NCBI RefSeq assembly: GCF_018502625.1
Contig: NZ_CP075566.1
Coordinates: 625,001-689,000 of the forward strand
Origin: Pseudomonas hormoni
GTDB taxonomy: Bacteria > Pseudomonadota > Gammaproteobacteria > Pseudomonadales > Pseudomonadaceae
Direction: 5' to 3'
DNA length: 64,000 bases
Translations under genes and position numbers: made by a program
The notes under the pieces: model-generated
Database searches by the model: none
What the model saw: only the letters and a program-made list of their open reading frames with translations
What the model was told of the DNA's origin: nothing
Shown: positions 1 to 64,000 of the stretch, one piece after another
Layout of the letters: each line of letters starts with the position of its first letter
Position numbering within the stretch: position 1 is the first letter of the stretch

Positions 1-312
1 GAGCAGCAGCTGTCGGTCAGCGAACAAACCCATTATCGAGCGCTTAGCGATGCCCAACGTGATCAAGGTCGCTTGCGCGATCGTCTTGCCACTGCTGATG
101 TGCGGCTGTCAGTCCTCCTCGATGCCAGCGACACTTCCACCGGCTGCGCAGTGCCAACCGCCCCCGGTGCCAGCGGCGTGGCTCATGGCACCCTACGAGC
201 CCGACTTGACCCGGCGCATGCTCAACGAATTATCGCCATCACCGACACCGGCGACCGTGCGCTGATTGCCTTGCAGGCTTGTCAGGCTTACATCCGGGCG
301 CTTGGTCGCTAA
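1..312 (+). CDS. Rz-like inner-membrane spanin (5' end cut by window)
   Basis: The open frame runs into the window from the left and stops at TAA 310-312. The visible 103 residues are hydrophilic and Arg/Ala/Asp-rich, beginning EQQLSVSEQTHYRALSDAQ, which fits the periplasmic coiled region of an Rz-type i-spanin. Spanins fuse the inner and outer membranes in the last step of phage or tailocin lysis. Support comes from a lipoprotein gene embedded in another frame (50-265), the classic Rz/Rz1 arrangement. Immediately downstream is cinA. Fluorescent pseudomonads often carry tailocin clusters between mutS and cinA, so this is probably the end of such a cluster. The N-terminal membrane anchor lies outside the window. 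Confidence 0.75.
   Translation, partial: EQQLSVSEQTHYRALSDAQRDQGRLRDRLATADVRLSVLLDASDTSTGCAVPTAPGASGVAHGTLRARLDPAHAQRIIAITDTGDRALIALQACQAYIRALGR
50..265 (+). CDS. Rz1-like outer-membrane lipoprotein spanin, nested in Rz
   Basis: This 71-residue frame lies wholly inside the Rz-like gene in the +1 frame. It starts MPNVIKVACAIVLPLLMCGC: a short charged start, a hydrophobic stretch and a lipobox (LMCG|C). The mature part is rich in Pro and Ser, as in Rz1 o-spanins. A lipobox followed by a Pro-rich tail within an Rz frame is hard to obtain by chance. It would be lipidated, anchored in the outer membrane, and pair with Rz across the periplasm. Confidence 0.75.
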   Translation: MPNVIKVACAIVLPLLMCGCQSSSMPATLPPAAQCQPPPVPAAWLMAPYEPDLTRRMLNELSPSPTPATVR

Positions 313-392
313 CATTTTGATCGATCCTGTAACTTGCAAGCGCGATCCGCTCGTGTACGGTAGTTCCCATTCCGCCCGCTCAGGAGATGACC

Positions 393-893
393 GTGAAAGA
401 AATCACCCAACTGGCCGCTGAACTTGGCAGGCGCCTGCAGGTTCTCAATGCTCACGTCACGGCGGCCGAGTCCTGTACCGGCGGTGGAATTTCCGAGGCT
501 ATCACCCGCATTCCGGGGAGTTCGGCATGGTTCGAGGCCGGTTATGTCACGTACTCCAACCGTCAGAAAACCGAGCAATTGAATGTTCCGGTCGAGTTGT
601 TTACGACGGTGGGGGCGGTCAGTCGCGAGGTGGTCGAGGCCATGGTGCGAGGCGCGCAGGAAAAAAGCCGGGCGTCTTTTGCCGTGGCGGTCAGCGGTGT
701 AGCAGGGCCGGATGGCGGTTCGCCGAGCAAGCCGGTGGGCACGGTCTGGCTGGCCTGGGGCGTGGGGGATAAGGTGTTCAGCGAGGTGCAGCACTTCACC
801 GGTAACCGCGACGAGGTCCGCCGACAAACGGTGAAGGCCGCGCTAGAGGGGCTGCTGCGCCATGCCTCTGGAGAAATCTCAAATCAGGGGTAG
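393..893 (+). CDS. cinA: CinA-family nicotinamide-nucleotide amidohydrolase (PncC type)
   Basis: The 166-residue protein is the stand-alone C-terminal CinA domain, which deamidates nicotinamide mononucleotide in pyridine-nucleotide salvage. The family motif AESCTGGG lies near residue 25, and the core reads [28 protein letters not shown] (split here as SGVAGPDGG then KPVGTVW). It lacks the N-terminal molybdopterin-binding domain of longer CinA proteins. Start: AGGAG (382-386) abuts an in-frame ATG at 387, leaving no spacer, while GTG 393 sits six bases away, so GTG 393 is preferred. The gene precedes recA, as is usual in Pseudomonas. Confidence 0.9.
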
Positions 894-918
894 GCGATCC
901 TGAATCGCTGTGGAATAA

Positions 919-938
919 TACTGGCTACTTATACAGGT
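919..938 (+). promoter_or_regulatory. LexA (SOS) box of recA
   Basis: CTGGCTACTTATACAG at 921-936 fits CTG-N10-CAG with the AT-rich TATACAG half of the gammaproteobacterial LexA consensus. It lies about 40 bases before the recA start, where it can block transcription until LexA is cleaved. An almost identical site precedes dinB (24611-24626). Confidence 0.9.
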
Positions 939-976
939 GTTGGCCGTCAGGCCTTATTGATTACGTGAGGACTTTA

Positions 977-2029
977 ATGGACGACAACAAGAAGAAAGCC
1001 TTGGCTGCGGCCCTGGGTCAGATCGAACGTCAATTCGGCAAGGGTGCCGTAATGCGTATGGGCGATCAGGACCGTCAGGCGATCCCGGCTATCTCCACTG
1101 GCTCTCTGGGTCTGGACATCGCGCTCGGCATTGGCGGTCTGCCAAAAGGCCGTATCGTTGAAATCTACGGTCCTGAATCCTCCGGTAAAACCACGCTGAC
1201 ACTGTCGGTGATCGCCCAGGCTCAGAAAGCCGGCGCGACCTGCGCATTCGTCGACGCCGAACACGCTCTTGACCCTGAGTACGCCGGCAAACTCGGCGTC
1301 AACGTCGACGACCTGCTGGTTTCCCAGCCGGACACCGGCGAGCAAGCCCTGGAAATCACCGACATGCTGGTGCGTTCCAACGCGGTTGACGTGATCATCG
1401 TCGACTCCGTGGCCGCACTGGTTCCAAAGGCTGAAATCGAAGGCGAAATGGGTGACATGCACGTGGGCCTGCAAGCCCGTCTGATGTCCCAGGCGCTGCG
1501 TAAAATCACCGGTAACATCAAGAACGCCAACTGCCTGGTGATCTTCATCAACCAGATCCGTATGAAAATCGGCGTGATGTTCGGCAGCCCGGAAACCACC
1601 ACCGGTGGTAACGCGCTGAAGTTCTATGCGTCGGTTCGTCTGGACATCCGCCGTACCGGCGCGGTGAAAGAAGGTGATGAAGTCGTCGGTAGCGAAACCC
1701 GCGTCAAGGTTGTGAAGAACAAGGTCGCTTCGCCGTTCCGCCAGGCCGAGTTCCAGATTCTCTACGGCAAGGGCATCTACCTCAATGGTGAGATGATCGA
1801 CCTGGGTGTTCTGCACGGTTTCGTCGAGAAGTCCGGTGCCTGGTATGCCTACGAAGGCACCAAGATCGGTCAGGGCAAGGCCAACTCGGCCAAGTTCCTG
1901 GCGGACAACCCGGAAATCGCCGCGAAACTTGAGAAGCAGCTGCGCGACAAACTGCTGACTCCAGCGCCGGACGTCAAAGCATCGCCAGTCAAAGAGACTG
2001 AAGATGACCTGGCTGACGCTGATATCTGA
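977..2029 (+). CDS. recA: RecA recombinase
   Basis: The 350-residue protein starts [20 protein letters not shown], with Walker A GPESSGKT at residues 65-72, the LIVIDSV-type Walker B ([12 protein letters not shown]), loop L2 [14 protein letters not shown], and an acidic C-terminal tail ([11 protein letters not shown]). RecA coats single-stranded DNA, drives strand exchange and triggers LexA self-cleavage. GTGAGG at 965-970 gives a six-base spacer to ATG 977, so an in-frame upstream start at 965 is rejected. The gene is preceded by a LexA box and followed after 8 bases by recX, implying co-transcription. Confidence 0.99.
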
Positions 2030-2037
2030 TTGATCCG

Positions 2038-2505
2038 ATGACCGCCGTACTCGATACACTCGTCGCAGTGCGGCGAACCGCAATGGACCTGCTCGCACGA
2101 CGCGAGCACGGTCGAGTCGAGCTGACGCGTAAACTGCGTCAGCGCGGCGCCCTCCCTGAAATGATCGACACAGCCCTCGACCGCTTGACGGAAGAAGGCC
2201 TGCTGTCCGAATCCCGTTACCTCGAAAGCTTCGTTTCCTACCGTGCCCGATCCGGTTACGGCCCTTTGCGTATTCGTGAAGAGTTGAGCCAGCGTGGCCT
2301 GCAACGCAACGACATCGAACTCGCGTTACGCGAGAGCGGTATCAACTGGCAGGAACAACTGGAAGACACCTGGCGGCGCAAGTTCTCCGGGCATTTACCG
2401 ATAGACACCCGGGAACGCGCCAAACAAGGGCGGTTCCTGAGTTATCGGGGCTATTCCATGGAAATGATCAGCCGCTTGTTCAGCGGCCGAGGGATGGACG
2501 ATTGA
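2038..2505 (+). CDS. recX: RecX regulatory protein
   Basis: The 155-residue protein has the three-repeat helical layout of RecX, e.g. [19 protein letters not shown] and later [15 protein letters not shown]. RecX binds the RecA filament and limits its extension and ATPase activity. It starts 8 bases after the recA stop and would be made from SOS-induced read-through. An intrinsic terminator follows directly. Confidence 0.95.
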
Positions 2506-2508
2506 CTG

Positions 2509-2544
2509 AAACGGCTCGCTATTTTGATAGCGGGCCGTTTTTTT
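2509..2544 (+). terminator. Intrinsic terminator after recA-recX
   Basis: AACGGCTCGCTAT pairs with ATAGCGGGCCGTT around a TTTG loop, followed by a run of seven T. The A-rich left side lets it also serve the convergent gene that ends at 2548. Confidence 0.9.
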
Positions 2545-2547
2545 GCC

Positions 2548-3666
2548 TCACGTAACCTTCGAGGGTTCCCGCGCGCGTTGTTGCGCCTGGGGCTTGGGCT
2601 GCGCCCAGTTTTCCGGCAGGTTGATGTAGTCCACCAGTTCCCGCAGGCGTCCATGGTCACGGGCGTTAAAGGTGAAGGCCAGGCGTGCAAGGTGGCTGAA
2701 CTGCGGCTCGTCGTGCTCCTCACCGCTGTAGACATGCTGATGGAAGTGATCGCTCAGGCACAGGTCGGCGAACGCTTGTTGCATGTGCTCCAGCGCATTG
2801 TCGCTGAGCTGGTGATTCATGCGGATCACGAACTGATGCTTGAGCCAGCGACTGGAGTGGAAGTTGCTGTAGAACTGATTGATCTGCTCCACCGCCTCTT
2901 CGGCGCTATAGACCAGGCTCACCAGCTTCATGTCGGTGGGCAGGATGTAGCGATTTTCCTCCAGTTGATTGCGGATGAAGTCCAGGGCGCCTTGCCAGAA
3001 CTTGCCTCCCGGAGCGTCCAGCAGTACCACCGGCACCAGCGGGCTTTTACCGGTCTGGATCAGCGTCAGCACTTCAAGCGCCTCGTCCAGCGTACCGAAA
3101 CCACCAGGGCACAAGACCAGCGCATCGGCTTCCTTGACGAAGAACAGCTTGCGGGTAAAGAAGAAGTGGAACGGCAGCAAGTTGGTGGTGCCGTTCACGG
3201 TGGGATTGGCATGCTGCTCAAAGGGCAGGGTGATGTTGAAGCCCAGGCTGTGTTCCAGGCCAGCACCTTCGTGGGCGGCGGCCATGATGCCGCCGCCGGC
3301 ACCGGTGATCACCATCAGGTCCGAGCGCGCCAACGCGGCGCCGAGTTCTCGGGCCAAGCCGTACAGCGGGTGTTCTATCGGTGTGCGGGCCGAACCGAAC
3401 ACCGTGACTTTGCGCCGTCCCCGGAACTGTTCGAGCACACGGAAGGCATGCTCCAGTTCGCGCAGGGCTTGCAGGGTGATCTTGGCATTCCAGCGGTTGT
3501 GGTCTTCCTGGGCCATGCGCAGCACGGTCAGGATCATGTCGCGGTAGATCGGGATGTTCGGGCTATTGGGTGAAACCAGGTTGAGTTGTTCTTCGACCTT
3601 GCTGATGAGGTCGTGGCCGCTTTCTTCGAAATGACGGCTCAGGAGGTCATTCGGTTGGTAAGGCAT
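2548..3666 (-). CDS. TIGR00730/LOG-family Rossmann-fold nucleotide-processing protein
   Basis: The 372-residue protein carries the LOG-family signatures GAGGGIMAAAHEGAG and PGGFGTLDEALEVLT. Members hydrolyse nucleoside 5'-monophosphates (cytokinin-activating LOG enzymes, E. coli PpnN). It is longer than plant LOG proteins, with a helical N-terminal region (about residues 1-90) and a C-terminal extension of about 100 residues, as in other Pseudomonas members. AAGGAG six bases before ATG 3666 (MPYQPNDLLSRHFEESGHD) decides the start over an upstream in-frame Met at 3735. The physiological substrate is not shown by the sequence. Confidence 0.8.
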   Translation of the reverse strand: MPYQPNDLLSRHFEESGHDLISKVEEQLNLVSPNSPNIPIYRDMILTVLRMAQEDHNRWNAKITLQALRELEHAFRVLEQFRGRRKVTVFGSARTPIEHPLYGLARELGAALARSDLMVITGAGGGIMAAAHEGAGLEHSLGFNITLPFEQHANPTVNGTTNLLPFHFFFTRKLFFVKEADALVLCPGGFGTLDEALEVLTLIQTGKSPLVPVVLLDAPGGKFWQGALDFIRNQLEENRYILPTDMKLVSLVYSAEEAVEQINQFYSNFHSSRWLKHQFVIRMNHQLSDNALEHMQQAFADLCLSDHFHQHVYSGEEHDEPQFSHLARLAFTFNARDHGRLRELVDYINLPENWAQPKPQAQQRAREPSKVT

Positions 3667-4032
3667 CAACTTCTCCTTCCATACAGGCTCTGTTGTTCCT
3701 TTGGATGAAGGAAACATTCGCATCAAAAATCGCAAACCAGGCAGCCCCTTTTCTGCCCTGAAAAGTGAACGGGAACACTATGAATCTAGACCCTCACAGT
3801 GATTTTCGCTGACTTGATCATTGCGCTGCAAAGTCTTTCCTGGCAACCGCTTATTGACGATTTGCAAGGTGATTTCACCGCTCGTCTGAACGCGCGCCGA
3901 GTGCCCGACACTCTGATTTACTGAATGACAGGTGTAACACGACAACTTTGCGTCAATGGCAGGGCGCACGGCACAAGCGGTTCAAGGACTTTGTCGCTCA
4001 AGCAAGGGCGAAGTGCAAGGAGGCGGGATGCT
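3667..4032. other. Intergenic stretch without a recognised gene
   Basis: I see no open frame with coding character, no tRNA and no REP palindrome here. It must hold the divergent promoters of the LOG-family gene (minus) and the small RHH gene (plus). Confidence 0.6.
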
Positions 4033-4233
4033 ATGGCCAGAGTCATTCTGGAGATCGATACGCAACTGTATCGATTATTGAAGTCATCGGCCGAGACCAA
4101 TCATTTGAGTCTTGAAGAGGAGTGCTGCCGGCGTCTGGAGGGAGCCGACCGGCGCTCGCGCTATTTACAGGCGCTGTTGGCAGAACTGCGCGCCGAGGAT
4201 GAACAGCGGCGCGCCAATTCCCATTCCCGTTGA
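4033..4233 (+). CDS. Small ribbon-helix-helix (Arc/FitA-type) DNA-binding protein
   Basis: The 66-residue protein reads MARVILEIDTQLYRLLKSSA then a helix-turn-helix segment, NHLSLEEECCRRLEGA: a short basic beta strand followed by two helices, typical of FitA/Arc-like RHH proteins. Such proteins are often antitoxins or plasmid-stability factors, but no toxin gene is adjacent. AAGGAGG at 4017-4023 lies 9 bases before ATG 4033. It overlaps nothing and converges with the next gene, whose stop is two bases away. Confidence 0.65.
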   Translation: MARVILEIDTQLYRLLKSSAETNHLSLEEECCRRLEGADRRSRYLQALLAELRAEDEQRRANSHSR

Positions 4234-4234
4234 A

Positions 4235-4660
4235 TTACTTTTTCTTCGCCGGTGTGGCTTTCGGGCAATCCGATTCCTGATAGCTGGCGGAGCCGACTGA
4301 GCGGTTGGTCTTCACCTCAGTGAAGTCGTAACGCATGACCGCGCCCTTGGCCATCAGTTTGCGGAACGATGGGTTGTTGCACACAGAGGCGCCAAGCTGG
4401 AAATACACGGCTTTCGGGTCGGCCCGCATCTTGTTGGCATGGCTGCTTTGCACGCTCAAGTGGTTGATCAAAACATTGCCTTCGGCGGTGTAGCCCTGAT
4501 CGAGAATATCTTCGTTGATCGCCCGTGGCGTGCCGACGCTGCTTTGTGCGGCGACGTTTCGCAGCTCTCTGTTGAGATTCTGCTCACTCAAGGACGCAGC
4601 CTGAGCGTTGAAGGACGACGCCAGCAGAATGGCAGCGGTGGGAACGATAAGGCGCAACAT
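4235..4660 (-). CDS. Secreted PA3611-like quorum-sensing-regulated virulence factor family protein
   Basis: The 141-residue protein has a clear signal peptide (MLRLIVPTAAILLASSFNAQA) and a small mature domain with two Cys (VCNNPSFRKLM, ESDCPKATPAKKK) that could form a disulfide. It matches my recollection of P. aeruginosa PA3611, annotated as a quorum-sensing-regulated virulence factor, which lies in the same recA-erdR neighbourhood. An AGGAG precedes ATG 4660. Biochemical role is unknown; periplasmic or extracellular location is inferred. Confidence 0.65.
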   Translation of the reverse strand: MLRLIVPTAAILLASSFNAQAASLSEQNLNRELRNVAAQSSVGTPRAINEDILDQGYTAEGNVLINHLSVQSSHANKMRADPKAVYFQLGASVCNNPSFRKLMAKGAVMRYDFTEVKTNRSVGSASYQESDCPKATPAKKK

Positions 4661-4846
4661 GAAACTCTCCTGGTTCAGTGACTGGTGGTTCGACCCGTCA
4701 CATGACTGTGCGTTCAGTGGTGACGAATTATAGGGGAGCCCGTCTGGACGGTACAGGCTTGCGCCGGCCGCTCTGGTAAACTGCCGGCCTTTATTGCCCT
4801 GAGTGCTACTCGTGTCGAGTTTTCCTGTCTGCCGGTGTTGCCCACG

Positions 4847-5590
4847 ATGAACCACGCCCCCAACGCCGTAGCTCGCTTGCGTGATCAGCGCGAAGAGGAG
4901 GGCATCAAGCCGATTCAGGCCCGTGGTTGGCGGGCACCCCGTTGCCGTGCCTGCCGCGTGATCGAGAGCCACTGCCTGTGCGCGTGGCGTCCGCAGGTCG
5001 AGACCCGCTCTGGCGTGTGTCTGATCATGACCAACAAGGAAGTGTTCAAACCGAGCAACACCGGGTGGCTGATCGCTGACGTGGTGCGCGACAACCATGC
5101 GTTCATCTGGTCGCGTACGGAAACCGATCCGCAGTTGCTGGCATTGCTCGCCGACCCGCAATGGCAACCGTATCTGGTCTTTCCCGGCGAGTACGTCGAG
5201 CCGGAGCGAGTAACGAACACGGTCGAAGTCGATGGCACCAAGCGACCGCTGTTCATTCTGCTGGACGCGACCTGGACCGAAGCCCGGAAGATATTCCGCA
5301 AAAGTCCTTATTTCGATGCGCTGCCGATCCTCAGCCTGCTGCCGGAAAAGCTTTCACGCTATCGGCTGCGCCGGTCGACCCGCAGCGAGCATTTGTGCAC
5401 GGCCGAAGTAGCGGCGCTGTGCCTCGATCTGGCGGGCGATGTGGAGGCCGCATCGGCACTGGACGCTTATTTCGACGTGTTCAGCCAGCATTACCTCGAT
5501 GCCAAACACCAACTGGAAATGAATGTTGAAACACCGGCACACGCCGAGCTGATGCCTTTCGTGCAGAACTCCGCCGCCGTAACGGCCTGA
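4847..5590 (+). CDS. DTW-domain tRNA-uridine aminocarboxypropyltransferase
   Basis: The 247-residue protein has the N-terminal Cys cluster CRACRVIESHCLC (a probable zinc site) and the DTW-type motif LLDATWTEARK with the following SPYF segment. This family (TapT in E. coli) transfers the aminocarboxypropyl group of S-adenosylmethionine to a tRNA uridine, forming acp3U. ATG 4847 (MNHAPNAVARLRDQREEEG) is taken as start; an in-frame GTG at 4835 is possible and neither has a strong Shine-Dalgarno. It is transcribed divergently from the PA3611-like gene. Confidence 0.8.
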   Translation: MNHAPNAVARLRDQREEEGIKPIQARGWRAPRCRACRVIESHCLCAWRPQVETRSGVCLIMTNKEVFKPSNTGWLIADVVRDNHAFIWSRTETDPQLLALLADPQWQPYLVFPGEYVEPERVTNTVEVDGTKRPLFILLDATWTEARKIFRKSPYFDALPILSLLPEKLSRYRLRRSTRSEHLCTAEVAALCLDLAGDVEAASALDAYFDVFSQHYLDAKHQLEMNVETPAHAELMPFVQNSAAVTA

Positions 5591-5811
5591 TTGTCGCCCA
5601 TACTGCAAAGAACTGTCCCGGCCAAGCACCTTGACCACCCCGGCTTCGCTGGGCATGCTTGGCGCCGATTAGGGCGCGGCCGCAGTTTGATTCGCCGCTT
5701 CTTTACGTGAAAAGCTACGTGGATTGCCACGTGATTGGCGTTGAACGTGCCCTGTTGGTGCAGCTCCGTGGCTGTGCCTTGAGTTGTTAGAAGAACAGGA
5801 TCATTTGAAAA

Positions 5812-6462
5812 ATGGCCACATACGAAATCCTGATTGCCGATGACCACCCTCTTTTTCGTAGCGCCCTGCATCAGGCGTTGACCCTGGGCCTTGGCCCGGA
5901 TGTCCGTCTGGTGGAAGTGGCGAGCATTGCCGAGCTGGAAACCCGCCTGGACGAAAAGTCCGACTGGGATCTGGTGCTGCTGGACCTGAACATGCCCGGT
6001 GCCTACGGCTTTTCCGGGCTGGTACTGTTGCGCGGTCAGTACCCGCAAATTCCGGTGGTGATGGTGTCGGCCCAGGAAGAGGCCTCGATCATGGTCAAGT
6101 CCCGTGAGTTCGGTGCCAGCGGTTTCATTCCTAAATCGAGTGACCTGAGCGTTATCCAGAAAGCCGTACGTGCGGTGCTGGATGGCGATGTATTCTGGCC
6201 GCCCCAGGCGTTTGAAGCGGTCAGCGTTTCCGACGAAGCCAAGGCCGCCAGCGAAGGCCTTGCCAGCCTGACACCTCAGCAGTTCCGGGTGTTGACCATG
6301 GTCTGTGAAGGGTTGCTGAACAAGCAGATTGCCTACGAACTGAGCGTGTCCGAAGCAACAATCAAGGCGCACGTCACGGCGATTTTCCGTAAGCTGAATG
6401 TGCGGACCCGGACCCAGGCGGCTTTGCTCCTGCAACAACTTGAGTCAATTTCAAGCCACTAA
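5812..6462 (+). CDS. erdR: LuxR-type response regulator ErdR
   Basis: The 216-residue protein has a receiver domain (residues 4-120; acidic pair ADD at 9-11, phospho-acceptor D58 in LLDLNMPG, and a Lys at IPKSSD) and a C-terminal LuxR/NarL HTH (LTPQQFRVLTMVCEGLLNKQIA). Position beside dgkA matches P. aeruginosa PA3604 (erdR), which controls genes for ethanol, acetate and related carbon use. No sensor kinase gene is adjacent, so it is an orphan at this locus. Confidence 0.85.
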   Translation: MATYEILIADDHPLFRSALHQALTLGLGPDVRLVEVASIAELETRLDEKSDWDLVLLDLNMPGAYGFSGLVLLRGQYPQIPVVMVSAQEEASIMVKSREFGASGFIPKSSDLSVIQKAVRAVLDGDVFWPPQAFEAVSVSDEAKAASEGLASLTPQQFRVLTMVCEGLLNKQIAYELSVSEATIKAHVTAIFRKLNVRTRTQAALLLQQLESISSH

Positions 6463-6537
6463 GGATTGGCGTCTTCACGCTTTTTTGACTTTGGTTGATC
6501 TAGCTTTCCCACTCCTTTTTGGTCAGTTGCCACTTTT

Positions 6538-6900
6538 ATGTCCCCTTTCAAAGGCCAGACCGGCCTGAAACGCATCCTCAACGCTTCCGGTTATTCGCTG
6601 GACGGCCTGCGCGCAGCCTTCACTGGCGAAGCAGCTTTTCGGCAACTGGTGTTGCTCAATGTCATCCTGATCCCGATTTCGTTCTTTTTGAACGTCAGCC
6701 GCGTCGAGCAGGCGCTGTTGATTGCCGTCTGTTTGTTGGCCTTGATCGTCGAGTTGCTCAATTCGGCGGTGGAAGCGGCCATTGACCGCATCTCCCTTGA
6801 ACTGCACCCGCTGTCCAAGAACGCCAAGGACATGGGCAGCGCCGCACAGCTCGTGGCATTGACCATGATCGGGCTGGTGTGGGCGGTGATTCTGCTTTAA
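6538..6900 (+). CDS. dgkA: Diacylglycerol kinase
   Basis: The 120-residue protein has the three-helix layout of prokaryotic DgkA. It carries the active-site segments VELLNSAVEAAIDR and LSKNAKDMGSAAQ, with an amphipathic N-terminal region (GLKRILNASGYSLDGLRAAF). It phosphorylates diacylglycerol to phosphatidate in the inner membrane, recycling lipid after osmoregulated-glucan or LPS modification. There is no strong Shine-Dalgarno before ATG 6538. Its stop overlaps by four bases the stop of the convergent finR gene. Confidence 0.95.
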   Translation: MSPFKGQTGLKRILNASGYSLDGLRAAFTGEAAFRQLVLLNVILIPISFFLNVSRVEQALLIAVCLLALIVELLNSAVEAAIDRISLELHPLSKNAKDMGSAAQLVALTMIGLVWAVILL

Positions 6901-7823
6901 GCGATAGTGGGCAACACGATCTCGTCGCTGCGCTGAACCCCGGCGGTGAAGGCGCGGCACAGGTCGAGGAATTCGCGCATCGCTGACGTCTGATATTTCT
7001 GTTTGTGCCAGATGAAATAGAATTGCCGGGCCAGGTCCAGGTCCGGCGTCTCTACCGGCACCAGGCTGCCGCGGCGGAACGCATCGCGCAGGGCCAGCCG
7101 CGAAATGCAGCCAATCCCCAATCCTGACTCCACCGCGCGCTTGATGGCTTCGGTGTGCTCCAGCTCCAGCCGGATATTCAACGCGCTGCGATGGTGACGC
7201 ATGGCCTGATCGAAGGTCAGCCGCGTACCAGAGCCTTGTTCCCGCAGGATCCACGCCTCGTGGCTCAGCTCCTCCATGGTCGCGGTGCCGCGAATGGCCA
7301 GCGGATGCTGCGGCGCGCAAAACACCACCAGCTCATCCTCGACCCAGCTCTGCACTTCAATGTCCGGATGGCTGCAGTCACCTTCGATCAGACCCAGATC
7401 AATTTCATAGTGAGCGACTTGTTGCACGATGTTGGCAGTGTTCTGCACGTGCAGCTTCACTTGGCTTTCCGGGTGGCGCTGCATGAAGCTGCCGATCAGC
7501 AGGGTGGCGAGGTAGTTGCCGATGGTCAGTGTCGCGCCGACGGCCAAAGAGCCGAAACCGGACTTGCCGTTGAGCAAGTCTTCGATTTCCTTGGCCTGGT
7601 CGAGCAGCGCCACCGCTTGCGGCAACAGCTGTTTGCCGAGGGCGTTGAGGCTCAGCCGTTTGCCGGCGCGGTCGAACAGCTGACAGCTGCACTGACGCTC
7701 TAGCTCGGTGATCGAGGTGCTCGCCGCCGATTGCGACAGGTTGAGCAGACCCGCAGCACGGGATACGCTTTCCTGCTGGGCGACGGCGACGAATACTTGC
7801 AGTTGACGGAGAGTAAATCGCAT
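6897..7823 (-). CDS. finR: LysR-family regulator, FinR-like
   Basis: The 308-residue protein starts MRFTLRQLQVFVAVAQQESV, with a standard LysR winged HTH (residues 1-60; AAGLLNLSQSAASTSITELE) and a periplasmic-binding-like effector domain. It is divergent from fpr (ferredoxin-NADP reductase), exactly as finR and fprA are in P. putida and P. aeruginosa. There FinR activates fprA under oxidative conditions and influences sulfite reductase. The start at 7823 is set by the HTH; an upstream in-frame Met at 7898 would lie inside the shared promoter. Confidence 0.85.
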   Translation of the reverse strand: MRFTLRQLQVFVAVAQQESVSRAAGLLNLSQSAASTSITELERQCSCQLFDRAGKRLSLNALGKQLLPQAVALLDQAKEIEDLLNGKSGFGSLAVGATLTIGNYLATLLIGSFMQRHPESQVKLHVQNTANIVQQVAHYEIDLGLIEGDCSHPDIEVQSWVEDELVVFCAPQHPLAIRGTATMEELSHEAWILREQGSGTRLTFDQAMRHHRSALNIRLELEHTEAIKRAVESGLGIGCISRLALRDAFRRGSLVPVETPDLDLARQFYFIWHKQKYQTSAMREFLDLCRAFTAGVQRSDEIVLPTIA

Positions 7824-7945
7824 ATCTATATAACCGATAACCCTTATCTTAATAATCCATTTAACAGATATTGTCGCTGCCATTAGAATGCGATGCAATT
7901 GCGCACATCATCGGCGCAGGCAAAATCTCCAGGAGTCCCACGTAC
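7824..7945. promoter_or_regulatory. finR-fpr divergent promoter region with LysR-like operator
   Basis: This AT-rich 122-bp spacer contains the perfect inverted repeat GATAA-CCC-TTATC at 7836-7848, close to the finR start, as expected for an autoregulated LysR operator. The -35/-10 elements were not assigned with confidence. Confidence 0.5.
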
Positions 7946-8725
7946 ATGAGCAACATGAACCACGAGCGTGTCCTCAGTGTTCACCACTGGAACGACACTC
8001 TGTTCAGCTTCAAGTGCACCCGCGATCCGGGCCTGCGCTTCGAGAACGGTCAGTTCGTGATGATCGGCCTGCAACAGCCCAACGGCCGCCCGCTTATGCG
8101 CGCTTACTCGATTGCCAGCCCGAACTGGGAAGAGCATCTCGAGTTCTTCAGCATCAAGGTGCCGGATGGCCCACTGACCTCCCAGTTGCAGCATCTGAAG
8201 GAAGGCGACGAGATCATCATCAGCAAAAAGCCTACGGGCACGCTGGTACTGGATGACTTGAAGCCTGGCAAACATTTGTACCTGCTCAGCACCGGTACCG
8301 GTCTGGCGCCGTTCATGAGCGTCATCCAGGACCCGGAAACCTACGAGCGTTTCGAAAAAGTGATCCTGTGCCACGGCGTACGTTACGTCAACGAAGTCGC
8401 TTACCGCGAATTCATCACCGAGCATCTGCCGCAGAACGAGTTCTTCGGCGAGGCGCTGCGTGACAAGTTGATCTACTACCCGACCGTGACCCGTGAGCCG
8501 TTCGAGAACGAAGGTCGCCTGACCGACCTGATGCGCAGCGGCAAGCTGTTCAGCGACATCGGTCTGCCACCGATCAACCCGCAGGACGACCGCGCCATGC
8601 TGTGCGGCAGCCCGAGCATGCTCGATGAAACCAGCGAAGTGTTGAACAGCTTTGGCCTGAAAGTTTCGCCGCGGATGCGCGAGCCGGGTGATTACCTGAT
8701 CGAGCGTGCGTTCGTCGAGAAGTAA
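7946..8725 (+). CDS. fpr: Ferredoxin-NADP+ reductase
   Basis: The 259-residue protein starts MSNMNHERVLSVHHWNDTLF and carries the FAD-binding RAYSIAS motif, the NADP-binding STGTGLAPFMS segment and the Cys-Gly motif MLCGSPSMLDE. It ends in the aromatic-poor ERAFVEK tail typical of bacterial subclass I FNRs. It moves electrons between NADPH and ferredoxin or flavodoxin and helps under oxidative and iron stress. CCAGGAG at 7929-7935 precedes ATG 7946. It is divergent from finR and followed by an intrinsic terminator. Confidence 0.95.
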   Translation: MSNMNHERVLSVHHWNDTLFSFKCTRDPGLRFENGQFVMIGLQQPNGRPLMRAYSIASPNWEEHLEFFSIKVPDGPLTSQLQHLKEGDEIIISKKPTGTLVLDDLKPGKHLYLLSTGTGLAPFMSVIQDPETYERFEKVILCHGVRYVNEVAYREFITEHLPQNEFFGEALRDKLIYYPTVTREPFENEGRLTDLMRSGKLFSDIGLPPINPQDDRAMLCGSPSMLDETSEVLNSFGLKVSPRMREPGDYLIERAFVEK

Positions 8726-8741
8726 GAACACCGCATCATTG

Positions 8742-8782
8742 AAAAGCCCCCATTGCCTGTGCCGGCAATTGGGGGCTTTTTT
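8742..8782 (+). terminator. Intrinsic terminator after fpr
   Basis: AAAAGCCCCCATTGCC pairs with GGCAATTGGGGGCTTTT and is followed by T residues. Confidence 0.9.
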
Positions 8783-8799
8783 ATGTCCGGCACAATCCC

Positions 8800-8867
8800 T
8801 GTAGGAGCACGGCTTGCCGGCGATGGCGTCCTTGAAATCGCCATCGCGAGCAAGCTCTGCTCCTACA
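8800..8867. repeat. REPIN (REP pair, GTAGGAGC class)
   Basis: Two inverted copies of the GTAGGAGC core flank GCTTGC-type palindromes and a short spacer. The right copy overlaps the last codon of trmO: its TAG (minus strand, 8863-8865) is the stop codon. Confidence 0.9.
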
Positions 8868-9564
8868 AATCAGGGGCAAGAATGACTTCAAGAACGCGGA
8901 TCAGCTCCGGTGTCGGATAATGCCACCGCACATCCACATCCCAAAACTGCGCCCCATACTCCCGCTCAGGCGCAGGAGTTTGGTATGCAGGGCGCGGATC
9001 CTGCGCCAGACATTGCTCAATGAGCTCAACCAGTGGCTCTTCAAGGCGCTGAGCATGCCCGTGCGCTTGCTGCAACGCCGAATCCGCCCACTGCACGGGA
9101 ATCAACTGTGGTGCAGCGCTGGCGATGCTGTTGGAGGCCTTATCGATGATGTCGGCGTAAGGCACGTAGGGTTTGATGTCGAGAATCGGTGTGCCGTCGA
9201 GTAGGTCGATGCCGGATATCCACAGGCGATTGGCTTCGACTTTATCCAGCTTCACCACCGATTGACCTATGCCATTGGGCCGGTGCGTCGCGCGGGTGGC
9301 GAACACGCCCATGGACTTGTTGCCGCCAAGACGAGGCGGGCGGACTTTCAGGCGTGGTTTTTCTTCCAGGGCCTGGTGAAACAGAAACAGAAGCCAGACG
9401 TGACTCACTTGCTCCAGACCTTGCACCGCATCGCCCTGATCGAACGGCGCCACCAGTTCCAGCACGCCGCGAGCGGCTGGCGCCAGTTGCGGCTGGCGCG
9501 GGATGGCGAACTTCTCCTTGAAGCAGGAGCGCACGAAGCCGATGGGGGAAACGCTGTAGGTCAT
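8863..9564 (-). CDS. trmO: tRNA (t6A37) N6-methyltransferase TrmO
   Basis: The 233-residue protein begins MTYSVSPIGFVRSCFKEKFA and contains the TrmO/TsaA motifs RPNGIGQSVVKL and GIDLLDGTPILDIKPYVPYAD. TrmO uses S-adenosylmethionine to methylate N6-threonylcarbamoyladenosine in certain tRNAs. Length and both domains (beta-barrel core, small C-terminal region) are complete. The stop codon lies inside a REP sequence. An in-frame upstream Met at 9654 gives only low-complexity Pro-rich residues and is rejected. Confidence 0.9.
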   Translation of the reverse strand: MTYSVSPIGFVRSCFKEKFAIPRQPQLAPAARGVLELVAPFDQGDAVQGLEQVSHVWLLFLFHQALEEKPRLKVRPPRLGGNKSMGVFATRATHRPNGIGQSVVKLDKVEANRLWISGIDLLDGTPILDIKPYVPYADIIDKASNSIASAAPQLIPVQWADSALQQAHGHAQRLEEPLVELIEQCLAQDPRPAYQTPAPEREYGAQFWDVDVRWHYPTPELIRVLEVILAPDL

Positions 9565-9635
9565 GGTTTGAGATCGAGGCAGGAATTTGGGCGGGCATGA
9601 TAACCCGGCGGGCCTCAAGTCTGGTGGTGGCTGGG

Positions 9636-9742
9636 GCGGCCTCTTCGCGGGCAAGCCTTGCTCCTACAGGGTTCTTTGGCGTACACAAACTCTGTGTTCG
9701 CCAAAGAACCCTGTAGGAGCAAGGCTTGCCCGCGATGGCCGC
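9636..9742. repeat. Long REPIN palindrome (GTAGGAGC class)
   Basis: Arms of about 45 bp run from GCGGCC (9636) to GGCCGC (9742) around a short centre. Each contains a TCGCGGGCAAGCCTTGC REP core plus GGTTCTTTGGCG. The element separates trmO and rhlG. Confidence 0.9.
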
Positions 9743-9751
9743 ACCGCCGAT

Positions 9752-10522
9752 CTAGAGACTGAACCCTCCATCCAGCGGAATAATATTCCCGGTCATATAC
9801 GCCCCAGCCGTACTCGCCAGACTGATCGCCAACGCCGCCATCTCTTCTTCCCGGCCCCAGCGCTTCATCGGAATCAGCGCGGTATCCTCCGCCAACGCCT
9901 GCTCATCATTGCCGATGTGCTGAGTCATTTTGCTCGGAAAGCGCCCCGGCGCGATCACGTTAACGTTGATGTGCTGGCTCACCAGTTCCCGCGCCAGAAT
10001 CCGCGACAGTTGATGCAGAGCCGCTTTACTCGGCCCATAGGCATAAGCCTGTTCGCCGAAGGAAGAAATCCCCGCCACCGAGCCGATGTTGATGATCCGC
10101 GCCGGACTCGCTTCGGACCCGGCCTTGCGCAGCAGCGGCAAGAACTGCTGGATGCAGTTGAACACCGACGTCACGTTGAGCTGCATGACCTTTTCCCAGC
10201 CCTTGACCGGGTAACTCTCAAGCGGCGCGCCCCAGGTGGTGCCGGCGTTGTTCACCAGAATATCCAGATGGCTGATCTGTTCACCCAGCCGCGAGGCCAG
10301 TTGCAGCACACCTTCTTCGGTGGCCAGATTGGCCGCCACCCCGTGACAAACACCGAATGCGCTCAACTCGTCAGCGGTTTGCTGACAGGCTTCGGCATCC
10401 CGCGCGCAGACGTACACCGCAGCGCCGGCCTCGACATAGGCCTTGGCGATCATTTTGCCGATACCACGGGTGCCGCCGGTCACCAGAGCGGTGCGGCCTT
10501 GCAGGGAAAAGTACGGGTGCAT
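9752..10522 (-). CDS. rhlG: Short-chain dehydrogenase, RhlG-like
   Basis: The 256-residue protein has the SDR cofactor motif TGGTRGIG (residues 16-23), NNAG, the catalytic Ser of INIGSVAG, and YAYGPSKAALHQ (Tyr/Lys). The start MHPYFSLQGRTALVTGG and the end IPLDGGFSL match P. aeruginosa RhlG as I recall it. RhlG is an NADPH-dependent beta-ketoacyl reductase linked to rhamnolipid and PHA precursor supply, though its in vivo role is debated. No rhlA or rhlB genes are present here. Confidence 0.85.
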   Translation of the reverse strand: MHPYFSLQGRTALVTGGTRGIGKMIAKAYVEAGAAVYVCARDAEACQQTADELSAFGVCHGVAANLATEEGVLQLASRLGEQISHLDILVNNAGTTWGAPLESYPVKGWEKVMQLNVTSVFNCIQQFLPLLRKAGSEASPARIINIGSVAGISSFGEQAYAYGPSKAALHQLSRILARELVSQHINVNVIAPGRFPSKMTQHIGNDEQALAEDTALIPMKRWGREEEMAALAISLASTAGAYMTGNIIPLDGGFSL

Positions 10523-10632
10523 GGCGAATCCTGAGAGCTGAGGGTCAATACACCCTAGTCGTCAGCCGCCGGAAGCGGAGCCACTATTTTTGCGCGGAAT
10601 GAGCGTTCATACAGCCGGACCTGCCGCGGCCT

Positions 10633-10702
10633 CTGTAGGAGCACAGCTTGCTGGCGAAGGCGTTTTGAAGATCGCCTTCGCCAGCAAGCTGTGCTCCTAC
10701 AG
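10633..10702. repeat. REPIN, perfect 30-bp arms (GTAGGAGC class)
   Basis: CTGTAGGAGCACAGCTTGCT at the left has its exact reverse complement at the right, around a 10-base centre (TTTTGAAGAT). Confidence 0.95.
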
Positions 10703-10717
10703 GGTGCGCGGCGCGGA

Positions 10718-11188
10718 TTATTGCGGGCGAACGCGCAGGGTCAGGCCCTTGAGGAAATTGCGCAGCAACTGGTCGCCGCACGGACGGTAGTTGGTGTGGC
10801 CGAACTTGCGGAACAGCGCGCTCAGCTCAGGCTTGGACACCGGGAACTCCGCGGCCTTGAGGATCGCGTGCATGTCGTCTTCCTTCAGTTCGAAGGCCAC
10901 ACGCAGCTTTTTCAGGATGATGTTGTTGGTGACCGGCACTTCGATCGGCTGTGGCGGACGGCTTTCGTCCTTGCCACGCTTGAAGATCACCAGGCCGTCG
11001 AGGAAATGCGCCATGACTTCGTCCGGGCAGCGTACGAAACCTTCCTCGTCTTCTTCTTTCTTGTCGAGGTAGGTCAGCAGGTCTTCCAGGGACACGTCCA
11101 TGCCGCCGAGCTTGATGATCTCGATGACTTTCTTGTCGCTGATGTCGAGCATGTAGCGCACGCTGCGCAGTACGTCGTTATGAATCAT
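10718..11188 (-). CDS. DUF1456 (YehS-like) protein
   Basis: The 156-residue protein is built of two repeated helical modules, MIHNDVLRSVRYMLDISDKK (residues 1-20) and NNIILKKLRVAFELKEDDMH, the hallmark of DUF1456/YehS. Its biochemical role is unknown. ATG 11188 gives the canonical N-terminus; a TTG three codons upstream is possible. It lies downstream of the RsuA-type gene on the same strand with a 75-bp gap that holds a GC-rich hairpin (11216-11238). Confidence 0.85.
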   Translation of the reverse strand: MIHNDVLRSVRYMLDISDKKVIEIIKLGGMDVSLEDLLTYLDKKEEDEEGFVRCPDEVMAHFLDGLVIFKRGKDESRPPQPIEVPVTNNIILKKLRVAFELKEDDMHAILKAAEFPVSKPELSALFRKFGHTNYRPCGDQLLRNFLKGLTLRVRPQ

Positions 11189-11263
11189 GGTGTGCAATCC
11201 TGATATTCAGCAGTGGGCGCCGCATAAACAGCGGCGCCGAAATGTGTGGCGGCGTGAAAAGTC

Positions 11264-11974
11264 TTAGAACTTCTCTTTGCCGGACAGGTAGCGCCATTGG
11301 CCCAACGGCACTTTGCCGATGGACACGCCGCCGATGCGGATGCGGCGGATGGCGACGACCTTCAGGCCGACGGCCTGGCAGAACAGGGCGATCACGCCCG
11401 GTTGTGGGTTCTTCATCGCAAAACGCAGGCGGTTTTCGTTCTGCCAGCTGGCTTTGACCGGCGGCAGTTCCTTACCCTTGTAGGTCAGACCGTGGTTCAG
11501 GCGATTGAGGCCGTGAGCCACCATGTCGCCTTCAACCTCGACCACATACTCTTGCTCGATTTTCGCGGAATCGGCGGTGAGCTTGCGCAGAATCTTCCAG
11601 TCCTGGGTGAACACCAGCAGACCGCTGGCGTTGGCCTGCAGGTCGGTACTGGCGGTCAGGCGCAGGAAATGACCCTTGAGCGGACGTTTGCTGAAACGGT
11701 GCTCTTCGCTCAGGGTTTCAGCGCTGATGGTCGCCATGGCCGTTTCCGCGTCCATGCCTGCCGCCACGTTGAACAGGATGGTTACCGGCTCCGGCGCGGT
11801 GGCCTGGGCCTGCGGGTCGAGCTCGACTTTCTGGATGTCGACCTTGAACTGCGGCTCGTCGATGACTTCGCCGTCCACGGTGACCCAGCCGCCCTCGATG
11901 AACAGCTCAGCCTCCCGACGGGAACAGCCGACGAGTTCGATGAGGCGTTTGGAGAGACGAATCGGGTCAGTCAT
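11264..11974 (-). CDS. RsuA/RluF-family rRNA pseudouridine synthase
   Basis: The 236-residue protein has an N-terminal S4 RNA-binding domain (IRLSKRLIELVGCSRREAEL) and an RsuA-type catalytic domain. The usual GRLD motif is replaced by ASTDL followed by ANASGLLVFTQD, keeping the Asp. The family isomerises specific uridines in rRNA; the target site here cannot be told from sequence. The later motif KVVAIRRIRIGGVSIGKV is typical of the family. Confidence 0.85.
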   Translation of the reverse strand: MTDPIRLSKRLIELVGCSRREAELFIEGGWVTVDGEVIDEPQFKVDIQKVELDPQAQATAPEPVTILFNVAAGMDAETAMATISAETLSEEHRFSKRPLKGHFLRLTASTDLQANASGLLVFTQDWKILRKLTADSAKIEQEYVVEVEGDMVAHGLNRLNHGLTYKGKELPPVKASWQNENRLRFAMKNPQPGVIALFCQAVGLKVVAIRRIRIGGVSIGKVPLGQWRYLSGKEKF

Positions 11975-12058
11975 GACAGGGCCGTAACAAAAAAGGGGTG
12001 GGCATTGTACCTGCTGGGCGCCGGTTAATCCCGGCTCCATTTCAATGCAGTTGCATTT

Positions 12059-12150
12059 CCTGTGGGAGCTGGCCTTCCAGCGATTGCATCACCTCGGTGT
12101 ACCTGACAAACCGTAGCGTCTGCATCGCTGGCAGGCCAGCCCCCACAGGG
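12059..12150. repeat. REP-like inverted repeat (TGTGGGAGCTGGCC class)
   Basis: CCTGTGGGAGCTGGCCT at the left and AGGCCAGCCCCCACAGG at the right form imperfect arms with inner GCGATTGCA / TGCATCGC pairing. It differs in core sequence from the GTAGGAGC class. Confidence 0.8.
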
Positions 12151-12163
12151 GTTCTATAGTGTG

Positions 12164-12637
12164 TCAGGCATGTTTTGAGCGCTGCTGGTTTTGGCGCAGC
12201 CGCATGTGCAGCAGCGGATAAGGCTGGCCCATGCCGTCATGCTCGGTGCGGCCGATCACCTCGAAACCCTGTTTGAAGTAGAAGCCCAAGGCCTGCGGGT
12301 TTTGCTCGTTGACGTCCAGTTCATCGGCGTTCAGGTGTTCCAGGGCATAACGCAGCAACTGCTTTCCAAGGCCCTGGCCGCGATGAGCGGGGTCGATGAA
12401 GAGCATTTCAATCTTGCCCGCCGCGACGCCGGCGAACCCGGTGATGCGCTGGCGCGAGTCTTTGGTGCAGATCAGCATCACCGCGTCGAGGTACCGCGTC
12501 AGCACCAGATTCTTCAGCAGTTCGATGTAGCTCTCGGGCAGAAAGTCGTGGGTAGCGCGCACCGAGGCTTCCCAGACTTGCGTCAGTTCTTGATAGTCGC
12601 TCTGTTTCGGCGTGTGGATGACCGAATGTTGGCGCAT
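12164..12637 (-). CDS. GNAT-family N-acetyltransferase
   Basis: The 157-residue protein shows the GNAT fold with the acetyl-CoA motif A segment IDPAHRGQGLGKQLLRYAL and motif B NPQALGFYFKQGFEVIGR. The substrate is unknown. ATG 12637 (MRQHSVIHTPKQSDYQELTQ) gives a full domain; upstream in-frame residues to 12721 look non-coding. It lies downstream of rimO, after rimO's terminator. Confidence 0.85.
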   Translation of the reverse strand: MRQHSVIHTPKQSDYQELTQVWEASVRATHDFLPESYIELLKNLVLTRYLDAVMLICTKDSRQRITGFAGVAAGKIEMLFIDPAHRGQGLGKQLLRYALEHLNADELDVNEQNPQALGFYFKQGFEVIGRTEHDGMGQPYPLLHMRLRQNQQRSKHA

Positions 12638-12698
12638 GGCCGGCAGCCCCTTTTGCAATGGAATGTGCGAGTCCTTTCTCACCTGAAACGATAGCCGT

Positions 12699-12737
12699 AA
12701 AAAAGCCCCGCATCTCGTCAAGAGAGCAGGGCTTTTC
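12699..12737 (-). terminator. Intrinsic terminator after rimO
   Basis: Read on the minus strand, GAAAAGCCCTGC pairs with GCGGGGCTTTT, followed by a T run. It lies just beyond the rimO stop at 12751. Confidence 0.85.
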
Positions 12738-12750
12738 GTATTTTTTGCGT

Positions 12751-14088
12751 TTAGATCTGTTCAGCCCACAAGTCGTATTCGTCGGCGTCGGTCACTTTGC
12801 ACCAGACTTTGTCGCCCGGCTTCAGGTTGCTGCCGTTGTCGATGAACACGTTGCCGTCGATTTCCGGGGCGTCGAAGAAGCAACGACCCACTGCGCCTTG
12901 CTCGTCGACTTCATCGACCAGCACTTCGATTTCACGGCCGACGCGCATTTGCAGACGCGCCGAGCTGATGGCTTGCTGGTGCGCCATGAAGCGGTCCCAA
13001 CGGTCTTGCTTGACGTCGTCCGGCACGATGTCCAGGTCGAGGTCGTTGGCCGGTGCGCCTTCGACTGGCGAGTACTGGAAGCAGCCGACGCGGTCGAGCT
13101 GGGCTTCGGTCAGCCAGTTCAGCAGGTACTGGAAGTCTTCTTCGGTTTCGCCGGGGAAGCCGACGATGAAGGTCGAACGAATGATCAGGTCCGGGCAGAT
13201 CTCGCGCCAGTTCTTGATGCGCGCCAGGGTCTTGTCTTCGAAGGCCGGGCGTTTCATCGACTTCAGGACTTTCGGGCTGGCGTGCTGGAACGGGATGTCC
13301 AGGTACGGCAGGATCTTGCCGGCGGCCATCAGCGGGATCAGCTCGTCGACGTGCGGGTACGGGTAAACGTAGTGCAAGCGAACCCAGACGCCGAGGGTGC
13401 TCAGGGCTTCGCAGAGTTCGGTCATGCGGGTTTTCACCGGCATACCGTTCCAGAAACCGGTGCGATATTTCACGTCGACGCCGTAGGCGCTGGTGTCTTG
13501 CGAAATCACCAGCAGCTCTTTGACGCCGGCCTTGACCAGGCGCTGTGCCTCGTCGAGCACGTCACCGACCGGGCGGCTGACCAGCTTGCCGCGCATCGAC
13601 GGGATGATGCAGAAGCTGCAACTGTGGTTGCAGCCTTCGGAAATCTTCAGGTACGCGTAGTGGCGCGGGGTCAGCTTGATGCCTTGCGGCGGTACCAGGT
13701 CGATCAGCGGGTTGTGATCCTTGCGCGGTGGCACGACGTCGTGCACGGCGTTGACCACTTGCTCGTACTGCTGCGGACCGGTCACGGCCAGTACGCTCGG
13801 GTGCACGTTGCGGATGTTGCCTTCTTCGACGCCCATGCAGCCGGTCACGATGACCTTGCCGTTTTCCTTGATGGCTTCGCCGATCACTTCCAGCGATTCA
13901 GCCTTGGCCGAGTCGATGAAGCCGCAGGTGTTGACCACCACGACATCGGCGTCCTGGTAGGTGGACACAACGTCATAACCTTCCATGCGCAGCTGGGTAA
14001 GGATGCGCTCGGAGTCGACCAGTGCTTTGGGGCAACCCAGGGATACGAAGCCAACCTTTGGATTGGCCGGCGCAGGAGTGGTGGACAT
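12751..14088 (-). CDS. rimO: Ribosomal protein uS12 methylthiotransferase RimO
   Basis: The 445-residue radical-SAM enzyme has an N-terminal MTTase domain (Cys at VSLGCPK, NTCGF and VTGCMGV), the radical-SAM motif CNHSCSFC and a C-terminal TRAM domain ending [16 protein letters not shown]. RimO adds a methylthio group to Asp89 of ribosomal protein S12. A GAGG precedes ATG 14088. All six cluster-binding Cys are present. Confidence 0.98.
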
Positions 14089-14375
14089 GTCTAACCTCGG
14101 TATTTGTGACGCCTCCAGCCGAAGACGGCAAGGCGACAAACGGGCACTTGGTGTGCCTCTGATCAAAAAGTGCGCAATTCTAGCGATGAGACGTTCACTT
14201 GACCAGCTTTATGGAGGGAAATACGACGAGTGCTGCGCTATGCTTCGCGCCGTTACGCTTTACCGATTTTTTACAATCAACAAAACGTCTGTAACGTGAA
14301 GTAAAACAGCGCATGCTGCACGACAAGCATAGTGCTTCTTATAAGAAGTCCGGGTCTGAGTAGTAGGAGTTTTGG

Positions 14376-16274
14376 ATGGGGCAGGCAAGTAGTCAGGCGG
14401 CGGGCGCGGAGCATTCGGCGGCAAAACCGATCGGCATGCTGGTCGCGGCGGTCGGGGTGGTTTATGGCGATATCGGCACGAGCCCGCTGTACACCCTCAA
14501 AGAAGTGTTTTCCAGTGCCTATGGCGTGCCCGTCAACCATGACGGGGTGCTGGGGATTCTGGCGCTGATCTTCTGGTCGTTGATCTGGGTCGTGTCGATC
14601 AAGTACATGATGTTTGTCCTGCGTGCCGACAACCAGGGCGAAGGCGGGATCATGGCCTTGACCGCGCTGGCCCGGCGGGCGGCGGGGGCATCCCAAGTTG
14701 AGGGGTTGCTGGTGGTCTGCGGGCTGATCGGTGCGGCGCTGTTCTATGGCGACAGCATGATCACCCCGGCGATTTCCGTGCTCTCGGCGATTGAAGGCCT
14801 CGGGCTGGCCTTCGAGGGCATCGACCATTGGGTCGTGCCGCTGTCGTTGATCGTACTGGTGGCGTTGTTCCTGATTCAGAGTCATGGCACCGCGCGGATC
14901 GGCATTCTGTTCGGGCCGATCATGGTCACCTGGTTCCTGGTGCTGGGCGCGCTGGGTGTCTACGGCATCCTGCAGCACCCGGAAGTGTTGCAAGCGATGA
15001 ACCCAGCGTGGGGCGTGCGCTTCTTCATGGATCACCCGGGCATGGGCGTGACGATTCTCGGTGCGGTGGTGCTGGCGTTGACTGGCGCCGAGGCGCTGTA
15101 CGCCGACATGGGCCACTTCGGGCGCAAGCCGATTGCCCGCGCCTGGTTCATCCTCGTGCTGCCGGCACTGGTGCTGAACTACTTCGGCCAGGGCGCCTTG
15201 CTGCTCGGTGATCCGGAAGCGGCGCGCAACCCGTTCTATCTGTTGGCGCCAAGCTGGGCGTTGATTCCGCTGGTCGGCCTGTCGACCCTGGCCACGGTGA
15301 TCGCCTCGCAAGCGGTGATCTCCGGCGCGTTCTCCCTGACCCGGCAGGCGATCCAGCTTGGTTACATTCCGCGCATGCACATCCAGCACACCTCCAGCGC
15401 CGAACAAGGCCAGATCTACATCGGCGCGGTGAACTGGGCGCTGATGGTCGGTGTGATCCTGTTGGTGCTGGGTTTCGAATCCTCGGGCGCTCTGGCCTCG
15501 GCCTACGGTGTGGCGGTGACTGGCACGATGCTGATGACCACCATCCTGGTGTCGGCGGTGATACTGCTGCTGTGGAAATGGCCGCCGGTCCTCGCGGTTC
15601 CGCTGTTGATCGGTTTCCTGTTGGTGGACGGTCTGTACTTTGCTGCCAACGTGCCGAAAATTGTTCAGGGCGGGGCATTCCCGGTGATCGCCGGTATTGT
15701 GCTGTTTGTGCTGATGACCACCTGGAAACGCGGCAAGCAGTTGCTGGTGGAGCGTATGGACGAAGGCGGGCTTCCACTGCCGATTTTCATCAGCAGTATT
15801 GCGGTACAACCGCCGCATCGCGTCCAGGGCACCGCAGTGTTCCTCACTGCCCGTCCGGACGCCGTGCCCCACGCGTTGTTGCACAACCTGTTGCATAACC
15901 AGGTGCTGCACGAGCAAGTGGTGCTGCTGACAGTGGTGTACGAAGACATCCCGCGGGTGCCGCCACAACGACGCTTCGAGGTCGATTCCTACGGCGAAGG
16001 GTTCTTCCGGGTGATCCTGCACTTTGGCTTCATCGACGAGCCGGATGTTCCGCAAGCGCTGAAGTTGTGTCACCTCGATGACCTGGACTTCAGCCCGATG
16101 CGCACCACCTACTTCCTCAGCCGCGAGACGGTCATCGCCTCCAAGCTTGAAGGCATGGCCCGCTGGCGCGAGGCGTTGTTTGCGTTCATGTTGAAGAACG
16201 CCAACGGCAATTTGCGGTTCTTCAATTTGCCGCTGAACCGGGTGATTGAGTTGGGTACGCAGGTCGAGATGTAA
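14376..16274 (+). CDS. kup: Kup low-affinity potassium transporter
   Basis: The 632-residue protein begins with a cytoplasmic leader, then the signature [20 protein letters not shown]. Some twelve membrane segments follow up to about residue 440, then a hydrophilic C-terminal domain. It takes up K+ coupled to protons. AGGAG precedes ATG 14376. It is divergent from rimO and closed by a strong terminator. Confidence 0.97.
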
Positions 16275-16287
16275 GGCCCGCGACATC

Positions 16288-16326
16288 AAAAAGCCCCCGT
16301 TGCCTTGCCGGCAGCGGGGGCTTTTT
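16288..16326 (+). terminator. Intrinsic terminator after kup
   Basis: AAAAAGCCCCCGTTGCC pairs with GGCAGCGGGGGCTTTTT. Confidence 0.9.
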
Positions 16327-16361
16327 ATTGTCTGGCGCTTACGACTGAATTGGCGGGAACT

Positions 16362-16455
16362 CCTGTGGGAGCGAGCCTGCTCGCGAAGACGTTGTGTCAG
16401 TCACATCTATGGTAGATGTGCCGCTGTCATCGCGAGCAGGCTCGCTCCCACAAGG
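16362..16455. repeat. REPIN (TGTGGGAGCGAGCC class)
   Basis: Arms CCTGTGGGAGCGAGCCTGCT and their reverse complement flank a centre that itself holds CACATCTA/TAGATGTG. It marks the left edge of the accessory island. Confidence 0.9.
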
Positions 16456-16489
16456 AATCTGTGGCGCCTGCTGAATTGCGCTCAGGCCA

Positions 16490-16792
16490 TCATATTTTAG
16501 ATTCGGTATTCGTCGCAGCCGGTCGCTCCAGCACCTTCACCGCATCATCAACCACGGCCTTGCTCATCGCCGTCAGGTAATGCGCGGCCCAGATGTGTCG
16601 GTCGGTATCGCGGTTGAAGGCAGCATCTCGGGTGAGTTCCTTGGCGAGGAACAGGAAGTCAGAGGCCATGGCTAACGCATCACCGAGGGGAACGTCTCGA
16701 CTGACAATGGAACAGCGCCTGGTTTGAGCAGTAGATGAAGGGGGTGAGGCCGATGGTTTTCAGCTCTGAAGGTACGGATTTGTTTTGCTCAT
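16490..16792 (-). pseudogene. Frameshifted small DUF3077-like protein gene
   Basis: An AAGGAG seven bases before ATG 16792 begins MSKTNPYLQS, then hits TGA. The expected continuation, ELKTIGLTPFIYCSNQALFH, lies in a second frame. The conserved C-terminal half, VSRDVPLGDALAMASDFLFL through HIWAAHYLTAMSKAVVDDAV, lies in a third frame and ends at TGA 16490. So two small indels break one gene of about 100 residues; the second looks like one extra T after CAT. This resembles small Pseudomonas DUF3077-type proteins of unknown function. Family assignment is from memory. Confidence 0.7.
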
Positions 16793-17005
16793 TGTTTCGC
16801 TCCTTAAAACGAGGAGCTGCCGCATTCGTTACCACACGAATGGGTGGCAGCTGTACGCAGGGTGGTAAACCGGTGGAGCAAAGGAACCGGCAGACCCGAA
16901 GGTCTCCCACGCACAGCCGCCTTAACACGGGATTACAGACGTAAAAACGCACGAACCGTGATGGGAGCGGTGTTGCACTTTGCCTAACCGGGTTACCACA
17001 CCCGA
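16793..17005 (-). promoter_or_regulatory. Highly structured leader upstream of the DUF3077-like gene
   Basis: Read on the minus strand there are several hairpins. CGGGT-GTGGTA-ACCCG is at 16989-17004. AGACC-TTCG-GGTCT, a UUCG tetraloop, is at 16892-16905. CCGGT/ACCGG is at 16870-16890. A long stem CAGCTGCC...GGCAGCT encloses CATTCGT-GTGGTA-ACGAATG (16823-16842). Finally GCTCCT-N7-AGGAGC (16799-16817) pairs with the Shine-Dalgarno. The last two stems share bases, so they exclude each other. Two loops are identical (GTGGTA), and a single-stranded segment (16862-16867) is complementary to them. Confidence 0.5.
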
Positions 17006-17415
17006 TCGCTGAATGGTCAGCGACGTCCGGAGACTATCCCGTCGAAGAAAAGCGCAACAAGGCATCAAAGTGCCCAAAAAACACGATTCGGAGTTTGCCT
17101 ACAAGGTCTGCGGGCGTCATCTGATATCGCGCCGTCTGAAACAAACAAAAACTAAACGCCACGAGCGCAATCAACTGGCGGCGGTAATTATCAATGTTGA
17201 TGTATATCCAGGGAATGCTCGACGAGCTGAATGACCTTCTGATTGAAGTAGCCGCTCTGGAACGCCTGACCGGTTTTGATGAGGTCGACGCAATTAGCGA
17301 CGACGATATGCGGGCTCGGTACGCCAGGAAAGGCCGACGGAGCTGGGCATGGCGCGTCTCTCAACAGCATCTGATGTATCGATTGGGTCTTGACGACTCA
17401 ATATTTTCAATGAGA
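17006..17415. other. Stretch without a convincing gene
   Basis: An open frame in phase with the HTH gene runs from ATG 17194 (MLMYIQGMLDELNDLLIEVA), but it has no Shine-Dalgarno and no family I recognise. It would also place the 17416-17449 palindrome inside coding sequence. It may be a remnant of an older gene or plain 5' flank of the cassette. Confidence 0.4.
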
Positions 17416-17449
17416 CAAGTGTCCACGTTTTATGGAATGTGGACACTTG
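17416..17449 (+). promoter_or_regulatory. Palindromic operator before the HTH-NTase-PP2C cassette
   Basis: CAAGTGTCCAC (17416-17426) and GTGGACACTTG (17439-17449) are perfect 11-base arms around a 12-base AT-rich centre. They lie 14 bases before the GTG start of the HTH gene. This is the geometry of an operator for a dimeric HTH protein, most simply the cassette's own first gene. A hairpin in the leader RNA is the alternative. Confidence 0.6.
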
Positions 17450-17463
17450 GGGTTTTTAGCATT

Positions 17464-18231
17464 GTGAAGAGTCAAGACATTTTGCTTTTGTTCAAGCTGG
17501 CCAGTCTGCACGCCCAGGAAGAAAATCTTTACGGGGCGATGGAATCTGAGTCGAATTCGAACGCGGTTGAGGGATTATTGAAGCCTCAGCAAGTAAATCG
17601 AATGACGGCAGGCGCGCGAGTAAGTGAGCCGCTAGCGACCTACCCAAATGATAGTGAAGCAACTGTTTTCCGCCGCCAGGCGTTCGACTCGCCCCTGAGC
17701 GATGAGGATGGTTGGGAAGGGTGGTCGGACCCAGCACCCTCTCCGCCGCTGGCGAGCTGGAGTGAAGGCTATTCGTTGCGTGCGCTGTCTGCATCTCTTG
17801 GAATAAGCAAAAGTGAGATTTCAAACGCCATATCCCGATGTCGCGAATCTGGACTGCTTATCAGCGATTACGACACCGGGCTGCCGAAAGTTAATCGGCG
17901 AGAGCTGCTGAAAATCACCGAACATGCTTTGAAATATTTCTTCCCGGTGAAACCGGGTGCAATGGTTCGCGGTATTCCGACGGGCTTTGCAGCGCCAGCG
18001 TTGTCCAAAAGCATCAGTAGCGCTGGCGAGCTGATTCCGGTTTGGCCGGACGCGTTGGGAACTGAGCGTGGTCAGGCGATAGAGCCGCTCTACAAGACCG
18101 TGCCGGAAGCCGTGAAGAAAGATAGAACCCTTTATCACTTTCTAGCGCTTGCTGATGCGATCCGTCTTGGCGGCCCGCGAGAGTGTGGCGTGGCGATTGA
18201 CATTCTACGGGCAGGGATGGGGCTGAAATAG
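17464..18231 (+). CDS. HTH (MarR-like) protein, first gene of the three-gene cassette
   Basis: From GTG 17464 the protein is 255 residues: MKSQDILLLFKLASLH, then a variable linker (about 20-100) rich in Ser/Asp/Pro, then an HTH (103-130, YSLRALSASLGISKSEISNA). The C-terminal region has VRGIPTGFAAPAL and GQAIEPLYKTVPEAVKKD. I recognise this as a family of HTH proteins that sit beside nucleotidyltransferase genes; it would act as repressor or antitoxin. The start is chosen because KSQDILLL is the usual N-terminus and the palindrome lies just upstream; translation from 17194 is possible. Codon use is less GC-rich than in neighbouring core genes. The next gene starts one base after its stop. Confidence 0.6.
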   Translation: MKSQDILLLFKLASLHAQEENLYGAMESESNSNAVEGLLKPQQVNRMTAGARVSEPLATYPNDSEATVFRRQAFDSPLSDEDGWEGWSDPAPSPPLASWSEGYSLRALSASLGISKSEISNAISRCRESGLLISDYDTGLPKVNRRELLKITEHALKYFFPVKPGAMVRGIPTGFAAPALSKSISSAGELIPVWPDALGTERGQAIEPLYKTVPEAVKKDRTLYHFLALADAIRLGGPRECGVAIDILRAGMGLK

Positions 18232-18232
18232 C

Positions 18233-18931
18233 ATGCCGTCAAACGCTGATCACAACTATGAGCTCATAGAATTTGTTGCAGACGGCCTGGGGGAGGCGTT
18301 TCTCGCTGAGGTTGCTTTTGTCGGTGGCTGCACCACGGCTATGCTGGTCACCGATGCTGTCGTGCTCGACGACATTCGTTTCACCGAAGATGTCGACTTG
18401 GTGATTGAGCTGGCAGGCATCAGCGAATGGCAACGCCTCACAGAACGCCTGGCGATCAAGAACTTCAAGATTACCGGCGAGGATGAGGTCAACTGCCGAT
18501 TTCGCTTTAACGATGTCGTGGTCGACGTGATGCCTTCTGATCCAGCGGTGCTCGGTTATGCCAATCATTGGTTCGTTGAAGGGCTTGCGAAGGCGGATAA
18601 CTTTACGTTGCCCAGCGGTCTCGTTATTCGGATATTCAAACCGACCTACTTTCTTGCCACCAAACTGGAGGCCTTTAGCGGTCGCGGTAAGGGCGATCCT
18701 TACCACAAGGATGTCGAAGACATCATCATATTGATTGATGGTCGTCCAGAGCTTCTGGAGGAAGTTAGCCAGGCTGGCTCGGAGCTCAAGGAGTTCATCA
18801 CGGCTGGAATTCGAGAACTCAGGAAGCTCGATGGCATCGACTACGTGATCGAAAGCTCGGGCTCGGTGCAAGCCAATCCAGGTAGAGGTCGAATTATTCA
18901 CGCGCGCATGAAGGACCTCGGCAACGCATGA
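18233..18931 (+). CDS. AbiEii-like nucleotidyltransferase
   Basis: The 232-residue protein has the minimal nucleotidyltransferase signature: GGCTTAM (G31-G32), then D53-V-D55 (TEDVDLVIEL) and the third acidic D98 (VVVDVMPSD). The AbiEii/DUF1814-type helix follows, FLATKLEAFSGRGKGD (K144) and KDVEDIIILIDG (D160, D163). Relatives include AbiEii and MenT toxins that add nucleotides to tRNA or other targets. All catalytic positions look intact. It lies one base after the HTH gene and overlaps the phosphatase gene by four bases, so the three are one operon. Toxicity is inferred, not shown. Confidence 0.75.
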   Translation: MPSNADHNYELIEFVADGLGEAFLAEVAFVGGCTTAMLVTDAVVLDDIRFTEDVDLVIELAGISEWQRLTERLAIKNFKITGEDEVNCRFRFNDVVVDVMPSDPAVLGYANHWFVEGLAKADNFTLPSGLVIRIFKPTYFLATKLEAFSGRGKGDPYHKDVEDIIILIDGRPELLEEVSQAGSELKEFITAGIRELRKLDGIDYVIESSGSVQANPGRGRIIHARMKDLGNA

Positions 18932-19599
18932 GATACGAAACCCGATCAGTAATCGGGCGGGCCAGGAATGCCAATCATGACTGTGCTGGAGCTTTCTGCG
19001 ACGGCGAACGAGGGCTGTTCGTCATCACGGACGGTACGTCGAAGCCGGGCAGTGGCCAACTGGCCGAGTACTTCGTAAAAGGTGTTTTAGCGGCGTACCC
19101 GAAACACATGGATCGGGGAGGCGATATCACTGAATACGGAGCAGTCGAGCAGGCCCTTCGTTCAGTGCTGGCCGAACTTCACCCCACTTTGTTTGCGGAC
19201 CAGACAGGGAGCACGTGTTACCTGATCGGTGTCGCTGCCCATGGAAAGCTGACGCTTGCTTATGAGGGTGACTGTTCGTGCGGAGTGGTGACACCCGCAG
19301 GCACGATTGAGTGGATTACACCGCCCCACTGCAAAGCCAATTGGCGGCGCGACCGTTCGCACCGTGAGCTGGCGCCAGATCCTGCTCGAAACTGGATAAC
19401 CCGATGCTTGAAAGTTAACCGTGCGCCAGACCCTGACTTTGTTTTTCACCCATTAGCTGTGGGTGAGCGAATGGTGTTCGTAACTGATGGCTTTTGGGCG
19501 GAGTTAACGGAGTCGCAGCAAAGCAGCTTGCTGGCGGCACCGGATAGCGACTTTATCGCCGTTGAAGATGACGTAACGTGGATTGATGTTCAGTTTTAG
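18928..19599 (+). CDS. PP2C-type protein phosphatase, third gene of the cassette
   Basis: The 223-residue protein follows the PP2C order: GRARNANHDCAGAF (N16, D18), LFVITDGTSKPGSG (D35), TGSTCYLIGVA (93-102), LAYEGDCSCG (GD at 114-115), MVFVTDGFWAEL (D187) and DDVTWIDV (D215). The metal-binding Asp are kept, but the DGxGG loop and GDSR motif are altered to DGTSK and GDCSC, so it is a divergent member. It overlaps the nucleotidyltransferase by ATGA. A phosphatase in such a pair is unusual; it may reverse a kinase or nucleotidyl modification or sense phosphorylation. That role is inference. Confidence 0.7.
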   Translation: MRYETRSVIGRARNANHDCAGAFCDGERGLFVITDGTSKPGSGQLAEYFVKGVLAAYPKHMDRGGDITEYGAVEQALRSVLAELHPTLFADQTGSTCYLIGVAAHGKLTLAYEGDCSCGVVTPAGTIEWITPPHCKANWRRDRSHRELAPDPARNWITRCLKVNRAPDPDFVFHPLAVGERMVFVTDGFWAELTESQQSSLLAAPDSDFIAVEDDVTWIDVQF

Positions 19600-19652
19600 T
19601 CTTTGAAGACAGGCCATCGACATAAAATTTGGCTAGTGGTTTGTACATGCAG

Positions 19653-19690
19653 AAAAGCCCCCGCTACCGTAAGGCAGCGAGGGCTTTTTT
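19653..19690. terminator. Bidirectional intrinsic terminator
   Basis: AAAAGCCCCCGCT pairs with AGCGAGGGCTTTT around TACCGTAAGGC-type loop bases. T runs on one side and A runs on the other serve the cassette (plus) and the hydrolase gene ending at 19706 (minus). Confidence 0.85.
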
Positions 19691-19705
19691 GTGGGCGGGT
19701 TCAGG

Positions 19706-21001
19706 TCACTCCTGAGCTGCCGTCTCCTTCGCCTGACGCTTCTCGATCACATCCACCAACCGCTGGGCCAGTTTCGGGTAGTTCTCGTCGAAGTGGTGGC
19801 CGCCGGGCAATTTGATCGCTTCGCCCACGGCGGTCTTGTCGGTGCAGCCGCTTTCGTCGATTTCTTCTTCACCGAAGATGCACACCACTTTTTCCGGTGG
19901 CAGCTTGGCCATTTCCGGGCCGGTGGCGGCTTCTTTGCCGGCGTTGCCGAGCCAGCCTTCGACTTCGATTTCGAAGCTGCCGGTGCGGGCGAAGGCCAGC
20001 AGGATGATTGCGTCGACGCGTTGCTGCTCCGACTCTGCCAAGCGGTTGTAGATCGCCGGCAACACGTCGGCGCCGAACGAGTAGCCGGTCAGGATGAAGC
20101 GCTTGGTGCCCCATTTCTGCCGGTAGTGCTGCATCAGCTCGGCGAGGTCCAGGGCGCTTTGCTCCGGGCTCTTGTGCTGCCAGTAGTAGCGCAGGGTGTC
20201 GATGCCGACCACCGGGTAGCCGATCTTGGCCATTTCGCCCGCCACATCGCGGTCGAGGTCGCGCCAGCCACCGTCACCGGAGAGGAACAGGGTAACGGTG
20301 TCCTTGGCCTGACCGGCCGGCACTTCAACCACTGGAATCTGCAGGCCGCCAGCGGCTTTGTCGCCACCGACGAGGAGCTTGCGCAGTTCGTTGTTCAGCA
20401 CTTGCGGCAGGTTGATGTCGTAGTCGCTGATGCTGGTTTCGGCGTTGGGTTGGTCGCGCACGAAGCCGGCGCTGGTGTCGTCCGGGTTATCGTTCCACGC
20501 CACCAGCCAGTGACCGTGAGCGGCGCTTTTTGGCAGCAGGTGGGTGCAGCCGGGTTTTTCCAGGGCCAGGTCCACCGAAACAGCCTGGGACTTGTCGTCC
20601 TTCTGCTCGGACAACCAGCGCCACGCCAGCACGGCGCCGGGGCCGATGCCGCTGACCAGGGTCGCCGGGCCTTTGAGTTCTCTCAGGCCCGCTTGCAGGG
20701 CGCGGCTTTGCAGCAGGCATTCCTTGGGCAGGATCACCTGAACGATCTGCGCCGAGCCGCTGCGGCTGAGGGTCATCAATTGTTTGTCGCTGAGCTTCTG
20801 GTCTTCATTGACCGCCACCAGCACCTGGGCGCGTGGCGTGTTGCCGGGAATGACGCGGGTCATCGCGGCGCCGTCGGCGGGTGTCAGCCGTTCGAGGGTC
20901 GGTTCTGGCGCCGGACGTTTGAGGTACCAGTAACCGCCGCCAAGAATCAGGGCCAGCACTACCAGTGTGGCCAGTACGTACCGCAAGGAGCGTTGAATCA
21001 T
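19706..21001 (-). CDS. AcvB/VirJ-family aminoacyl-phosphatidylglycerol hydrolase
   Basis: The 431-residue protein has an N-terminal anchor or signal (residues 8-27, LRYVLATLVVLALILGGGYW) and an alpha/beta-hydrolase domain with nucleophile elbow GYSFGAD and the SGDGGWRDLD loop; a late His (GGHHFDENY) completes the triad. P. aeruginosa PA0919, in the same place after mprF, hydrolyses alanyl-phosphatidylglycerol in the periplasm. Its start overlaps the mprF stop by one base, so the two are co-translated. It lies convergent to the cassette. Confidence 0.85.
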   Translation of the reverse strand: MIQRSLRYVLATLVVLALILGGGYWYLKRPAPEPTLERLTPADGAAMTRVIPGNTPRAQVLVAVNEDQKLSDKQLMTLSRSGSAQIVQVILPKECLLQSRALQAGLRELKGPATLVSGIGPGAVLAWRWLSEQKDDKSQAVSVDLALEKPGCTHLLPKSAAHGHWLVAWNDNPDDTSAGFVRDQPNAETSISDYDINLPQVLNNELRKLLVGGDKAAGGLQIPVVEVPAGQAKDTVTLFLSGDGGWRDLDRDVAGEMAKIGYPVVGIDTLRYYWQHKSPEQSALDLAELMQHYRQKWGTKRFILTGYSFGADVLPAIYNRLAESEQQRVDAIILLAFARTGSFEIEVEGWLGNAGKEAATGPEMAKLPPEKVVCIFGEEEIDESGCTDKTAVGEAIKLPGGHHFDENYPKLAQRLVDVIEKRQAKETAAQE

Positions 21002-23643
21002 CAGCGTTTCACCAATCCAGTCAAGCCGCCCGCAATCAGGGCAGCAGTGTCGGCCAGGGCAACCAGCGGATCAAGTCCGGCGGGCACGGCCATATAACGG
21101 GGTTCCCAGTCAGGCTGGAACTTGTCTTTGAAGCGGCGCAAACCTTGGAAGTTGTACAGCTGCTCACCACGGCGGAATACCATCGAGCCCAGGCGCTGGG
21201 TCAGTGGTGCGCCACGACGGGGTTGCAACCCCGACAACGGCACCATGCCCAGGCTGAAACGCGCGTACCCATGATTTTTATAATGTTGAATCAGGCCGAC
21301 CATCATGAATTCCATGGTCAGCTTGGGGGCCTCCGGGTGTGCGCGCATCAGGTCGAGGCTGGCCAGGTCGTGGCCGTAAGTCTCGAGCAAATTGGCAAAC
21401 GCCACCGGGCGTCCTTCGAAACGAATCACCGCGACGCGGAAATGCTTGAGGTAGTCATCGCTGAAACGGCCGAGCGAGAAGCCTTTCTCGCGCACGTTCT
21501 TGCCGGTCAGCCAGGCATCGGAAATCACCTTGAGCTCATCCATCGGCGCGTGTCCCGGCTCATGGATCTCCAGCGACAGGCCATCGCGGGTGCCACGGTT
21601 CCAGGTGTAGCGCAGGTCTTTCATCTCTTTGCCCTTGGCTTCGAGATCAAAGCGCTGCAGATCGACCCGGGCTTCTTCGCCGAGCTTGATCGCAGTGAGG
21701 CCGATGTCCATGTAGTACGGCAGGTTTTCCGCGCGGACTTGATAGAACACGGGGCGGGCGTGGTGGATGTCGCAGAGGTCGCGGAACTGCCAGATCATCT
21801 CGGCCCGTTGCTGGGTCGGACCGATCGGGTCGTACAAGGCCACGAGGCTGCGTCCACGGCGGGCGTACATCAAAAACGCCTCGTCGTTGGGATGGAACAG
21901 CAGCGCCTTGTCACCGGTCAGGGCCAGGCCGCCATCCGGTTGCGCGGAGGCCATCAGGATTTTTACTGCACGGTCCAGCTCATCCGGCGTCGGCACGTGG
22001 ATCACCGGGCGCGCGGTACGCAGCAGCCAGGTCAGGGACACCACCACCAGCAGCACGGCGGCGCCGAGCAGCGAGCGCAAGCCACGCGGGGCGTCTGCGT
22101 CGAGGGTGAACTGCCACCAGAGTTGATGGCTGTACGGAACGTCCTGATAAGCGAACAGCAGCAGCCAGATCGACGCACCGAGCACGCACAGGCTCGACAC
22201 CAGATACAGCGGCGAGAACGGCAGTTCGGTCAAACGGCTCGGGCGATAGAACGAACGCCGGAAAACCCCCAGCAGGCTGGCGGTCAGAGTCATCAGGCAG
22301 GCTTCTTCCCAGTCGAAGCCTTTGAGCAGCGAGAGCACCGCGCCAACCAGCAACAGAATGGTGGTCAGCATCCAGGCGGCCGACAGTCTACGGCGCAGGC
22401 CTTGAGCCAGCAGCAGGCAGAGCACGCCGACCAGGCTGGCGCCGAAGTGCGAAGCGTCGACCAGCCGATGGGGAATCAGAAAGCCGATGTGTTCCAGGCG
22501 CGTATCGATTTCCGGGGTTACGCCGGAGAACAGCAGCACCACGCCGGACAGAAACACCAGCACCGCCAGAATCGGCGCGGCCAGACCGGACGCGGCGCGC
22601 AAAGACTGACGGGTCTGGAACAGGCGCTGGCCTTCGTTGATCAGCAACAGCACGCAAGCAACGAGTAGCGGCAGCACCACGTAGATCAGGCGATAGAGCA
22701 ACAGCGCGGCAGCCAGTGGCGCGGCGCCAAGTTTGTCGGCAAAGGCGGCCAGCAGAATCGCTTCGAACACCCCGACACCGCCGGGAACATGACTGAGCAC
22801 GCCGGCGGCCAGGGCCAGCAGGTACACCAGCAGGAACGCACCGAACGGCGGTGCTTCCGGCAGCAACAGATAAAGCACGGTTGCAGCGGCGGCCACGTCG
22901 AGGGCAGTAATGATCAGTTGCAGGAACGTCAGGCGACGGCCCGGGAGGCGCAAGGTGCGACGACCGACCTTGACCAGCAGGTTGTCCGGATAAGGCTGCT
23001 CCGGCAGGCGCCGGCGATAGATGCCGACGGCCAATACGGTAAACAACAGCAACACCGCAGCGGCAATCGCAGCCAGCAACATCTCGGAGAGACCTAGGGC
23101 GGTGGAAGCGGCCGGCAGGTTGCTCAGCGTTGCGAGGGCAGCCAGGGGGGGCAGGGCGCAGCCGAGCGAGAGGCTGGCGAACAGCGTCATGTGAGCGACT
23201 TCTGAAGCCCCCAGACCATGACGTGCATATAAACGATAGCGAACCGAGCCCCCCGAGAGCATCGACAGACCGATGGCATTGCCGATGGCGAAAGCGGTGA
23301 ACCCGCCCAGGGCAAGAATACGCGGCGCCAGCGTCACGCCAGCATAGCGGCTGGCCGACCATTCATAGCCGAGCAAGATAATGAAGCCGAGGACGGTCGC
23401 CGCCAGTGCGCCCAACAGTGCCGGTTTCGGTACTTCAAGAATCGAGTCGTGCAGAGCGTACAGATCGAGTTCGCTCAGCAGATGGCGACAGGCAATCAGC
23501 GCGATCGCGAACAACAGCAAAGTGACCGCCAGACCAATGGGTTGGCGGTACTTGCTGATCCGATCAAGCAAGCGCAAACGCTCGGGCTTGATGGGTTGTG
23601 TCGCTGTGACGGTCTCTTGTGGATCAGACGAGTTGGCGCGCAT
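21001..23643 (-). CDS. mprF: MprF aminoacyl-phosphatidylglycerol synthase/flippase
   Basis: The 880-residue protein has an N-terminal flippase part with about fourteen membrane helices (residues 30-530; motif GNAIGLSMLSGGSVRYR) and a cytosolic DUF2156 aminoacyltransferase part (about 540-860). It transfers an amino acid from aminoacyl-tRNA to phosphatidylglycerol and flips the product, lowering membrane negative charge and sensitivity to cationic peptides. In P. aeruginosa the amino acid is alanine. AGAGG precedes ATG 23643. Confidence 0.95.
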   Translation of the reverse strand: MRANSSDPQETVTATQPIKPERLRLLDRISKYRQPIGLAVTLLLFAIALIACRHLLSELDLYALHDSILEVPKPALLGALAATVLGFIILLGYEWSASRYAGVTLAPRILALGGFTAFAIGNAIGLSMLSGGSVRYRLYARHGLGASEVAHMTLFASLSLGCALPPLAALATLSNLPAASTALGLSEMLLAAIAAAVLLLFTVLAVGIYRRRLPEQPYPDNLLVKVGRRTLRLPGRRLTFLQLIITALDVAAAATVLYLLLPEAPPFGAFLLVYLLALAAGVLSHVPGGVGVFEAILLAAFADKLGAAPLAAALLLYRLIYVVLPLLVACVLLLINEGQRLFQTRQSLRAASGLAAPILAVLVFLSGVVLLFSGVTPEIDTRLEHIGFLIPHRLVDASHFGASLVGVLCLLLAQGLRRRLSAAWMLTTILLLVGAVLSLLKGFDWEEACLMTLTASLLGVFRRSFYRPSRLTELPFSPLYLVSSLCVLGASIWLLLFAYQDVPYSHQLWWQFTLDADAPRGLRSLLGAAVLLVVVSLTWLLRTARPVIHVPTPDELDRAVKILMASAQPDGGLALTGDKALLFHPNDEAFLMYARRGRSLVALYDPIGPTQQRAEMIWQFRDLCDIHHARPVFYQVRAENLPYYMDIGLTAIKLGEEARVDLQRFDLEAKGKEMKDLRYTWNRGTRDGLSLEIHEPGHAPMDELKVISDAWLTGKNVREKGFSLGRFSDDYLKHFRVAVIRFEGRPVAFANLLETYGHDLASLDLMRAHPEAPKLTMEFMMVGLIQHYKNHGYARFSLGMVPLSGLQPRRGAPLTQRLGSMVFRRGEQLYNFQGLRRFKDKFQPDWEPRYMAVPAGLDPLVALADTAALIAGGLTGLVKR

Positions 23644-23883
23644 CAATCACCTCTTGGATTGTGCGCGACAGGATGGGGGTATCCAGCCAAGTTACCAATC
23701 CCTGTAGAAAAAAATAATCACAAATATTAACGCCTCTCGCCGGTTGTCGGCGATGGCAGGTCATCCGTCGTGGAGGGTTCTGTCTGCGATTCAGCATAGT
23801 CTGATCTCAGAGTTTCAGTGACTCCGAACGCTTCCCCACAGAGTGACAGGTCATTGTTGCGAAAGGACTTTTTCAACAGATAC

Positions 23884-23915
23884 AAAAAAGGCCACTCTTT
23901 CGAGTAGCCTTTTTT
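23884..23915 (-). terminator. Terminator of tRNA-fMet copy 1
   Basis: AAAAAAGGCTACTC and GAGTGGCCTTTTTT (minus strand) form a stem around GAAA, nine bases beyond the tRNA 3' end. Confidence 0.9.
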
Positions 23916-23921
23916 GATGTT

Positions 23922-23998
<77 letters not shown>

Positions 23999-24011
23999 TC
24001 TGTGTGGCGGC

Positions 24012-24039
24012 ATTCTATAGAGATACGCCTGTGTGTCAA
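24012..24039 (-). promoter_or_regulatory. Sigma-70 promoter of tRNA-fMet copy 1
   Basis: On the minus strand, TTGACA, a 16-base spacer and TAGAAT lie just upstream of the tRNA. Confidence 0.85.
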
Positions 24040-24150
24040 CCGTTAATCCGGAACCCGGTCAAATAAGCGTGAATAAGCGGCGAACGGTCGCAGGGGAGAC
24101 CTAAGTTTCGGAATCAGAACGATTTCTCGCTTCTGGCAAAAACAGCCACT

Positions 24151-24250
24151 TGTAGGAGCGAGCTTGCTCGCGAAAAACTCAAGGCCACCACGGGGCATCT
24201 GGTTTTACGCGTTTTCGTTCACGACCATCGCGAGCAAGCTCGCTCCTACA
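24151..24250. repeat. REPIN (GTAGGAGCGAGCTTGCTC class)
   Basis: TGTAGGAGCGAGCTTGCTCG and its reverse complement are separated by about 60 bases, between the two tRNA-fMet units. Confidence 0.9.
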
Positions 24251-24278
24251 GTGAGTAGTGAGTGTTTTCGACGCGCAC

Positions 24279-24310
24279 AAAAAAGGCCACTCTTTCGAGT
24301 AGCCTTTTTT
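24279..24310 (-). terminator. Terminator of tRNA-fMet copy 2
   Basis: It is identical in sequence to the terminator of copy 1. Confidence 0.9.
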
Positions 24311-24316
24311 GATGTT

Positions 24317-24393
<77 letters not shown>

Positions 24394-24406
24394 TCTGTGT
24401 GTCGGC

Positions 24407-24434
24407 ATTCTACAGAGGATCGCCGGGCTGTCAA
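24407..24434 (-). promoter_or_regulatory. Sigma-70 promoter of tRNA-fMet copy 2
   Basis: TTGACA, a 16-base spacer and TAGAAT on the minus strand repeat the arrangement at copy 1, but the spacer sequence differs. Confidence 0.85.
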
Positions 24435-24608
24435 CCTTCAATCCGGATAAAACCTGTTCTGGTTCAATCGCTTAGCTTAAAAGCAAGACGGTGCAATCGG
24501 CTGCGAGTCAGGCGTGGCAAGGCTTTCAGCTCTATCGTAGGTGGTCTTTCGATTGAGAAAATAAATTCATCCGCGAGTTTTCCTACGAGCGGGAAAGAAC
24601 ATTCAGAC

Positions 24609-24628
24609 TACTGGTGCTATATACAGGT
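24609..24628 (+). promoter_or_regulatory. LexA (SOS) box of dinB
   Basis: CTGGTGCTATATACAG at 24611-24626 matches CTG-N10-CAG, about 70 bases before the dinB start. It shares the TATACAG(GTGT) half with the recA box. Confidence 0.9.
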
Positions 24629-24694
24629 GTCAGTGAGATACTGCCGATCCGGCCTGCCAAGTCTCTTTTTCTTCGCCATGAACACCGCTTTCAT

Positions 24695-25756
24695 ATGACC
24701 CAGCGAAAAATCATCCATGTCGATTGTGACTGCTTCTACGCTGCCATTGAGATGCGTGACGACCCGCGCCTGGCCGGAAAACCCCTGGCTGTGGGCGGGT
24801 CGGCGGATCGGCGCGGAGTGATTGCCACCTGCAACTATGAAGCGCGGGCCTATGGCGTGCGTTCGGCGATGTCTTCCGGGCATGCCTTGAAGTTGTGTCC
24901 GGACCTGACCATCGTCAAGCCGCGCATGGACGCCTATCGAGAAGCGTCGAAGGAAATTCACACGATCTTTCGCGATTACACCGACTTGATCGAACCGCTT
25001 TCCCTCGATGAGGCCTACCTCGATGTGTCGGACAGCGCGCACTTCGGCGGCAGCGCCACGCGCATTGCCCAGGACATCCGCCGACGGGTGTCCAATCAGT
25101 TGCATATCACGGTCTCGGCCGGCGTGGCGCCGAACAAGTTCCTGGCCAAGATTGCCAGCGACTGGAAGAAGCCCAATGGTTTGTTTGTCATTACACCGGA
25201 TCAGGTCGAGGACTTTGTCAGTGGCTTGCCCGTGAGCAAGCTGCACGGCGTGGGCAAAGTGACTGCCGACAAACTGGGCAGGCTCGGCATTGTCGATTGC
25301 TCCCATTTGCGCGAATGGGACAAGTTGGCGCTGGTGCGTGAATTTGGCAGCTTTGGCGAACGACTGTGGAGTCTGGCCCGTGGGATCGATGAGCGGCTGG
25401 TGCACAACGACAGTCGGCGGCAGTCGATCAGTGTCGAAAACACGTATGACGTGGATCTGCCGGATCTGGTGAGCTGCCTGGATAAATTACCCGAATTGCT
25501 GGAAACCTTGGCGGGCCGCATGGCGCGGATCGACAGCAGCTATCGGCCGGGCAAGCCGTTCGTCAAAGTGAAATTCCATGATTTCACCCAGACCACGCTT
25601 GAACAGGCCGGGGCAGGGCGGGATCTTCAGAGTTATAAGCTGTTGCTGACCCAGGCGTTCAATCGCGGCGGGAAGCCGGTGCGGTTGTTGGGGATTGGGG
25701 TGCGGCTGGAGGATTTGCGGGGCGGGTTTGAGCAGATGGAGTTGTTTGAGCGGTAG
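24695..25756 (+). CDS. dinB: DNA polymerase IV
   Basis: The 353-residue Y-family polymerase starts MTQRKIIHVDCDCFYAAIEM, with catalytic Asp in HVDCDCF and the pair in EPLSLDEAYLDV (SLDE). The helix-hairpin-helix SKLHGVGKVTADKLG and the little-finger domain follow. It performs error-prone translesion synthesis. ATG 24695 has no clear Shine-Dalgarno, but the N-terminus is canonical. The LexA box shows SOS control. Confidence 0.97.
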   Translation: MTQRKIIHVDCDCFYAAIEMRDDPRLAGKPLAVGGSADRRGVIATCNYEARAYGVRSAMSSGHALKLCPDLTIVKPRMDAYREASKEIHTIFRDYTDLIEPLSLDEAYLDVSDSAHFGGSATRIAQDIRRRVSNQLHITVSAGVAPNKFLAKIASDWKKPNGLFVITPDQVEDFVSGLPVSKLHGVGKVTADKLGRLGIVDCSHLREWDKLALVREFGSFGERLWSLARGIDERLVHNDSRRQSISVENTYDVDLPDLVSCLDKLPELLETLAGRMARIDSSYRPGKPFVKVKFHDFTQTTLEQAGAGRDLQSYKLLLTQAFNRGGKPVRLLGIGVRLEDLRGGFEQMELFER

Positions 25757-25790
25757 TTGCAGTTTTGGATGGGGCGGTGAATGTCGGGCC

Positions 25791-25858
25791 GCCTTCGCGG
25801 GCAAGCCTCGCTCCTACAGGTTCACGCTGTCTTTAGGAGCGAGGCTTGCCCGCGAAGC
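25791..25858. repeat. REPIN (GTAGGAGCGAGGCTTGCC class)
   Basis: GCCTTCGCGGGCAAGCCTCG and its near-perfect reverse complement lie around a short centre. The right core reads TTAGGAGC instead of GTAGGAGC. Confidence 0.85.
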
Positions 25859-25866
25859 TTTTGACT

Positions 25867-26820
25867 TCAATTCGGTCCCGGATCCGCCACCAGTCGCCCG
25901 GCATCCTTGGTCAACGACTTGAGGAATTCGGTCTGCAGCTCTGGATCGTTGCGAGTCAGCTCGATCAGGCTCTGTTCCAGCTCGCTGGCTTCTTCTTCCA
26001 GACCCAGCTCCGAGAGACGTTTGACCCGGTGTACCCACTGGCTCACTTCGTCGTCTTCAAGGTCGTCGTAAATCAGCCCGTGGGCTTCGAGCAGTTTGCC
26101 GCGCAATGAGCTGCTGACCGCCAGGGACGAGTCGGTGTGCACATCGTCCTGACCGTCTTCGACCTTGATCAGCAGCCGGCTGAGGTGATTGATGTCATGT
26201 TCGGCGAACGGGCTGTCCAGCAGGTTCAGGCGCAACACACCGTTTTTGTCAGTGCTCAGCTCGAACGTTTCCTTGCCGGCCTTGACCTCCACCGGGCGCT
26301 CGCTCCACGGCAGGCTCGAGTATTCCGTACGTTTGTCGAGCTGGACTTCGTCGATACCCGCGAGGTTCTGCTGCGCACGACCGTGAGACGGCGCGTTCAT
26401 GAACGGGTTGAGGCCGGCGAAACCGTAACTGAACCAGTCCTTGGTCACGCTATCCGGCAAGTTGCCGAGGGTGAACACGTTGACCACGTTCGCGCCGACA
26501 CCGGCCACCACGGCTACCGCGCCCAGCGGGATCTCGTAGATCTCCCGCCAGGGTTGGTAAGGCGTGTAGCGATCGTAGTGGCGCGTGACTTCGAACTCGG
26601 TGACTTCGAAAGTCTTCTGCTCGTGGATTTTCACCCGACGTTGCGGCAGCTCAAGCACCTTGGGCTCACCGACATCGATCTGCAGGCTGTGGTCGAGCAA
26701 TTTGCGCTCAACACGTTCCTCGTGCTCGCTGCGTTGCGACATGTGATTGGCACAGCCGCTGACCAGCAGGGTGCCGCACAGGGCGGCACCACCGAGGCCT
26801 AAGGTGTTTCGCTTGAACAT
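25867..26820 (-). CDS. Conserved lipoprotein downstream of proS
   Basis: The 317-residue protein has a lipoprotein signal (MFKRNTLGLGGAALCGTLLV then SGC lipobox at residues 21-23). One hydrophobic stretch follows (about 98-116, LGAVAVVAGVGANVVNVFTL), then an acidic, helical C-terminal half (LSELGLEEEASELEQSLIEL). I do not recognise a functional domain. It starts 17 bases after proS on the same strand, as an unnamed gene does in P. aeruginosa, so the two are likely co-transcribed. Confidence 0.7.
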   Translation of the reverse strand: MFKRNTLGLGGAALCGTLLVSGCANHMSQRSEHEERVERKLLDHSLQIDVGEPKVLELPQRRVKIHEQKTFEVTEFEVTRHYDRYTPYQPWREIYEIPLGAVAVVAGVGANVVNVFTLGNLPDSVTKDWFSYGFAGLNPFMNAPSHGRAQQNLAGIDEVQLDKRTEYSSLPWSERPVEVKAGKETFELSTDKNGVLRLNLLDSPFAEHDINHLSRLLIKVEDGQDDVHTDSSLAVSSSLRGKLLEAHGLIYDDLEDDEVSQWVHRVKRLSELGLEEEASELEQSLIELTRNDPELQTEFLKSLTKDAGRLVADPGPN

Positions 26821-26837
26821 GACTTCTCTATCTGGTG

Positions 26838-28553
26838 TCAGCGGCGGATACGGGCCTGGAGGAAGGACAGCACGTCAGCGACCGGCAGCGCTTGCGCCTC
26901 GGGCTCGGTGCGGCTCTTGTATTCCAGATTGCCTTCGGCGAGGCCGCGGTCACTGACCACGATCCGGTGAGGAATGCCGATCAGCTCCATGTCCGCGAAC
27001 TTGATGCCCGGGCTGGTTTTCTTGTCGCGATCGTCCAGCAGCACTTCGAAACCGGCCGCAGTCAGTTCTGCATACAGCTTGTCGGTGGCTTCGCGAACCT
27101 GCTCGGTTTCATAGCGCAGCGGCACCAGCGCGATCTGGAATGGAGCCAGTGTGTCGCTCCAGATGATCCCGTTGGCGTCGTTGTTCTGCTCGATGGCCGC
27201 AGCCACCACGCGGGAAACGCCGATACCGTAGCAACCCATTTCCAGGGTGACCGGCTTGCCGTTCTCGCCCAGCACTTCGCACTTCATCGCTTTGCTGTAC
27301 TTGTTGCCCAGCTGGAAGATGTGCCCGACTTCGATGCCGCGCTTGATTTCCAGGGTGCCTTTGCCGTCCGGGCTAGGGTCGCCCGCCACGACGTTACGCA
27401 GGTCAGCCACGGTAGGAACCGGCAGGTCACGCTCCCAGTTCACGCCGAAGTAATGCTTGTCGTCGATGTTCGCACCGATGCCGAAGTCGCTCATCAGCTC
27501 GACGGAACGGTCGATGATGATTGGCAGCGGCAGGTTCAACGGGCCGAGGGAACCGGCGCCGGCGCCAATCGCGTCACGCAATTCGCTTTCGGAAGCCATG
27601 ACCAGCGGGCTGGCAACGCCTGGCTGGTTGGCGGCCTTGATTTCGTTCAGTTCGTGGTCGCCACGGATGATCAGGGCAATCAGCTTGCCTTTCTCTTCAG
27701 CGTGAACCACGAGGGTCTTGATGGTCTTTTCAATCGGCAGATTGAATTTTTCCACCAGCGCGGCGATGGTTTTGGTCTCTGGCGTGTCGACCAGGCGCAG
27801 CTCTTCAGCCGGTGCCGGACGGGAGGTTTCCCGTGGCACGGCTTCGGCCTTCTCGATGTTCGCGGCGTAGTCGGAACCGTTGCTGAAGACGATGTCGTCT
27901 TCGCCGGATTCGGCCAGTACGTGGAACTCGTGGGAGCCAGCGCCGCCGATGGAGCCGTTGTCGGCTTCAACAGGGCGGAATTTCAGGCCCAGACGGGTGA
28001 ACACGTTGCAGTACGCCTGGTGCATGCGGTCGTAGGTGACCTGCAGCGAAGGCTGGTCAGCGTGGAACGAATAGGCGTCCTTCATGATGAATTCGCGGCC
28101 GCGCATCAAGCCGAAGCGTGGGCGGATTTCGTCACGGAATTTGGTCTGGATCTGATACAGGTTGATCGGCAGCTGTTTGTAGCTGCTCAGCTCGTTGCGC
28201 ATCAGGTCGGTGATCACTTCTTCGTGGGTCGGGCCGGCGCAGAAGTCGCGACCGTGGCGATCCTTGAAGCGCAGCAATTCAGGGCCGTATTCTTCCCAGC
28301 GACCGGATTCCTGCCACAGCTCAGCCGGTTGAGTACTCGGCATCAACACTTCGAGAGAGCCCGCGGCGTTCATTTCTTCACGAACGACGGCTTCGACCTT
28401 GCGCATCACTCGCAAGCCCATCGGCAGCCAGGTGTACAGGCCCGAGGCGAGTTTGCGGATCATGCCGGCGCGCAGCATCAGCTGGTGGCTGATCACGACC
28501 GCGTCGGAAGGCGTTTCTTTCTGTGTGGCGAGCAAAAATTGACTGGTGCGCAT
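26838..28553 (-). CDS. proS: Prolyl-tRNA synthetase
   Basis: The 571-residue protein is the bacterial-type class II enzyme with the inserted editing domain (about residues 220-410). Motif 2 ([21 protein letters not shown], residues in two parts) and motif 3 ([13 protein letters not shown]) are present, and a C-terminal anticodon-binding domain (IALVPL...[14 protein letters not shown]) follows. It charges tRNA-Pro and edits Ala-tRNA-Pro. Confidence 0.98.
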
Positions 28554-28695
28554 GGTTGGCCGTTGTCGGTTGCTGATGACGAGAAATGACGGAGCATTGT
28601 ACGGGCGAGATCTGCTGACGTACAGGCGCGCGGTCGGTGGTGTGGCAGGAGGGCGGGAATCTCCACGCCCTTTGCATGCATTTGGATAAGGGAGC

Positions 28696-30255
28696 CTACG
28701 ATTCTTCCGCGACCTGGCTCGGGACCGGCTCAGGTGTGGGTGTCGGGCCTTCGCGGCGGTTCTCCTGGAACCAGTGCAAAGCGATCAACAGCAGCGTCGG
28801 AACACCCAGCAACGCGGTGATCAGGAAGAAGTTGTGATAGCCGAACTTTTCCACCATGACCCCGGAATAGCCGCCGATCAGGCGTGGAAGCAAGAGCATG
28901 ATCGAACTGAGCAGGGCGTATTGGGTGGCCGAGAACTTGAGGTTGGTCAGGCTCGACAGATAGGCGACGAACGCCGAGGTCGCCAGGCCCGAGCTGAAAT
29001 TGTCCAGGGAAATGGTCAGGATCAGCATGTTCAGGTTGGCGCCCATGTCGGCGAGCATCAGGAACAGCAAATTGGTGCCCGCTGACGCCACGCCGCCGAT
29101 GAACAGGATCGGCAGGATGCCGAAACGCACGATCAGCAGTCCGCCCATGCCGGCGCCGACCAGGGTCATGATCAGGCCGAAGATTTTGCTGACGCTGGCA
29201 ATCTGATCCTTGGTGAAGCCCTGGTCGATATAGAACACGTTGGCCATCACGCCCATCACCGTATCCGACATCCGATACGTGGCGATCAGTCCGAGTAGCA
29301 ATAGCGCCTGCCAGCGGTAACGCAGAATGAAGTCGTTGATCGGGGTCAGCACCGGCGCGAGGCCACGGCGGCCTATGGCCGAAAGGCACAACGCGGTGAG
29401 CGTGGTGTAGAGAATCGCCCGCAGGAACGCGCGGTCTTCGAGCAGCAGGTCGAGCAGGCTCTCGCCTTCGAACAGCACGCTGGCGAAGTCGGTGTTGTAG
29501 AGCTGGGTGAACATGGCCGGCACGGAAACCAGCAACACGATCAGCACGAACACTGAGGCCAGTTGATGCACAAAACTGTAGCGCCCGGCCTGCAGTTGCG
29601 TGCGCAACGGTACCGGCGGTTCGCGCATGAAAAACGAGGTGAGCAACGCCGGAACCATCAAGACGCCGAACAGCAGGTAAGTGCCGGCCCATGCCGAATG
29701 CTTGTAGTTGAAACCGGTGGAGCCGAAGCCTTCGGCGAAGAACAGGGCCCCGGCAGTGGCCAGCAGCGCCGCGATCCGGTAGCCGGACATGTAACTGGCG
29801 GCGAGGGCGGCCTGACGGGTGTCGTCGGCGATTTCCAGGCGATAGGCGTCGACCGCGATGTCTTGCGTCGCCGAGGCGAAGGCAACGACCACGGCGATGG
29901 CGATCAGCCAGGACAGATGTTTTTGCGGGTCGCAGAAACCCATCCCGATCAGGCCGAGGATTACCAGTGCCTGGGAAAGCACCAGCCACGAGCGTCGGCG
30001 ACCGAGCTTGCCGAGAAATGGCAGGCGCCATTGGTCGAGCAGCGGCGACCAGACCCATTTAAAGGCGTAGGCCAGGCCGATCAGGCTTGCGTAGCCGATG
30101 GTTTCGCGAGCCACACCGGCTTCACGCAACCAGACCGACAGTGTCGAAAACACCAGCATGTAGGGCAGGCCGGCGGCGAAACCAAGCAACAACAGCACAA
30201 GTGTTGAAGGGCTGGCATAGGCGGCGAGCGCGGCGCGCCAGGTTTTACGGGGCAT
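28696..30255 (-). CDS. ampG: AmpG muropeptide permease
   Basis: The 519-residue major-facilitator protein has about fourteen hydrophobic segments and the AmpG-type opening [20 protein letters not shown], plus [13 protein letters not shown]. It imports anhydro-muropeptides for wall recycling and is needed for AmpC beta-lactamase induction. The C-terminus is long and Pro/Glu-rich. It is followed on the same strand by proS after 140 bp. Confidence 0.93.
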
Positions 30256-30298
30256 GGGCTGAAGTCTGCCTCAAGATTACGGAAACAAAGCGCGCACT

Positions 30299-30679
30299 CT
30301 AACCGCTGTGCTCTACCGGGCGCCAGCCATGGCGCCGAATATCAACACGATTGTTCAGGACACTGATGCCTTCGGAGCGCAGTCGCGCGCGCTGCTCATC
30401 ACCTGAAGGACTGCCCACGGGCAGGCTGATCCGGCCGCCGGCGCCGAGCACGCGGTGCCAGGGCAATTTGGTGTCGCCGGGCAACTGGCTCAGGGTACGA
30501 CCGACCCAGCGCGCCGCGCGGCCGAGTCCCGCCAGCTCGGCAAGCTGACCATAACTCACGACTTTGCCCTCGGGCACCTGCGCCAGGGTCAGATAGAGCG
30601 CCGTGCGTCGGATTTGCGCGGCACTCTCTGTTTCGGTGGTTGGGTCGGTCACGTCCGGGTTTCCTGAAGAGGTTCGCAT
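30299..30679 (-). CDS. Alkyltransferase-like protein (MGMT family, no catalytic Cys)
   Basis: The 126-residue protein has the MGMT C-terminal DNA-binding fold (VPEGKVVSYGQLAELAGL, then ARWVGRTLSQ). The active site PCHRV is replaced by PWHRV. Such ATL proteins bind O6-alkylguanine and direct the lesion to nucleotide-excision repair instead of dealkylating it. ATG 30679 is preferred over a GTG at 30712. It lies upstream of ampG on the same strand. Confidence 0.9.
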   Translation of the reverse strand: MRTSSGNPDVTDPTTETESAAQIRRTALYLTLAQVPEGKVVSYGQLAELAGLGRAARWVGRTLSQLPGDTKLPWHRVLGAGGRISLPVGSPSGDEQRARLRSEGISVLNNRVDIRRHGWRPVEHSG

Positions 30680-30814
30680 TACCGTCTGTAGAGTAATTCC
30701 TTGATCGCCCACTGAGAAATGAACTCAATGGAAATAGTCGTGTCACTCCATGCTAGGGTCTTATTCCTTCGGATAATGCCGACTTTTTTCGCAAACTTGA
30801 GCCTGTATTTGCTT

Positions 30815-31825
30815 ATGGTGTCCAGAACCCTGCTGTGCCTCGCTGTCTTGAGCGCTTCCACGCCCTTGCTCGCCGATACCGTCTGGTTGAAGAACGGTGA
30901 CAAACTGAGCGGCAAGATCACGCTGTTCGACGGCGGCAAACTGGTGATTCAGACCGAGTACGCCGGCGCGGTGCCTATCGACTGGAAGCAGGTCAAAACC
31001 CTGGAAAGCGATCAGGAGCTGCTGGTCAAGCAGGATACCTACAAAGGCGAGAAGGCCAAGTCGCTGCACGCGGCAGACGACGGCAAGGTGACGCTGGAAA
31101 ACGGCGAGGCACCAAAGACGGTCGAGCTGGCGAGTATCCAGCAGATTCTCAAGCCCAAGCCGGTCGTCGAAGATCTGGTCTGGAAAGGCAATATCGATGC
31201 GGCGCTGGATTACCAGCGGGCGGAAAAGGACACCGACGATTACGACATCGACTTCAAGACCACGGCGCGTCATGGCAGATGGCGGCATATCGCGGAAGGC
31301 GAGTACAACCGTGAGTTCCAGGATGACGTGGTCACCACTGACAACTGGCGGGGCGAATACTCCCTCGACCGCTTCCTGACCGAGAAATGGTTCTGGCAGG
31401 GCCGCGCGGTCTATAAGCGCGACAAGGTTGAAGAACTCTCCCGTCAGCGCACCGTCGGTACCGGTCCGGGTTACCAGTTCTGGGATGACGAGCTGGGCGC
31501 ATTCTCGCTGGGCTCGCTGATCAACCGCACGGACTACCAGTTCGACGACGGCAGGAAGGAAAACTTCTATTCCCTGGCGATGAAGTGGGATTACAACCGC
31601 TACCTGATCGGCAAGAAGGTGGAGTTCTTCACCAATGGCGAAGTGGGCAAGCCATTGTCGGGCGTGGCGGATTATGCGCTCGATGCGGAAGTGGGCTTGC
31701 GCTACAAAGTGACCGAGTGGGCGTCGCTTAACCTGAAGGCCGAACGAGACATCATCAGCGGTACTGATGACGATGCCGATCTGGACAAGACCCGTTACAC
31801 CGCAGGATTCGGTGTGGCCTGGTAA
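30815..31825 (+). CDS. DUF481-family outer-membrane/periplasmic protein
   Basis: The 336-residue protein has a signal peptide (MVSRTLLCLAVLSASTPLLA) and an N-terminal SH3-like region (DTVWLKNGDKLSGKITLFDG). A C-terminal DUF481 domain of alternating beta strands (e.g. YSLDRFLTEKWFWQGRAVYK) ends GFGVAW, suggesting an outer-membrane barrel. Function is unknown. The start at 30815 is set by the signal peptide; upstream in-frame residues to 30719 are not convincing. It is divergent from the ATL gene. Confidence 0.8.
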   Translation: MVSRTLLCLAVLSASTPLLADTVWLKNGDKLSGKITLFDGGKLVIQTEYAGAVPIDWKQVKTLESDQELLVKQDTYKGEKAKSLHAADDGKVTLENGEAPKTVELASIQQILKPKPVVEDLVWKGNIDAALDYQRAEKDTDDYDIDFKTTARHGRWRHIAEGEYNREFQDDVVTTDNWRGEYSLDRFLTEKWFWQGRAVYKRDKVEELSRQRTVGTGPGYQFWDDELGAFSLGSLINRTDYQFDDGRKENFYSLAMKWDYNRYLIGKKVEFFTNGEVGKPLSGVADYALDAEVGLRYKVTEWASLNLKAERDIISGTDDDADLDKTRYTAGFGVAW

Positions 31826-31835
31826 GGTGGCGGAG

Positions 31836-31866
31836 AAGCCCCGCAATTACTTCGATTGCGGGGTTC
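31836..31866 (+). terminator. Likely terminator after the DUF481 gene
   Basis: GCCCCGCAAT pairs with ATTGCGGGGT around TACTTCG. The T run is short, so termination may be weak. Confidence 0.6.
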
Positions 31867-31892
31867 GTTGAGAGCATGTTCCCTGTCCTGAG

Positions 31893-33332
31893 TTATTTCA
31901 TTCGCACGCATTCGCCTCGACGTTCACCTGCTTCGTATTGGCACTCAAGAGTCAAGCTTCCGTCCTGTGCCCAGAAACGACCGGGACCTTGCGTAAGGTT
32001 GTCCTTATATTCCACTGAGGTGTTCATCTGGCCGTCGTCGTACCAAGTGCGAAGGGCTCCTTCAAGTTTGCCGTCCTTGTAGGTCTTTTGTTCCTTCAGC
32101 TGGCCATTTTTGTGCCACTCCTTGAAATCGCCTTGTTCGCGTCCCTGCTCATCCCACTGCCATTGCACGGTTTGAATGCCTTGGTCATTCCAGGTGGCGT
32201 AGCTGCGCTGGACGTTTTGTTCGTCGTTGAAGACCTTCTGTCGTACTTTTCCGTTGGGGTGATACTGGGTGTGCCAGCCCAATGGTTTGCTATCAACGTA
32301 CTCCCCGCTGTGTTCGAGTGAGCCATCTGGATGATAGTGCGTGTTTGGGCCAACCATTTTACCCTCGACGTATTGTCCGCGATGCTTGATCCGTCCATCG
32401 GGGTAGTAGCCCAAAATAGGTCCATGCAATACATCATTTTGATAACTGATGCGGCCGATTAGCGCGCCGGCTTCGTCGTATTCCAGATATTCACCATCTA
32501 CCCGCTTGCCTTGGTGCCAGTTGTACGACTCCGAGATCTTGCCATTGTCGTGGTAAACGGTCTGCCAGCCTTCCGGCTCGTTGTTTAGATAGTTGTCGCG
32601 CTTGATAACTGTGAGATTCTCTGAGTACGTCAGCGCCTGCCCTTGGCGCAGGCCATTGGCATCGTGTTGATAGCTTCTGCGGAGCTTGCCGCTTCGGTAA
32701 TAGCTTCTGTAGGCATCGACTGGTTTACCTGAAACAAAATCCTCGGCATCGACGAAATATTCATGACTCGGAGTCTGGGTTTCGACATAGAAAATCTGCG
32801 CTGCCCATGCCTTGCGCTTACTGTCGTAGTCCATAGGCATCTTCAGGTAGTAAGACGCTTGCCCTTGACCTATGGGTGAAAAGTCGCGATCCAGGTACTG
32901 TTTTCCATCTATAAGAGTCGCCATGAGTTCGCCGCATTCTTCAGGCGTACAGGGGCGTACCTTCTCAAGAAACGCTCGTTTGCGTTCGCAGACTGAATGT
33001 GTGAGCAGAAGAGGGATTTTCTGATCGATCAGTTGCTGGACTTCGTCGAGGGCTCGGCGAAAGGAATCAATAGGGATGCCCGCAGACTCGGGGGTCATGT
33101 AAACCTCATTGCTCCCGCAAGCATGAGGAGTTGAAAGCGTCAAAAGCGCTGCTGCTCTTAGCTGAATAGGTGCATGGCCATTTACTTCGGCCCCCTTCGC
33201 CAAATAGGTTGCTCGAGGGTTCATGTCGACGATCACTGTTGGGTGGTCAGTGGACGTTTCTGCGTGGGCTGGGAGTGCCTGCGTGAGGATTACAAGCGCG
33301 GTACTGAATGTCTTCCAAGGGATGAATTGCAT
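31893..33332 (-). CDS. Secreted MORN-variant (YwqK-like) repeat protein
   Basis: The 479-residue protein has a signal peptide (MQFIPWKTFSTALVILTQAL then PAHA) and a Cys-containing N-terminal domain (about 25-190). Some ten MORN_2-type repeats of about 22 residues follow, e.g. GWQTVYHDNGKISESYNWHQ and GPILGYYPDGRIKHRGQYVE. Family members include YwqK-like proteins sometimes labelled antitoxins, but no toxin gene is adjacent. Codon use is less GC-rich than in the surrounding genes, suggesting an accessory origin. ATG 33332 is chosen by the signal peptide. Confidence 0.7.
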   Translation of the reverse strand: MQFIPWKTFSTALVILTQALPAHAETSTDHPTVIVDMNPRATYLAKGAEVNGHAPIQLRAAALLTLSTPHACGSNEVYMTPESAGIPIDSFRRALDEVQQLIDQKIPLLLTHSVCERKRAFLEKVRPCTPEECGELMATLIDGKQYLDRDFSPIGQGQASYYLKMPMDYDSKRKAWAAQIFYVETQTPSHEYFVDAEDFVSGKPVDAYRSYYRSGKLRRSYQHDANGLRQGQALTYSENLTVIKRDNYLNNEPEGWQTVYHDNGKISESYNWHQGKRVDGEYLEYDEAGALIGRISYQNDVLHGPILGYYPDGRIKHRGQYVEGKMVGPNTHYHPDGSLEHSGEYVDSKPLGWHTQYHPNGKVRQKVFNDEQNVQRSYATWNDQGIQTVQWQWDEQGREQGDFKEWHKNGQLKEQKTYKDGKLEGALRTWYDDGQMNTSVEYKDNLTQGPGRFWAQDGSLTLECQYEAGERRGECVRMK

Positions 33333-33414
33333 CCTGCTTCTTCCATTTGATTTTCCAGGGCGCGAATCATATAGAGGCGAAGCTGGGCTAGGGCGATGCA
33401 AAACATTCAGGCAC

Positions 33415-33447
33415 AAAAAAGCCCCGCTTTTAAGGGCGGGGCTTTTT
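33415..33447 (-). terminator. Intrinsic terminator after the cold-shock gene
   Basis: On the minus strand, GCCCCGC pairs with GCGGGGC around a short loop, followed by six T. It lies 18 bases beyond the stop at 33465. Confidence 0.9.
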
Positions 33448-33464
33448 ACTAAAGCAAGTACAAG

Positions 33465-33674
33465 TTAGATAACTTGAACTTCTTCAGCTTGCATGCCTTT
33501 CTGACCGCGGGTAGCGATGAAAGAAACCTGTTGGCCTTCTTTCAGGCTTTTGAAGCCGTCGGATTGGATAGCTTTGAAGTGAACGAACAGGTCGTCACCG
33601 GATTGTGGAGTGATGAAGCCGAAGCCTTTTTCATCGTTGAACCACTTAACGGTACCAGTTTGGCGATTAGACAT
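33465..33674 (-). CDS. CspA-family cold-shock protein
   Basis: The 69-residue single cold-shock domain has both RNA-binding motifs ([12 protein letters not shown] and DLFVHF). It melts RNA structure and helps at low temperature or in general growth. AAGGAG stands seven bases before ATG 33674. The upstream region (33675-33830) is long, U/C-rich and free of genes, consistent with the long 5' leaders of such genes. Which cap/csp paralogue it is cannot be told. Confidence 0.95.
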
Positions 33675-34028
33675 GGTGTAACTCCTTGAACAAAGATAAC
33701 TGCGACGCAGGAAGAACCCTGGCCGAGACTGAGTGCAAAGAGCAGGAAAAATTCTTGTAGATGGTTGGATCGAAATTCAACATATCGTGTAGAGATTCTC
33801 AGTGACACAAGCAGCACAGTGGCGCCACCTTAACCCTTTTTCCGGGACGTGCCAATGCTTCCTGCAAAGGTTTCTCTGTTTTCATGACTGACGGTGCATC
33901 GTATGGCGGCGAAGCTCCGGAATTTACGGGGGATCGGCGAGAATTGCGCCACGGTCTTTGAACCCGAAGCGCGCGCCCGGTAAGATGCCGGACAGATTTT
34001 TTCCACCTCGCTATTCAGGACACCCGCC
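33675..34028. other. Intergenic region between csp and dcd
   Basis: It holds the long leader and promoter of the cold-shock gene (minus) and the dcd promoter (plus). No further gene or repeat is visible. Confidence 0.6.
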
Positions 34029-34595
34029 ATGAGCATCAAATCGGACAAGTGGATTCGCCGCATGGCGCAAGAGCACGGCATGATCGAACCGTTCGTCGAG
34101 CGCCAGGTGCGCGGCAGCGATGATAGCCGTGTGATCTCCTACGGCGTGTCGAGTTACGGCTACGACGTTCGTTGCACTAATCATTTCAAGGTGTTCACCA
34201 ACATTAATTCGGCCATCGTCGACCCGAAAAATTTCGATGCAGGCAGCTTCGTCGACATCCACAGCGACGTCTGCATCATCCCGCCGAACTCTTTCGCCCT
34301 GGCCAGCACCGTCGAATACTTCCGTATTCCGCGCAACGTACTGACCATCTGCCTGGGCAAAAGCACCTACGCCCGCTGCGGCATCATCGTCAACGTCACC
34401 CCGCTTGAGCCTGAGTGGGAGGGTCACGTGACCCTGGAGTTCTCGAACACAACTAACCTGCCGGCGAAAATCTACGCCAACGAAGGCGTGGCGCAGATGC
34501 TGTTCCTTGAATCCGACGAAGAGTGCGAAGTGTCCTACAAGGACCGTGGCGGCAAGTACCAGGGCCAGCGCGGCGTCACCTTGCCACGCACCTGA
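34029..34595 (+). CDS. dcd: dCTP deaminase
   Basis: The 188-residue protein has the catalytic segments [10 protein letters not shown] and [16 protein letters not shown] (the general-base Glu) and the flexible C-terminal lid [15 protein letters not shown]. It deaminates dCTP to dUTP, the main route to dTMP in gammaproteobacteria. It is complete. Confidence 0.98.
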
Positions 34596-34702
34596 TCAGT
34601 TCATCCGGCAGGTCATGGGAACACTTGAGCAGGTTTACACTCTATTGGGGTGTACTGCCCGGTTCGCGCACAGCGGATCGGGCCATCGCTCAGGAGTGCT
34701 CT

Positions 34703-34912
34703 ATGAAGATCGATCCGCGAATAAGTGCCGAACTGGCAAGGCTTGAGCCCAATCAGGTTGGCGTTTTGGCCTGGTCCTTGTTGGCACATCCGCCAATCAG
34801 CATGGCGGGGGGCATCCCCGGCCAGCCTGATCCCGATACCCCCAACGAACAACCCACCGAACCCGGTGAGCCGACCCTGCCGGATGAGCCGCCTCCCGCG
34901 CCGGTTGCCTGA
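34703..34912 (+). CDS. Small Pro/Glu-rich hypothetical protein
   Basis: The 69-residue protein starts MKIDPRISAELARLEPNQVG, then has a short hydrophobic piece and an extended tail built of Pro, Glu, Asp and Thr (DPDTPNEQPTEPGEPTLPDE). AGGAG stands six bases before ATG 34703. I recall similar small proteins annotated in other Pseudomonas, but no function. It is bounded by dcd and a REPIN. Confidence 0.55.
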   Translation: MKIDPRISAELARLEPNQVGVLAWSLLAHPPISMAGGIPGQPDPDTPNEQPTEPGEPTLPDEPPPAPVA

Positions 34913-34922
34913 TTGAACGCCT

Positions 34923-35013
34923 TGTAGGAGCAAAGCTTGCTCGCGAAGGCGGTGTATCAGTCGATACCATCTTTGCCTGACACACCGCCTTCGCGAGCAA
35001 GCTTTGCTCCTAC
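34923..35013. repeat. REPIN (GTAGGAGC class)
   Basis: Left arm TGTAGGAGCAAAGCTTGCTC and its reverse complement extend inward with GCGAAGGCGGTGT / ACACCGCCTTCGC. The right end supplies the TAG stop of pdeM (35010-35012, minus). Confidence 0.9.
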
Positions 35014-35663
35014 ACGGGCCATATTTCGTTGTCCCCGATGACAAAAATCCTACAGTTGTCGTCTCTTTCGACCTGATACCCACCGGTAAACGCACCAAAG
35101 GCCGGTAGCAGGCTGACTTCCCCGCCAAATCTGAAGCACGCCAGCCGCAGGCTTTGCCGGCCTCGACCGTTCAACCGATAGACCGGATGCACATGCCCTG
35201 CAAGCACATGCCGATTCGGATGCGGTTGAGGTTCGTGCTGCAACGCGAACGGCCCCAACAACAACGGCTCAGGCACCACAAGAATATTCAGCGACGCCGG
35301 CGGATCCCCGGCACGTTTGTCGTGGTTACCGCGAATCAGGGTCATGGGCAGCTCGCGGTGTCGCGCTCTCCAGTCAGCCAATGCGTTCAGTGTGGTGGGT
35401 GCATGGGAGCCGGGGCCGTGAAGAAAGTCGCCGAGGAAAATCAGCTGGCGGCAGGGCAGAGCCGCCAGCAATCCGTCGAGCACGGCGATATTGTTGGAGG
35501 TGGTGCCCCGAGGCACCGGCTGGCCGAGACTTCGGTAAGCGGCGGCCTTGCCGAAATGCACGTCCGCGATCAGCAGGGCGTGTTGCGCAGGCCAGTACAG
35601 GGCTTTTTCCGGCAGTAGCCATAGTTCTTCGCCGGCCAGGCGTATGGGATAGGGCGTACTCAT
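35010..35663 (-). CDS. pdeM: Ligase-associated DNA damage response endonuclease PdeM
   Basis: The 217-residue calcineurin-type metallophosphoesterase has the ordered metal motifs DVHFGK, GDFLHG, RGNHDK and AGHVHP. In the Lhr-associated repair module it is a nuclease/phosphoesterase acting on DNA. Its start overlaps the lhr stop by one base, so the pair is translationally coupled. The stop TAG lies inside a REP core. Confidence 0.92.
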   Translation of the reverse strand: MSTPYPIRLAGEELWLLPEKALYWPAQHALLIADVHFGKAAAYRSLGQPVPRGTTSNNIAVLDGLLAALPCRQLIFLGDFLHGPGSHAPTTLNALADWRARHRELPMTLIRGNHDKRAGDPPASLNILVVPEPLLLGPFALQHEPQPHPNRHVLAGHVHPVYRLNGRGRQSLRLACFRFGGEVSLLPAFGAFTGGYQVERDDNCRIFVIGDNEIWPV

Positions 35664-38149
35664 CAGGCTTTTCCGGTTTCGGCAGTTTTCTCAAGGTCGC
35701 TGACCATGCGTCTGATACGGTCGGCGAGTTTTTCCGAACTCATGCTTTCGCGCATGCGTTCCACCAGCAGCGGAAACCCGAGGGGCGTAGGACGTTTGAC
35801 GGGATGCACGTCGAGCCTGAGTCGACTGATGCGCTCCAGCGTCTGTTCCAGGCGATGAATATCCAGCTCGTTGCGTAGGACTTCTTCCCCGGCCTGGGCC
35901 AGCAACAAATTCCCGGCGTCGTATTGCTTGAACACTTCGAAGAACAAACCGCTGGAGGCCTGAACCTGGCGCGTACTTTTCGGTGCGCCGGGGTAGCCGG
36001 CGAACACCAGCCCGGCAATCCGTGCGATTTCCCGAAAGCGCCGCAGCGCCAGTTCGCCAGCGTTCAGGCTGGCGAGTACATCGTTCAATAACTGCTCAGG
36101 ACTCAGCAGGCCGGGGTTCAAGACACTGGACCACTCCACACTGGTGGCGCTGAGCAACTCCAGTCCGTAATCGTTGACCGCAATGGAAAACGTCACCGCC
36201 TGTTGCTGACTGACGCGCCATGCCAGCAGACTCGCCAGCCCCAAATGCACCTGACGCCCGGCGAAGGGGAAGAGGAAAAGGTGCCAACCCTCGCGGGATT
36301 TCAGCGTTTCAGCCAGCAGGCTGTTCTCGGTTGGCAATCCGGACCAGCGCTGTTGCACCTCTAATAACGGACGCAGCGCTTCCATTTCCGGACCGACGAA
36401 CTCGCCCTGCGCCGCAGCGCTGAAGCGGGCAACCACCGCTTGGGCCAGCTCGTTGGAAAGTGGCATCCGCCCGCCATTCCAGCGCGGCACCGCGGCTTTC
36501 TTCACTGTGCTGCGTTTAACGTAAGCGGTCATGTTTTCCACACGCACCAACTCCAGCAGCCGGCCGGCAAACAGAAAACCGTCGCCCGGTTTGAGCCGTG
36601 CGATGAAACCCTCCTCGACGCTGCCCAGCTGTTTGCCTCCGCCGCCCTTGCTCCAGAACTTCAGCTGGATGCTTGCGTCGCTGACAATCGTGCCGATGCT
36701 CATGCGATGGCGGCGGGCCAACCGCGCATCCGGCACTCGCCAGACACCCTGTTCATCCGGTTCAACGCGGCGATAATCCGGATACGCCGTCAGGGAAAGC
36801 CCACCGTGGCGTACGAAAGCCAGCGCCCAGGTCCAGTCTTCCACCGTGAGATCACGGTAGGCCCACGCTCCGCGGACTTCTTCATACAACTCATCGGGCA
36901 AAAAACCACCGCCCAACGCCATGCTGACCAGATGCTGAACCAGCACATCCAGGGGTTTATGGGGCGATTCACGGGGTTCGATCCGGTGCCGCGCCACGGC
37001 GTCCTGTGCCGCGGCGGCTTCGATCAACTCCAGGCTGTGAGTCGGCACCAGCGTCACCCGCGACACGCGGCCCGGCGCGTGACCGGAACGACCGGCACGT
37101 TGCATCAGTCGCGCCACGCCTTTGGCCGAGCCGATCTGCAGCACCCGCTCCACTGGCAGGAAGTCCACGCCGAGGTCCAGGCTGGAGGTGCAGACCACCG
37201 CTTTGAGCTGGCCGTCCTTGAGGGCGCGTTCGACCCAGTCGCGGGTGTCGCGTGACAGTGAGCTGTGATGCAGCGCAATCAGCCCGGCCCAATCCGGGCG
37301 GGCTTCCAGCAACGCCTGATACCAGATCTCCGATTGGGCGCGGGTGTTGGTGAACAGCAGGCTGCTGGGGCTCGACGCAACTTCGGCAACCACTTGCGGC
37401 AACATCTTCAACCCGATATGCCCGGCCCATGGAAAACGCTCGATGGCGGGCGGCAACAGCGTGTCGACTTGCAGCGCCTTGCGGGTCTGGCCCTGAACGC
37501 TGATGCCACCACCCTGTGGGATTAATACCTGTTCGGCGTGAGCCTGATTACCCAACGTTGCGGAAACGCCCCACACGATCAGCTCGGGATTCCACCGACG
37601 CAGGCGGGCGAGGGCGAGTTGCAGTTGCACGCCGCGTTTGTTGCCGAGTAATTCGTGCCATTCGTCCACCACCACCATACGCAAGGTCGACAGCGCGGTT
37701 TGCGCGTCGGCACGGGCGAGCATCAGGGTGAGACTTTCCGGCGTGGTGATCAGCGCGGAGGGCAACCGCCGAGTTTGCCGCGCGCGTTCGCTGCTGCTGG
37801 TGTCGCCAGTGCGCAGGCCTACGCTCCACGGGATCTGCAAGTCGCGCAGCGGCTCTTCGAGTGCGCGAGCGGTGTCGGCGGCCAAGGCGCGCATTGGGGT
37901 TATCCACAGCACTGTCAGCGGTTGGGCTAGCAGTTTTCGTTTGCCAGGTTTTTCAGCGGGAGAGACGGCAGAGGCGAAGCGGTTGAGGGCGGCAAACCAG
38001 ACCGCATAGGTTTTACCGGCACCGGTGCTCGCATGCAGCAACCCGGATTGCCCTTTTTTGACGGCGGCCCACACCTGTTTCTGAAAGGCGAACGGTTTCC
38101 AGCCGCGGGCGGTGAACCAGTGTTTTGTGAAGTCGGGGGAGGTTCCCAT
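35663..38149 (-). CDS. lhr: Ligase-associated Lhr-type DEXH helicase
   Basis: The 828-residue protein is the short Lhr-Core form: RecA1 with Walker A STGAGKT (41-47) and DEWH box; RecA2 ([12 protein letters not shown], motif VI); winged-helix and Lhr C-terminal beta-barrel domains. It translocates 3' to 5' on DNA. The P. putida orthologue is encoded with pdeM, an ATP-dependent ligase and an MBL exonuclease. Here the last two lie 5 kb away. Confidence 0.94.
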
Positions 38150-38230
38150 GCCGGCGGTGTGTGCTCTGAAAGTGTTCTTTCAGTGACCGCGGCGCGAGTG
38201 AACAAGTTTAATTTTGCGCTTGATCGACAC

Positions 38231-38336
38231 CGCCCCCTGTAGGAGCAGAGCTTGCTCGCGAAGGCGGTGTGTCAGTCCATATCATCCTTTTCTGACACAC
38301 CGCCTTCGCGAGCAAGCTCTGCTCCTACAGGGGGCG
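38231..38336. repeat. REPIN with 45-bp perfect arms
   Basis: CGCCCCCTGTAGGAGCAGAG runs on through TTGCTCGCGAAGGCGGTG to GTCAG; the right arm is its exact reverse complement, around a 16-base centre (38276-38291). It is the longest perfect palindrome in the window and separates the lhr and aot transcription units. Confidence 0.95.
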
Positions 38337-38341
38337 GGGGC

Positions 38342-39106
38342 TTACTTGAGATTACCGCTGAGAAACTGCTTCAACCGCTCACTCTTCGGATTACCCAGCA
38401 CGTCTTCCGGCGCGCCTTCTTCCTCGACCAGTCCCTGATGCAGAAACAACACCTGGCTCGACACCTTGCGGGCGAAGCTCATTTCGTGGGTGACCATGAT
38501 CATGGTCCGGCCTTCTTCGGCCAGGCCCTGGATCACCCTGAGCACTTCACCCACCAGTTCGGGGTCGAGTGCCGAGGTCGGTTCGTCGAACAGCATGACT
38601 TCCGGTTCCATGGCCAGCGCGCGGGCAATGGCGACCCGTTGTTGCTGCCCCCCCGAAAGAAACGCCGGGTACTGGTCCGCCACGCGAGCGGCCAGGCCGA
38701 CCTTGTCGAGATAACGACGGGCGCGGTCTTCGGCTTCCTGCTTGCTGCAACCCAGCACCCGGCGCGGCGCCATGGTGATGTTTTCCAGCACGGTCATGTG
38801 GCTCCACAGGTTGAAGTGCTGGAACACCATGGCCAGGCGCGTGCGGATCTTTTGCAGTTCATCGGGGTTGGCCACGTGCATGCCGTGGCGATCCTTGATC
38901 ATGCGTATGTCCTGACCGTCCAGGGTCATGGCGCCATCGTTGGGTTGTTCGAGAAAGTTGATGCAGCGCAGAAAGGTACTTTTACCCGAGCCGCTGGCGC
39001 CGATCAGGCTGATGACGTCGCCGGTGTTGGCCTTGAGTGAAACGCCTTTGAGCACATGATGATCGCCATAGCTTTTATGCAGGCCTTCGATGGTCAGTTT
39101 GTACAT
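38342..39106 (-). CDS. aotP: Arginine/ornithine ABC transporter ATPase AotP
   Basis: The 254-residue ABC ATPase has Walker [10 protein letters not shown] (36-44), Q-loop FQHFNLW, signature [15 protein letters not shown], Walker [14 protein letters not shown] and H-loop VTHEMSFA. As the last gene of aotJQMOP it powers uptake of arginine and ornithine. In P. aeruginosa argR follows; here a REPIN and lhr follow instead. Confidence 0.93.
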
Positions 39107-39119
39107 GGGGCATGCATCC

Positions 39120-40238
39120 TCAAGGCGAAAGTAGGTAGCCGCTGCGATAGGCTTCGGTGCCCGCGACGTGGGCGATCACCATGCCGGCAGTGGCCATGCG
39201 CCGCAGCGAGCGGGCGTACATCAGCCCGGCGACGGTGCAGTGAATGGGGGTGACGCGATCATTGACCGGGTCGATGATTTCGGCGACCAGTTGCCCGGCT
39301 TCGAGGTATTCCCCCGGTAGCGCGGTGAACACCAGCAAACCGCCGACGGGCGTGGCCACCGGTTCGACGGCGGCCAGCGGCGTGGCGGGATACGGCAGCT
39401 CCGGCAGTGGCGCCGGTTCGCCGGCAATCGCGCCGAAGTGAATCAGGTAGTCGATCAGCGCCTGGCAATCGAGGCTGGCCAATGGATGATTGACGTCGCC
39501 CTGGCCGCGCAATTCGACAGTGACCGAGTAGCTGCCCGGCGGAATGTCGAAGTGTTCGCCGAAGCGCTCTTTCAGCTGCCACCAGAGCAGGGTGAAGCAT
39601 TCGTCGAACGACTGGCCGCCGGAATCGGTGGCCAGCAGACTGGCTTCGGCACCGATGTAGCGGGCCAACGGCTCGACCTGCGGCCAGGCCTCCGGCGTGG
39701 TGTAGAGGTGCGCGACGGCTTCGAAATCGCAATGCAGGTCCAGCACCATGTCCGCATCACAGGCCAGTCGTTGCAGGATCAGGCGCTGGGACTGCAGTTG
39801 GGTGCTGGCGGTCTGTCGCGCCAGTGCCTGACGCAGGCTGCTGCGGATCAGGTCGAGGTTGCGCTGCGGATCGTCGCCGAGCTGACCTTCGATCTCATTG
39901 CCGACTTCTTCGCTCAGGTCGACGAACCAGCGGTTAAAGTTCTGGCCGCTTTCGAGCTCGTAGCGGCCCAGCGGCACATCCATCAGCACTTGTTCGAGGC
40001 CGACCGGGTTGGCCACCGGCACCAGCACGATTTCGCTGCGCAGGCGGCCGGCGGCTTCGAGCTCCGCCAGGCGCTGCTTGAGGTGCCAGGCGACCAGCAT
40101 GCCGGGCATTTCATCGGCGTGCAGGGACGCCTGGATATAGATCTTGCCTTGGGCCGCCGTCGGGCCGAAGTGGAAACTGTGGATCTGTCGCGCGGTCCCT
40201 GGCAGCGGGGCCAGCAGGTCATGTATCTGGTGGCGCAT
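39120..40238 (-). CDS. aotO: AotO, succinylglutamate desuccinylase/aspartoacylase-family protein
   Basis: The 372-residue protein has the zinc-carboxypeptidase-like motifs of the AstE/ASPA family: HADEMPG (HxxE), the downstream DLHCDFEAV with a third His, and a C-terminal beta domain. In P. aeruginosa the equivalent gene lies between aotM and aotP and is dispensable for transport; its substrate is unknown. ATG 40238 is preferred over a TTG two codons upstream. Confidence 0.85.
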
Positions 40239-40250
40239 TTGCAAGAAGTC

Positions 40251-40961
40251 CTAGTGGGTCGGCCCGAGGAACGCCAGCCATCGGCGTTCGGCGAGGCGGA
40301 ACAGGCCGACCAGCGCAAAGGTAACGGTTAGGTAGATCAGCGCGGCGATGCCGAACGACTGGAAGGTCAGGAAGGTCGCCGAGTTGGCGTCCCGCGCGAC
40401 TTTCAGGATGTCCGGAATGGTCGCGGTGAACGCCACGGTGGTCGAGTGCAGCATCAGAATCACTTCGTTGCTGTAATAAGGCAATGAGCGACGCAGCGCC
40501 GACGGCATGATCACGTAGGCATACAGCTTCCAGCCGGTCAGACCGTAGGCCTTCGCCGCTTCGACTTCACCATGGGCCATGCTGCGAATCGCCCCGGCGA
40601 AAATCTCCGTGGTGTAGGCGCAGGTGTTCAGAGCGAAGGCGAGGATGGTGCAGTTCATCGCGTCGCGAAAGAACGCATCGAGTATCGGCTGCTCCCGCAC
40701 GGCGGCCAGGCTGTAGATCCCGGTGTAGCAAATCAGCAGCTGGATATACAGCGGCGTCCCGCGGAACAGGTAAGTGTAGAACTGCACCGGCCAGCGAATG
40801 TAGAAATGCGGCGACACCCGGGCGATGGACAGCGGGATCGACACCAGAAAACCGATGACGATGGAGGCGGTCAGCAGCCACAGGGTCATGGCCAGGCCGG
40901 TGATGTTGTTGCCGTCGCTATAAAGGAAGGGTTTCCAGTATTCCTGAAGGAGTTCGATCAT
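40251..40961 (-). CDS. aotM: Arginine/ornithine ABC permease AotM
   Basis: The 236-residue inner-membrane permease has five or so helices and the EAA-type loop HGEVEAAKAYGLTGWKLYAY. It pairs with AotQ to form the channel. Its start overlaps the aotQ stop by four bases (ATGA). Confidence 0.92.
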   Translation of the reverse strand: MIELLQEYWKPFLYSDGNNITGLAMTLWLLTASIVIGFLVSIPLSIARVSPHFYIRWPVQFYTYLFRGTPLYIQLLICYTGIYSLAAVREQPILDAFFRDAMNCTILAFALNTCAYTTEIFAGAIRSMAHGEVEAAKAYGLTGWKLYAYVIMPSALRRSLPYYSNEVILMLHSTTVAFTATIPDILKVARDANSATFLTFQSFGIAALIYLTVTFALVGLFRLAERRWLAFLGPTH

Positions 40962-41686
40962 CGTACGGCCTCCCGGGAACCGGCGGCGTAGCGACGTTCA
41001 AGCCAGCGCAGGATGAAGTTGGAAGCACTGGTGATCAGCAGGTAAATCACCGCCGCCAGCACCAGGAAATAGAACAGCTGATAGGTGCTTTTGCCGGCGT
41101 CCTGCGCCGCCTTGACCAGGTCGGCGAGGCCGATGATCGACACCAGCGCGGTGGCCTTGAGCATCACCATCCAGTTATTGCCGATGCCCGGCAGGGCGAA
41201 GCGCATCATTTGCGGAAACACCACGATCCAGAAGCGCTGGCCACGTTTGAGGCCATACGCGGTGGCGGCTTCGACCTGGCCACGCGGCACCGCGAGAATC
41301 GCGCCGCGGAAGGTTTCGGTGAAGTACGCGCCATAAATGAAGCCCAGGGTGATGACCCCGGCGCTGAACGGGTTGATCTCGATGTATTCCCATTCCATGA
41401 AATCGGTGAACGACGTCAACCAGGTCTGCAGGCTATAGAAGATCAGCAGCATCAGCACCAGGTCCGGCACGCCGCGAATCAGCGTGGTGTAGACCTGCGC
41501 CGGAACGCGCACCAGTTTGACTTTAGACAGTTTGGCACTGGCGCCGAGCAGGCCGAGCAACACGGCCACCAGCAGCGACAACGCCGATAATTTGATGGTC
41601 ATCCAGGTGCCTTCCATCAGCAACGGACCGAAGCCCTTGAGGCTGAAGGCTGAGAGCCCCAGATTTTGTAAGAGAGTTTCGAACAT
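40958..41686 (-). CDS. aotQ: Arginine/ornithine ABC permease AotQ
   Basis: The 242-residue HisM/HisQ-type permease has the EAA loop RGQVEAATAYGLKRGQRFWI. It is translationally coupled to aotM by overlap and separated from aotJ by a terminator-like hairpin. Confidence 0.92.
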   Translation of the reverse strand: MFETLLQNLGLSAFSLKGFGPLLMEGTWMTIKLSALSLLVAVLLGLLGASAKLSKVKLVRVPAQVYTTLIRGVPDLVLMLLIFYSLQTWLTSFTDFMEWEYIEINPFSAGVITLGFIYGAYFTETFRGAILAVPRGQVEAATAYGLKRGQRFWIVVFPQMMRFALPGIGNNWMVMLKATALVSIIGLADLVKAAQDAGKSTYQLFYFLVLAAVIYLLITSASNFILRWLERRYAAGSREAVR

Positions 41687-41708
41687 AAATCAGCAACCTG
41701 ATCGGATG

Positions 41709-41738
41709 AAAAAAGCGCCCATCGCGAGATGGGCGCCG
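41709..41738 (-). terminator. Attenuator-like hairpin between aotJ and aotQ
   Basis: GCGCCCATC (41715-41723) and GATGGGCGC (41728-41736) form a perfect stem with a GCGA/TCGC loop, followed on the minus strand by six T. It lies just after the aotJ stop and should make the binding protein more abundant than the permeases. Confidence 0.8.
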
Positions 41739-41742
41739 GGCA

Positions 41743-42525
41743 TTATTTGCCGCTGTACAGATTCAGATCGCCAAAGTGTTTCTTCTGAATGGTGGCGTAG
41801 GTGCCATCGTCGTGTAACGCTTTGATACCTTTATCCAAAAGTGCCTTGAGGTCTTTGTTACCTTTCGAGATACCGACAGCCGTTTTGGCCGGCAGCAATT
41901 CGCTGTCAACCGGCTTGCTGACGTCGTAATCGGCACCTTGGGGCGACTTCAGGAAGCCCAATTCGGCCTGCAGCATGTCCTGGATACCGGCGTCGAGACG
42001 ACCGGAAGTCAGGTCGGAATACACCTGGTCCTGGTTCTGATAGGCCTGGGTTTTCACGCCCGCCTTGTCCAGAACGGCTTTGGCATAGGCTTCCTGGATG
42101 GTGCCTTGTTCGTAGCCGACGGTTTTGCCCTTGAGGGACGCGACGTCTGCGGTGACGCCAGAACCCTTCTTGAATACATAAGCGGTTGGGCCGGAGAACA
42201 GCTCGCTGGAGAAGTCGATGACTTTTTCGCGGGCCGGGGTGACGGTCATCGAAGAGATCACACCGTCGAATTTATTGGCCTTCAGGCCCGGAATCATGCC
42301 GTCGAAATCGCTTTCGACCCATTTGCACTTGACCTTCAGCTCGGCGCAGATTGCGTTCCCCAGATCGATGTCGAAGCCAACCAGGCTACCGTCGGCCGCT
42401 TTCGACTCGAACGGTGCATAGGAAGGGTCAACGCCAAAACGCAGTTCTTTGTATTCCTTGGCCAGCGCGGAGCCGGCAGCCATGCACAACGCCAGTGCAG
42501 AAAGGGTCAGCAATGCTTTTTTCAT
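41743..42525 (-). CDS. aotJ: Arginine/ornithine periplasmic binding protein AotJ
   Basis: The 260-residue protein has a signal peptide (MKKALLTLSALALCMAAGSA then LA) and the SBP family 3 signature GFDIDLGNAICAELKVKCKW. It captures ligand in the periplasm for AotQM-P. It is the first gene of the operon, and the promoter lies in 42526-42730. Confidence 0.94.
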   Translation of the reverse strand: MKKALLTLSALALCMAAGSALAKEYKELRFGVDPSYAPFESKAADGSLVGFDIDLGNAICAELKVKCKWVESDFDGMIPGLKANKFDGVISSMTVTPAREKVIDFSSELFSGPTAYVFKKGSGVTADVASLKGKTVGYEQGTIQEAYAKAVLDKAGVKTQAYQNQDQVYSDLTSGRLDAGIQDMLQAELGFLKSPQGADYDVSKPVDSELLPAKTAVGISKGNKDLKALLDKGIKALHDDGTYATIQKKHFGDLNLYSGK

Positions 42526-42734
42526 TATTCAATCCCTAAGAACCAATATGAGCGCTTGTGGCGCAGAATTATTGTTACTGGAAAGCGTAAGACCTAATGA
42601 AAGTAGCAATTTCCGAACCAGAGTGCCGAACAAGCGTTTTAAAAGGTGATTCAGGAAATGGCTGGGCGGGATTTATGCACGAAAACGGGCGCCGGTAAAT
42701 GGCTGCACCAAATGAGGTCGAGCGAACGCAATCC

Positions 42735-42833
42735 TGTGGCGAGGGAGCTTGCTCCCGCTCGACTGCGCAGCAGTCGCAAATTTCTAAAGCGGGACCGCTT
42801 CGCGGTCCAGCGGGAGCAAGCTCCCTCGCCACA
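42735..42833. repeat. REPIN (TGTGGCGAGGGAGCTTGC class)
   Basis: TGTGGCGAGGGAGCTTGCTC and its exact reverse complement form the arms; inner segments also pair. This is a second REP sequence class, recurring at 48413, 54802 and 60260. Confidence 0.9.
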
Positions 42834-42843
42834 AAGGTCCCTT

Positions 42844-44529
42844 TCAGCCCAATAAATCCTGCAGGGTTCCAAGATTGTCAGCCTCTTCCACCGACTTATC
42901 CTGCCGCCACCGCAGCATCCGAGGAAATCGCACCGCGATACCGCTCTTGTGCCGCTTCGACAGAGCAATCCCCTCAAACCCCAATTCAAACACCAGGCTC
43001 GGTTTCACGCTGCTGACCGGTCCAAATTTCTCCACCGTGGTCTTGCGCACGATGCTGTCGACCTGGCGCATTTCTTCATCGGTGAGCCCCGAGTACGCCT
43101 TGGCGAACGGCACCAACGTGCGTTCGCTGGCATCGGGCGGGCCGTCCCACACGGCGAAGGTGTAATCGCTGTAGAGACTGGCCCGGCGGCCATGCCCGCG
43201 TTGCGCGTAGATCAGCACCGCGTCGACGCTGAACGGGTCGACTTTCCATTTCCACCAGACGCCCATGTCCTTGGTGCGGCCGACGCCATACAACGCGTCG
43301 CGGGCCTTGAGCATCATGCCTTCGACGCCGAGGCTGCGGGAGGCTTCGCGTTGGCGGGCGAGGTCGAACCAGTCTTCCCCGGTGAGCACGGGGGAGGGTA
43401 GTAGCACCGGGTTGTTGCAGTGAGCGATGACCTGCTCCAGTTGGGTGCGCCGCCTGGCTTGAGGCTGGTTGCGCCAGTCTTCGCCCGCCCATTCCAGCAA
43501 GTCATAGGCGAGGACAACCACCGGCACTTCATCGAGGATTTTCTTGCCCAGGGTTTTACGGCCGATCCGCTGTTGCAGCAGGGCGAACGGTTGCACCGCG
43601 GGCGGCGTTGGCGCCAATGGATCGAAGGCATCTTCGGTTGGTGGCGCGGTTTTCCAGGCCACGATTTCACCGTCGATCACCGTGCCGTCGGGCAGGCCGT
43701 GGACCAGGCTGTCGAGTTCGGGAAAGCGTTCGGTGACCAGCTCTTCACCGCGCGACCAGATCCACAGTCGGCCGTCGCGCTTGACCACTTGGGCGCGGAT
43801 GCCATCCCACTTCCATTCCACTTGCCAGTGGTTGGCCGGGCCGAGCAACCCTTCGAACTGTTCGACCGGTTGCGACAGTGCATGAGCCAGAAAAAACGGA
43901 TACGGCTGGCCGCCGCGCTGAGCATGTTCGTCCGACGATTCGGCGGCGATCAGTTTCAGGTAACTGGCTGCGTTCGGGCGATTGGACAGGTCGGTGTAAC
44001 CCACCAGCCGCTGGGCCACGCGTTTGCTGTCGAGCTGCGCCATGGCCGCCAGGGCGCGGGTCACCAACAGCTTTGAAACGCCGACGCGGAAACTGCCGGT
44101 GATCAGTTTGATGCAAAGCATCAGGCTGGGGCGGTCCAGTTGCGACCAGAGTCTGGGCAGCTGTTCGGCGAGCACTTCGGGAGATTCGCCGCGCAACGGC
44201 AGCAGTTTTTCTTCGATCCACACCGCCAATCCGTCGGTGGAGCTGTGGGGCGTTTCGGGCAGTACCAGCGAGATGGTTTCCGCCAGATCGCCGACCGCCT
44301 GATAACTCTCCTCGAACAGCCACGGCGACAGGCCGGAATACGCCACGGCGAGTTCACGCAGAATGCGCACTGGCACCAGTTGGCGAGGTCGTCCGCCGGA
44401 CAGAAAGTACACCGCCCATGCGGCGTCTTCCGGCGCGGCCTGGGCGAAATAATGCTGCATCGCCGCGAGTTTGGCGTTGCTCGAGGTCGTGGCATCCAGT
44501 TCCGCATACAACTCGGCGAAAGCCTTCAT
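42844..44529 (-). CDS. ATP-dependent DNA ligase of the Lhr/PdeM repair module
   Basis: The 561-residue protein has an N-terminal ligase DNA-binding domain (1-210) and a nucleotidyltransferase domain with the adenylation motif EWKWDGIR (Lys240). The OB-fold carries the KWKVDPFSVDAVLIYAQRGH segment. It seals nicks using ATP. It overlaps the upstream exonuclease gene by four bases. It lacks the phosphoesterase and primase domains of LigD, so it is not an NHEJ ligase. Confidence 0.92.
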   Translation of the reverse strand: MKAFAELYAELDATTSSNAKLAAMQHYFAQAAPEDAAWAVYFLSGGRPRQLVPVRILRELAVAYSGLSPWLFEESYQAVGDLAETISLVLPETPHSSTDGLAVWIEEKLLPLRGESPEVLAEQLPRLWSQLDRPSLMLCIKLITGSFRVGVSKLLVTRALAAMAQLDSKRVAQRLVGYTDLSNRPNAASYLKLIAAESSDEHAQRGGQPYPFFLAHALSQPVEQFEGLLGPANHWQVEWKWDGIRAQVVKRDGRLWIWSRGEELVTERFPELDSLVHGLPDGTVIDGEIVAWKTAPPTEDAFDPLAPTPPAVQPFALLQQRIGRKTLGKKILDEVPVVVLAYDLLEWAGEDWRNQPQARRRTQLEQVIAHCNNPVLLPSPVLTGEDWFDLARQREASRSLGVEGMMLKARDALYGVGRTKDMGVWWKWKVDPFSVDAVLIYAQRGHGRRASLYSDYTFAVWDGPPDASERTLVPFAKAYSGLTDEEMRQVDSIVRKTTVEKFGPVSSVKPSLVFELGFEGIALSKRHKSGIAVRFPRMLRWRQDKSVEEADNLGTLQDLLG

Positions 44530-45560
44530 GGCAGCACCTCGGCGCTCTCGGGTTCGGGGGTAGCGATGTCTTCTTCATCGTCGCCGTACTCGGTGCTGAA
44601 CCCTTGGGCGTCGAGACCTTGTTCGCGCAAATGGCGCACCAGGACCGCCACCGAACCGTGGGTGACCATGACGCGCTCGGCGCCGGTCTGCTCGATGGCC
44701 CAAAGCAGGCCCGGCCAGTCAGCGTGGTCGGATAACACGAAGCCACGGTCGACACCGCGACGGCGCCGCGTGCCGCGCAAACGCATCCATCCGCTGGCAA
44801 AGCCGTCGCTGTAGTCACCGAAACGGCGCATCCAGGTGCTGCCGCCAGCGGAAGGCGGGGCCAGGATGAGCGCCTTGCGCATCATCGTGTCGCTCTTGTT
44901 TACGTCGCCGGCGTAGATCGTCGGCGGCAAATAAACGCCGCTCTCGCGATACACCCGGTTCAGTGGTTCTATGGCGCCATGCACCAGAATGGGGCCGAGG
45001 CCGGCGTCGATGCCGTGGAGAATTCGCTGCGCTTTGCCAAAGGAATAGCAAAACAGCACGCTGGCCTTGTCTTCGGCGGCGTTGGCTTGCCACCACTGAT
45101 TGATCTCGGCAAACACCTGCGCCTGGGGCTGCCAGCGGTAGATCGGCAGGCCAAACGTCGATTCGGTGATGAAGGTGTGGCAGCGCACCGGCTCAAAGGG
45201 CGCGCAGGTGCCGTCGGGCTCGATCTTGTAATCCCCCGAGGCGACCCAGACTTCGCCGCCGTATTCCAGGCGCACCTGTGCCGAACCGAGCACATGACCG
45301 GCGGGGTGAAAACTCAAGGTGACGCCGTGGTGCACCAGCCGTTCGCCATACGCCAGCGTTTGCAGGTTGATGTCCTGACCCAGTCGCGCGCGCAAAATCC
45401 CTTCGCCGGGCGCGGCCGCGAGATAGTGCTGGTTGCCGCCTCGGGCATGGTCGCCGTGGGCGTGGGTGATGACCGAACGCTCTACCGGCCGCCACGGGTC
45501 GATATAGAAATCGCCGGCGGGGCAGTACAAACCTTCGGGACGCGCGATAACAAGATCCAT
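44526..45560 (-). CDS. Ligase-associated MBL-fold DNA exonuclease
   Basis: The 344-residue metallo-beta-lactamase-fold protein has the metal motif THAHGDHARGG (H33, H35, D37, H38), GDYKIEPDG and SDHADWPGLL, in the SNM1/CPSF-like layout. It is the fourth member of the Lhr-PdeM-ligase module. It is the first gene of this two-gene unit, translationally coupled to the ligase by an ATGA overlap. Confidence 0.92.
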   Translation of the reverse strand: MDLVIARPEGLYCPAGDFYIDPWRPVERSVITHAHGDHARGGNQHYLAAAPGEGILRARLGQDINLQTLAYGERLVHHGVTLSFHPAGHVLGSAQVRLEYGGEVWVASGDYKIEPDGTCAPFEPVRCHTFITESTFGLPIYRWQPQAQVFAEINQWWQANAAEDKASVLFCYSFGKAQRILHGIDAGLGPILVHGAIEPLNRVYRESGVYLPPTIYAGDVNKSDTMMRKALILAPPSAGGSTWMRRFGDYSDGFASGWMRLRGTRRRRGVDRGFVLSDHADWPGLLWAIEQTGAERVMVTHGSVAVLVRHLREQGLDAQGFSTEYGDDEEDIATPEPESAEVLP

Positions 45561-45648
45561 GTTGTTACCAAAATGGAGGGACTTGTTAGCTATGAGGTTT
45601 GGGCGAGGCCAGAAGTTCTATCGATATTTCACAGGAAAATGACATTCC

Positions 45649-45816
45649 AATGTGGGAGCGGGCCTGTGTGGCGAGGGGATTTATCCCCGTTCGGCTGCGA
45701 AGCAGTCGCAAACCTGATAAATGCGGTTTTTATGAGATACCGCAATCACAGGTTCAGGGCCGCTTCGCGACCCAACGGGGATAAATCCCCTCGCCACACA
45801 GGCCCGCTCCCACATT
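45649..45816. repeat. Nested compound REP palindrome, 168 bp
   Basis: An outer pair (AATGTGGGAGCGGGCCTGTG) encloses an inner pair (GTGGCGAGGGGATTTATCCC) and further GCGAAGCAGTCGC / GGCCGCTTCGCGA pairing. Two REP classes are thus nested in one element. Confidence 0.85.
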
Positions 45817-45831
45817 TGGACGTGGTGACCT

Positions 45832-48282
45832 TTATTTTCCGGGTGTCAGCGTCAACCGCTTGGTCCCGTACACCTTGTCAAAGTTCTGCGGCTGCATCGG
45901 CAAACTCACATATTGCCCCTTGAGCCACGGCTCCACGCTGTCGAGGTAATTCGGGCTGGCCGGATTACCGGACTGACCGGTGCCGGTCTGGCCCATCAGC
46001 GGTTCGGCCTGGCCGAAGTCGACGATGAAACGCATGGCCGGCGCCAGCGTGGTATTGAAGTCCTGGCCCCAGGCGAACGCTGCGGTGTTCAGCGTGGTGT
46101 GATCGCCACCGGCCGCGAGCGGGCCGCGCACGGTCTGGCCACTGGCATTCTTCCACTCATAACGGTGCAGTTTGCCCCACTGCCAGGCTTTGTGATCGCC
46201 GCCCAACTGGCTGTCGCCGGCGGAAATGGCGGCTGCAAGGCTGCGGGCAAGAATCGCCGGTTTGTCTTCTTTCTGCGGCGTGCGCGTGTCATCCCAGAAC
46301 GGGCTGTCTTCACGGCCCAGCAGGTGATCGGCCTGGGCCGCGTAGGACAACTTACCGTTGGCGATAAAGGCTTTCCACGCCGGGCTGCTTTCCGGGCCCA
46401 GTTCGTCGAGGAAGATTTGCTTCGTGCTTTCCTGCAGGAACAACTCGTAAATCGCCGCATCGGCGGAGGTCGGGGCGAGTTTGCCGTCGAACGCCTTCAG
46501 GCGGGTCAACGCTTCTTGAGCCTTGCTGCGATCAGCGACCGGCAGTGCCTCGATAGCCTGCTTCAGCGGCTGGGCCATGCCCGGTGCTTCAAACATCTTT
46601 TTCAGTTTGGCGGCGAACGTAGTGGTCTGATCGTATTGCATCGCGATCGCACTGCGCGTGTCGTGTTTGCCAACACCGGCCAGTTCGGCCATGCGTTCGC
46701 CACGCTCCGGTGCCGACCAGGAATTGGACAGCTGCATGCCGTAGCCATGGGGAATGACCCGCTGGTTGGCGGTGCCGAGCCAGCCTTGCGCCGGGTCCTG
46801 ATCGTACGGGTGCAGCATCGGGTCGGCGTAACCGTCCCAGTCGTAACGACCCTCCCAGCCCGGCGACGGCAGCAGGCCTTCGCCTTCGCGGCGGTTCGGG
46901 TAACGGCCGGTGACTTGCCAGCCGATGTTGCTGGCGTCGGCGAAGACCAGGTTCAGCGTGATCGCGCGGATTTCGCGGCTGGCGTCCGAGGCTTTCTCGA
47001 CGTTCTGCGCACGGGACAGGTCAAAAAATGCGTCCAGGGATTTGTCATCGGTGAAGTTCGGCGTCTGCAATGCCAAACCCAGGCCGTTATCCAACGCTGT
47101 GCCTTTGGCGCTGTTGAGCAGCGGTCCGTGGCGGGTTTCGTACACCGCTTCGCGAATCGGCCGCTGGCCTTTGACGAAATAGGTTTCGTTGCGAACGATA
47201 GCCGGCTGCCATTTGCCGCCGACTTCGTAGGAAAGCCCGCTGCCCTGGCGTTTGATCTTTTCCAGGAACAGGTCCTGGTTGTCGCCCATGACTGAGGTCA
47301 TGCTCCACGCCACTTTGCCGTTGAAGCCGCTCAGCACCATCGGCAAACCGGCGATGGTCACGCCGGATGCCTGATATTTCGTCGTACGAATCTGCACGTA
47401 GCTGAACAACGACGGCACGCCCAGCGGGCCGTGGCTGTCGCTGGCCAGCAGGCTTTTGCCGCTGCGGCTGCGTTGCGGGGCGATCGCCCAGTTGTTCGAT
47501 GACGTGGCACCCAGCAGATTCAGATCGGACAGTTGACCGGTGGCCTTGCTGATTTCGGCGAGCCCCGGAATCGCCCCGTTCAGCTTGAGGCCCTGAAGTT
47601 TTTCGGCTTCAGCTACCGGCAGTTTCTCGTCGGGAGCGGACGGTGTCAGCCAGGCGAGTTTGTCGGTGGTGACCGTTTGGGCCAGCACCAGCGAGGAAAT
47701 TTCCTCGGGCAGGTTCGCCGATTGGCTGAAGTTCAGCAGGCAGAAAATCAGCGCTGAATCTTCCGGTTTCCAGTACTCGGGCTTGTAGCCGGTGGCCGTG
47801 AGGTCTGCCGGCAGCTTGTCGCGGTAACGGAACAGGTAGGCGTTGACCCCGCGGGCATAGACTTCGAAGAAGCGTTTAAGGCGCGGCGACGAGGCCTTGT
47901 ACAGCTCGCCGGCGCTTTTCTTCAGGTTGACGGCGCGCATGTAGCGGTCGGCGTCCAGCAGGTCCGAGCCGGACATCTCCGACAACCGGCCTTGGGCCAG
48001 CAGGCGCAGGGTGACCATTTGCGTGATGCGGTCGCTCGCGTGCACGTAACCGAGGGTGAACAGTGCGTCGTGGAACGTGCTGCTTTCGATCAACGGCATG
48101 CCCATGGCATTGCGGCGCACCGAAACGTTCTGCGCCAGACCCTTGAGCGGCTGCACGCCGGTGGTCGGCGGGAGGGTGTCCTGGGTGTTCCAGGTCTGAC
48201 AACCGGTCAGGCTCAAAACACCGGCCACTGCTGCGGCAACGCCGAACCGGGGAAGAAAATGTGTAAGGGCTGGCGAGGCCAT
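45832..48282 (-). CDS. quiP: QuiP-like acyl-homoserine-lactone acylase (Ntn hydrolase)
   Basis: The 816-residue penicillin-acylase-family precursor has an N-terminal lipoprotein-like signal (SLTGC, Cys28). A small chain runs up to the autocleavage site before Ser262 in [12 protein letters not shown]. The start [14 protein letters not shown] and the end [15 protein letters not shown] match my recollection of P. aeruginosa QuiP (PA1032), which degrades long-chain AHLs in the periplasm. AGGAG precedes ATG 48282. Substrate range is inferred. Confidence 0.85.
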
Positions 48283-48412
48283 GGCAAAGCTCCTGCGGGG
48301 GTAGAGGCGCAATAAAGGCGCTACGTTAGAGAGCAGGAGGAGGCCGCGCAAGCGGGGTATGGGGTTATTTCAGGATTTGTCTGATAAACCACTACGCGAA
48401 GGTCAGTGATCT

Positions 48413-48548
48413 CCCTGTGGCGAGGGAGCTTGCTCCCGCTCGGCTGCGAAGCGGTCGCAATCCAGACACCGCATTCCATCAGTTGAAAAGCGGGGCCTGG
48501 ATTGGGAGTGCTGCGCACTCCAGCGGGAGCAAGCTCCCTCGCCACAGG
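48413..48548. repeat. REPIN (TGTGGCGAGGGAGCTTGC class)
   Basis: CCTGTGGCGAGGGAGCTTGC and its reverse complement flank a longer, partly self-complementary centre. Confidence 0.9.
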
Positions 48549-48560
48549 TCATGGTCGTTC

Positions 48561-49205
48561 TTAGGATTTTGGTGGGTTGATTTTGGCCGCGAGGGCATAC
48601 GCCTTCACCGTCGCCGGCCGATTCTGGATGTGATTGAACCAGCGCAGCACATTCGGGAAGTCTTCCAGATTCTGGCTCTGCCACTTGTGGGAAACGATCC
48701 ACGGATAGATCGCCATGTCGGCAATGCTGTATTCGTTGCCGGCGACAAATTCGTTGATCGCCAGTTGCTTGTCGAGTACGCCGTAAAGGCGCGCCGTCTC
48801 ATCGATGTAGCGCTTGATCGCGTAAGGGATTTTCTCCGGCGCGAACTGGCTGAAGTGATGATTCTGCCCGGCCATCGGCCCCAGCCCGCCCATCTGCCAG
48901 AACAACCATTGCAGCGCCTGCTGACGACCGCGCAGGTCTTTGGGCAGGAACTTGCCGGTCTTTTCCGCCAGGTACAGCAGAATCGCCCCGGACTCGAACA
49001 GTGACAAAGGTTCTCCGCCATCGGCTGGCTCATGATCGACGATGGCCGGGATTCTGTTGTTTGGAGAGATTTTCAGGAAGTGCGGCTGGAACTGTTCGTT
49101 CTGGCTGATGTTGATCGGGTGCACGTTGTAAGGCAGGCCGGCTTCTTCCAGGAAAATCGAGATTTTGTGGCCGTTGGGGGTGGTCCAGTAATACAGGTCG
49201 ATCAT
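48561..49205 (-). CDS. Glutathione S-transferase family protein, YfcG/Nu-class-like
   Basis: The 214-residue protein starts MIDLYYWTTPNGHKISIFLE. The TTPNGHK motif with catalytic Thr/Asn is typical of Nu-class GSTs such as E. coli YfcG, which have disulfide-bond reductase activity with glutathione. An N-terminal thioredoxin-like domain and a helical C-terminal domain (SIADMAIYPWI) are complete. GGAG precedes ATG 49205. Confidence 0.9.
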   Translation of the reverse strand: MIDLYYWTTPNGHKISIFLEEAGLPYNVHPINISQNEQFQPHFLKISPNNRIPAIVDHEPADGGEPLSLFESGAILLYLAEKTGKFLPKDLRGRQQALQWLFWQMGGLGPMAGQNHHFSQFAPEKIPYAIKRYIDETARLYGVLDKQLAINEFVAGNEYSIADMAIYPWIVSHKWQSQNLEDFPNVLRWFNHIQNRPATVKAYALAAKINPPKS

Positions 49206-49351
49206 GAAGTACTCCACATCAAGAGACGTCGTAAGGGATGGACAGCAACCGCGGGCATCAGGTCGTCCTGTTTGCGATCGAAGGCTTGCCTGTAGGAGGA
49301 GGTGATGCTGAAGTGCGTGAAATTCAATGACCTTGCGTGAGAAAAGTCGGC

Positions 49352-49918
49352 ATGGAGCTCAAGACCAACGCGGCACTGATCATCATCGATCAACAAAAAG
49401 GCATCCTGGAGCCCCGGCTCGGCCGGCGAAATAATCCTCAGGCCGAGGCGCGGATTCTGGAACTGCTGGATCTTTGGCGTCGAACCGGGCGACCGGTGAT
49501 TCATGTGCAGCACCTTTCCCGTTCACCGGAGTCGGTGTTCTGGCCGCAGCAATCGGGCGTGGAGTTTCAGGAGCGGTTCCAGCCATTGGCCGGCGAGCAG
49601 CTGATTCAGAAACAGGTGCCGGATGCGTTTTGTGCGACGGGCCTGGAGGCGAGGTTGCGCGAGGCGGGGATCGATCAGTTGGTCATCGTTGGCGTTGCGA
49701 CCCACAATTCGGTGGAGTCCACGGCACGAACGGCCGGTAATCTGGGGTTTGACACGTGGGTGGCGGAGGATGCGTGTTTCACGTTCGACAAGGCGGATTA
49801 TTTTGGTAATGCCCATTCTGCCGAGGACGTGCATGCCATGTCGCTGGGGAATCTGCAGGGGGAGTATGCGACGGTTGTCCGCTGTGCGCAGATCCTGATG
49901 ACAGCTGTAAACCTGTAG
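49352..49918 (+). CDS. Isochorismatase-family hydrolase with Ser in place of catalytic Cys
   Basis: The 188-residue protein has the isochorismatase fold with Asp13 (LIIIDQQKG) and Lys87 (IQKQVPDAF). The usual nucleophile Cys is Ser120 (VGVATHNSVEST). Such THNS-type members are common, but their reaction is unclear; true cysteine hydrolases (nicotinamidase type) need the Cys, while isochorismatases do not. The stop TAG is the first triplet of a REP core. ATG 49352 is chosen over an in-frame GTG at 49337. Confidence 0.8.
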   Translation: MELKTNAALIIIDQQKGILEPRLGRRNNPQAEARILELLDLWRRTGRPVIHVQHLSRSPESVFWPQQSGVEFQERFQPLAGEQLIQKQVPDAFCATGLEARLREAGIDQLVIVGVATHNSVESTARTAGNLGFDTWVAEDACFTFDKADYFGNAHSAEDVHAMSLGNLQGEYATVVRCAQILMTAVNL

Positions 49919-50005
49919 GAGCAAGGCTTGCCCGCGAAGAAGGCACCGCGTTAATTCAGGTAAACCGCGTAATCGTTCTTCGCGGGCAAGCCTTGCTCCT
50001 ACAGG
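49912..50005. repeat. REPIN (GTAGGAGCAAGGCTTGCC class)
   Basis: CCTGTAGGAGCAAGGCTTGC and its reverse complement form the arms. The left core TAG is the stop codon of the preceding gene. Confidence 0.9.
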
Positions 50006-50030
50006 GGAACTGTGTCGATCACAGGTCCAG

Positions 50031-50055
50031 TGTGGGAGCGGGCTTGCCCGCGATA
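50031..50055 (+). repeat. Single REP (TGTGGGAGCGGGCTTGCC class)
   Basis: There is one copy only, with no inverted partner nearby. Confidence 0.75.
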
Positions 50056-50092
50056 GCGATTCAACAGGCGAAGAATTTCTTCGCCCGAAGCA

Positions 50093-50302
50093 TCAAGCGC
50101 CGTGGCACTTCTTGAATTTCTTGCCGTTGCCGCACGGGCAAGGATCGTTGCGGCCGACGTCCTTCAGGGCGTTGCGTACCGGTTCCTGGTGCGCGTGACC
50201 GCAGTTCGGGCCGTGAACATGGCCATGGTCGTGATCATGGTGGTCGTGATGGTCATGGTCGTGGTTGCAATCAGGGCCATGGACGTGGGGTTGCTGGGTC
50301 AT
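50093..50302 (-). CDS. His-rich SEC-C metal-binding protein
   Basis: The 69-residue protein has a His/Asp-rich head ([20 protein letters not shown], residues 12-31) and a C-terminal SEC-C zinc motif ([19 protein letters not shown]). It probably binds zinc or other divalent metal; the His-rich part could store or hand over metal. It overlaps the preceding lipoprotein gene by ATGA, so the two are coupled. Confidence 0.85.
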
Positions 50303-50793
50303 CGGGTGTGCTCCGGAATTAAATCGGCGGGGATTATCACGCCTTTGCGCGCCAGGTGCACGTAGTGCGCGATGAACACACCGGTTTCCAGCTCACCTTC
50401 CAGCCGATAGGGGACGGGTTGATCGGCTTTTTTCAGCATCTTCACCAGGTCCCGCACCTTCGGCCACAGGTTGGTGCGGACCGGTACCTTGAAATACCCG
50501 CTGCGTTTGGGGCTGATCGTAAACCAGTGCTCGTGCTCACCCTCGGTCAGCAGCATGTCACCCAGATGAATCCGGTACTCGAGGCCGCGCACGGTCAGGT
50601 CACTGTCTCGGGGATTGTCGACACGAAAGTACAGCATGAAACGCTGCTGCATCAGTTTGGCCTCGACGACTTCGACCTTGACCAGATGCACGGCGGGTTC
50701 GGGCTCATCCTCGCTGAACCAGGACGCGCAGCCGCCGAGCCCGAGAAACAGGAGCAGGGTGAATGTATATAAGACGCGCCGTCGGGTGGTCAT
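50299..50793 (-). CDS. LEA14-like (WHy domain) lipoprotein
   Basis: The 164-residue protein has a lipoprotein signal ([16 protein letters not shown], Cys22) and an LEA_2-like beta domain ([20 protein letters not shown], then [16 protein letters not shown]). The family is linked to desiccation or stress tolerance, but the bacterial role is unclear. It starts the two-gene unit with the His-rich SEC-C gene. Confidence 0.8.
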
Positions 50794-50828
50794 GGTGATG
50801 TTTCTCCCTTGAGCACCAGTCTAGCCCC

Positions 50829-50934
50829 AAAAGATCGTCCGATCGCAGCCCGAGCGTTCGGCAGCTCCTACATTGGAATGGCGTACACACCGTAGGAACT
50901 GCCGAAGGCTCGGGCCGCGATCGGACGATCTTTT
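50829..50934. repeat. Long inverted repeat (AAAAGATCGTCCGATCGC class)
   Basis: AAAAGATCGTCCGATCGC with GCCCGAGC at the left pairs with GCTCGGGC and GCGATCGGACGATCTTTT at the right; inner GTAGGA/TCCTAC and GCCGAA/TTCGGC also pair. It is distinct from the other REP classes here. Confidence 0.85.
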
Positions 50935-50942
50935 GCGTCATC

Positions 50943-51419
50943 TCACGCGCCGAAATACCCCGCGCAACACTTCTTGAATTTCTGCCCGCTGGCGCAAGGG
51001 CAGGCATCGTTGCGTCCGGCCTTGAGTGGCACGGTGGGGTCGATGAAGTACCAGTGGCCGGCGTTCTGCACGAACGACGAGCGCTCGCGGTGGCTGTGTT
51101 CGCCGCCGCCGTCGTGCCAGCGTGCGGTGAACGTCACGAACGCGTGTTCCGGCTGACCGCCGAACACCTCGGCGCTTTCCACCTCAAGACCCAGCCAGGT
51201 GCTTTGGGCGCTCCAGTCGCTGATGGACTGCCGATCCAGGCCCGCTTGTTGCGCGGGCAGGGTGGTCGCCACCAGATAATCGATCAGGCCCATCACATAA
51301 GCGCTGTAGCGGGACCGCATCAAGGCCTCGGCGCAGGGGGCCGGGTGACCGGCATGGTAATGACCGCAGCAGGCGTCGAGCAGGGTGCCGCTGCCGCAAG
51401 GGCAAATGGATGTACTCAT
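50943..51419 (-). CDS. YchJ-family protein with two SEC-C motifs
   Basis: The 158-residue protein begins [14 protein letters not shown] (N-terminal SEC-C), has a central NTF2-like YchJ domain ([20 protein letters not shown]), and ends with a second motif, [18 protein letters not shown]. Function is unknown. It lies four bases after the DUF6231 gene on the same strand. Confidence 0.9.
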
Positions 51420-51423
51420 CGCG

Positions 51424-51921
51424 TTACCACCAATATTTCCCGAAGTTTTCCGGATTGGCCCAGAACCGTGAGTTGAGCCAGTCGGGGACTTGTTTGTAGT
51501 CAAGCAGATCATAGGTGAACAGGGTCAGTACCTGATCGTCGCGCTGGAAACGTTCGCTGGCTTGCAGGGCCAGGGAGAAAAAATCCGTCTCCTGCCAGCC
51601 GCTGGCCGGCAAGTCCGCGAGCACCGCAATGCGACTGGCATTGAGGTTGCGAATCCCGCCGAGCAAATTCAGGCCATCGCGTTTGGGCAAGTGTTCGAGG
51701 CAATCGACCACCAGCGCCAGATCAAAGCGGCGCGCCGCCAACTCGGCCGGCAACGGCCCGGGCGCCGCATGGGCGACGCAGGTGTCAGGGTGCGCGAGCT
51801 TGAACGCCTCAAGCGCGGGGAATTCACTGGCGCCGATCAGCAACAGGCGCGGCGGGGCGTAACGATCCAGCAAAGCGGCCAGCGCCTGCTGTGGCGTGCG
51901 CGAAGAAATACCTGCAATCAT
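51424..51921 (-). CDS. DUF6231-type methyltransferase-like protein
   Basis: The 165-residue protein has a Rossmann-like beginning ([18 protein letters not shown]) and [18 protein letters not shown], similar to SAM-dependent methyltransferase motifs, but no full SAM-binding glycine loop. The C-terminus is aromatic ([18 protein letters not shown]). I recall it as DUF6231 in Pseudomonas. It forms a unit with the YchJ-family gene. Confidence 0.7.
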
Positions 51922-52057
51922 CGAAGATCCTCAATCAGAGCGCCAAGACTAGCCTGCCCAAACGCCCAGATATAGAGCGGCTTAGCGCCAAAAGTGCCGA
52001 TCACCCGTGAACACGGGACAAAACAGGCATGGCCTATTGCTGGCGGAGATTAAAACT

Positions 52058-52102
52058 CGGGTCTTTACTCCCTGAATCGGTTCTAAGCCGATCCCTCAGG
52101 AG
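52058..52102 (+). promoter_or_regulatory. Leader hairpin hiding the ribosome-binding site, OmpA-like gene 1
   Basis: CGGGTCTTTACTCC (52058-52071) is shared exactly with gene 2. CTCCCTGA (52068-52075) pairs with TCAGGAG (52096-52102), covering the Shine-Dalgarno; ATCGG/CCGAT pair inside around TTCTAAG. Confidence 0.6.
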
Positions 52103-52110
52103 AAAACTAG

Positions 52111-52806
52111 ATGAGCATAGTTCGGACAGCATTACCCTTGGTTCTGCTAACCAGTGTGTTGACTGGTTGCGCAGGTTTGCAGAAAACCGACTGGCCGACC
52201 TGTGCGGCAGTCGGTGGTGTCGTAGGTGCGGGTCTCGGCGCGACCGAGAGCTCGGCATGGGCAGGGTACGGCGCGCTGCTGGTCGGCGGTACGGCCGCAG
52301 CCTATTGCTGGGTTCACGGTGATGGCGACGAAGACGGCGATGGCGTACCGGACAGCCGCGACAAGTGCCCGGGTACGCCTAGAGGCGTGCAGGTCGATGC
52401 CGATGGTTGCCCACCACCAGTTCCTGCACCAGTGGTTGAAGAGGCGGTTGTGGTCAAGGAAGAAACCATCGTCATCCGCGATGTTCACTTCCAGTTCGAC
52501 AAAGCCACACTTACCCCTTCCGACAAGCTGGTACTCGACAAAGTCGCCACTCGCCTGAAACAGGAATCGTCCACCGCACGCCTGACCGTCACTGGCCATA
52601 CCGACAGCGTGGGCAGCGATGCCTACAACCAGAAGCTGTCTGATCGTCGCGCGCACTCGGTCGTTGATTACCTCGTCAAGGATGGTGTGCCACGCAGCAG
52701 CTTCGTGTCTGTGACCGGTGCCGGTGAAAGCCAGCCTGTTGCCGATAACAAAACCGCTGACGGCCGTTCGTTGAACCGTCGTACCGAAATTAAAATCGAG
52801 CGTTGA
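52111..52806 (+). CDS. OmpA-family lipoprotein with thrombospondin-3-like Ca motif (copy 1)
   Basis: The 231-residue protein has a lipoprotein signal (LVLLTSVLTGC), a glycine-zipper-like hydrophobic stretch (VGGVVGAGLGATESSAWAGY), a calcium-type motif (DEDGDGVPDSRDKCPGTP) and a C-terminal OmpA peptidoglycan-binding domain. The last includes LTVTGHTDSVGSDAYNQKLS and ends LNRRTEIKIER. It should anchor the outer membrane to peptidoglycan. It resembles PA1041. The next gene is a paralogue. Confidence 0.9.
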   Translation: MSIVRTALPLVLLTSVLTGCAGLQKTDWPTCAAVGGVVGAGLGATESSAWAGYGALLVGGTAAAYCWVHGDGDEDGDGVPDSRDKCPGTPRGVQVDADGCPPPVPAPVVEEAVVVKEETIVIRDVHFQFDKATLTPSDKLVLDKVATRLKQESSTARLTVTGHTDSVGSDAYNQKLSDRRAHSVVDYLVKDGVPRSSFVSVTGAGESQPVADNKTADGRSLNRRTEIKIER

Positions 52807-52842
52807 GTCCCTTCCGCTCCGCGGCTTGTGCAGTCGCGGATG

Positions 52843-52889
52843 CGGGTCTTTACTCCTGTGTGACCGGCATCTGCCGGTAACACAGGAGC
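52843..52889 (+). promoter_or_regulatory. Leader hairpin hiding the ribosome-binding site, OmpA-like gene 2
   Basis: CGGGTCTTTACTCC recurs at 52843-52856. CTCCTGTGT (52853-52861) pairs perfectly with ACACAGGAG (52880-52888), which contains the Shine-Dalgarno; ACCGGC/GCCGGT pair inside with an ATCT loop. Confidence 0.65.
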
Positions 52890-52897
52890 TTTCAACC

Positions 52898-53608
52898 ATG
52901 AGCCTACTCCCAAGGACCCTCTTGCCGGTTCTGCTGCTTGGCAGCCTGTTGACCGGCTGCACGACTCACAGCGATGGCACTGCCCCCCTCAATCAACGAA
53001 CCTGGCCGATCTGCAGCGTCATCGGCGGTCTGGTCGGTGGAGGCCTGGGCGCTCTGGAGAGTAGCGGTTGGGCGGCGGGCGGAGCGGCACTGGGTATCTT
53101 AACTGGGGGCTTGATCTGTTACGCCCAGGACGGCGATGAAGACGGCGATGGTGTATTCGATCGACGCGATCGCTGCCCTGACACACCGGCCAATACCCCG
53201 GTCGAACACCATGGTTGTCCGCTGCCGCAGTACCCGGCCAGCGTGAAACCTGTGCAAACCGAAGTCATCACCCTGAGCGATACGGGCGACGTGTTGTTTG
53301 CCTTCAATAAATCCGACCTGACGCCCTCGATGCAAAGTCACCTGGATGCACTGATGCCCACACTGCAAAGTGCCGACGTGGTGAGCATCAAAGTGATCGG
53401 CCATACCGACAGCGTGGGCTCGGACACCTATAACCAGGCGCTCTCGGAACGACGCGCCAGCAGCGTGGCGGCTTATCTGTTGGGTATGGGCCTGGCGCCG
53501 AACAAACTCACCAGCGAAGGCCGGGGCGAAAGTCAGCCTGTGGCTGATAACGAAACAGATGAAGGACGCGCGAAAAACCGTCGCGTGGAGTTGCACATCA
53601 ATCGCTGA
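52898..53608 (+). CDS. OmpA-family lipoprotein with thrombospondin-3-like Ca motif (copy 2)
   Basis: The 236-residue paralogue of the preceding gene keeps the same order of parts: lipobox LLTGC, glycine-rich hydrophobic region (VIGGLVGGGLGALESSGWAA), DEDGDGVFDRRDRCPDTP, and the OmpA domain (VIGHTDSVGSDTYNQALSER). The two diverge in the linker between Ca motif and OmpA domain. Tandem duplication of gene plus leader is the simplest origin. Confidence 0.88.
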   Translation: MSLLPRTLLPVLLLGSLLTGCTTHSDGTAPLNQRTWPICSVIGGLVGGGLGALESSGWAAGGAALGILTGGLICYAQDGDEDGDGVFDRRDRCPDTPANTPVEHHGCPLPQYPASVKPVQTEVITLSDTGDVLFAFNKSDLTPSMQSHLDALMPTLQSADVVSIKVIGHTDSVGSDTYNQALSERRASSVAAYLLGMGLAPNKLTSEGRGESQPVADNETDEGRAKNRRVELHINR

Positions 53609-53756
53609 GCCGTGTGATAGAGCCGTCGGGCAACCATTGCGGTGGTTTCGACGGCCATTCGGCGGCCTTCATGAAGAATTTTCCGTTGCCCTCTGGCTTA
53701 TCCCGCGTGGAAGCCGTTACTGTGCGCGCAAAGAATAATTCTCAACGGGGGAGCGT

Positions 53757-54035
53757 ATGAAGGTGTTTTGGGGGCTGGGGAAGCTGTTGACCCTGCTGTT
53801 CTGGCTGGTGGTGCTGGTCAATCTGATGACGCCGTTTGTCAATCCGCTGCACCTGTTGGTCAATCTGGCCGGCGGTCTGTTGGCGTGCCTTCATCTGCTT
53901 GAGGCGGTGTTCTGTTTCCGCAGCCTCAGAGGTCGCGCCCACCCTTGGCGTGATCGCTTGAAGATTGTCTTTTTCGGTGTTTTCCACCTGCAAACCATTC
54001 CGGCTCCCGCCGTACCAAAGGCATCCCATGCGTAA
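53757..54035 (+). CDS. DUF1145 small membrane protein
   Basis: The 92-residue protein has two predicted helices (LLTLLFWLVVLVNLMTPFVN and LLVNLAGGLLACLHLLEAVF) and a basic C-terminal part (RGRAHPWRDRLKIVFFGVFH), the DUF1145 layout. Function is unknown. GGGGGAG stands just before the start. Its end overlaps the collagen-like gene by eight bases. Confidence 0.85.
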   Translation: MKVFWGLGKLLTLLFWLVVLVNLMTPFVNPLHLLVNLAGGLLACLHLLEAVFCFRSLRGRAHPWRDRLKIVFFGVFHLQTIPAPAVPKASHA

Positions 54036-54786
54036 ACTCTGTCTGCTCGCCGCTCTCATCAGCCCGCTCGCCTGCGCCCAAGTGGTCAGCGTCGAAACCA
54101 ACTCGCTGATGCGCCTGCCCAATACCGCCAGCACCTTGCAGCTGGAACGCCTGGAAGTGGCCGATTACGGCACGTTGCTGATTCCCTCGAACGTGACCGA
54201 AGTCACCGTGGGCGAATTGCACCTGGGGCGCGAAGCGCGGATCGCCATCGTGCCGAGCGAAAATGCCCTGGAGTTGAAGATCAACCGTGCCGAGCTTTCC
54301 GAAGGCAGCCAGATCACCGCTCGCGGCGCGCCGGGCACTTACCTCAAGGCGGCCCGCTCGGGGCGCAATCTGAATGTGCAGATAAAGGCACTGAACGCAC
54401 CGCAGTTGTTGGTTGATGCACGCGGTGGCGCAGGGGCACCGGGTTTTGTCGGTCTCGACGGCGCCAACGGCCAGGCACCGGGATGCACCTGGGGCCAGGC
54501 TGGCCGCGGGGCCGATGGCAGCAATGGCAGCGATGGTCAGCCGGGTGCGCCGGGTGCGCTGGTCAGGCTGGAAGTGCCGCGCGATTACCCGGCGGAGCAG
54601 ATCAAGGTTCAAGTGGCGGGCGGCACGGGTGGCCTGGCCGGTCCTGGCGGTAAGCCGGGGGCGGGCGGCAAGGCCAAGGGTTGCCTGGTTTACAAGGCCG
54701 ATGGCGGCAAGAGCGGCAAACCTGGCACTGACGGCCAGCCGGGGCCTGCGGGTGCGGCGGGTTCTGTGACTGTTCAGCGCTTGTAA
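54028..54786 (+). CDS. Exported collagen-like (Gly-X-Y) protein
   Basis: The 252-residue protein has a signal peptide (MRKLCLLAALISPLAC, cleavage near AQ) and a beta-rich N-terminal half (20-130). A Gly-rich half (about 133-248) has interrupted Gly-X-Y-like triplets (GAGAPGFVGLDGANGQAPG; GSDGQPGAPGAL; GKPGTDGQPGPAGAAGS). Two Cys in the Gly-rich part (GCTWG, GCLVY) may cross-link. Location is probably periplasmic or surface; function is unknown. It is coupled to the DUF1145 gene. Confidence 0.75.
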   Translation: MRKLCLLAALISPLACAQVVSVETNSLMRLPNTASTLQLERLEVADYGTLLIPSNVTEVTVGELHLGREARIAIVPSENALELKINRAELSEGSQITARGAPGTYLKAARSGRNLNVQIKALNAPQLLVDARGGAGAPGFVGLDGANGQAPGCTWGQAGRGADGSNGSDGQPGAPGALVRLEVPRDYPAEQIKVQVAGGTGGLAGPGGKPGAGGKAKGCLVYKADGGKSGKPGTDGQPGPAGAAGSVTVQRL

Positions 54787-54801
54787 GAACCACCGAGAAC
54801 C

Positions 54802-54922
54802 CCTGTGGCGAGGGAGCTTGCTCCCGCTGGGTCGCGAAGCGGCCCCAAAACCGGTGACCGCGTTTATTCAGAATGTACGCGGTAACCGGTTTACGACTGC
54901 TTCGCAGCCGAGCGGGAGCAAG
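54802..54922. repeat. Truncated REPIN (TGTGGCGAGGGAGCTTGC class)
   Basis: The left arm is complete (CCTGTGGCGAGGGAGCTTGC), but the right arm stops after GAGCGGGAGCAAG, losing the terminal CTCCCTCGCCACAG. Confidence 0.85.
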
Positions 54923-54935
54923 GACCGTGTATTAC

Positions 54936-55400
54936 TCAGAACATCGGCCTGGCCGCGGCAATCGCCACCAACACCAGCCCAACGATCAAATTAACCCCCA
55001 CCAACTTGCGAATCCTCCCCAGCACCGCAGCCCCCGTCGGCCAGTCCTGCGCCGCCACCGCCGTGCGCAATTCCGGCAACAGCAACGCCTGAATCCGGAT
55101 AAATAGCGCCGTCATCACCACGTACAACCCCATCATCACCTGCACATAACGCGGCGCGGTTTCAAAACTTTCGTATTGCAGATGAATCATGCCCACGCCG
55201 CTGATCGGCAACAGCACCACCGCGACCCAGACCCAGCGGAAAAAACCCTGAAACACTTCCACCCACAGCTTCAAGCGGGCAGGGCCCTCCAGCGCCTTCA
55301 TCGCCGCGGGCCGCAAGACCATCCAGGCGAAAAACATGCCGCCGACCCACACCAGGGCGGACAGGACATGCAGGGGGTAAACGATGCCAAAAGGTGTCAT
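54936..55400 (-). CDS. CopD-family membrane protein
   Basis: The 154-residue protein has four predicted helices, with HVLSALVWVGGMFFAWMVLR first and GVNLIVGLVLVAIAAARPMF last. CopD-type proteins are associated with copper import or membrane heme binding; His11 and other residues fit the family. It is divergent from dinG. A role in copper is not established here. Confidence 0.75.
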   Translation of the reverse strand: MTPFGIVYPLHVLSALVWVGGMFFAWMVLRPAAMKALEGPARLKLWVEVFQGFFRWVWVAVVLLPISGVGMIHLQYESFETAPRYVQVMMGLYVVMTALFIRIQALLLPELRTAVAAQDWPTGAAVLGRIRKLVGVNLIVGLVLVAIAAARPMF

Positions 55401-55498
55401 TGGGGTACTCCGTTCTGCGCGGGATTAATTAGCGCGGTATGATAGCCGCCGATCCGAACCACTGAAAATTTATCCAGCGTTTTTTGCGCCCGACAACC

Positions 55499-57643
55499 AT
55501 GATCAGCACTGAACTCAAAACCACGATCCAGGGCGCCTACACGCGTTTTCTTGAAGCCAAGAGCCTCAAACCGCGCTACGGCCAACGCCTGATGATCGCC
55601 GAAATTGCCAAGGTCCTCGGTGACATCGACACCGACGACGAAGGCCGGCGCAGTGGCGACCCCGCGATTGTCGCGGTGGAAGCCGGCACTGGTACCGGCA
55701 AGACCGTGGCCTACAGCCTGGCGGCGATCCCGACCGCGAAGGCCGCCGGCAAACGCCTGGTGATCGCCACCGCCACCGTGGCGCTGCAAGAACAGATCGT
55801 CTACAAGGATCTGCCCGACCTGATGCGCAACAGCGGGCTGAATTTCAGCTTCGCCCTGGCCAAGGGCCGTGGGCGCTACATGTGCCTGTCCAAGCTCGAT
55901 ATGCTGCTTCAGGAAGGTCACGCACAAACCGCCACCGCGCAGCTGTTCGAAGAAGAAGGCTTCAAGATCGAGGTCGATGAGGCCAGCCAGAAGCTGTTCA
56001 CTAGCATGATCGAGAAGCTCGCCGGCAATAAATGGGACGGCGACCGCGACAGTTGGTCCACGGCCCTGGAAGACGCCGACTGGGCGCGCCTGACCACCGA
56101 TCACAGCCAGTGCACCAACCGCCATTGCCCTAACTTCGGCCAGTGCGCCTTCTACAAGGCCCGCGAAGGCATGGGCAAGGTCGACGTGATCGTCACCAAC
56201 CACGACATGGTCCTGGCCGACCTGGCATTGGGCGGCGGTGCGGTTCTGCCGGACCCGCGCGACACCATCTACGTGTTCGACGAAGGTCACCACCTGCCGG
56301 ACAAGGCCATCGGCCACTTCGCTCACTACACTCGCCTGCGTTCCACCGCCGACTGGCTGGAAACCACCGCCAAGAACCTCACCAAATTGCTCGCCCAGCA
56401 CCCGCTGCCGGGCGATCTGGGCAAGTTGATCGAGCAGGTGCCGGAACTGGCCCGTGAGATCAAGACCCAGCAACAGTTTATGTTCACTGCCTGCGAACAG
56501 GTCGCCGATTTCAAACCCGGCGAAGACGTCGAGGGCCGTGAACGGCCGCGTCACCGCTTCGTCGGCGGGGTGATTCCCGAGCACATGCGTGAGATGGGCG
56601 TCGAGTTGAAGAAAGGCTTTGCCCGTCTCACCGATCTGTTCACCCGGCTCACCGAATTGCTCAAGGAAGGCATGGACGGCGAGGTCAACATCGGCATCGC
56701 CAGCAACCAGGCCGAAGAGTGGTATCCGCTGTTCGGCAGCCTGTTGTCGCGCTCTTCGGGCAACTGGGAATTGTGGGTCGCATTCACCGCCGAAGACCCG
56801 GAAGACAACCCGCCCATGGCGCGTTGGCTGACTCTGGCCGAAAGCGGTTCGCTGTTCGACATCGAGGTCAACGCCAGCCCGATCCTCGCGGCGGAAATGC
56901 TCCGTCGCAACCTGTGGAACGTGGCTTATGGCGCACTGGTAACCTCGGCGACCCTGACTGCGCTCGGCACCTTCGACCGCTTCCGCATGCGCGCCGGCCT
57001 GCCGAAAAAAGCCGTGACTGCCGTGGTCCCGAGCCCGTTCCATCACGCCGACGCCGGTGTGCTGCGCGTACCGGACCTGAAAGCCGACCCGCGTGATGCG
57101 CCGGCCCACACGGCAGCGATCATCCGAGACCTGCCGCAACTGGTCGAAGGTTCGCGCGGCACGCTGGTGCTGTTCTCCTCGCGCAAACAGATGCAGGACG
57201 TGTTCGACGGTCTCGACCGCGACTGGCGCAAACAAGTGTTCATTCAAGGCAACCTGTCGAAACAGGAAACCCTGAACAAGCACAAGGCGCGCGTCGATGG
57301 CGGTGATTCCAGCGTGCTGTTCGGCCTGGCGAGTTTTGCTGAAGGAGTCGACTTGCCCGGCGCCTATTGCGAGCACGTGGTCATCGCGAAGATTCCGTTC
57401 TCGGTGCCCGATGATCCGGTCGAAGCGGCACTGGCCGAATGGATCGAAGCCCGTGGCGGCAATCCATTCATGGAAATCTCCGTGCCGGACGCTTCGCTGA
57501 AACTGGTCCAGGCCTGCGGTCGCTTGCTGCGTACCGAAGAAGACCGCGGCACCATCACCTTGCTCGATCGACGTCTGGTCACCCAGCGTTACGGCAAAGC
57601 GATCCTCAATGCGTTGCCGCCATTTCGTCGAGAAATTTCCTGA
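55499..57643 (+). CDS. dinG: ATP-dependent DNA helicase DinG
   Basis: The 714-residue XPD-like helicase has Walker A EAGTGTGKT (61-69), a cluster of Fe-S Cys (RYMC, then CTNRHCPNFGQC), the DEGH box (VFDEGHHLP) and a C-terminal motif VI (QACGRLLRTEEDRG). It unwinds D-loops, R-loops and G-quadruplexes 5' to 3'. I found no LexA box upstream, unlike E. coli dinG. ATG 55499 gives the canonical start MISTELKTTIQGAY. Confidence 0.95.
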   Translation: MISTELKTTIQGAYTRFLEAKSLKPRYGQRLMIAEIAKVLGDIDTDDEGRRSGDPAIVAVEAGTGTGKTVAYSLAAIPTAKAAGKRLVIATATVALQEQIVYKDLPDLMRNSGLNFSFALAKGRGRYMCLSKLDMLLQEGHAQTATAQLFEEEGFKIEVDEASQKLFTSMIEKLAGNKWDGDRDSWSTALEDADWARLTTDHSQCTNRHCPNFGQCAFYKAREGMGKVDVIVTNHDMVLADLALGGGAVLPDPRDTIYVFDEGHHLPDKAIGHFAHYTRLRSTADWLETTAKNLTKLLAQHPLPGDLGKLIEQVPELAREIKTQQQFMFTACEQVADFKPGEDVEGRERPRHRFVGGVIPEHMREMGVELKKGFARLTDLFTRLTELLKEGMDGEVNIGIASNQAEEWYPLFGSLLSRSSGNWELWVAFTAEDPEDNPPMARWLTLAESGSLFDIEVNASPILAAEMLRRNLWNVAYGALVTSATLTALGTFDRFRMRAGLPKKAVTAVVPSPFHHADAGVLRVPDLKADPRDAPAHTAAIIRDLPQLVEGSRGTLVLFSSRKQMQDVFDGLDRDWRKQVFIQGNLSKQETLNKHKARVDGGDSSVLFGLASFAEGVDLPGAYCEHVVIAKIPFSVPDDPVEAALAEWIEARGGNPFMEISVPDASLKLVQACGRLLRTEEDRGTITLLDRRLVTQRYGKAILNALPPFRREIS

Positions 57644-57738
57644 TACAGCGGTGGGCAAATCTGCCCGCCGCGTTGTCTATCTCTCTGCCATCGCTTTTCC
57701 ACTGGCCCATTGAGGTCGTTAGGGAGAATTTCGTTCTC

Positions 57739-60249
57739 ATGATTCGCCGTTCCTTGCCCGCCGTATTTGCCCTGTTGTTCGCAACGCCCTTGTTGGCCGC
57801 TCCCGCAGGCCAGCAGACGCTGTTCAACTTTGTGCGCCCCGCCGACGTGGTCCAGGTGGCGACTCAGGACGCCAGCCTGCCGCAATCCAATGCGGAGCAA
57901 ACGGCCGAAGGCGAAGTGCTGCGTCGGGTGACGTTCAACCCGGTGGCACAGCCAGCCCTGCGTTTGACCCCGCAGACCGGCGCCTGGGACTGGTCGCAGT
58001 CCGGCGTAATGAGCCTGCGGATCCAGAGCGCGATGAACTGGGCCGTGACCCTCTACGTGAAAATCCAGAGCAACGATGGCAAGACGCTGATCAGTCGCGT
58101 TGACCTGCCGGCGGGTCCTGCACAAACCCTGCTGGTGCCATTGGTTGCCACTTCGCCGCTGAGCCTGGGCATGAAGGCCGGGCCGCCGATGCCGATGACA
58201 GTCGACGGACAACGCATCCTGTTGGCCAGCAGCGCCGGTGAACTGGATCGCAGCCAGGTGGTGTCGGTGACCTTGTCGATGGATCAGCCGAAAGTCGCCC
58301 AAAGTATTCTGCTGGAGCGCTTTGGCGTACAGGACGGCGAGGGTGTGACCCAAGCCGTTTATGGCGGGCTGGTGGACGCTTTCGGGCAATCGACTCGAGC
58401 CAAATGGCCGGAAAAGGTCAGCAGCGACGAGCAACTCAAAAGCGCCGCCGCCAAGGAACAGCAACAAACCAAAACCTGGTTGGCCGAGCGCGAGAAGTCG
58501 TCGCTGGACAAATTCGGTGGCTGGATAAAAGGCCCGTCGTTCAAGGCCAGTGGCTTTTTCCGCACCGAGAAACGTGACGGTCGCTGGTACCTCGTGACGC
58601 CGGAAGGGCATCCGTTTTATTCGCTCGGGGTCAACACCATTACCCCGGACGTCAACCAGACCTACATCGCCGGCCGCGAATGGATGTTTGAGTCACTGCC
58701 GAAACCCGACGAGCCGCTGGCCAGTCACTTTGGCGAAGGCGACAACCGTGGCGGCAATGGCGTCGATCAGGGCCGTGCCTATAACGCCGGTCGCTGGTAC
58801 GACTTCTATGGCGCCAACCTGCAGCGTTTGTATGGCGCTCCTTGCGCGCTGGGCAGCGACACCAAGGCCGGTGTCGCCGAAGCGGCCAAGGCCGACGCGG
58901 TTGAGGCGACGGTCGAAAAAGCCGCTGAGCAACCCGTCCTGCCTGCCACGGCCGAATCCGGTGTTGCCGAAGCCGCCAAGGCCGGCGCAGAGGAAGCAAC
59001 GGTCGCGAAAGCGGCTGAGCAGAAACCCGCCGAGCCCTGCACAGCGGTGATTGATGAACAACGCTGGGCCAGTCACACCCTGGATCGCCTGCAAGCCTGG
59101 GGTTTCAACACCGTCGGCAACTGGAGCGCCCCGGCACTGGCCAACGCTGATCGCGTGCCCTACACCTTGCCGCTGTCGATCGTCGGCGATTACGCCAGCA
59201 TCAGCACGGGCACCGACTGGTGGGGCGGCATGCCCGACCCGTTCGACCCGCGTTTCGCCATGGCCACCGAGCGTGCCGTGGCCATCGCCGCCCGTGATCA
59301 TCGTGACGACCCGTGGCTGATCGGTTATTTCGCCGACAACGAACTGGCCTGGGCCGGTCCCGGTGACGACCCGAAAGCCCGCTACGCGCTGGCCTACGGC
59401 ACCTTGAAAATGACCACCGACGTGCCGGCCAAACGCGCGTTCCTCAAGCAATTACGCGACAAATACCGCAATCAGGCGGGCCTTTCCAAAGCCTGGGGCA
59501 TCGACCTGCCGGCCTGGGAATTGATGGAAGATCCGGGCTTCGTGCCACCGCTGCCAAGCGCCGAGCACCCGGAAATCGAGGCCGACTTCAAATACTTCCA
59601 GAAGGTCTTTGCCGACACGTACTTCAAAACCATTTCCGACTCGCTCAAGTGGCACGCACCGAACCAGCTGTTGCTGGGCGGTCGCTTTGCCATCAGCACC
59701 CCGGAAGCCGTGGATTCCTGCGCGCAGTATTGCGATGTGTTGAGCTTCAACATGTACACCCTGCAACCGCAGGACGGTTACGATTTCGCGAAATTGCGCA
59801 GCCTGGATAAGCCGGTGCTGATTACCGAATTCAACTTCGGCTCGGCCGATCGTGGCCCGTTCTGGGGCGGCGTGACGCAACTGGCCAAGGAAGAAGACCG
59901 CGGCCCGGCGTACGCCAACTTCCTGAAACAGGCGCTCAGTGAGCCGTCGATTGTTGGCGTGCACTGGTTCCAGTACCTCGATCAACCAGTGACCGGCCGT
60001 CTGCTGGACGGTGAAAACGGGCACTTTGGTCTGGTGGGCATTACCGACCTGCCGTTTCAGGGCTTTGTCGACAGTGTGCGCAAGAGCAACCTGGCGGCCG
60101 TTGATCAGTTGGGTAAAGAGGCCGAGAAGGCCAAGGCTGAAGCGGATAAAGCCAGTCACGATGCCGTGGGTGGGCGAAAAGCTGAAGCCGGCAAAGGCCC
60201 GGGGAAGGGCACCGGGCAGGCGGGTGGGCATTCCGGGAATGGCCATTAA
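57739..60249 (+). CDS. Exported GH-A clan glycoside hydrolase (agarase-like) with Ala-rich insert
   Basis: The 836-residue protein has a signal peptide (MIRRSLPAVFALLFATPLLA) and an N-terminal beta-sandwich region (30-190). The catalytic barrel carries Glu in GYFADNELAWAG (acid/base) and PVLITEFNFGSADRG (nucleophile). A duplicated 30-residue Ala/Glu/Lys unit (378-437) interrupts the catalytic part, and the last 50 residues are Lys/Ala then Gly-rich. Sequence style is that of agarase/GH50-like enzymes; the true polysaccharide is unknown, and endogenous exopolysaccharide is as likely as agar. Confidence 0.75.
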   Translation: MIRRSLPAVFALLFATPLLAAPAGQQTLFNFVRPADVVQVATQDASLPQSNAEQTAEGEVLRRVTFNPVAQPALRLTPQTGAWDWSQSGVMSLRIQSAMNWAVTLYVKIQSNDGKTLISRVDLPAGPAQTLLVPLVATSPLSLGMKAGPPMPMTVDGQRILLASSAGELDRSQVVSVTLSMDQPKVAQSILLERFGVQDGEGVTQAVYGGLVDAFGQSTRAKWPEKVSSDEQLKSAAAKEQQQTKTWLAEREKSSLDKFGGWIKGPSFKASGFFRTEKRDGRWYLVTPEGHPFYSLGVNTITPDVNQTYIAGREWMFESLPKPDEPLASHFGEGDNRGGNGVDQGRAYNAGRWYDFYGANLQRLYGAPCALGSDTKAGVAEAAKADAVEATVEKAAEQPVLPATAESGVAEAAKAGAEEATVAKAAEQKPAEPCTAVIDEQRWASHTLDRLQAWGFNTVGNWSAPALANADRVPYTLPLSIVGDYASISTGTDWWGGMPDPFDPRFAMATERAVAIAARDHRDDPWLIGYFADNELAWAGPGDDPKARYALAYGTLKMTTDVPAKRAFLKQLRDKYRNQAGLSKAWGIDLPAWELMEDPGFVPPLPSAEHPEIEADFKYFQKVFADTYFKTISDSLKWHAPNQLLLGGRFAISTPEAVDSCAQYCDVLSFNMYTLQPQDGYDFAKLRSLDKPVLITEFNFGSADRGPFWGGVTQLAKEEDRGPAYANFLKQALSEPSIVGVHWFQYLDQPVTGRLLDGENGHFGLVGITDLPFQGFVDSVRKSNLAAVDQLGKEAEKAKAEADKASHDAVGGRKAEAGKGPGKGTGQAGGHSGNGH

Positions 60250-60259
60250 TCGCTGATAT

Positions 60260-60352
60260 CCCTGTGGCGAGGGAGCTTGCTCCCGCTGGACTGCGCAGCA
60301 GGCCCTTTTTGGGGCCGCTTCGCAGCCCAGCGGGAGCAAGCTCCTCGCCACA
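60260..60352. repeat. REPIN (TGTGGCGAGGGAGCTTGC class)
   Basis: CCTGTGGCGAGGGAGCTTGC lies at the left. The right arm carries a one-base deletion (GCTCCTCGCCACA instead of GCTCCCTCGCCACA). Confidence 0.85.
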
Positions 60353-60471
60353 TAAGGGTTCTGTTTAATTCTATGGACGGATACACCGCCCAGCCCGCCC
60401 CTGTTCCCAAAACCATCAATGGCTGGAACAATGCGGGCCACTTTGTAGAGCTTTGTCCGAGGGAGTAGCGG

Positions 60472-61617
60472 GTGCAGATTCAGGGTCATTACGAACTCAG
60501 GTTCGAAGCGGTGCGTGAGGCGTTCGCCGCGTTGTTCGACGATCCCCAGGAACGTGGCGCAGCGCTGTGCATCCAGGTCGGTGGCGAAACTGTCGTCGAC
60601 CTCTGGTCCGGCACCGCCGACAAGGATGGCCATGAGGCCTGGCACAGCGACACCATTGCCAACCTGTTCTCCTGCACCAAGACCTTCACCGCCGTCACGG
60701 CCCTGCAACTGGTGGCCGAAGGCAAGCTGCAACTGGACGCCCCGGTTGCCCGCTACTGGCCCGAATTCGCTGCCGCCGGCAAGGAATCCGTCACCCTGCG
60801 TCAATTGCTCTGCCATCAGGCCGGTCTGCCGGCGCTGCGCGAGTTGCTGGCTCCAGAGGCGCTTTACGACTGGCACACCATGGTCGACGCCCTGGCGGCC
60901 GAATCGCCGTGGTGGACGCCGGGCACCGCTCACGGTTATGCCGCGATCACCTATGGCTGGCTGGTCGGCGAGTTGCTGCGTCGGGCCGACGGACGTGGGC
61001 CGGGCGAGTCGATCGTGGCCCGCGTCGCCAAACCGTTGGGGCTGGATTTCCACGTCGGTCTGGCGGATGAAGAATTCCATCGCGTGGCGCACATCGCCCG
61101 CGGCAAGGGCAACGTCGGCGATGCTGCCGCGCAGCGCCTGCTGCAAGTGACGATGCGCGAACCGACGGCCATGACCACGCGGGCCTTCACCAACCCGCCG
61201 TCGGTCCTGACCAGCACCAACAAGCCCGAGTGGCGGCGCATGCAGCAACCGGCGGCCAATGGCCACGGCAATGCCCGCAGCCTGGCCGGGTTCTACGCCG
61301 GTCTGCTCGACGGCAGCCTGCTGGAAAGCGAGATGCTCGACGAGCTGACCCGCGAACACAGCCTCGGCGAAGACAAGACTTTACTGACCCGCACCCGCTT
61401 CGGCCTGGGTTGCATGCTCGATCAACCGGACGTCCCCAACGCCACTTATTGCCTCGGCCCACGAGCGTTCGGCCATCCGGGCGCTGGTGGTTCCATCGGT
61501 TTTGCTGACCCTGAGCACGATGTCGCCTTCGGTTTTGTGACAAATACACTGGGGCCTTACGTCTTGATGGATCCGCGCGCGCAAAACCTTGCGCGGGTAC
61601 TGGCCACTTGTCTGTAA
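60472..61617 (+). CDS. Serine hydrolase, class C beta-lactamase/esterase fold (EstB-like)
   Basis: The 381-residue protein has the SxxK motif SCTK (67-70), a YxN-like Tyr (HGYAAITYGWL) and the HxG-type motif GHPGAGGS near residue 345. No signal peptide is visible, so it is probably cytoplasmic and an esterase rather than a true beta-lactamase. GAGGGAG precedes the GTG start at 60472. It resembles PA1047 by position. Confidence 0.88.
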   Translation: MQIQGHYELRFEAVREAFAALFDDPQERGAALCIQVGGETVVDLWSGTADKDGHEAWHSDTIANLFSCTKTFTAVTALQLVAEGKLQLDAPVARYWPEFAAAGKESVTLRQLLCHQAGLPALRELLAPEALYDWHTMVDALAAESPWWTPGTAHGYAAITYGWLVGELLRRADGRGPGESIVARVAKPLGLDFHVGLADEEFHRVAHIARGKGNVGDAAAQRLLQVTMREPTAMTTRAFTNPPSVLTSTNKPEWRRMQQPAANGHGNARSLAGFYAGLLDGSLLESEMLDELTREHSLGEDKTLLTRTRFGLGCMLDQPDVPNATYCLGPRAFGHPGAGGSIGFADPEHDVAFGFVTNTLGPYVLMDPRAQNLARVLATCL

Positions 61618-61731
61618 AACGCGCTCACGGGTTCCAGGGCCGGAACCCGAAGGCCTTTATGTTTTCCAAGCGTCTGTTTATCCGGGTCATGCCGGCCTGA
61701 TTTTTTATGATTTCATTTTTGTGGATATCCA

Positions 61732-62823
61732 ATGTCACTCAATAAAACCACCCTCGCTTTGGCCCTGTGTGTCGCTGTTACCGGTTGTGCGCAGACTCCA
61801 CAAAATGATTCGGATGGCAGCAGCTGGTGGCCGTTCGGGTCCTCGGACAAAGTCGCGGCAAAAGAGCCGGCTCCGGCCCCGGCACCTGTGAAACCAGTCG
61901 CTGCGGCCCCGGTTGCCAAGGCTGAAAGCTCCAGCCATTGGTACTGGCCGTTCGGTTCCGATGAAGTGCTCGATAAAAAACCAGAGGTAAAATCTGAAGC
62001 CAAGCCGGTCGAAGTGGCCAAGGCTGAGGCCGACGCGGGTGGCAAATGGTGGTGGCCGTTCGGCGGCAAAGAGCAAAGCACCGCCAAAGTTGTGCCTTTG
62101 CCTGATCCGAAAGTGACCCAGGCCTGGCTCGATGACTACGAACCGCGCCTGCGCGAGGCGATCAAGGACAGCAACCTGCAACTCGAGCGTCGTGAAAACG
62201 TGCTGGTGGTGATCGCGCCGGTAGAAGGCTCGTTCAACCCTGACCGTCCGGCCATGTTGCTGCCGGTTACCTTGGGTCCGTTCACTCGCGTGGCGAAAAT
62301 CCTCGAAGTCGATCCGAAGACGGCCGTGCTGGTACTCGGTCACAGCGATACCTCGGGTGCCGCACCGGCCAACGTGAAACTGAGCCAGGAACGGGCACAA
62401 GCCGTGGCGGCAATCTTCCGTCTCAGCGGCTTGCAACGTGATCGTCTGATGCTGCGTGGCATGGGCGGCGAAGCCCCGCGTGCAGCGAACGACAGCAATG
62501 AAGGCCGTGCCTTGAACCGTCGCGTTGAACTGTTGGTGACTCCGCAAAACACCATGGTCGCGCTGCTGAGCAAATACAACATGCCTGCCCCGGCGCCGGT
62601 CAAAATGGTCGCAGCCCAGGACGTCAAGCCAGTGGTCAAGCCCGTCACGCCTGCACCTGCCGCGAAGAAAGCCGCAGTGCCTGCTGCGAAAAAAGCCCCG
62701 GCCAAGAAAGCCGCCGCCAAGAAGGCACCGGCCAAGACTGCGACGCCGGCTAAAAAGACCGCGCCGGCCAAAGCCGCAGCAACTGACAAGAAAGTCGTTG
62801 CCGCCGATGCTGTGAAAAAGTGA
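61732..62823 (+). CDS. OmpA-domain lipoprotein with WWPFG repeats and histone-H1-like tail
   Basis: The 363-residue protein has a lipoprotein signal (LALALCVAVTGC, Cys19), three spaced W-rich repeats (SWWPFG at 31-36, YWPFG at 71-75, WWWPFG at 106-111) and an OmpA-like domain (about 180-275; VLVLGHSDTSGAAPANVKLS, ALNRRVELLVTP). A Lys/Ala/Pro tail (about 300-363, AKKAPAKKAAAKKAPAK) resembles histone H1 or AlgP. It likely anchors to peptidoglycan; tail and repeats have no known role. It lies 25 bases before pdxH. Confidence 0.8.
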   Translation: MSLNKTTLALALCVAVTGCAQTPQNDSDGSSWWPFGSSDKVAAKEPAPAPAPVKPVAAAPVAKAESSSHWYWPFGSDEVLDKKPEVKSEAKPVEVAKAEADAGGKWWWPFGGKEQSTAKVVPLPDPKVTQAWLDDYEPRLREAIKDSNLQLERRENVLVVIAPVEGSFNPDRPAMLLPVTLGPFTRVAKILEVDPKTAVLVLGHSDTSGAAPANVKLSQERAQAVAAIFRLSGLQRDRLMLRGMGGEAPRAANDSNEGRALNRRVELLVTPQNTMVALLSKYNMPAPAPVKMVAAQDVKPVVKPVTPAPAAKKAAVPAAKKAPAKKAAAKKAPAKTATPAKKTAPAKAAATDKKVVAADAVKK

Positions 62824-62847
62824 TTCGTTAACCAAAAGGAATGCGCC

Positions 62848-63495
62848 ATGACCCAGGGCCTGGCTGATATGCGTCGCGACTACACCCGAGATGGCCTGAC
62901 CGAGGCACAAGCCCCGGCCGAGCCGTTCGCGCTGTTCCATCAGTGGTTTGCTGATGCGGTGAAAACCGAGCAGGTGCCGGTGGAAGCCAACGCCATGACC
63001 CTGGCCACCGTCGACCAGGACGGTCGGCCGCATTGCCGCATTTTGCTGCTCAAGGGCCTGGACGAACACGGCTTCACGTTCTTCACCAACTACGACAGCG
63101 CCAAGGGCCAGCACCTGGCCGCGAATCCGTTCGCGGCCATGACCTTTTTCTGGCCGGCCCTGGAACGTCAGGTGCGCATCGAAGGTCGGGTGGTAAAGGT
63201 CACGCCTGAAGAGTCCGATGCCTATTTTCAGGTCCGGCCGCTGGGCAGCCGTCTCGGCGCCTGGGCTTCACCGCAAAGCCGCGTGATCGCCGATCGCGCC
63301 GAACTGGAAGCGCTGCTCAAGAACACCGAGCAACGTTTCAGCGATACACAGCCTCATTGCCCCGAGCACTGGGGCGGTTATCGCCTGCTGCCTGAGCGCA
63401 TCGAATTCTGGCAGGGCCGTTCGAGCCGTCTGCACGATCGCCTCAACTACCGCTCGCAGGGCGCCGACTGGATTCTTGAACGTCTGGCACCCTAA
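62848..63495 (+). CDS. pdxH: Pyridoxamine 5'-phosphate oxidase
   Basis: The 215-residue FMN enzyme has the motifs [20 protein letters not shown], the [11 protein letters not shown] segment, and the conserved C-terminus [16 protein letters not shown] with ILERLAP at the end. It makes pyridoxal 5'-phosphate from PNP or PMP. AAAAGGAA precedes ATG 62848. It is probably transcribed with the OmpA-domain gene and converges on the next gene with five bases between stops. Confidence 0.97.
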
Positions 63496-63500
63496 GCAGT

Positions 63501-63737
63501 CTACCGACCGGGATAGCCTGCCGCAGCGGCCTCCAGCCACTGAGGCAGGTCCCGACGCTTGATCTTCTGCGCTTGAGCGTTCGCCAGTTGCTGGAGCATG
63601 AAGACTTTCTTATGCTCGTCGTCTCCAGCCAAGGCTAACGCCAGGTCGCGGTCCATCCAGCGTTTGATCCGTACGTACAACCACCCATGGAAGTACAGAC
63701 CGGCGACAGTGGTGACGACAATGATGAAGTAATCCAT
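63501..63737 (-). CDS. Small membrane-anchored hypothetical protein
   Basis: The 78-residue protein has one N-terminal helix (MDYFIIVVTTVAGLYFHGWL) and a charged C-terminal part (DDEHKKVFMLQQLANAQAQK). I recognise no domain. It is conserved in position next to pdxH, as I recall for other Pseudomonas, and is divergent from slyB. Confidence 0.65.
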   Translation of the reverse strand: MDYFIIVVTTVAGLYFHGWLYVRIKRWMDRDLALALAGDDEHKKVFMLQQLANAQAQKIKRRDLPQWLEAAAAGYPGR

Positions 63738-63905
63738 GACAATCCCTGGTTCAGCGGCGCAGCTTGCGCCATTTGCCGCTACTGTTTGCTGAGTTCGTGG
63801 AGGCGCCTGTACCTGGCCTGAATCAAACCAATTTTATCCGGGCCACGTCGTGACAGGCGTCAAGCTGCGGAGTTTAATGAATACCTGTCCTTTGGAGTTG
63901 ATGCT

Positions 63906-64000
63906 ATGCGTAAGTCTGTTCTGCTGGTTGCTTCCTTTTCCACGATGGCGATGTTGCTCACTGGCTGCCAATCGAGCTTGACCGGTGACTCCTATTCCCG
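63906..64000 (+). CDS. slyB: SlyB-like glycine-zipper outer-membrane lipoprotein (3' end cut by window)
   Basis: The visible 31 residues are a lipoprotein signal (MRKSVLLVASFSTMAMLLTG then C22) followed by QSSLTGDSYSR, matching the N-terminus of Pseudomonas SlyB-type proteins. GGAG stands seven bases before ATG 63906. The glycine-zipper part lies outside the window. Confidence 0.7.
   Translation, partial: MRKSVLLVASFSTMAMLLTGCQSSLTGDSYS

Follow-up and report, generated by a model that had tools for sequence, protein, structure and literature searches.

Among the closest described counterparts of the locus analysed here are the nucleotidyltransferase (NTase) toxins of the MenAT systems (DUF1814 NTases). 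MenT1 and MenT3 of Mycobacterium tuberculosis act on tRNA, and antitoxin-induced auto-phosphorylation at MenT1 T39 or MenT3 S78 serves as an off-switch (PMC11375011; PMC10435456; PMC11541572), while MenT1 R40 and MenT3 K79 touch the nucleotide phosphates in published models (PMC11375011). How MenT-type toxins leave this phosphorylated off-state finds no phosphatase answer in PMC11375011, where ‘phosphatase’ occurs 0 times and the one instance of ‘dephosphorylat’ concerns tRNA ends. In a second kind of arrangement, toxin-like modules are lodged within type I restriction (hsd) operons. Specifically, the tRNase PrrC of EcoprrI is silenced by the type I enzyme and freed by a phage anti-restriction peptide, providing a tRNA-attacking ‘second defence line’ (PMC2610378), and RptR represses a type I restriction locus in which a toxin–antitoxin pair is embedded, DarTG2 being found in an RptR-controlled locus (PMC12255303). 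Further modules are catalogued as PDC entries, which are candidates proposed by ‘guilt-by-embedding’ and for most of which, in one survey's core set, validation is pending (PMC10855318; PMC12988326). When two PDC candidates other than the present one were assayed elsewhere, neither protected (PMC12409345), although some embedded candidates of another kind did defend (PMC12988326).

The locus lies in the genome of Pseudomonas hormoni, in a 64,000-nucleotide stretch of DNA that was analysed as a whole and is referred to as the window (bases 625001-689000 of a 6.48-Mb single-contig genome; Table 1). As the original prediction held, its open frames form a three-gene operon (A, B and C) with a 1-base gap between A and B and a 4-base overlap between B and C, preceded by its own palindrome and inserted between kup and virJ/mprF-type genes, neighbours now identified by Pfam; the residues that had been cited are likewise in place (G31, G32, D53, D55 and D98 of B; D35 and D187 of C). 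The start of A is most likely the GTG codon of Table 1, as the motif xK[SG]QD stands at the N-terminus of every one of 34 aligned rows, picked for diversity among the fetched loci (alignment A2), with residue 1 being M in 32, V here and L in one. A longer A frame, from 17194, crosses a decayed neighbour gene.

Table 1. Positions of the module and its flanking features in the window.
Feature	Position	Strand	Basis or remark
Gene A, winged-HTH protein, 255 aa, GTG start	17464..18231	+	PADLOC PDC-M21A 1.4e-80
Gene B, nucleotidyltransferase (NTase), 232 aa	18233..18931	+	PADLOC PDC-M21B; MenT1-like predicted fold
Gene C, PP2C-type Ser/Thr phosphatase (predicted), 223 aa	18928..19599	+	PADLOC PDC-M21C 1.3e-61
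Dyad AAGTGTCCAC-n12-GTGGACACTT	17416..17449	.	15-pair stem; probable operator of HTH protein A
Terminator, right copy; would serve operon and virJ	19650..19691	.	Inverted repeat
Terminator, left copy, kup side	16282..16332	.	Inverted repeat
kup, K+ transporter, left edge of insertion site	14376..16274	+	Pfam K_trans 1e-184
virJ-type gene, right edge of insertion site	19706..21001	-	Pfam VirJ 2.7e-77
mprF-like gene, beyond virJ	21001-23646		Pfam LPG_synthase_C 1e-95

The three-gene system had been put forward as undescribed, a claim that does not wholly hold, as all three window proteins match, adjacent and in the same order, the three profiles of the candidate system PDC-M21 already catalogued in PADLOC-DB 2.0.0 (7.4e-91 for B against PDC-M21B), the comparison here being with the catalogue's profiles. 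The module is a member of this candidate system, for which we found no characterisation in the literature searched: no paper there was found to use the name PDC-M21 or to treat its function, nor did we find data for the family on toxicity, on NTase activity, on phosphorylation or on phages.

Gene B is predicted to have an NTase fold of the MenT type, the folds listed nearest to its model being MenT toxins with MenT1 first. Against AbiEii (PF08843) it scores 17.1 bits (E 0.0055), below the Pfam gathering score of 22.5; the operon shares the regulator-plus-NTase order and a weak AbiEii match with the type IV AbiE systems, but not a match of A to AbiEi. T51, D53, D55, D98, K144 and D160 are present in all 38 aligned rows, which completes the [ST]-x-D-x-D motif with its Lys and further Asp and agrees with the earlier description of an AbiEii-type NTase with catalytic residues; the rows were picked for diversity, excluding two loci with a stop within the stretch (L104, L115; alignment A4). 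T51 corresponds to MenT1 T39, the auto-phosphorylation site, and K144 and D160 would, from their spacing, correspond to MenT1 K137 and D152. The likeness to MenAT has limits, however: residue 52, flanked by T51 and D53, is acidic (E or D) in 37 of the 38 rows and V in one, where MenT1 and MenT3 have a basic residue (R40 and K79), and the window module has no MenA-like partner match and adds a PP2C gene. We consider it an evenly balanced question whether B is a tRNA-modifying toxin.

Gene C resembles phosphatases of the Stp1/PrpC group of PP2C (PPM) proteins, with altered loops. Its profile finds 2pk0 as the best of the solved PP2C structures (1.4e-15), and C matches the Stp1-type PP2C model NF033484 of NCBIfam at 6.1e-11 with a score of 42.3, below that model's cut-off of 230. 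D18, D35, G36, D115, D187, D214 and D215 occur in 26 of 26 aligned rows, picked for diversity among the fetched loci (alignment A3), and the aspartates are presumably those of the numbered metal-binding PP2C motifs. DGT or DGS replaces DGxGG in 24 of the rows and an invariant GDC replaces GDS. PP2C enzymes take phosphate off Ser/Thr and do not take nucleotides off tRNA, which makes the suggestion that the phosphatase undoes the toxin's modification of its target less likely. The other suggestion, a phospho-dependent switch, is plausible and would sharpen to a single residue, T51: because B keeps the threonine at which MenT1 is auto-phosphorylated, this residue is an obvious candidate substrate for the operon's Ser/Thr phosphatase. 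T51 is nevertheless invariant in all 38 B rows, with or without a PP2C gene, so that a comparison of T51 with PP2C presence was uninformative, and this invariance would count against T51 as a singled-out phosphatase substrate.

The palindrome in front of A proved to be a family trait. Among the best 80 of 261 relatives (described below), 76 of 78 loci have a GTCC-n15-18-GGAC dyad in the 60 bases before A, including restriction-embedded and alphaproteobacterial copies, compared with a chance level of 25 in 15270 random windows and 14 in 7800 shuffles; L102 and L115 gave no A start and are left out of the 78, and the pattern is lacking in L080 and in L085, which is cut by a contig end. In the window the dyad has an RNA-fold z of -5.3, and it is absent from the output of the repeat finder run there. 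It also scores as a terminator, but in the 76 relatives that conserve the dyad TTTT comes after it in just 16, which argues for an operator instead. P. hormoni carries one exact copy of the dyad and four more sites with two mismatches, a backwards control giving one match. Given the family-wide dyad before A and its single exact copy in the genome, A very likely acts as a local autorepressor at this site, as had been proposed for the HTH protein. With regard to a possible antitoxin role, A had no match to MenA, AbiEi or other antitoxin models in Pfam, NCBIfam or PADLOC (E limit 10, within HMMER's filters). Its predicted model has a pLDDT of 79.5, with residues 55-83 and 89-92 under 50, and its C-terminal half showed no clear fold match in a comparison of limited reach. 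A is not RptR, which is small and all-helical and whose site is TAGCTA (PMC12255303).

A scan of 84,980 species genomes yielded 261 relatives of B, of which the best 80 were kept for study of their loci. By name, relatives of the window's module are mostly Pseudomonas, and the 80 also include Xanthomonas, Luteimonas, Endozoicomonas, Cellvibrio, Geobacter and several Alphaproteobacteria. A lies directly upstream of B in 80 of these 80 best relatives, and in 61 of them C comes directly after B; no C match was obtained for the remaining 19, one of which (L110) has a truncated C frame. The three genes had been presented as one unit, with independent occurrence of their homologues named as what would refute it, and across genomes it is the A–B pair that stays together while the phosphatase is optional. 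Similarly, among 398 Pseudomonas genomes B was matched in 58 and A in 62, a few of these being scraps. In the first-searched 199, 35 had B, of which 31 carried C beside it (one a remnant) and the remaining four carried A and B without C and with hsdM next; a strict limit of 1e-27 was used for C, as the PP2C profile otherwise matches other PP2Cs in 180 of the 199. As the families adjoin in other genomes and the dyad recurs before A, the arrangement seen in the window is beyond chance.

The module also occurs on plasmids: B relatives were found in 116 plasmid records, of which 46 are typed as conjugative. Six of seven plasmid regions that we opened have three genes in a row, the third annotated as a protein phosphatase in four, and the seventh (Bradyrhizobium) has only two genes annotated. 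We rejected the idea that the module is typically phage-borne, since a search of 50,697 phage records (E 1e-5) gave no relative of the NTase and viral contigs gave one. Decay of the module takes several forms. A is kept where B is lost or broken in three genomes (G168, G228, G266), and in G183 (L041) A is frameshifted and B intact, with matches to B, C, hsdM and hsdS present; G295 is a second, unclear case of a frameshifted A with B, and in G165 both are broken. Scraps of A without B occur at four places (G009 C58, G018, G101, G281) and of B alone at one (G030). With three cases against one, these patterns are too few to serve as proof of toxin and antitoxin roles.

The junction of kup and virJ looks like a hotspot for cargo. 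In 16 fetched relatives the stand-alone module sits there as in the window, while in two others (L092, L108) the same junction holds hsdR-A-B-C-hsdM-hsdS, and in L088 this larger set adjoins kup, the fetched sequence not reaching as far as virJ. Twelve further genomes were opened at this position and both edges were found in seven, four of which have 60–120 bases between the edge matches and three of which have 1.5–3.9 kb of other cargo. Next to the window's cargo are the remnants of two genes, one with DUF3077 and one for a Phd/YefM-like antitoxin, both of which are also cargo here in G005 (where the Phd/YefM match is below the Pfam cut-off). The empty site (L135, G002) has one terminator copy, and in the window two copies bracket the cargo; hence the terminator reported behind the operon, although present, looks like a bidirectional one that belongs to the site itself. 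The module appears to be horizontally mobile.

The relatives are repeatedly lodged in restriction operons. In 17 of the best 80 of 261 relatives hsdM directly follows the module, and in the same 17 hsdR precedes it (found by tblastn in 16 and, where the contig of L074 begins, as a tail, PADLOC 6.3e-41), with a SoFic gene between hsdR and A in L080 and hsdR split by inserted sequence in L088. These 17 loci belong to two restriction groups. Eight have PP2C and an HsdM 30–32% identical to the reference HsdM, eight others are without PP2C and have an HsdM 88–100% identical to it, and L080 lacks PP2C and has an HsdM 33% identical to the reference. A quick tree of B (SH-aLRT only, long branches) needs five changes for PP2C and six for restriction. 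Across 59 genomes, four of 18 hsdM places (E 1e-60) directly adjoin A-B-(C).

Among 23 automatically surveyed loci whose B proteins are less than 80% alike, 11 of 43 immediate neighbours had defence matches (E 1e-20), all from six of the loci: five type I methylases, four type I restriction subunits or tails, SoFic and DrmMII. Among control genes more than 2.5 kb away (30 used of 32 picked, from a rough gene caller) one of 30 matched, PDC-M04A in L080. Of 18 neighbouring proteins chosen by eye, 16 match a PADLOC family, and these include type I-C cas genes behind A-B (L099), DISARM genes behind A-B-C (L121), Gabija GajA near A-B-C (L044), Mrr (L110, L113), Drt3a (L113) and, in L107, an HsdR from another profile group. 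The window copy, in contrast, has no defence neighbour by Pfam, being flanked by kup and virJ, and a search of its genome with PDLC03026 at E 1e-60 gave no hsdM match. The suggested phage-defence setting is supported for the relatives and is not seen for the window copy itself.

We favour, at slightly under an even chance, a horizontally moving phage-defence module of PDC-M21 with an NTase toxin core and the PP2C as a possible on-switch; a role in defence or abortive infection, taken separately, is probable. In such a module A would act at the GTCC/GGAC dyad to repress the operon and would probably restrain B as well, and B, like MenT1 and MenT3, would add nucleotides to tRNA, so that translation stops on its release. 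In the resting cell B would be held off, perhaps partly via a phosphate on the active-site T51, and C would strip such a phosphate and thereby arm or reset B when infection or loss of a partner defence upsets the balance. Where relatives are embedded in restriction loci, this core would act as PrrC does in EcoprrI, as a translation-stopping second line; the proteins differ from those of EcoprrI and of the RptR-controlled DarTG2 locus, and the window copy has no restriction genes alongside. That the phosphatase acts on B at all is tentative, and that it acts on T51 in particular is doubtful. Slightly more speculative still is the full picture of B stored phosphorylated at T51, with the PP2C as the eraser that arms a tRNA-modifying toxin, a PrrC-like fail-safe adopted by type I restriction and, singly, by CRISPR I-C and DISARM. 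Several observations count against our explanation: the acidic residue 52 speaks against a MenT-like mechanism and against the switch, A matches neither MenA nor AbiEi models, 19 of the best 80 of 261 relatives have no full PP2C, the window copy has no defence neighbour, two other PDC candidates failed to defend when tested, and the frameshifted A of G183, where a B match is present, is not what a strong antitoxin role predicts. The safer claim is therefore an HTH-autoregulated NTase toxin in defence, with the target of the PP2C unspecified.

It is conceivable, though improbable, that the genes are instead a control cassette in which A represses its own operon, alone or with hsdM-hsdS, B and C add and remove a covalent group on A, and defence genes rise on infection. 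The dyad between hsdR and A in restriction-embedded relatives, by which A-B-(C)-hsdM-hsdS could be one repressed unit, would suit this reading, for which RptR offers a published precedent; yet there is no hsdM match beside 63 of the best 80 of 261 relatives or beside the window copy, the few dyad-like sites in the genome speak against a large regulon, and B is nearest to tRNA-modifying toxins. We give similarly low weight to a plain addiction module on plasmids and islands, with A as antitoxin, B as toxin, an accessory PP2C of unspecified target and incidental defence links. The plasmid records and the constant A–B core are what such a module would show, but against it stand the insertions that recur between hsdR and hsdM, in two groups, the enrichment of defence genes among direct neighbours and the catalytic residues kept in all 26 rows of the PP2C where it is present. 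Much less probable than either is that B is an antidote like MntA in HEPN/MNT, nucleotidylating a partner while some other component does the harm. In HEPN/MNT the antitoxin is an NTase as well (PMC7641770), but none of the three proteins has a HEPN or nuclease match in Pfam, NCBIfam or PADLOC, and the folds listed nearest to B are those of MenT toxins.

For the family, the analysis gives a PADLOC candidate an anatomy: a two-gene core, an optional phosphatase, an operator-like dyad and repeated lodging in restriction operons, including at the window's own site. The attached phosphatase is what is new relative to NTase toxin systems, and with a MenT-like NTase and a PP2C in one module, the question of how such toxins exit their off-state becomes directly testable.

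In single loci, relatives of the module's genes are found beside defence genes. In Novosphingobium (locus L099, 5426-11693), the type I-C genes cas3, cas5 and cas8 lie directly downstream of an HTH–nucleotidyltransferase pair, and in Lutimaribacter (L121, 5405-12120) all three module genes are followed downstream by DISARM-type DrmMII and DrmD genes. An IncC conjugative plasmid of Providencia stuartii (L155, 4270-6412) carries three consecutive genes, the middle one encoding the nucleotidyltransferase and every one annotated as hypothetical.

The HTH protein is itself unevenly conserved: in an alignment of 34 rows chosen for diversity, residues about 20-100, which separate the N-terminal helix from the HTH, are hypervariable and absent from many relatives, while conservation is strong outside this stretch. 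One copy lodged in a restriction locus (L041, genome G183, 5390-5910) has a frameshift in the HTH gene that could reflect either genuine decay or an error in sequencing; matches to the nucleotidyltransferase, PP2C, hsdM and hsdS genes are still present.

In the window, the module occupies the kup–virJ junction, which we compared in loci L135-L143. Ahead of it lies what remains of a DUF3077 gene and of a Phd/YefM-like antitoxin gene, both frameshifted, as well as a 27-base inverted repeat resembling a Pseudomonas REP element.

Elements at the kup–virJ junction and elsewhere in the window
Feature	Position in window	Strand
kup–virJ junction	16275-19705	
27-base inverted repeat, TGTGGGAGCGAGCCTGCTCGCGA...	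16364-16452	
DUF3077 gene, frameshifted remnant	16481-16769	minus
Phd/YefM-like antitoxin gene, frameshifted remnant	17127-17331	plus
tRNA-Met (CAT)	23922-23998	minus
tRNA-Met (CAT)	24317-24393	minus

Both DUF3077 and Phd/YefM-like antitoxin genes are cargo at the identical junction in a relative (G005, locus L136). Among the seven genomes in which both edges were seen, kup and virJ are spaced by 60-120 bases in four and enclose other genes in three, one of which, in L137, resembles a transposase gene. The kup–virJ junction thus looks like a hotspot for cargo in Pseudomonas.
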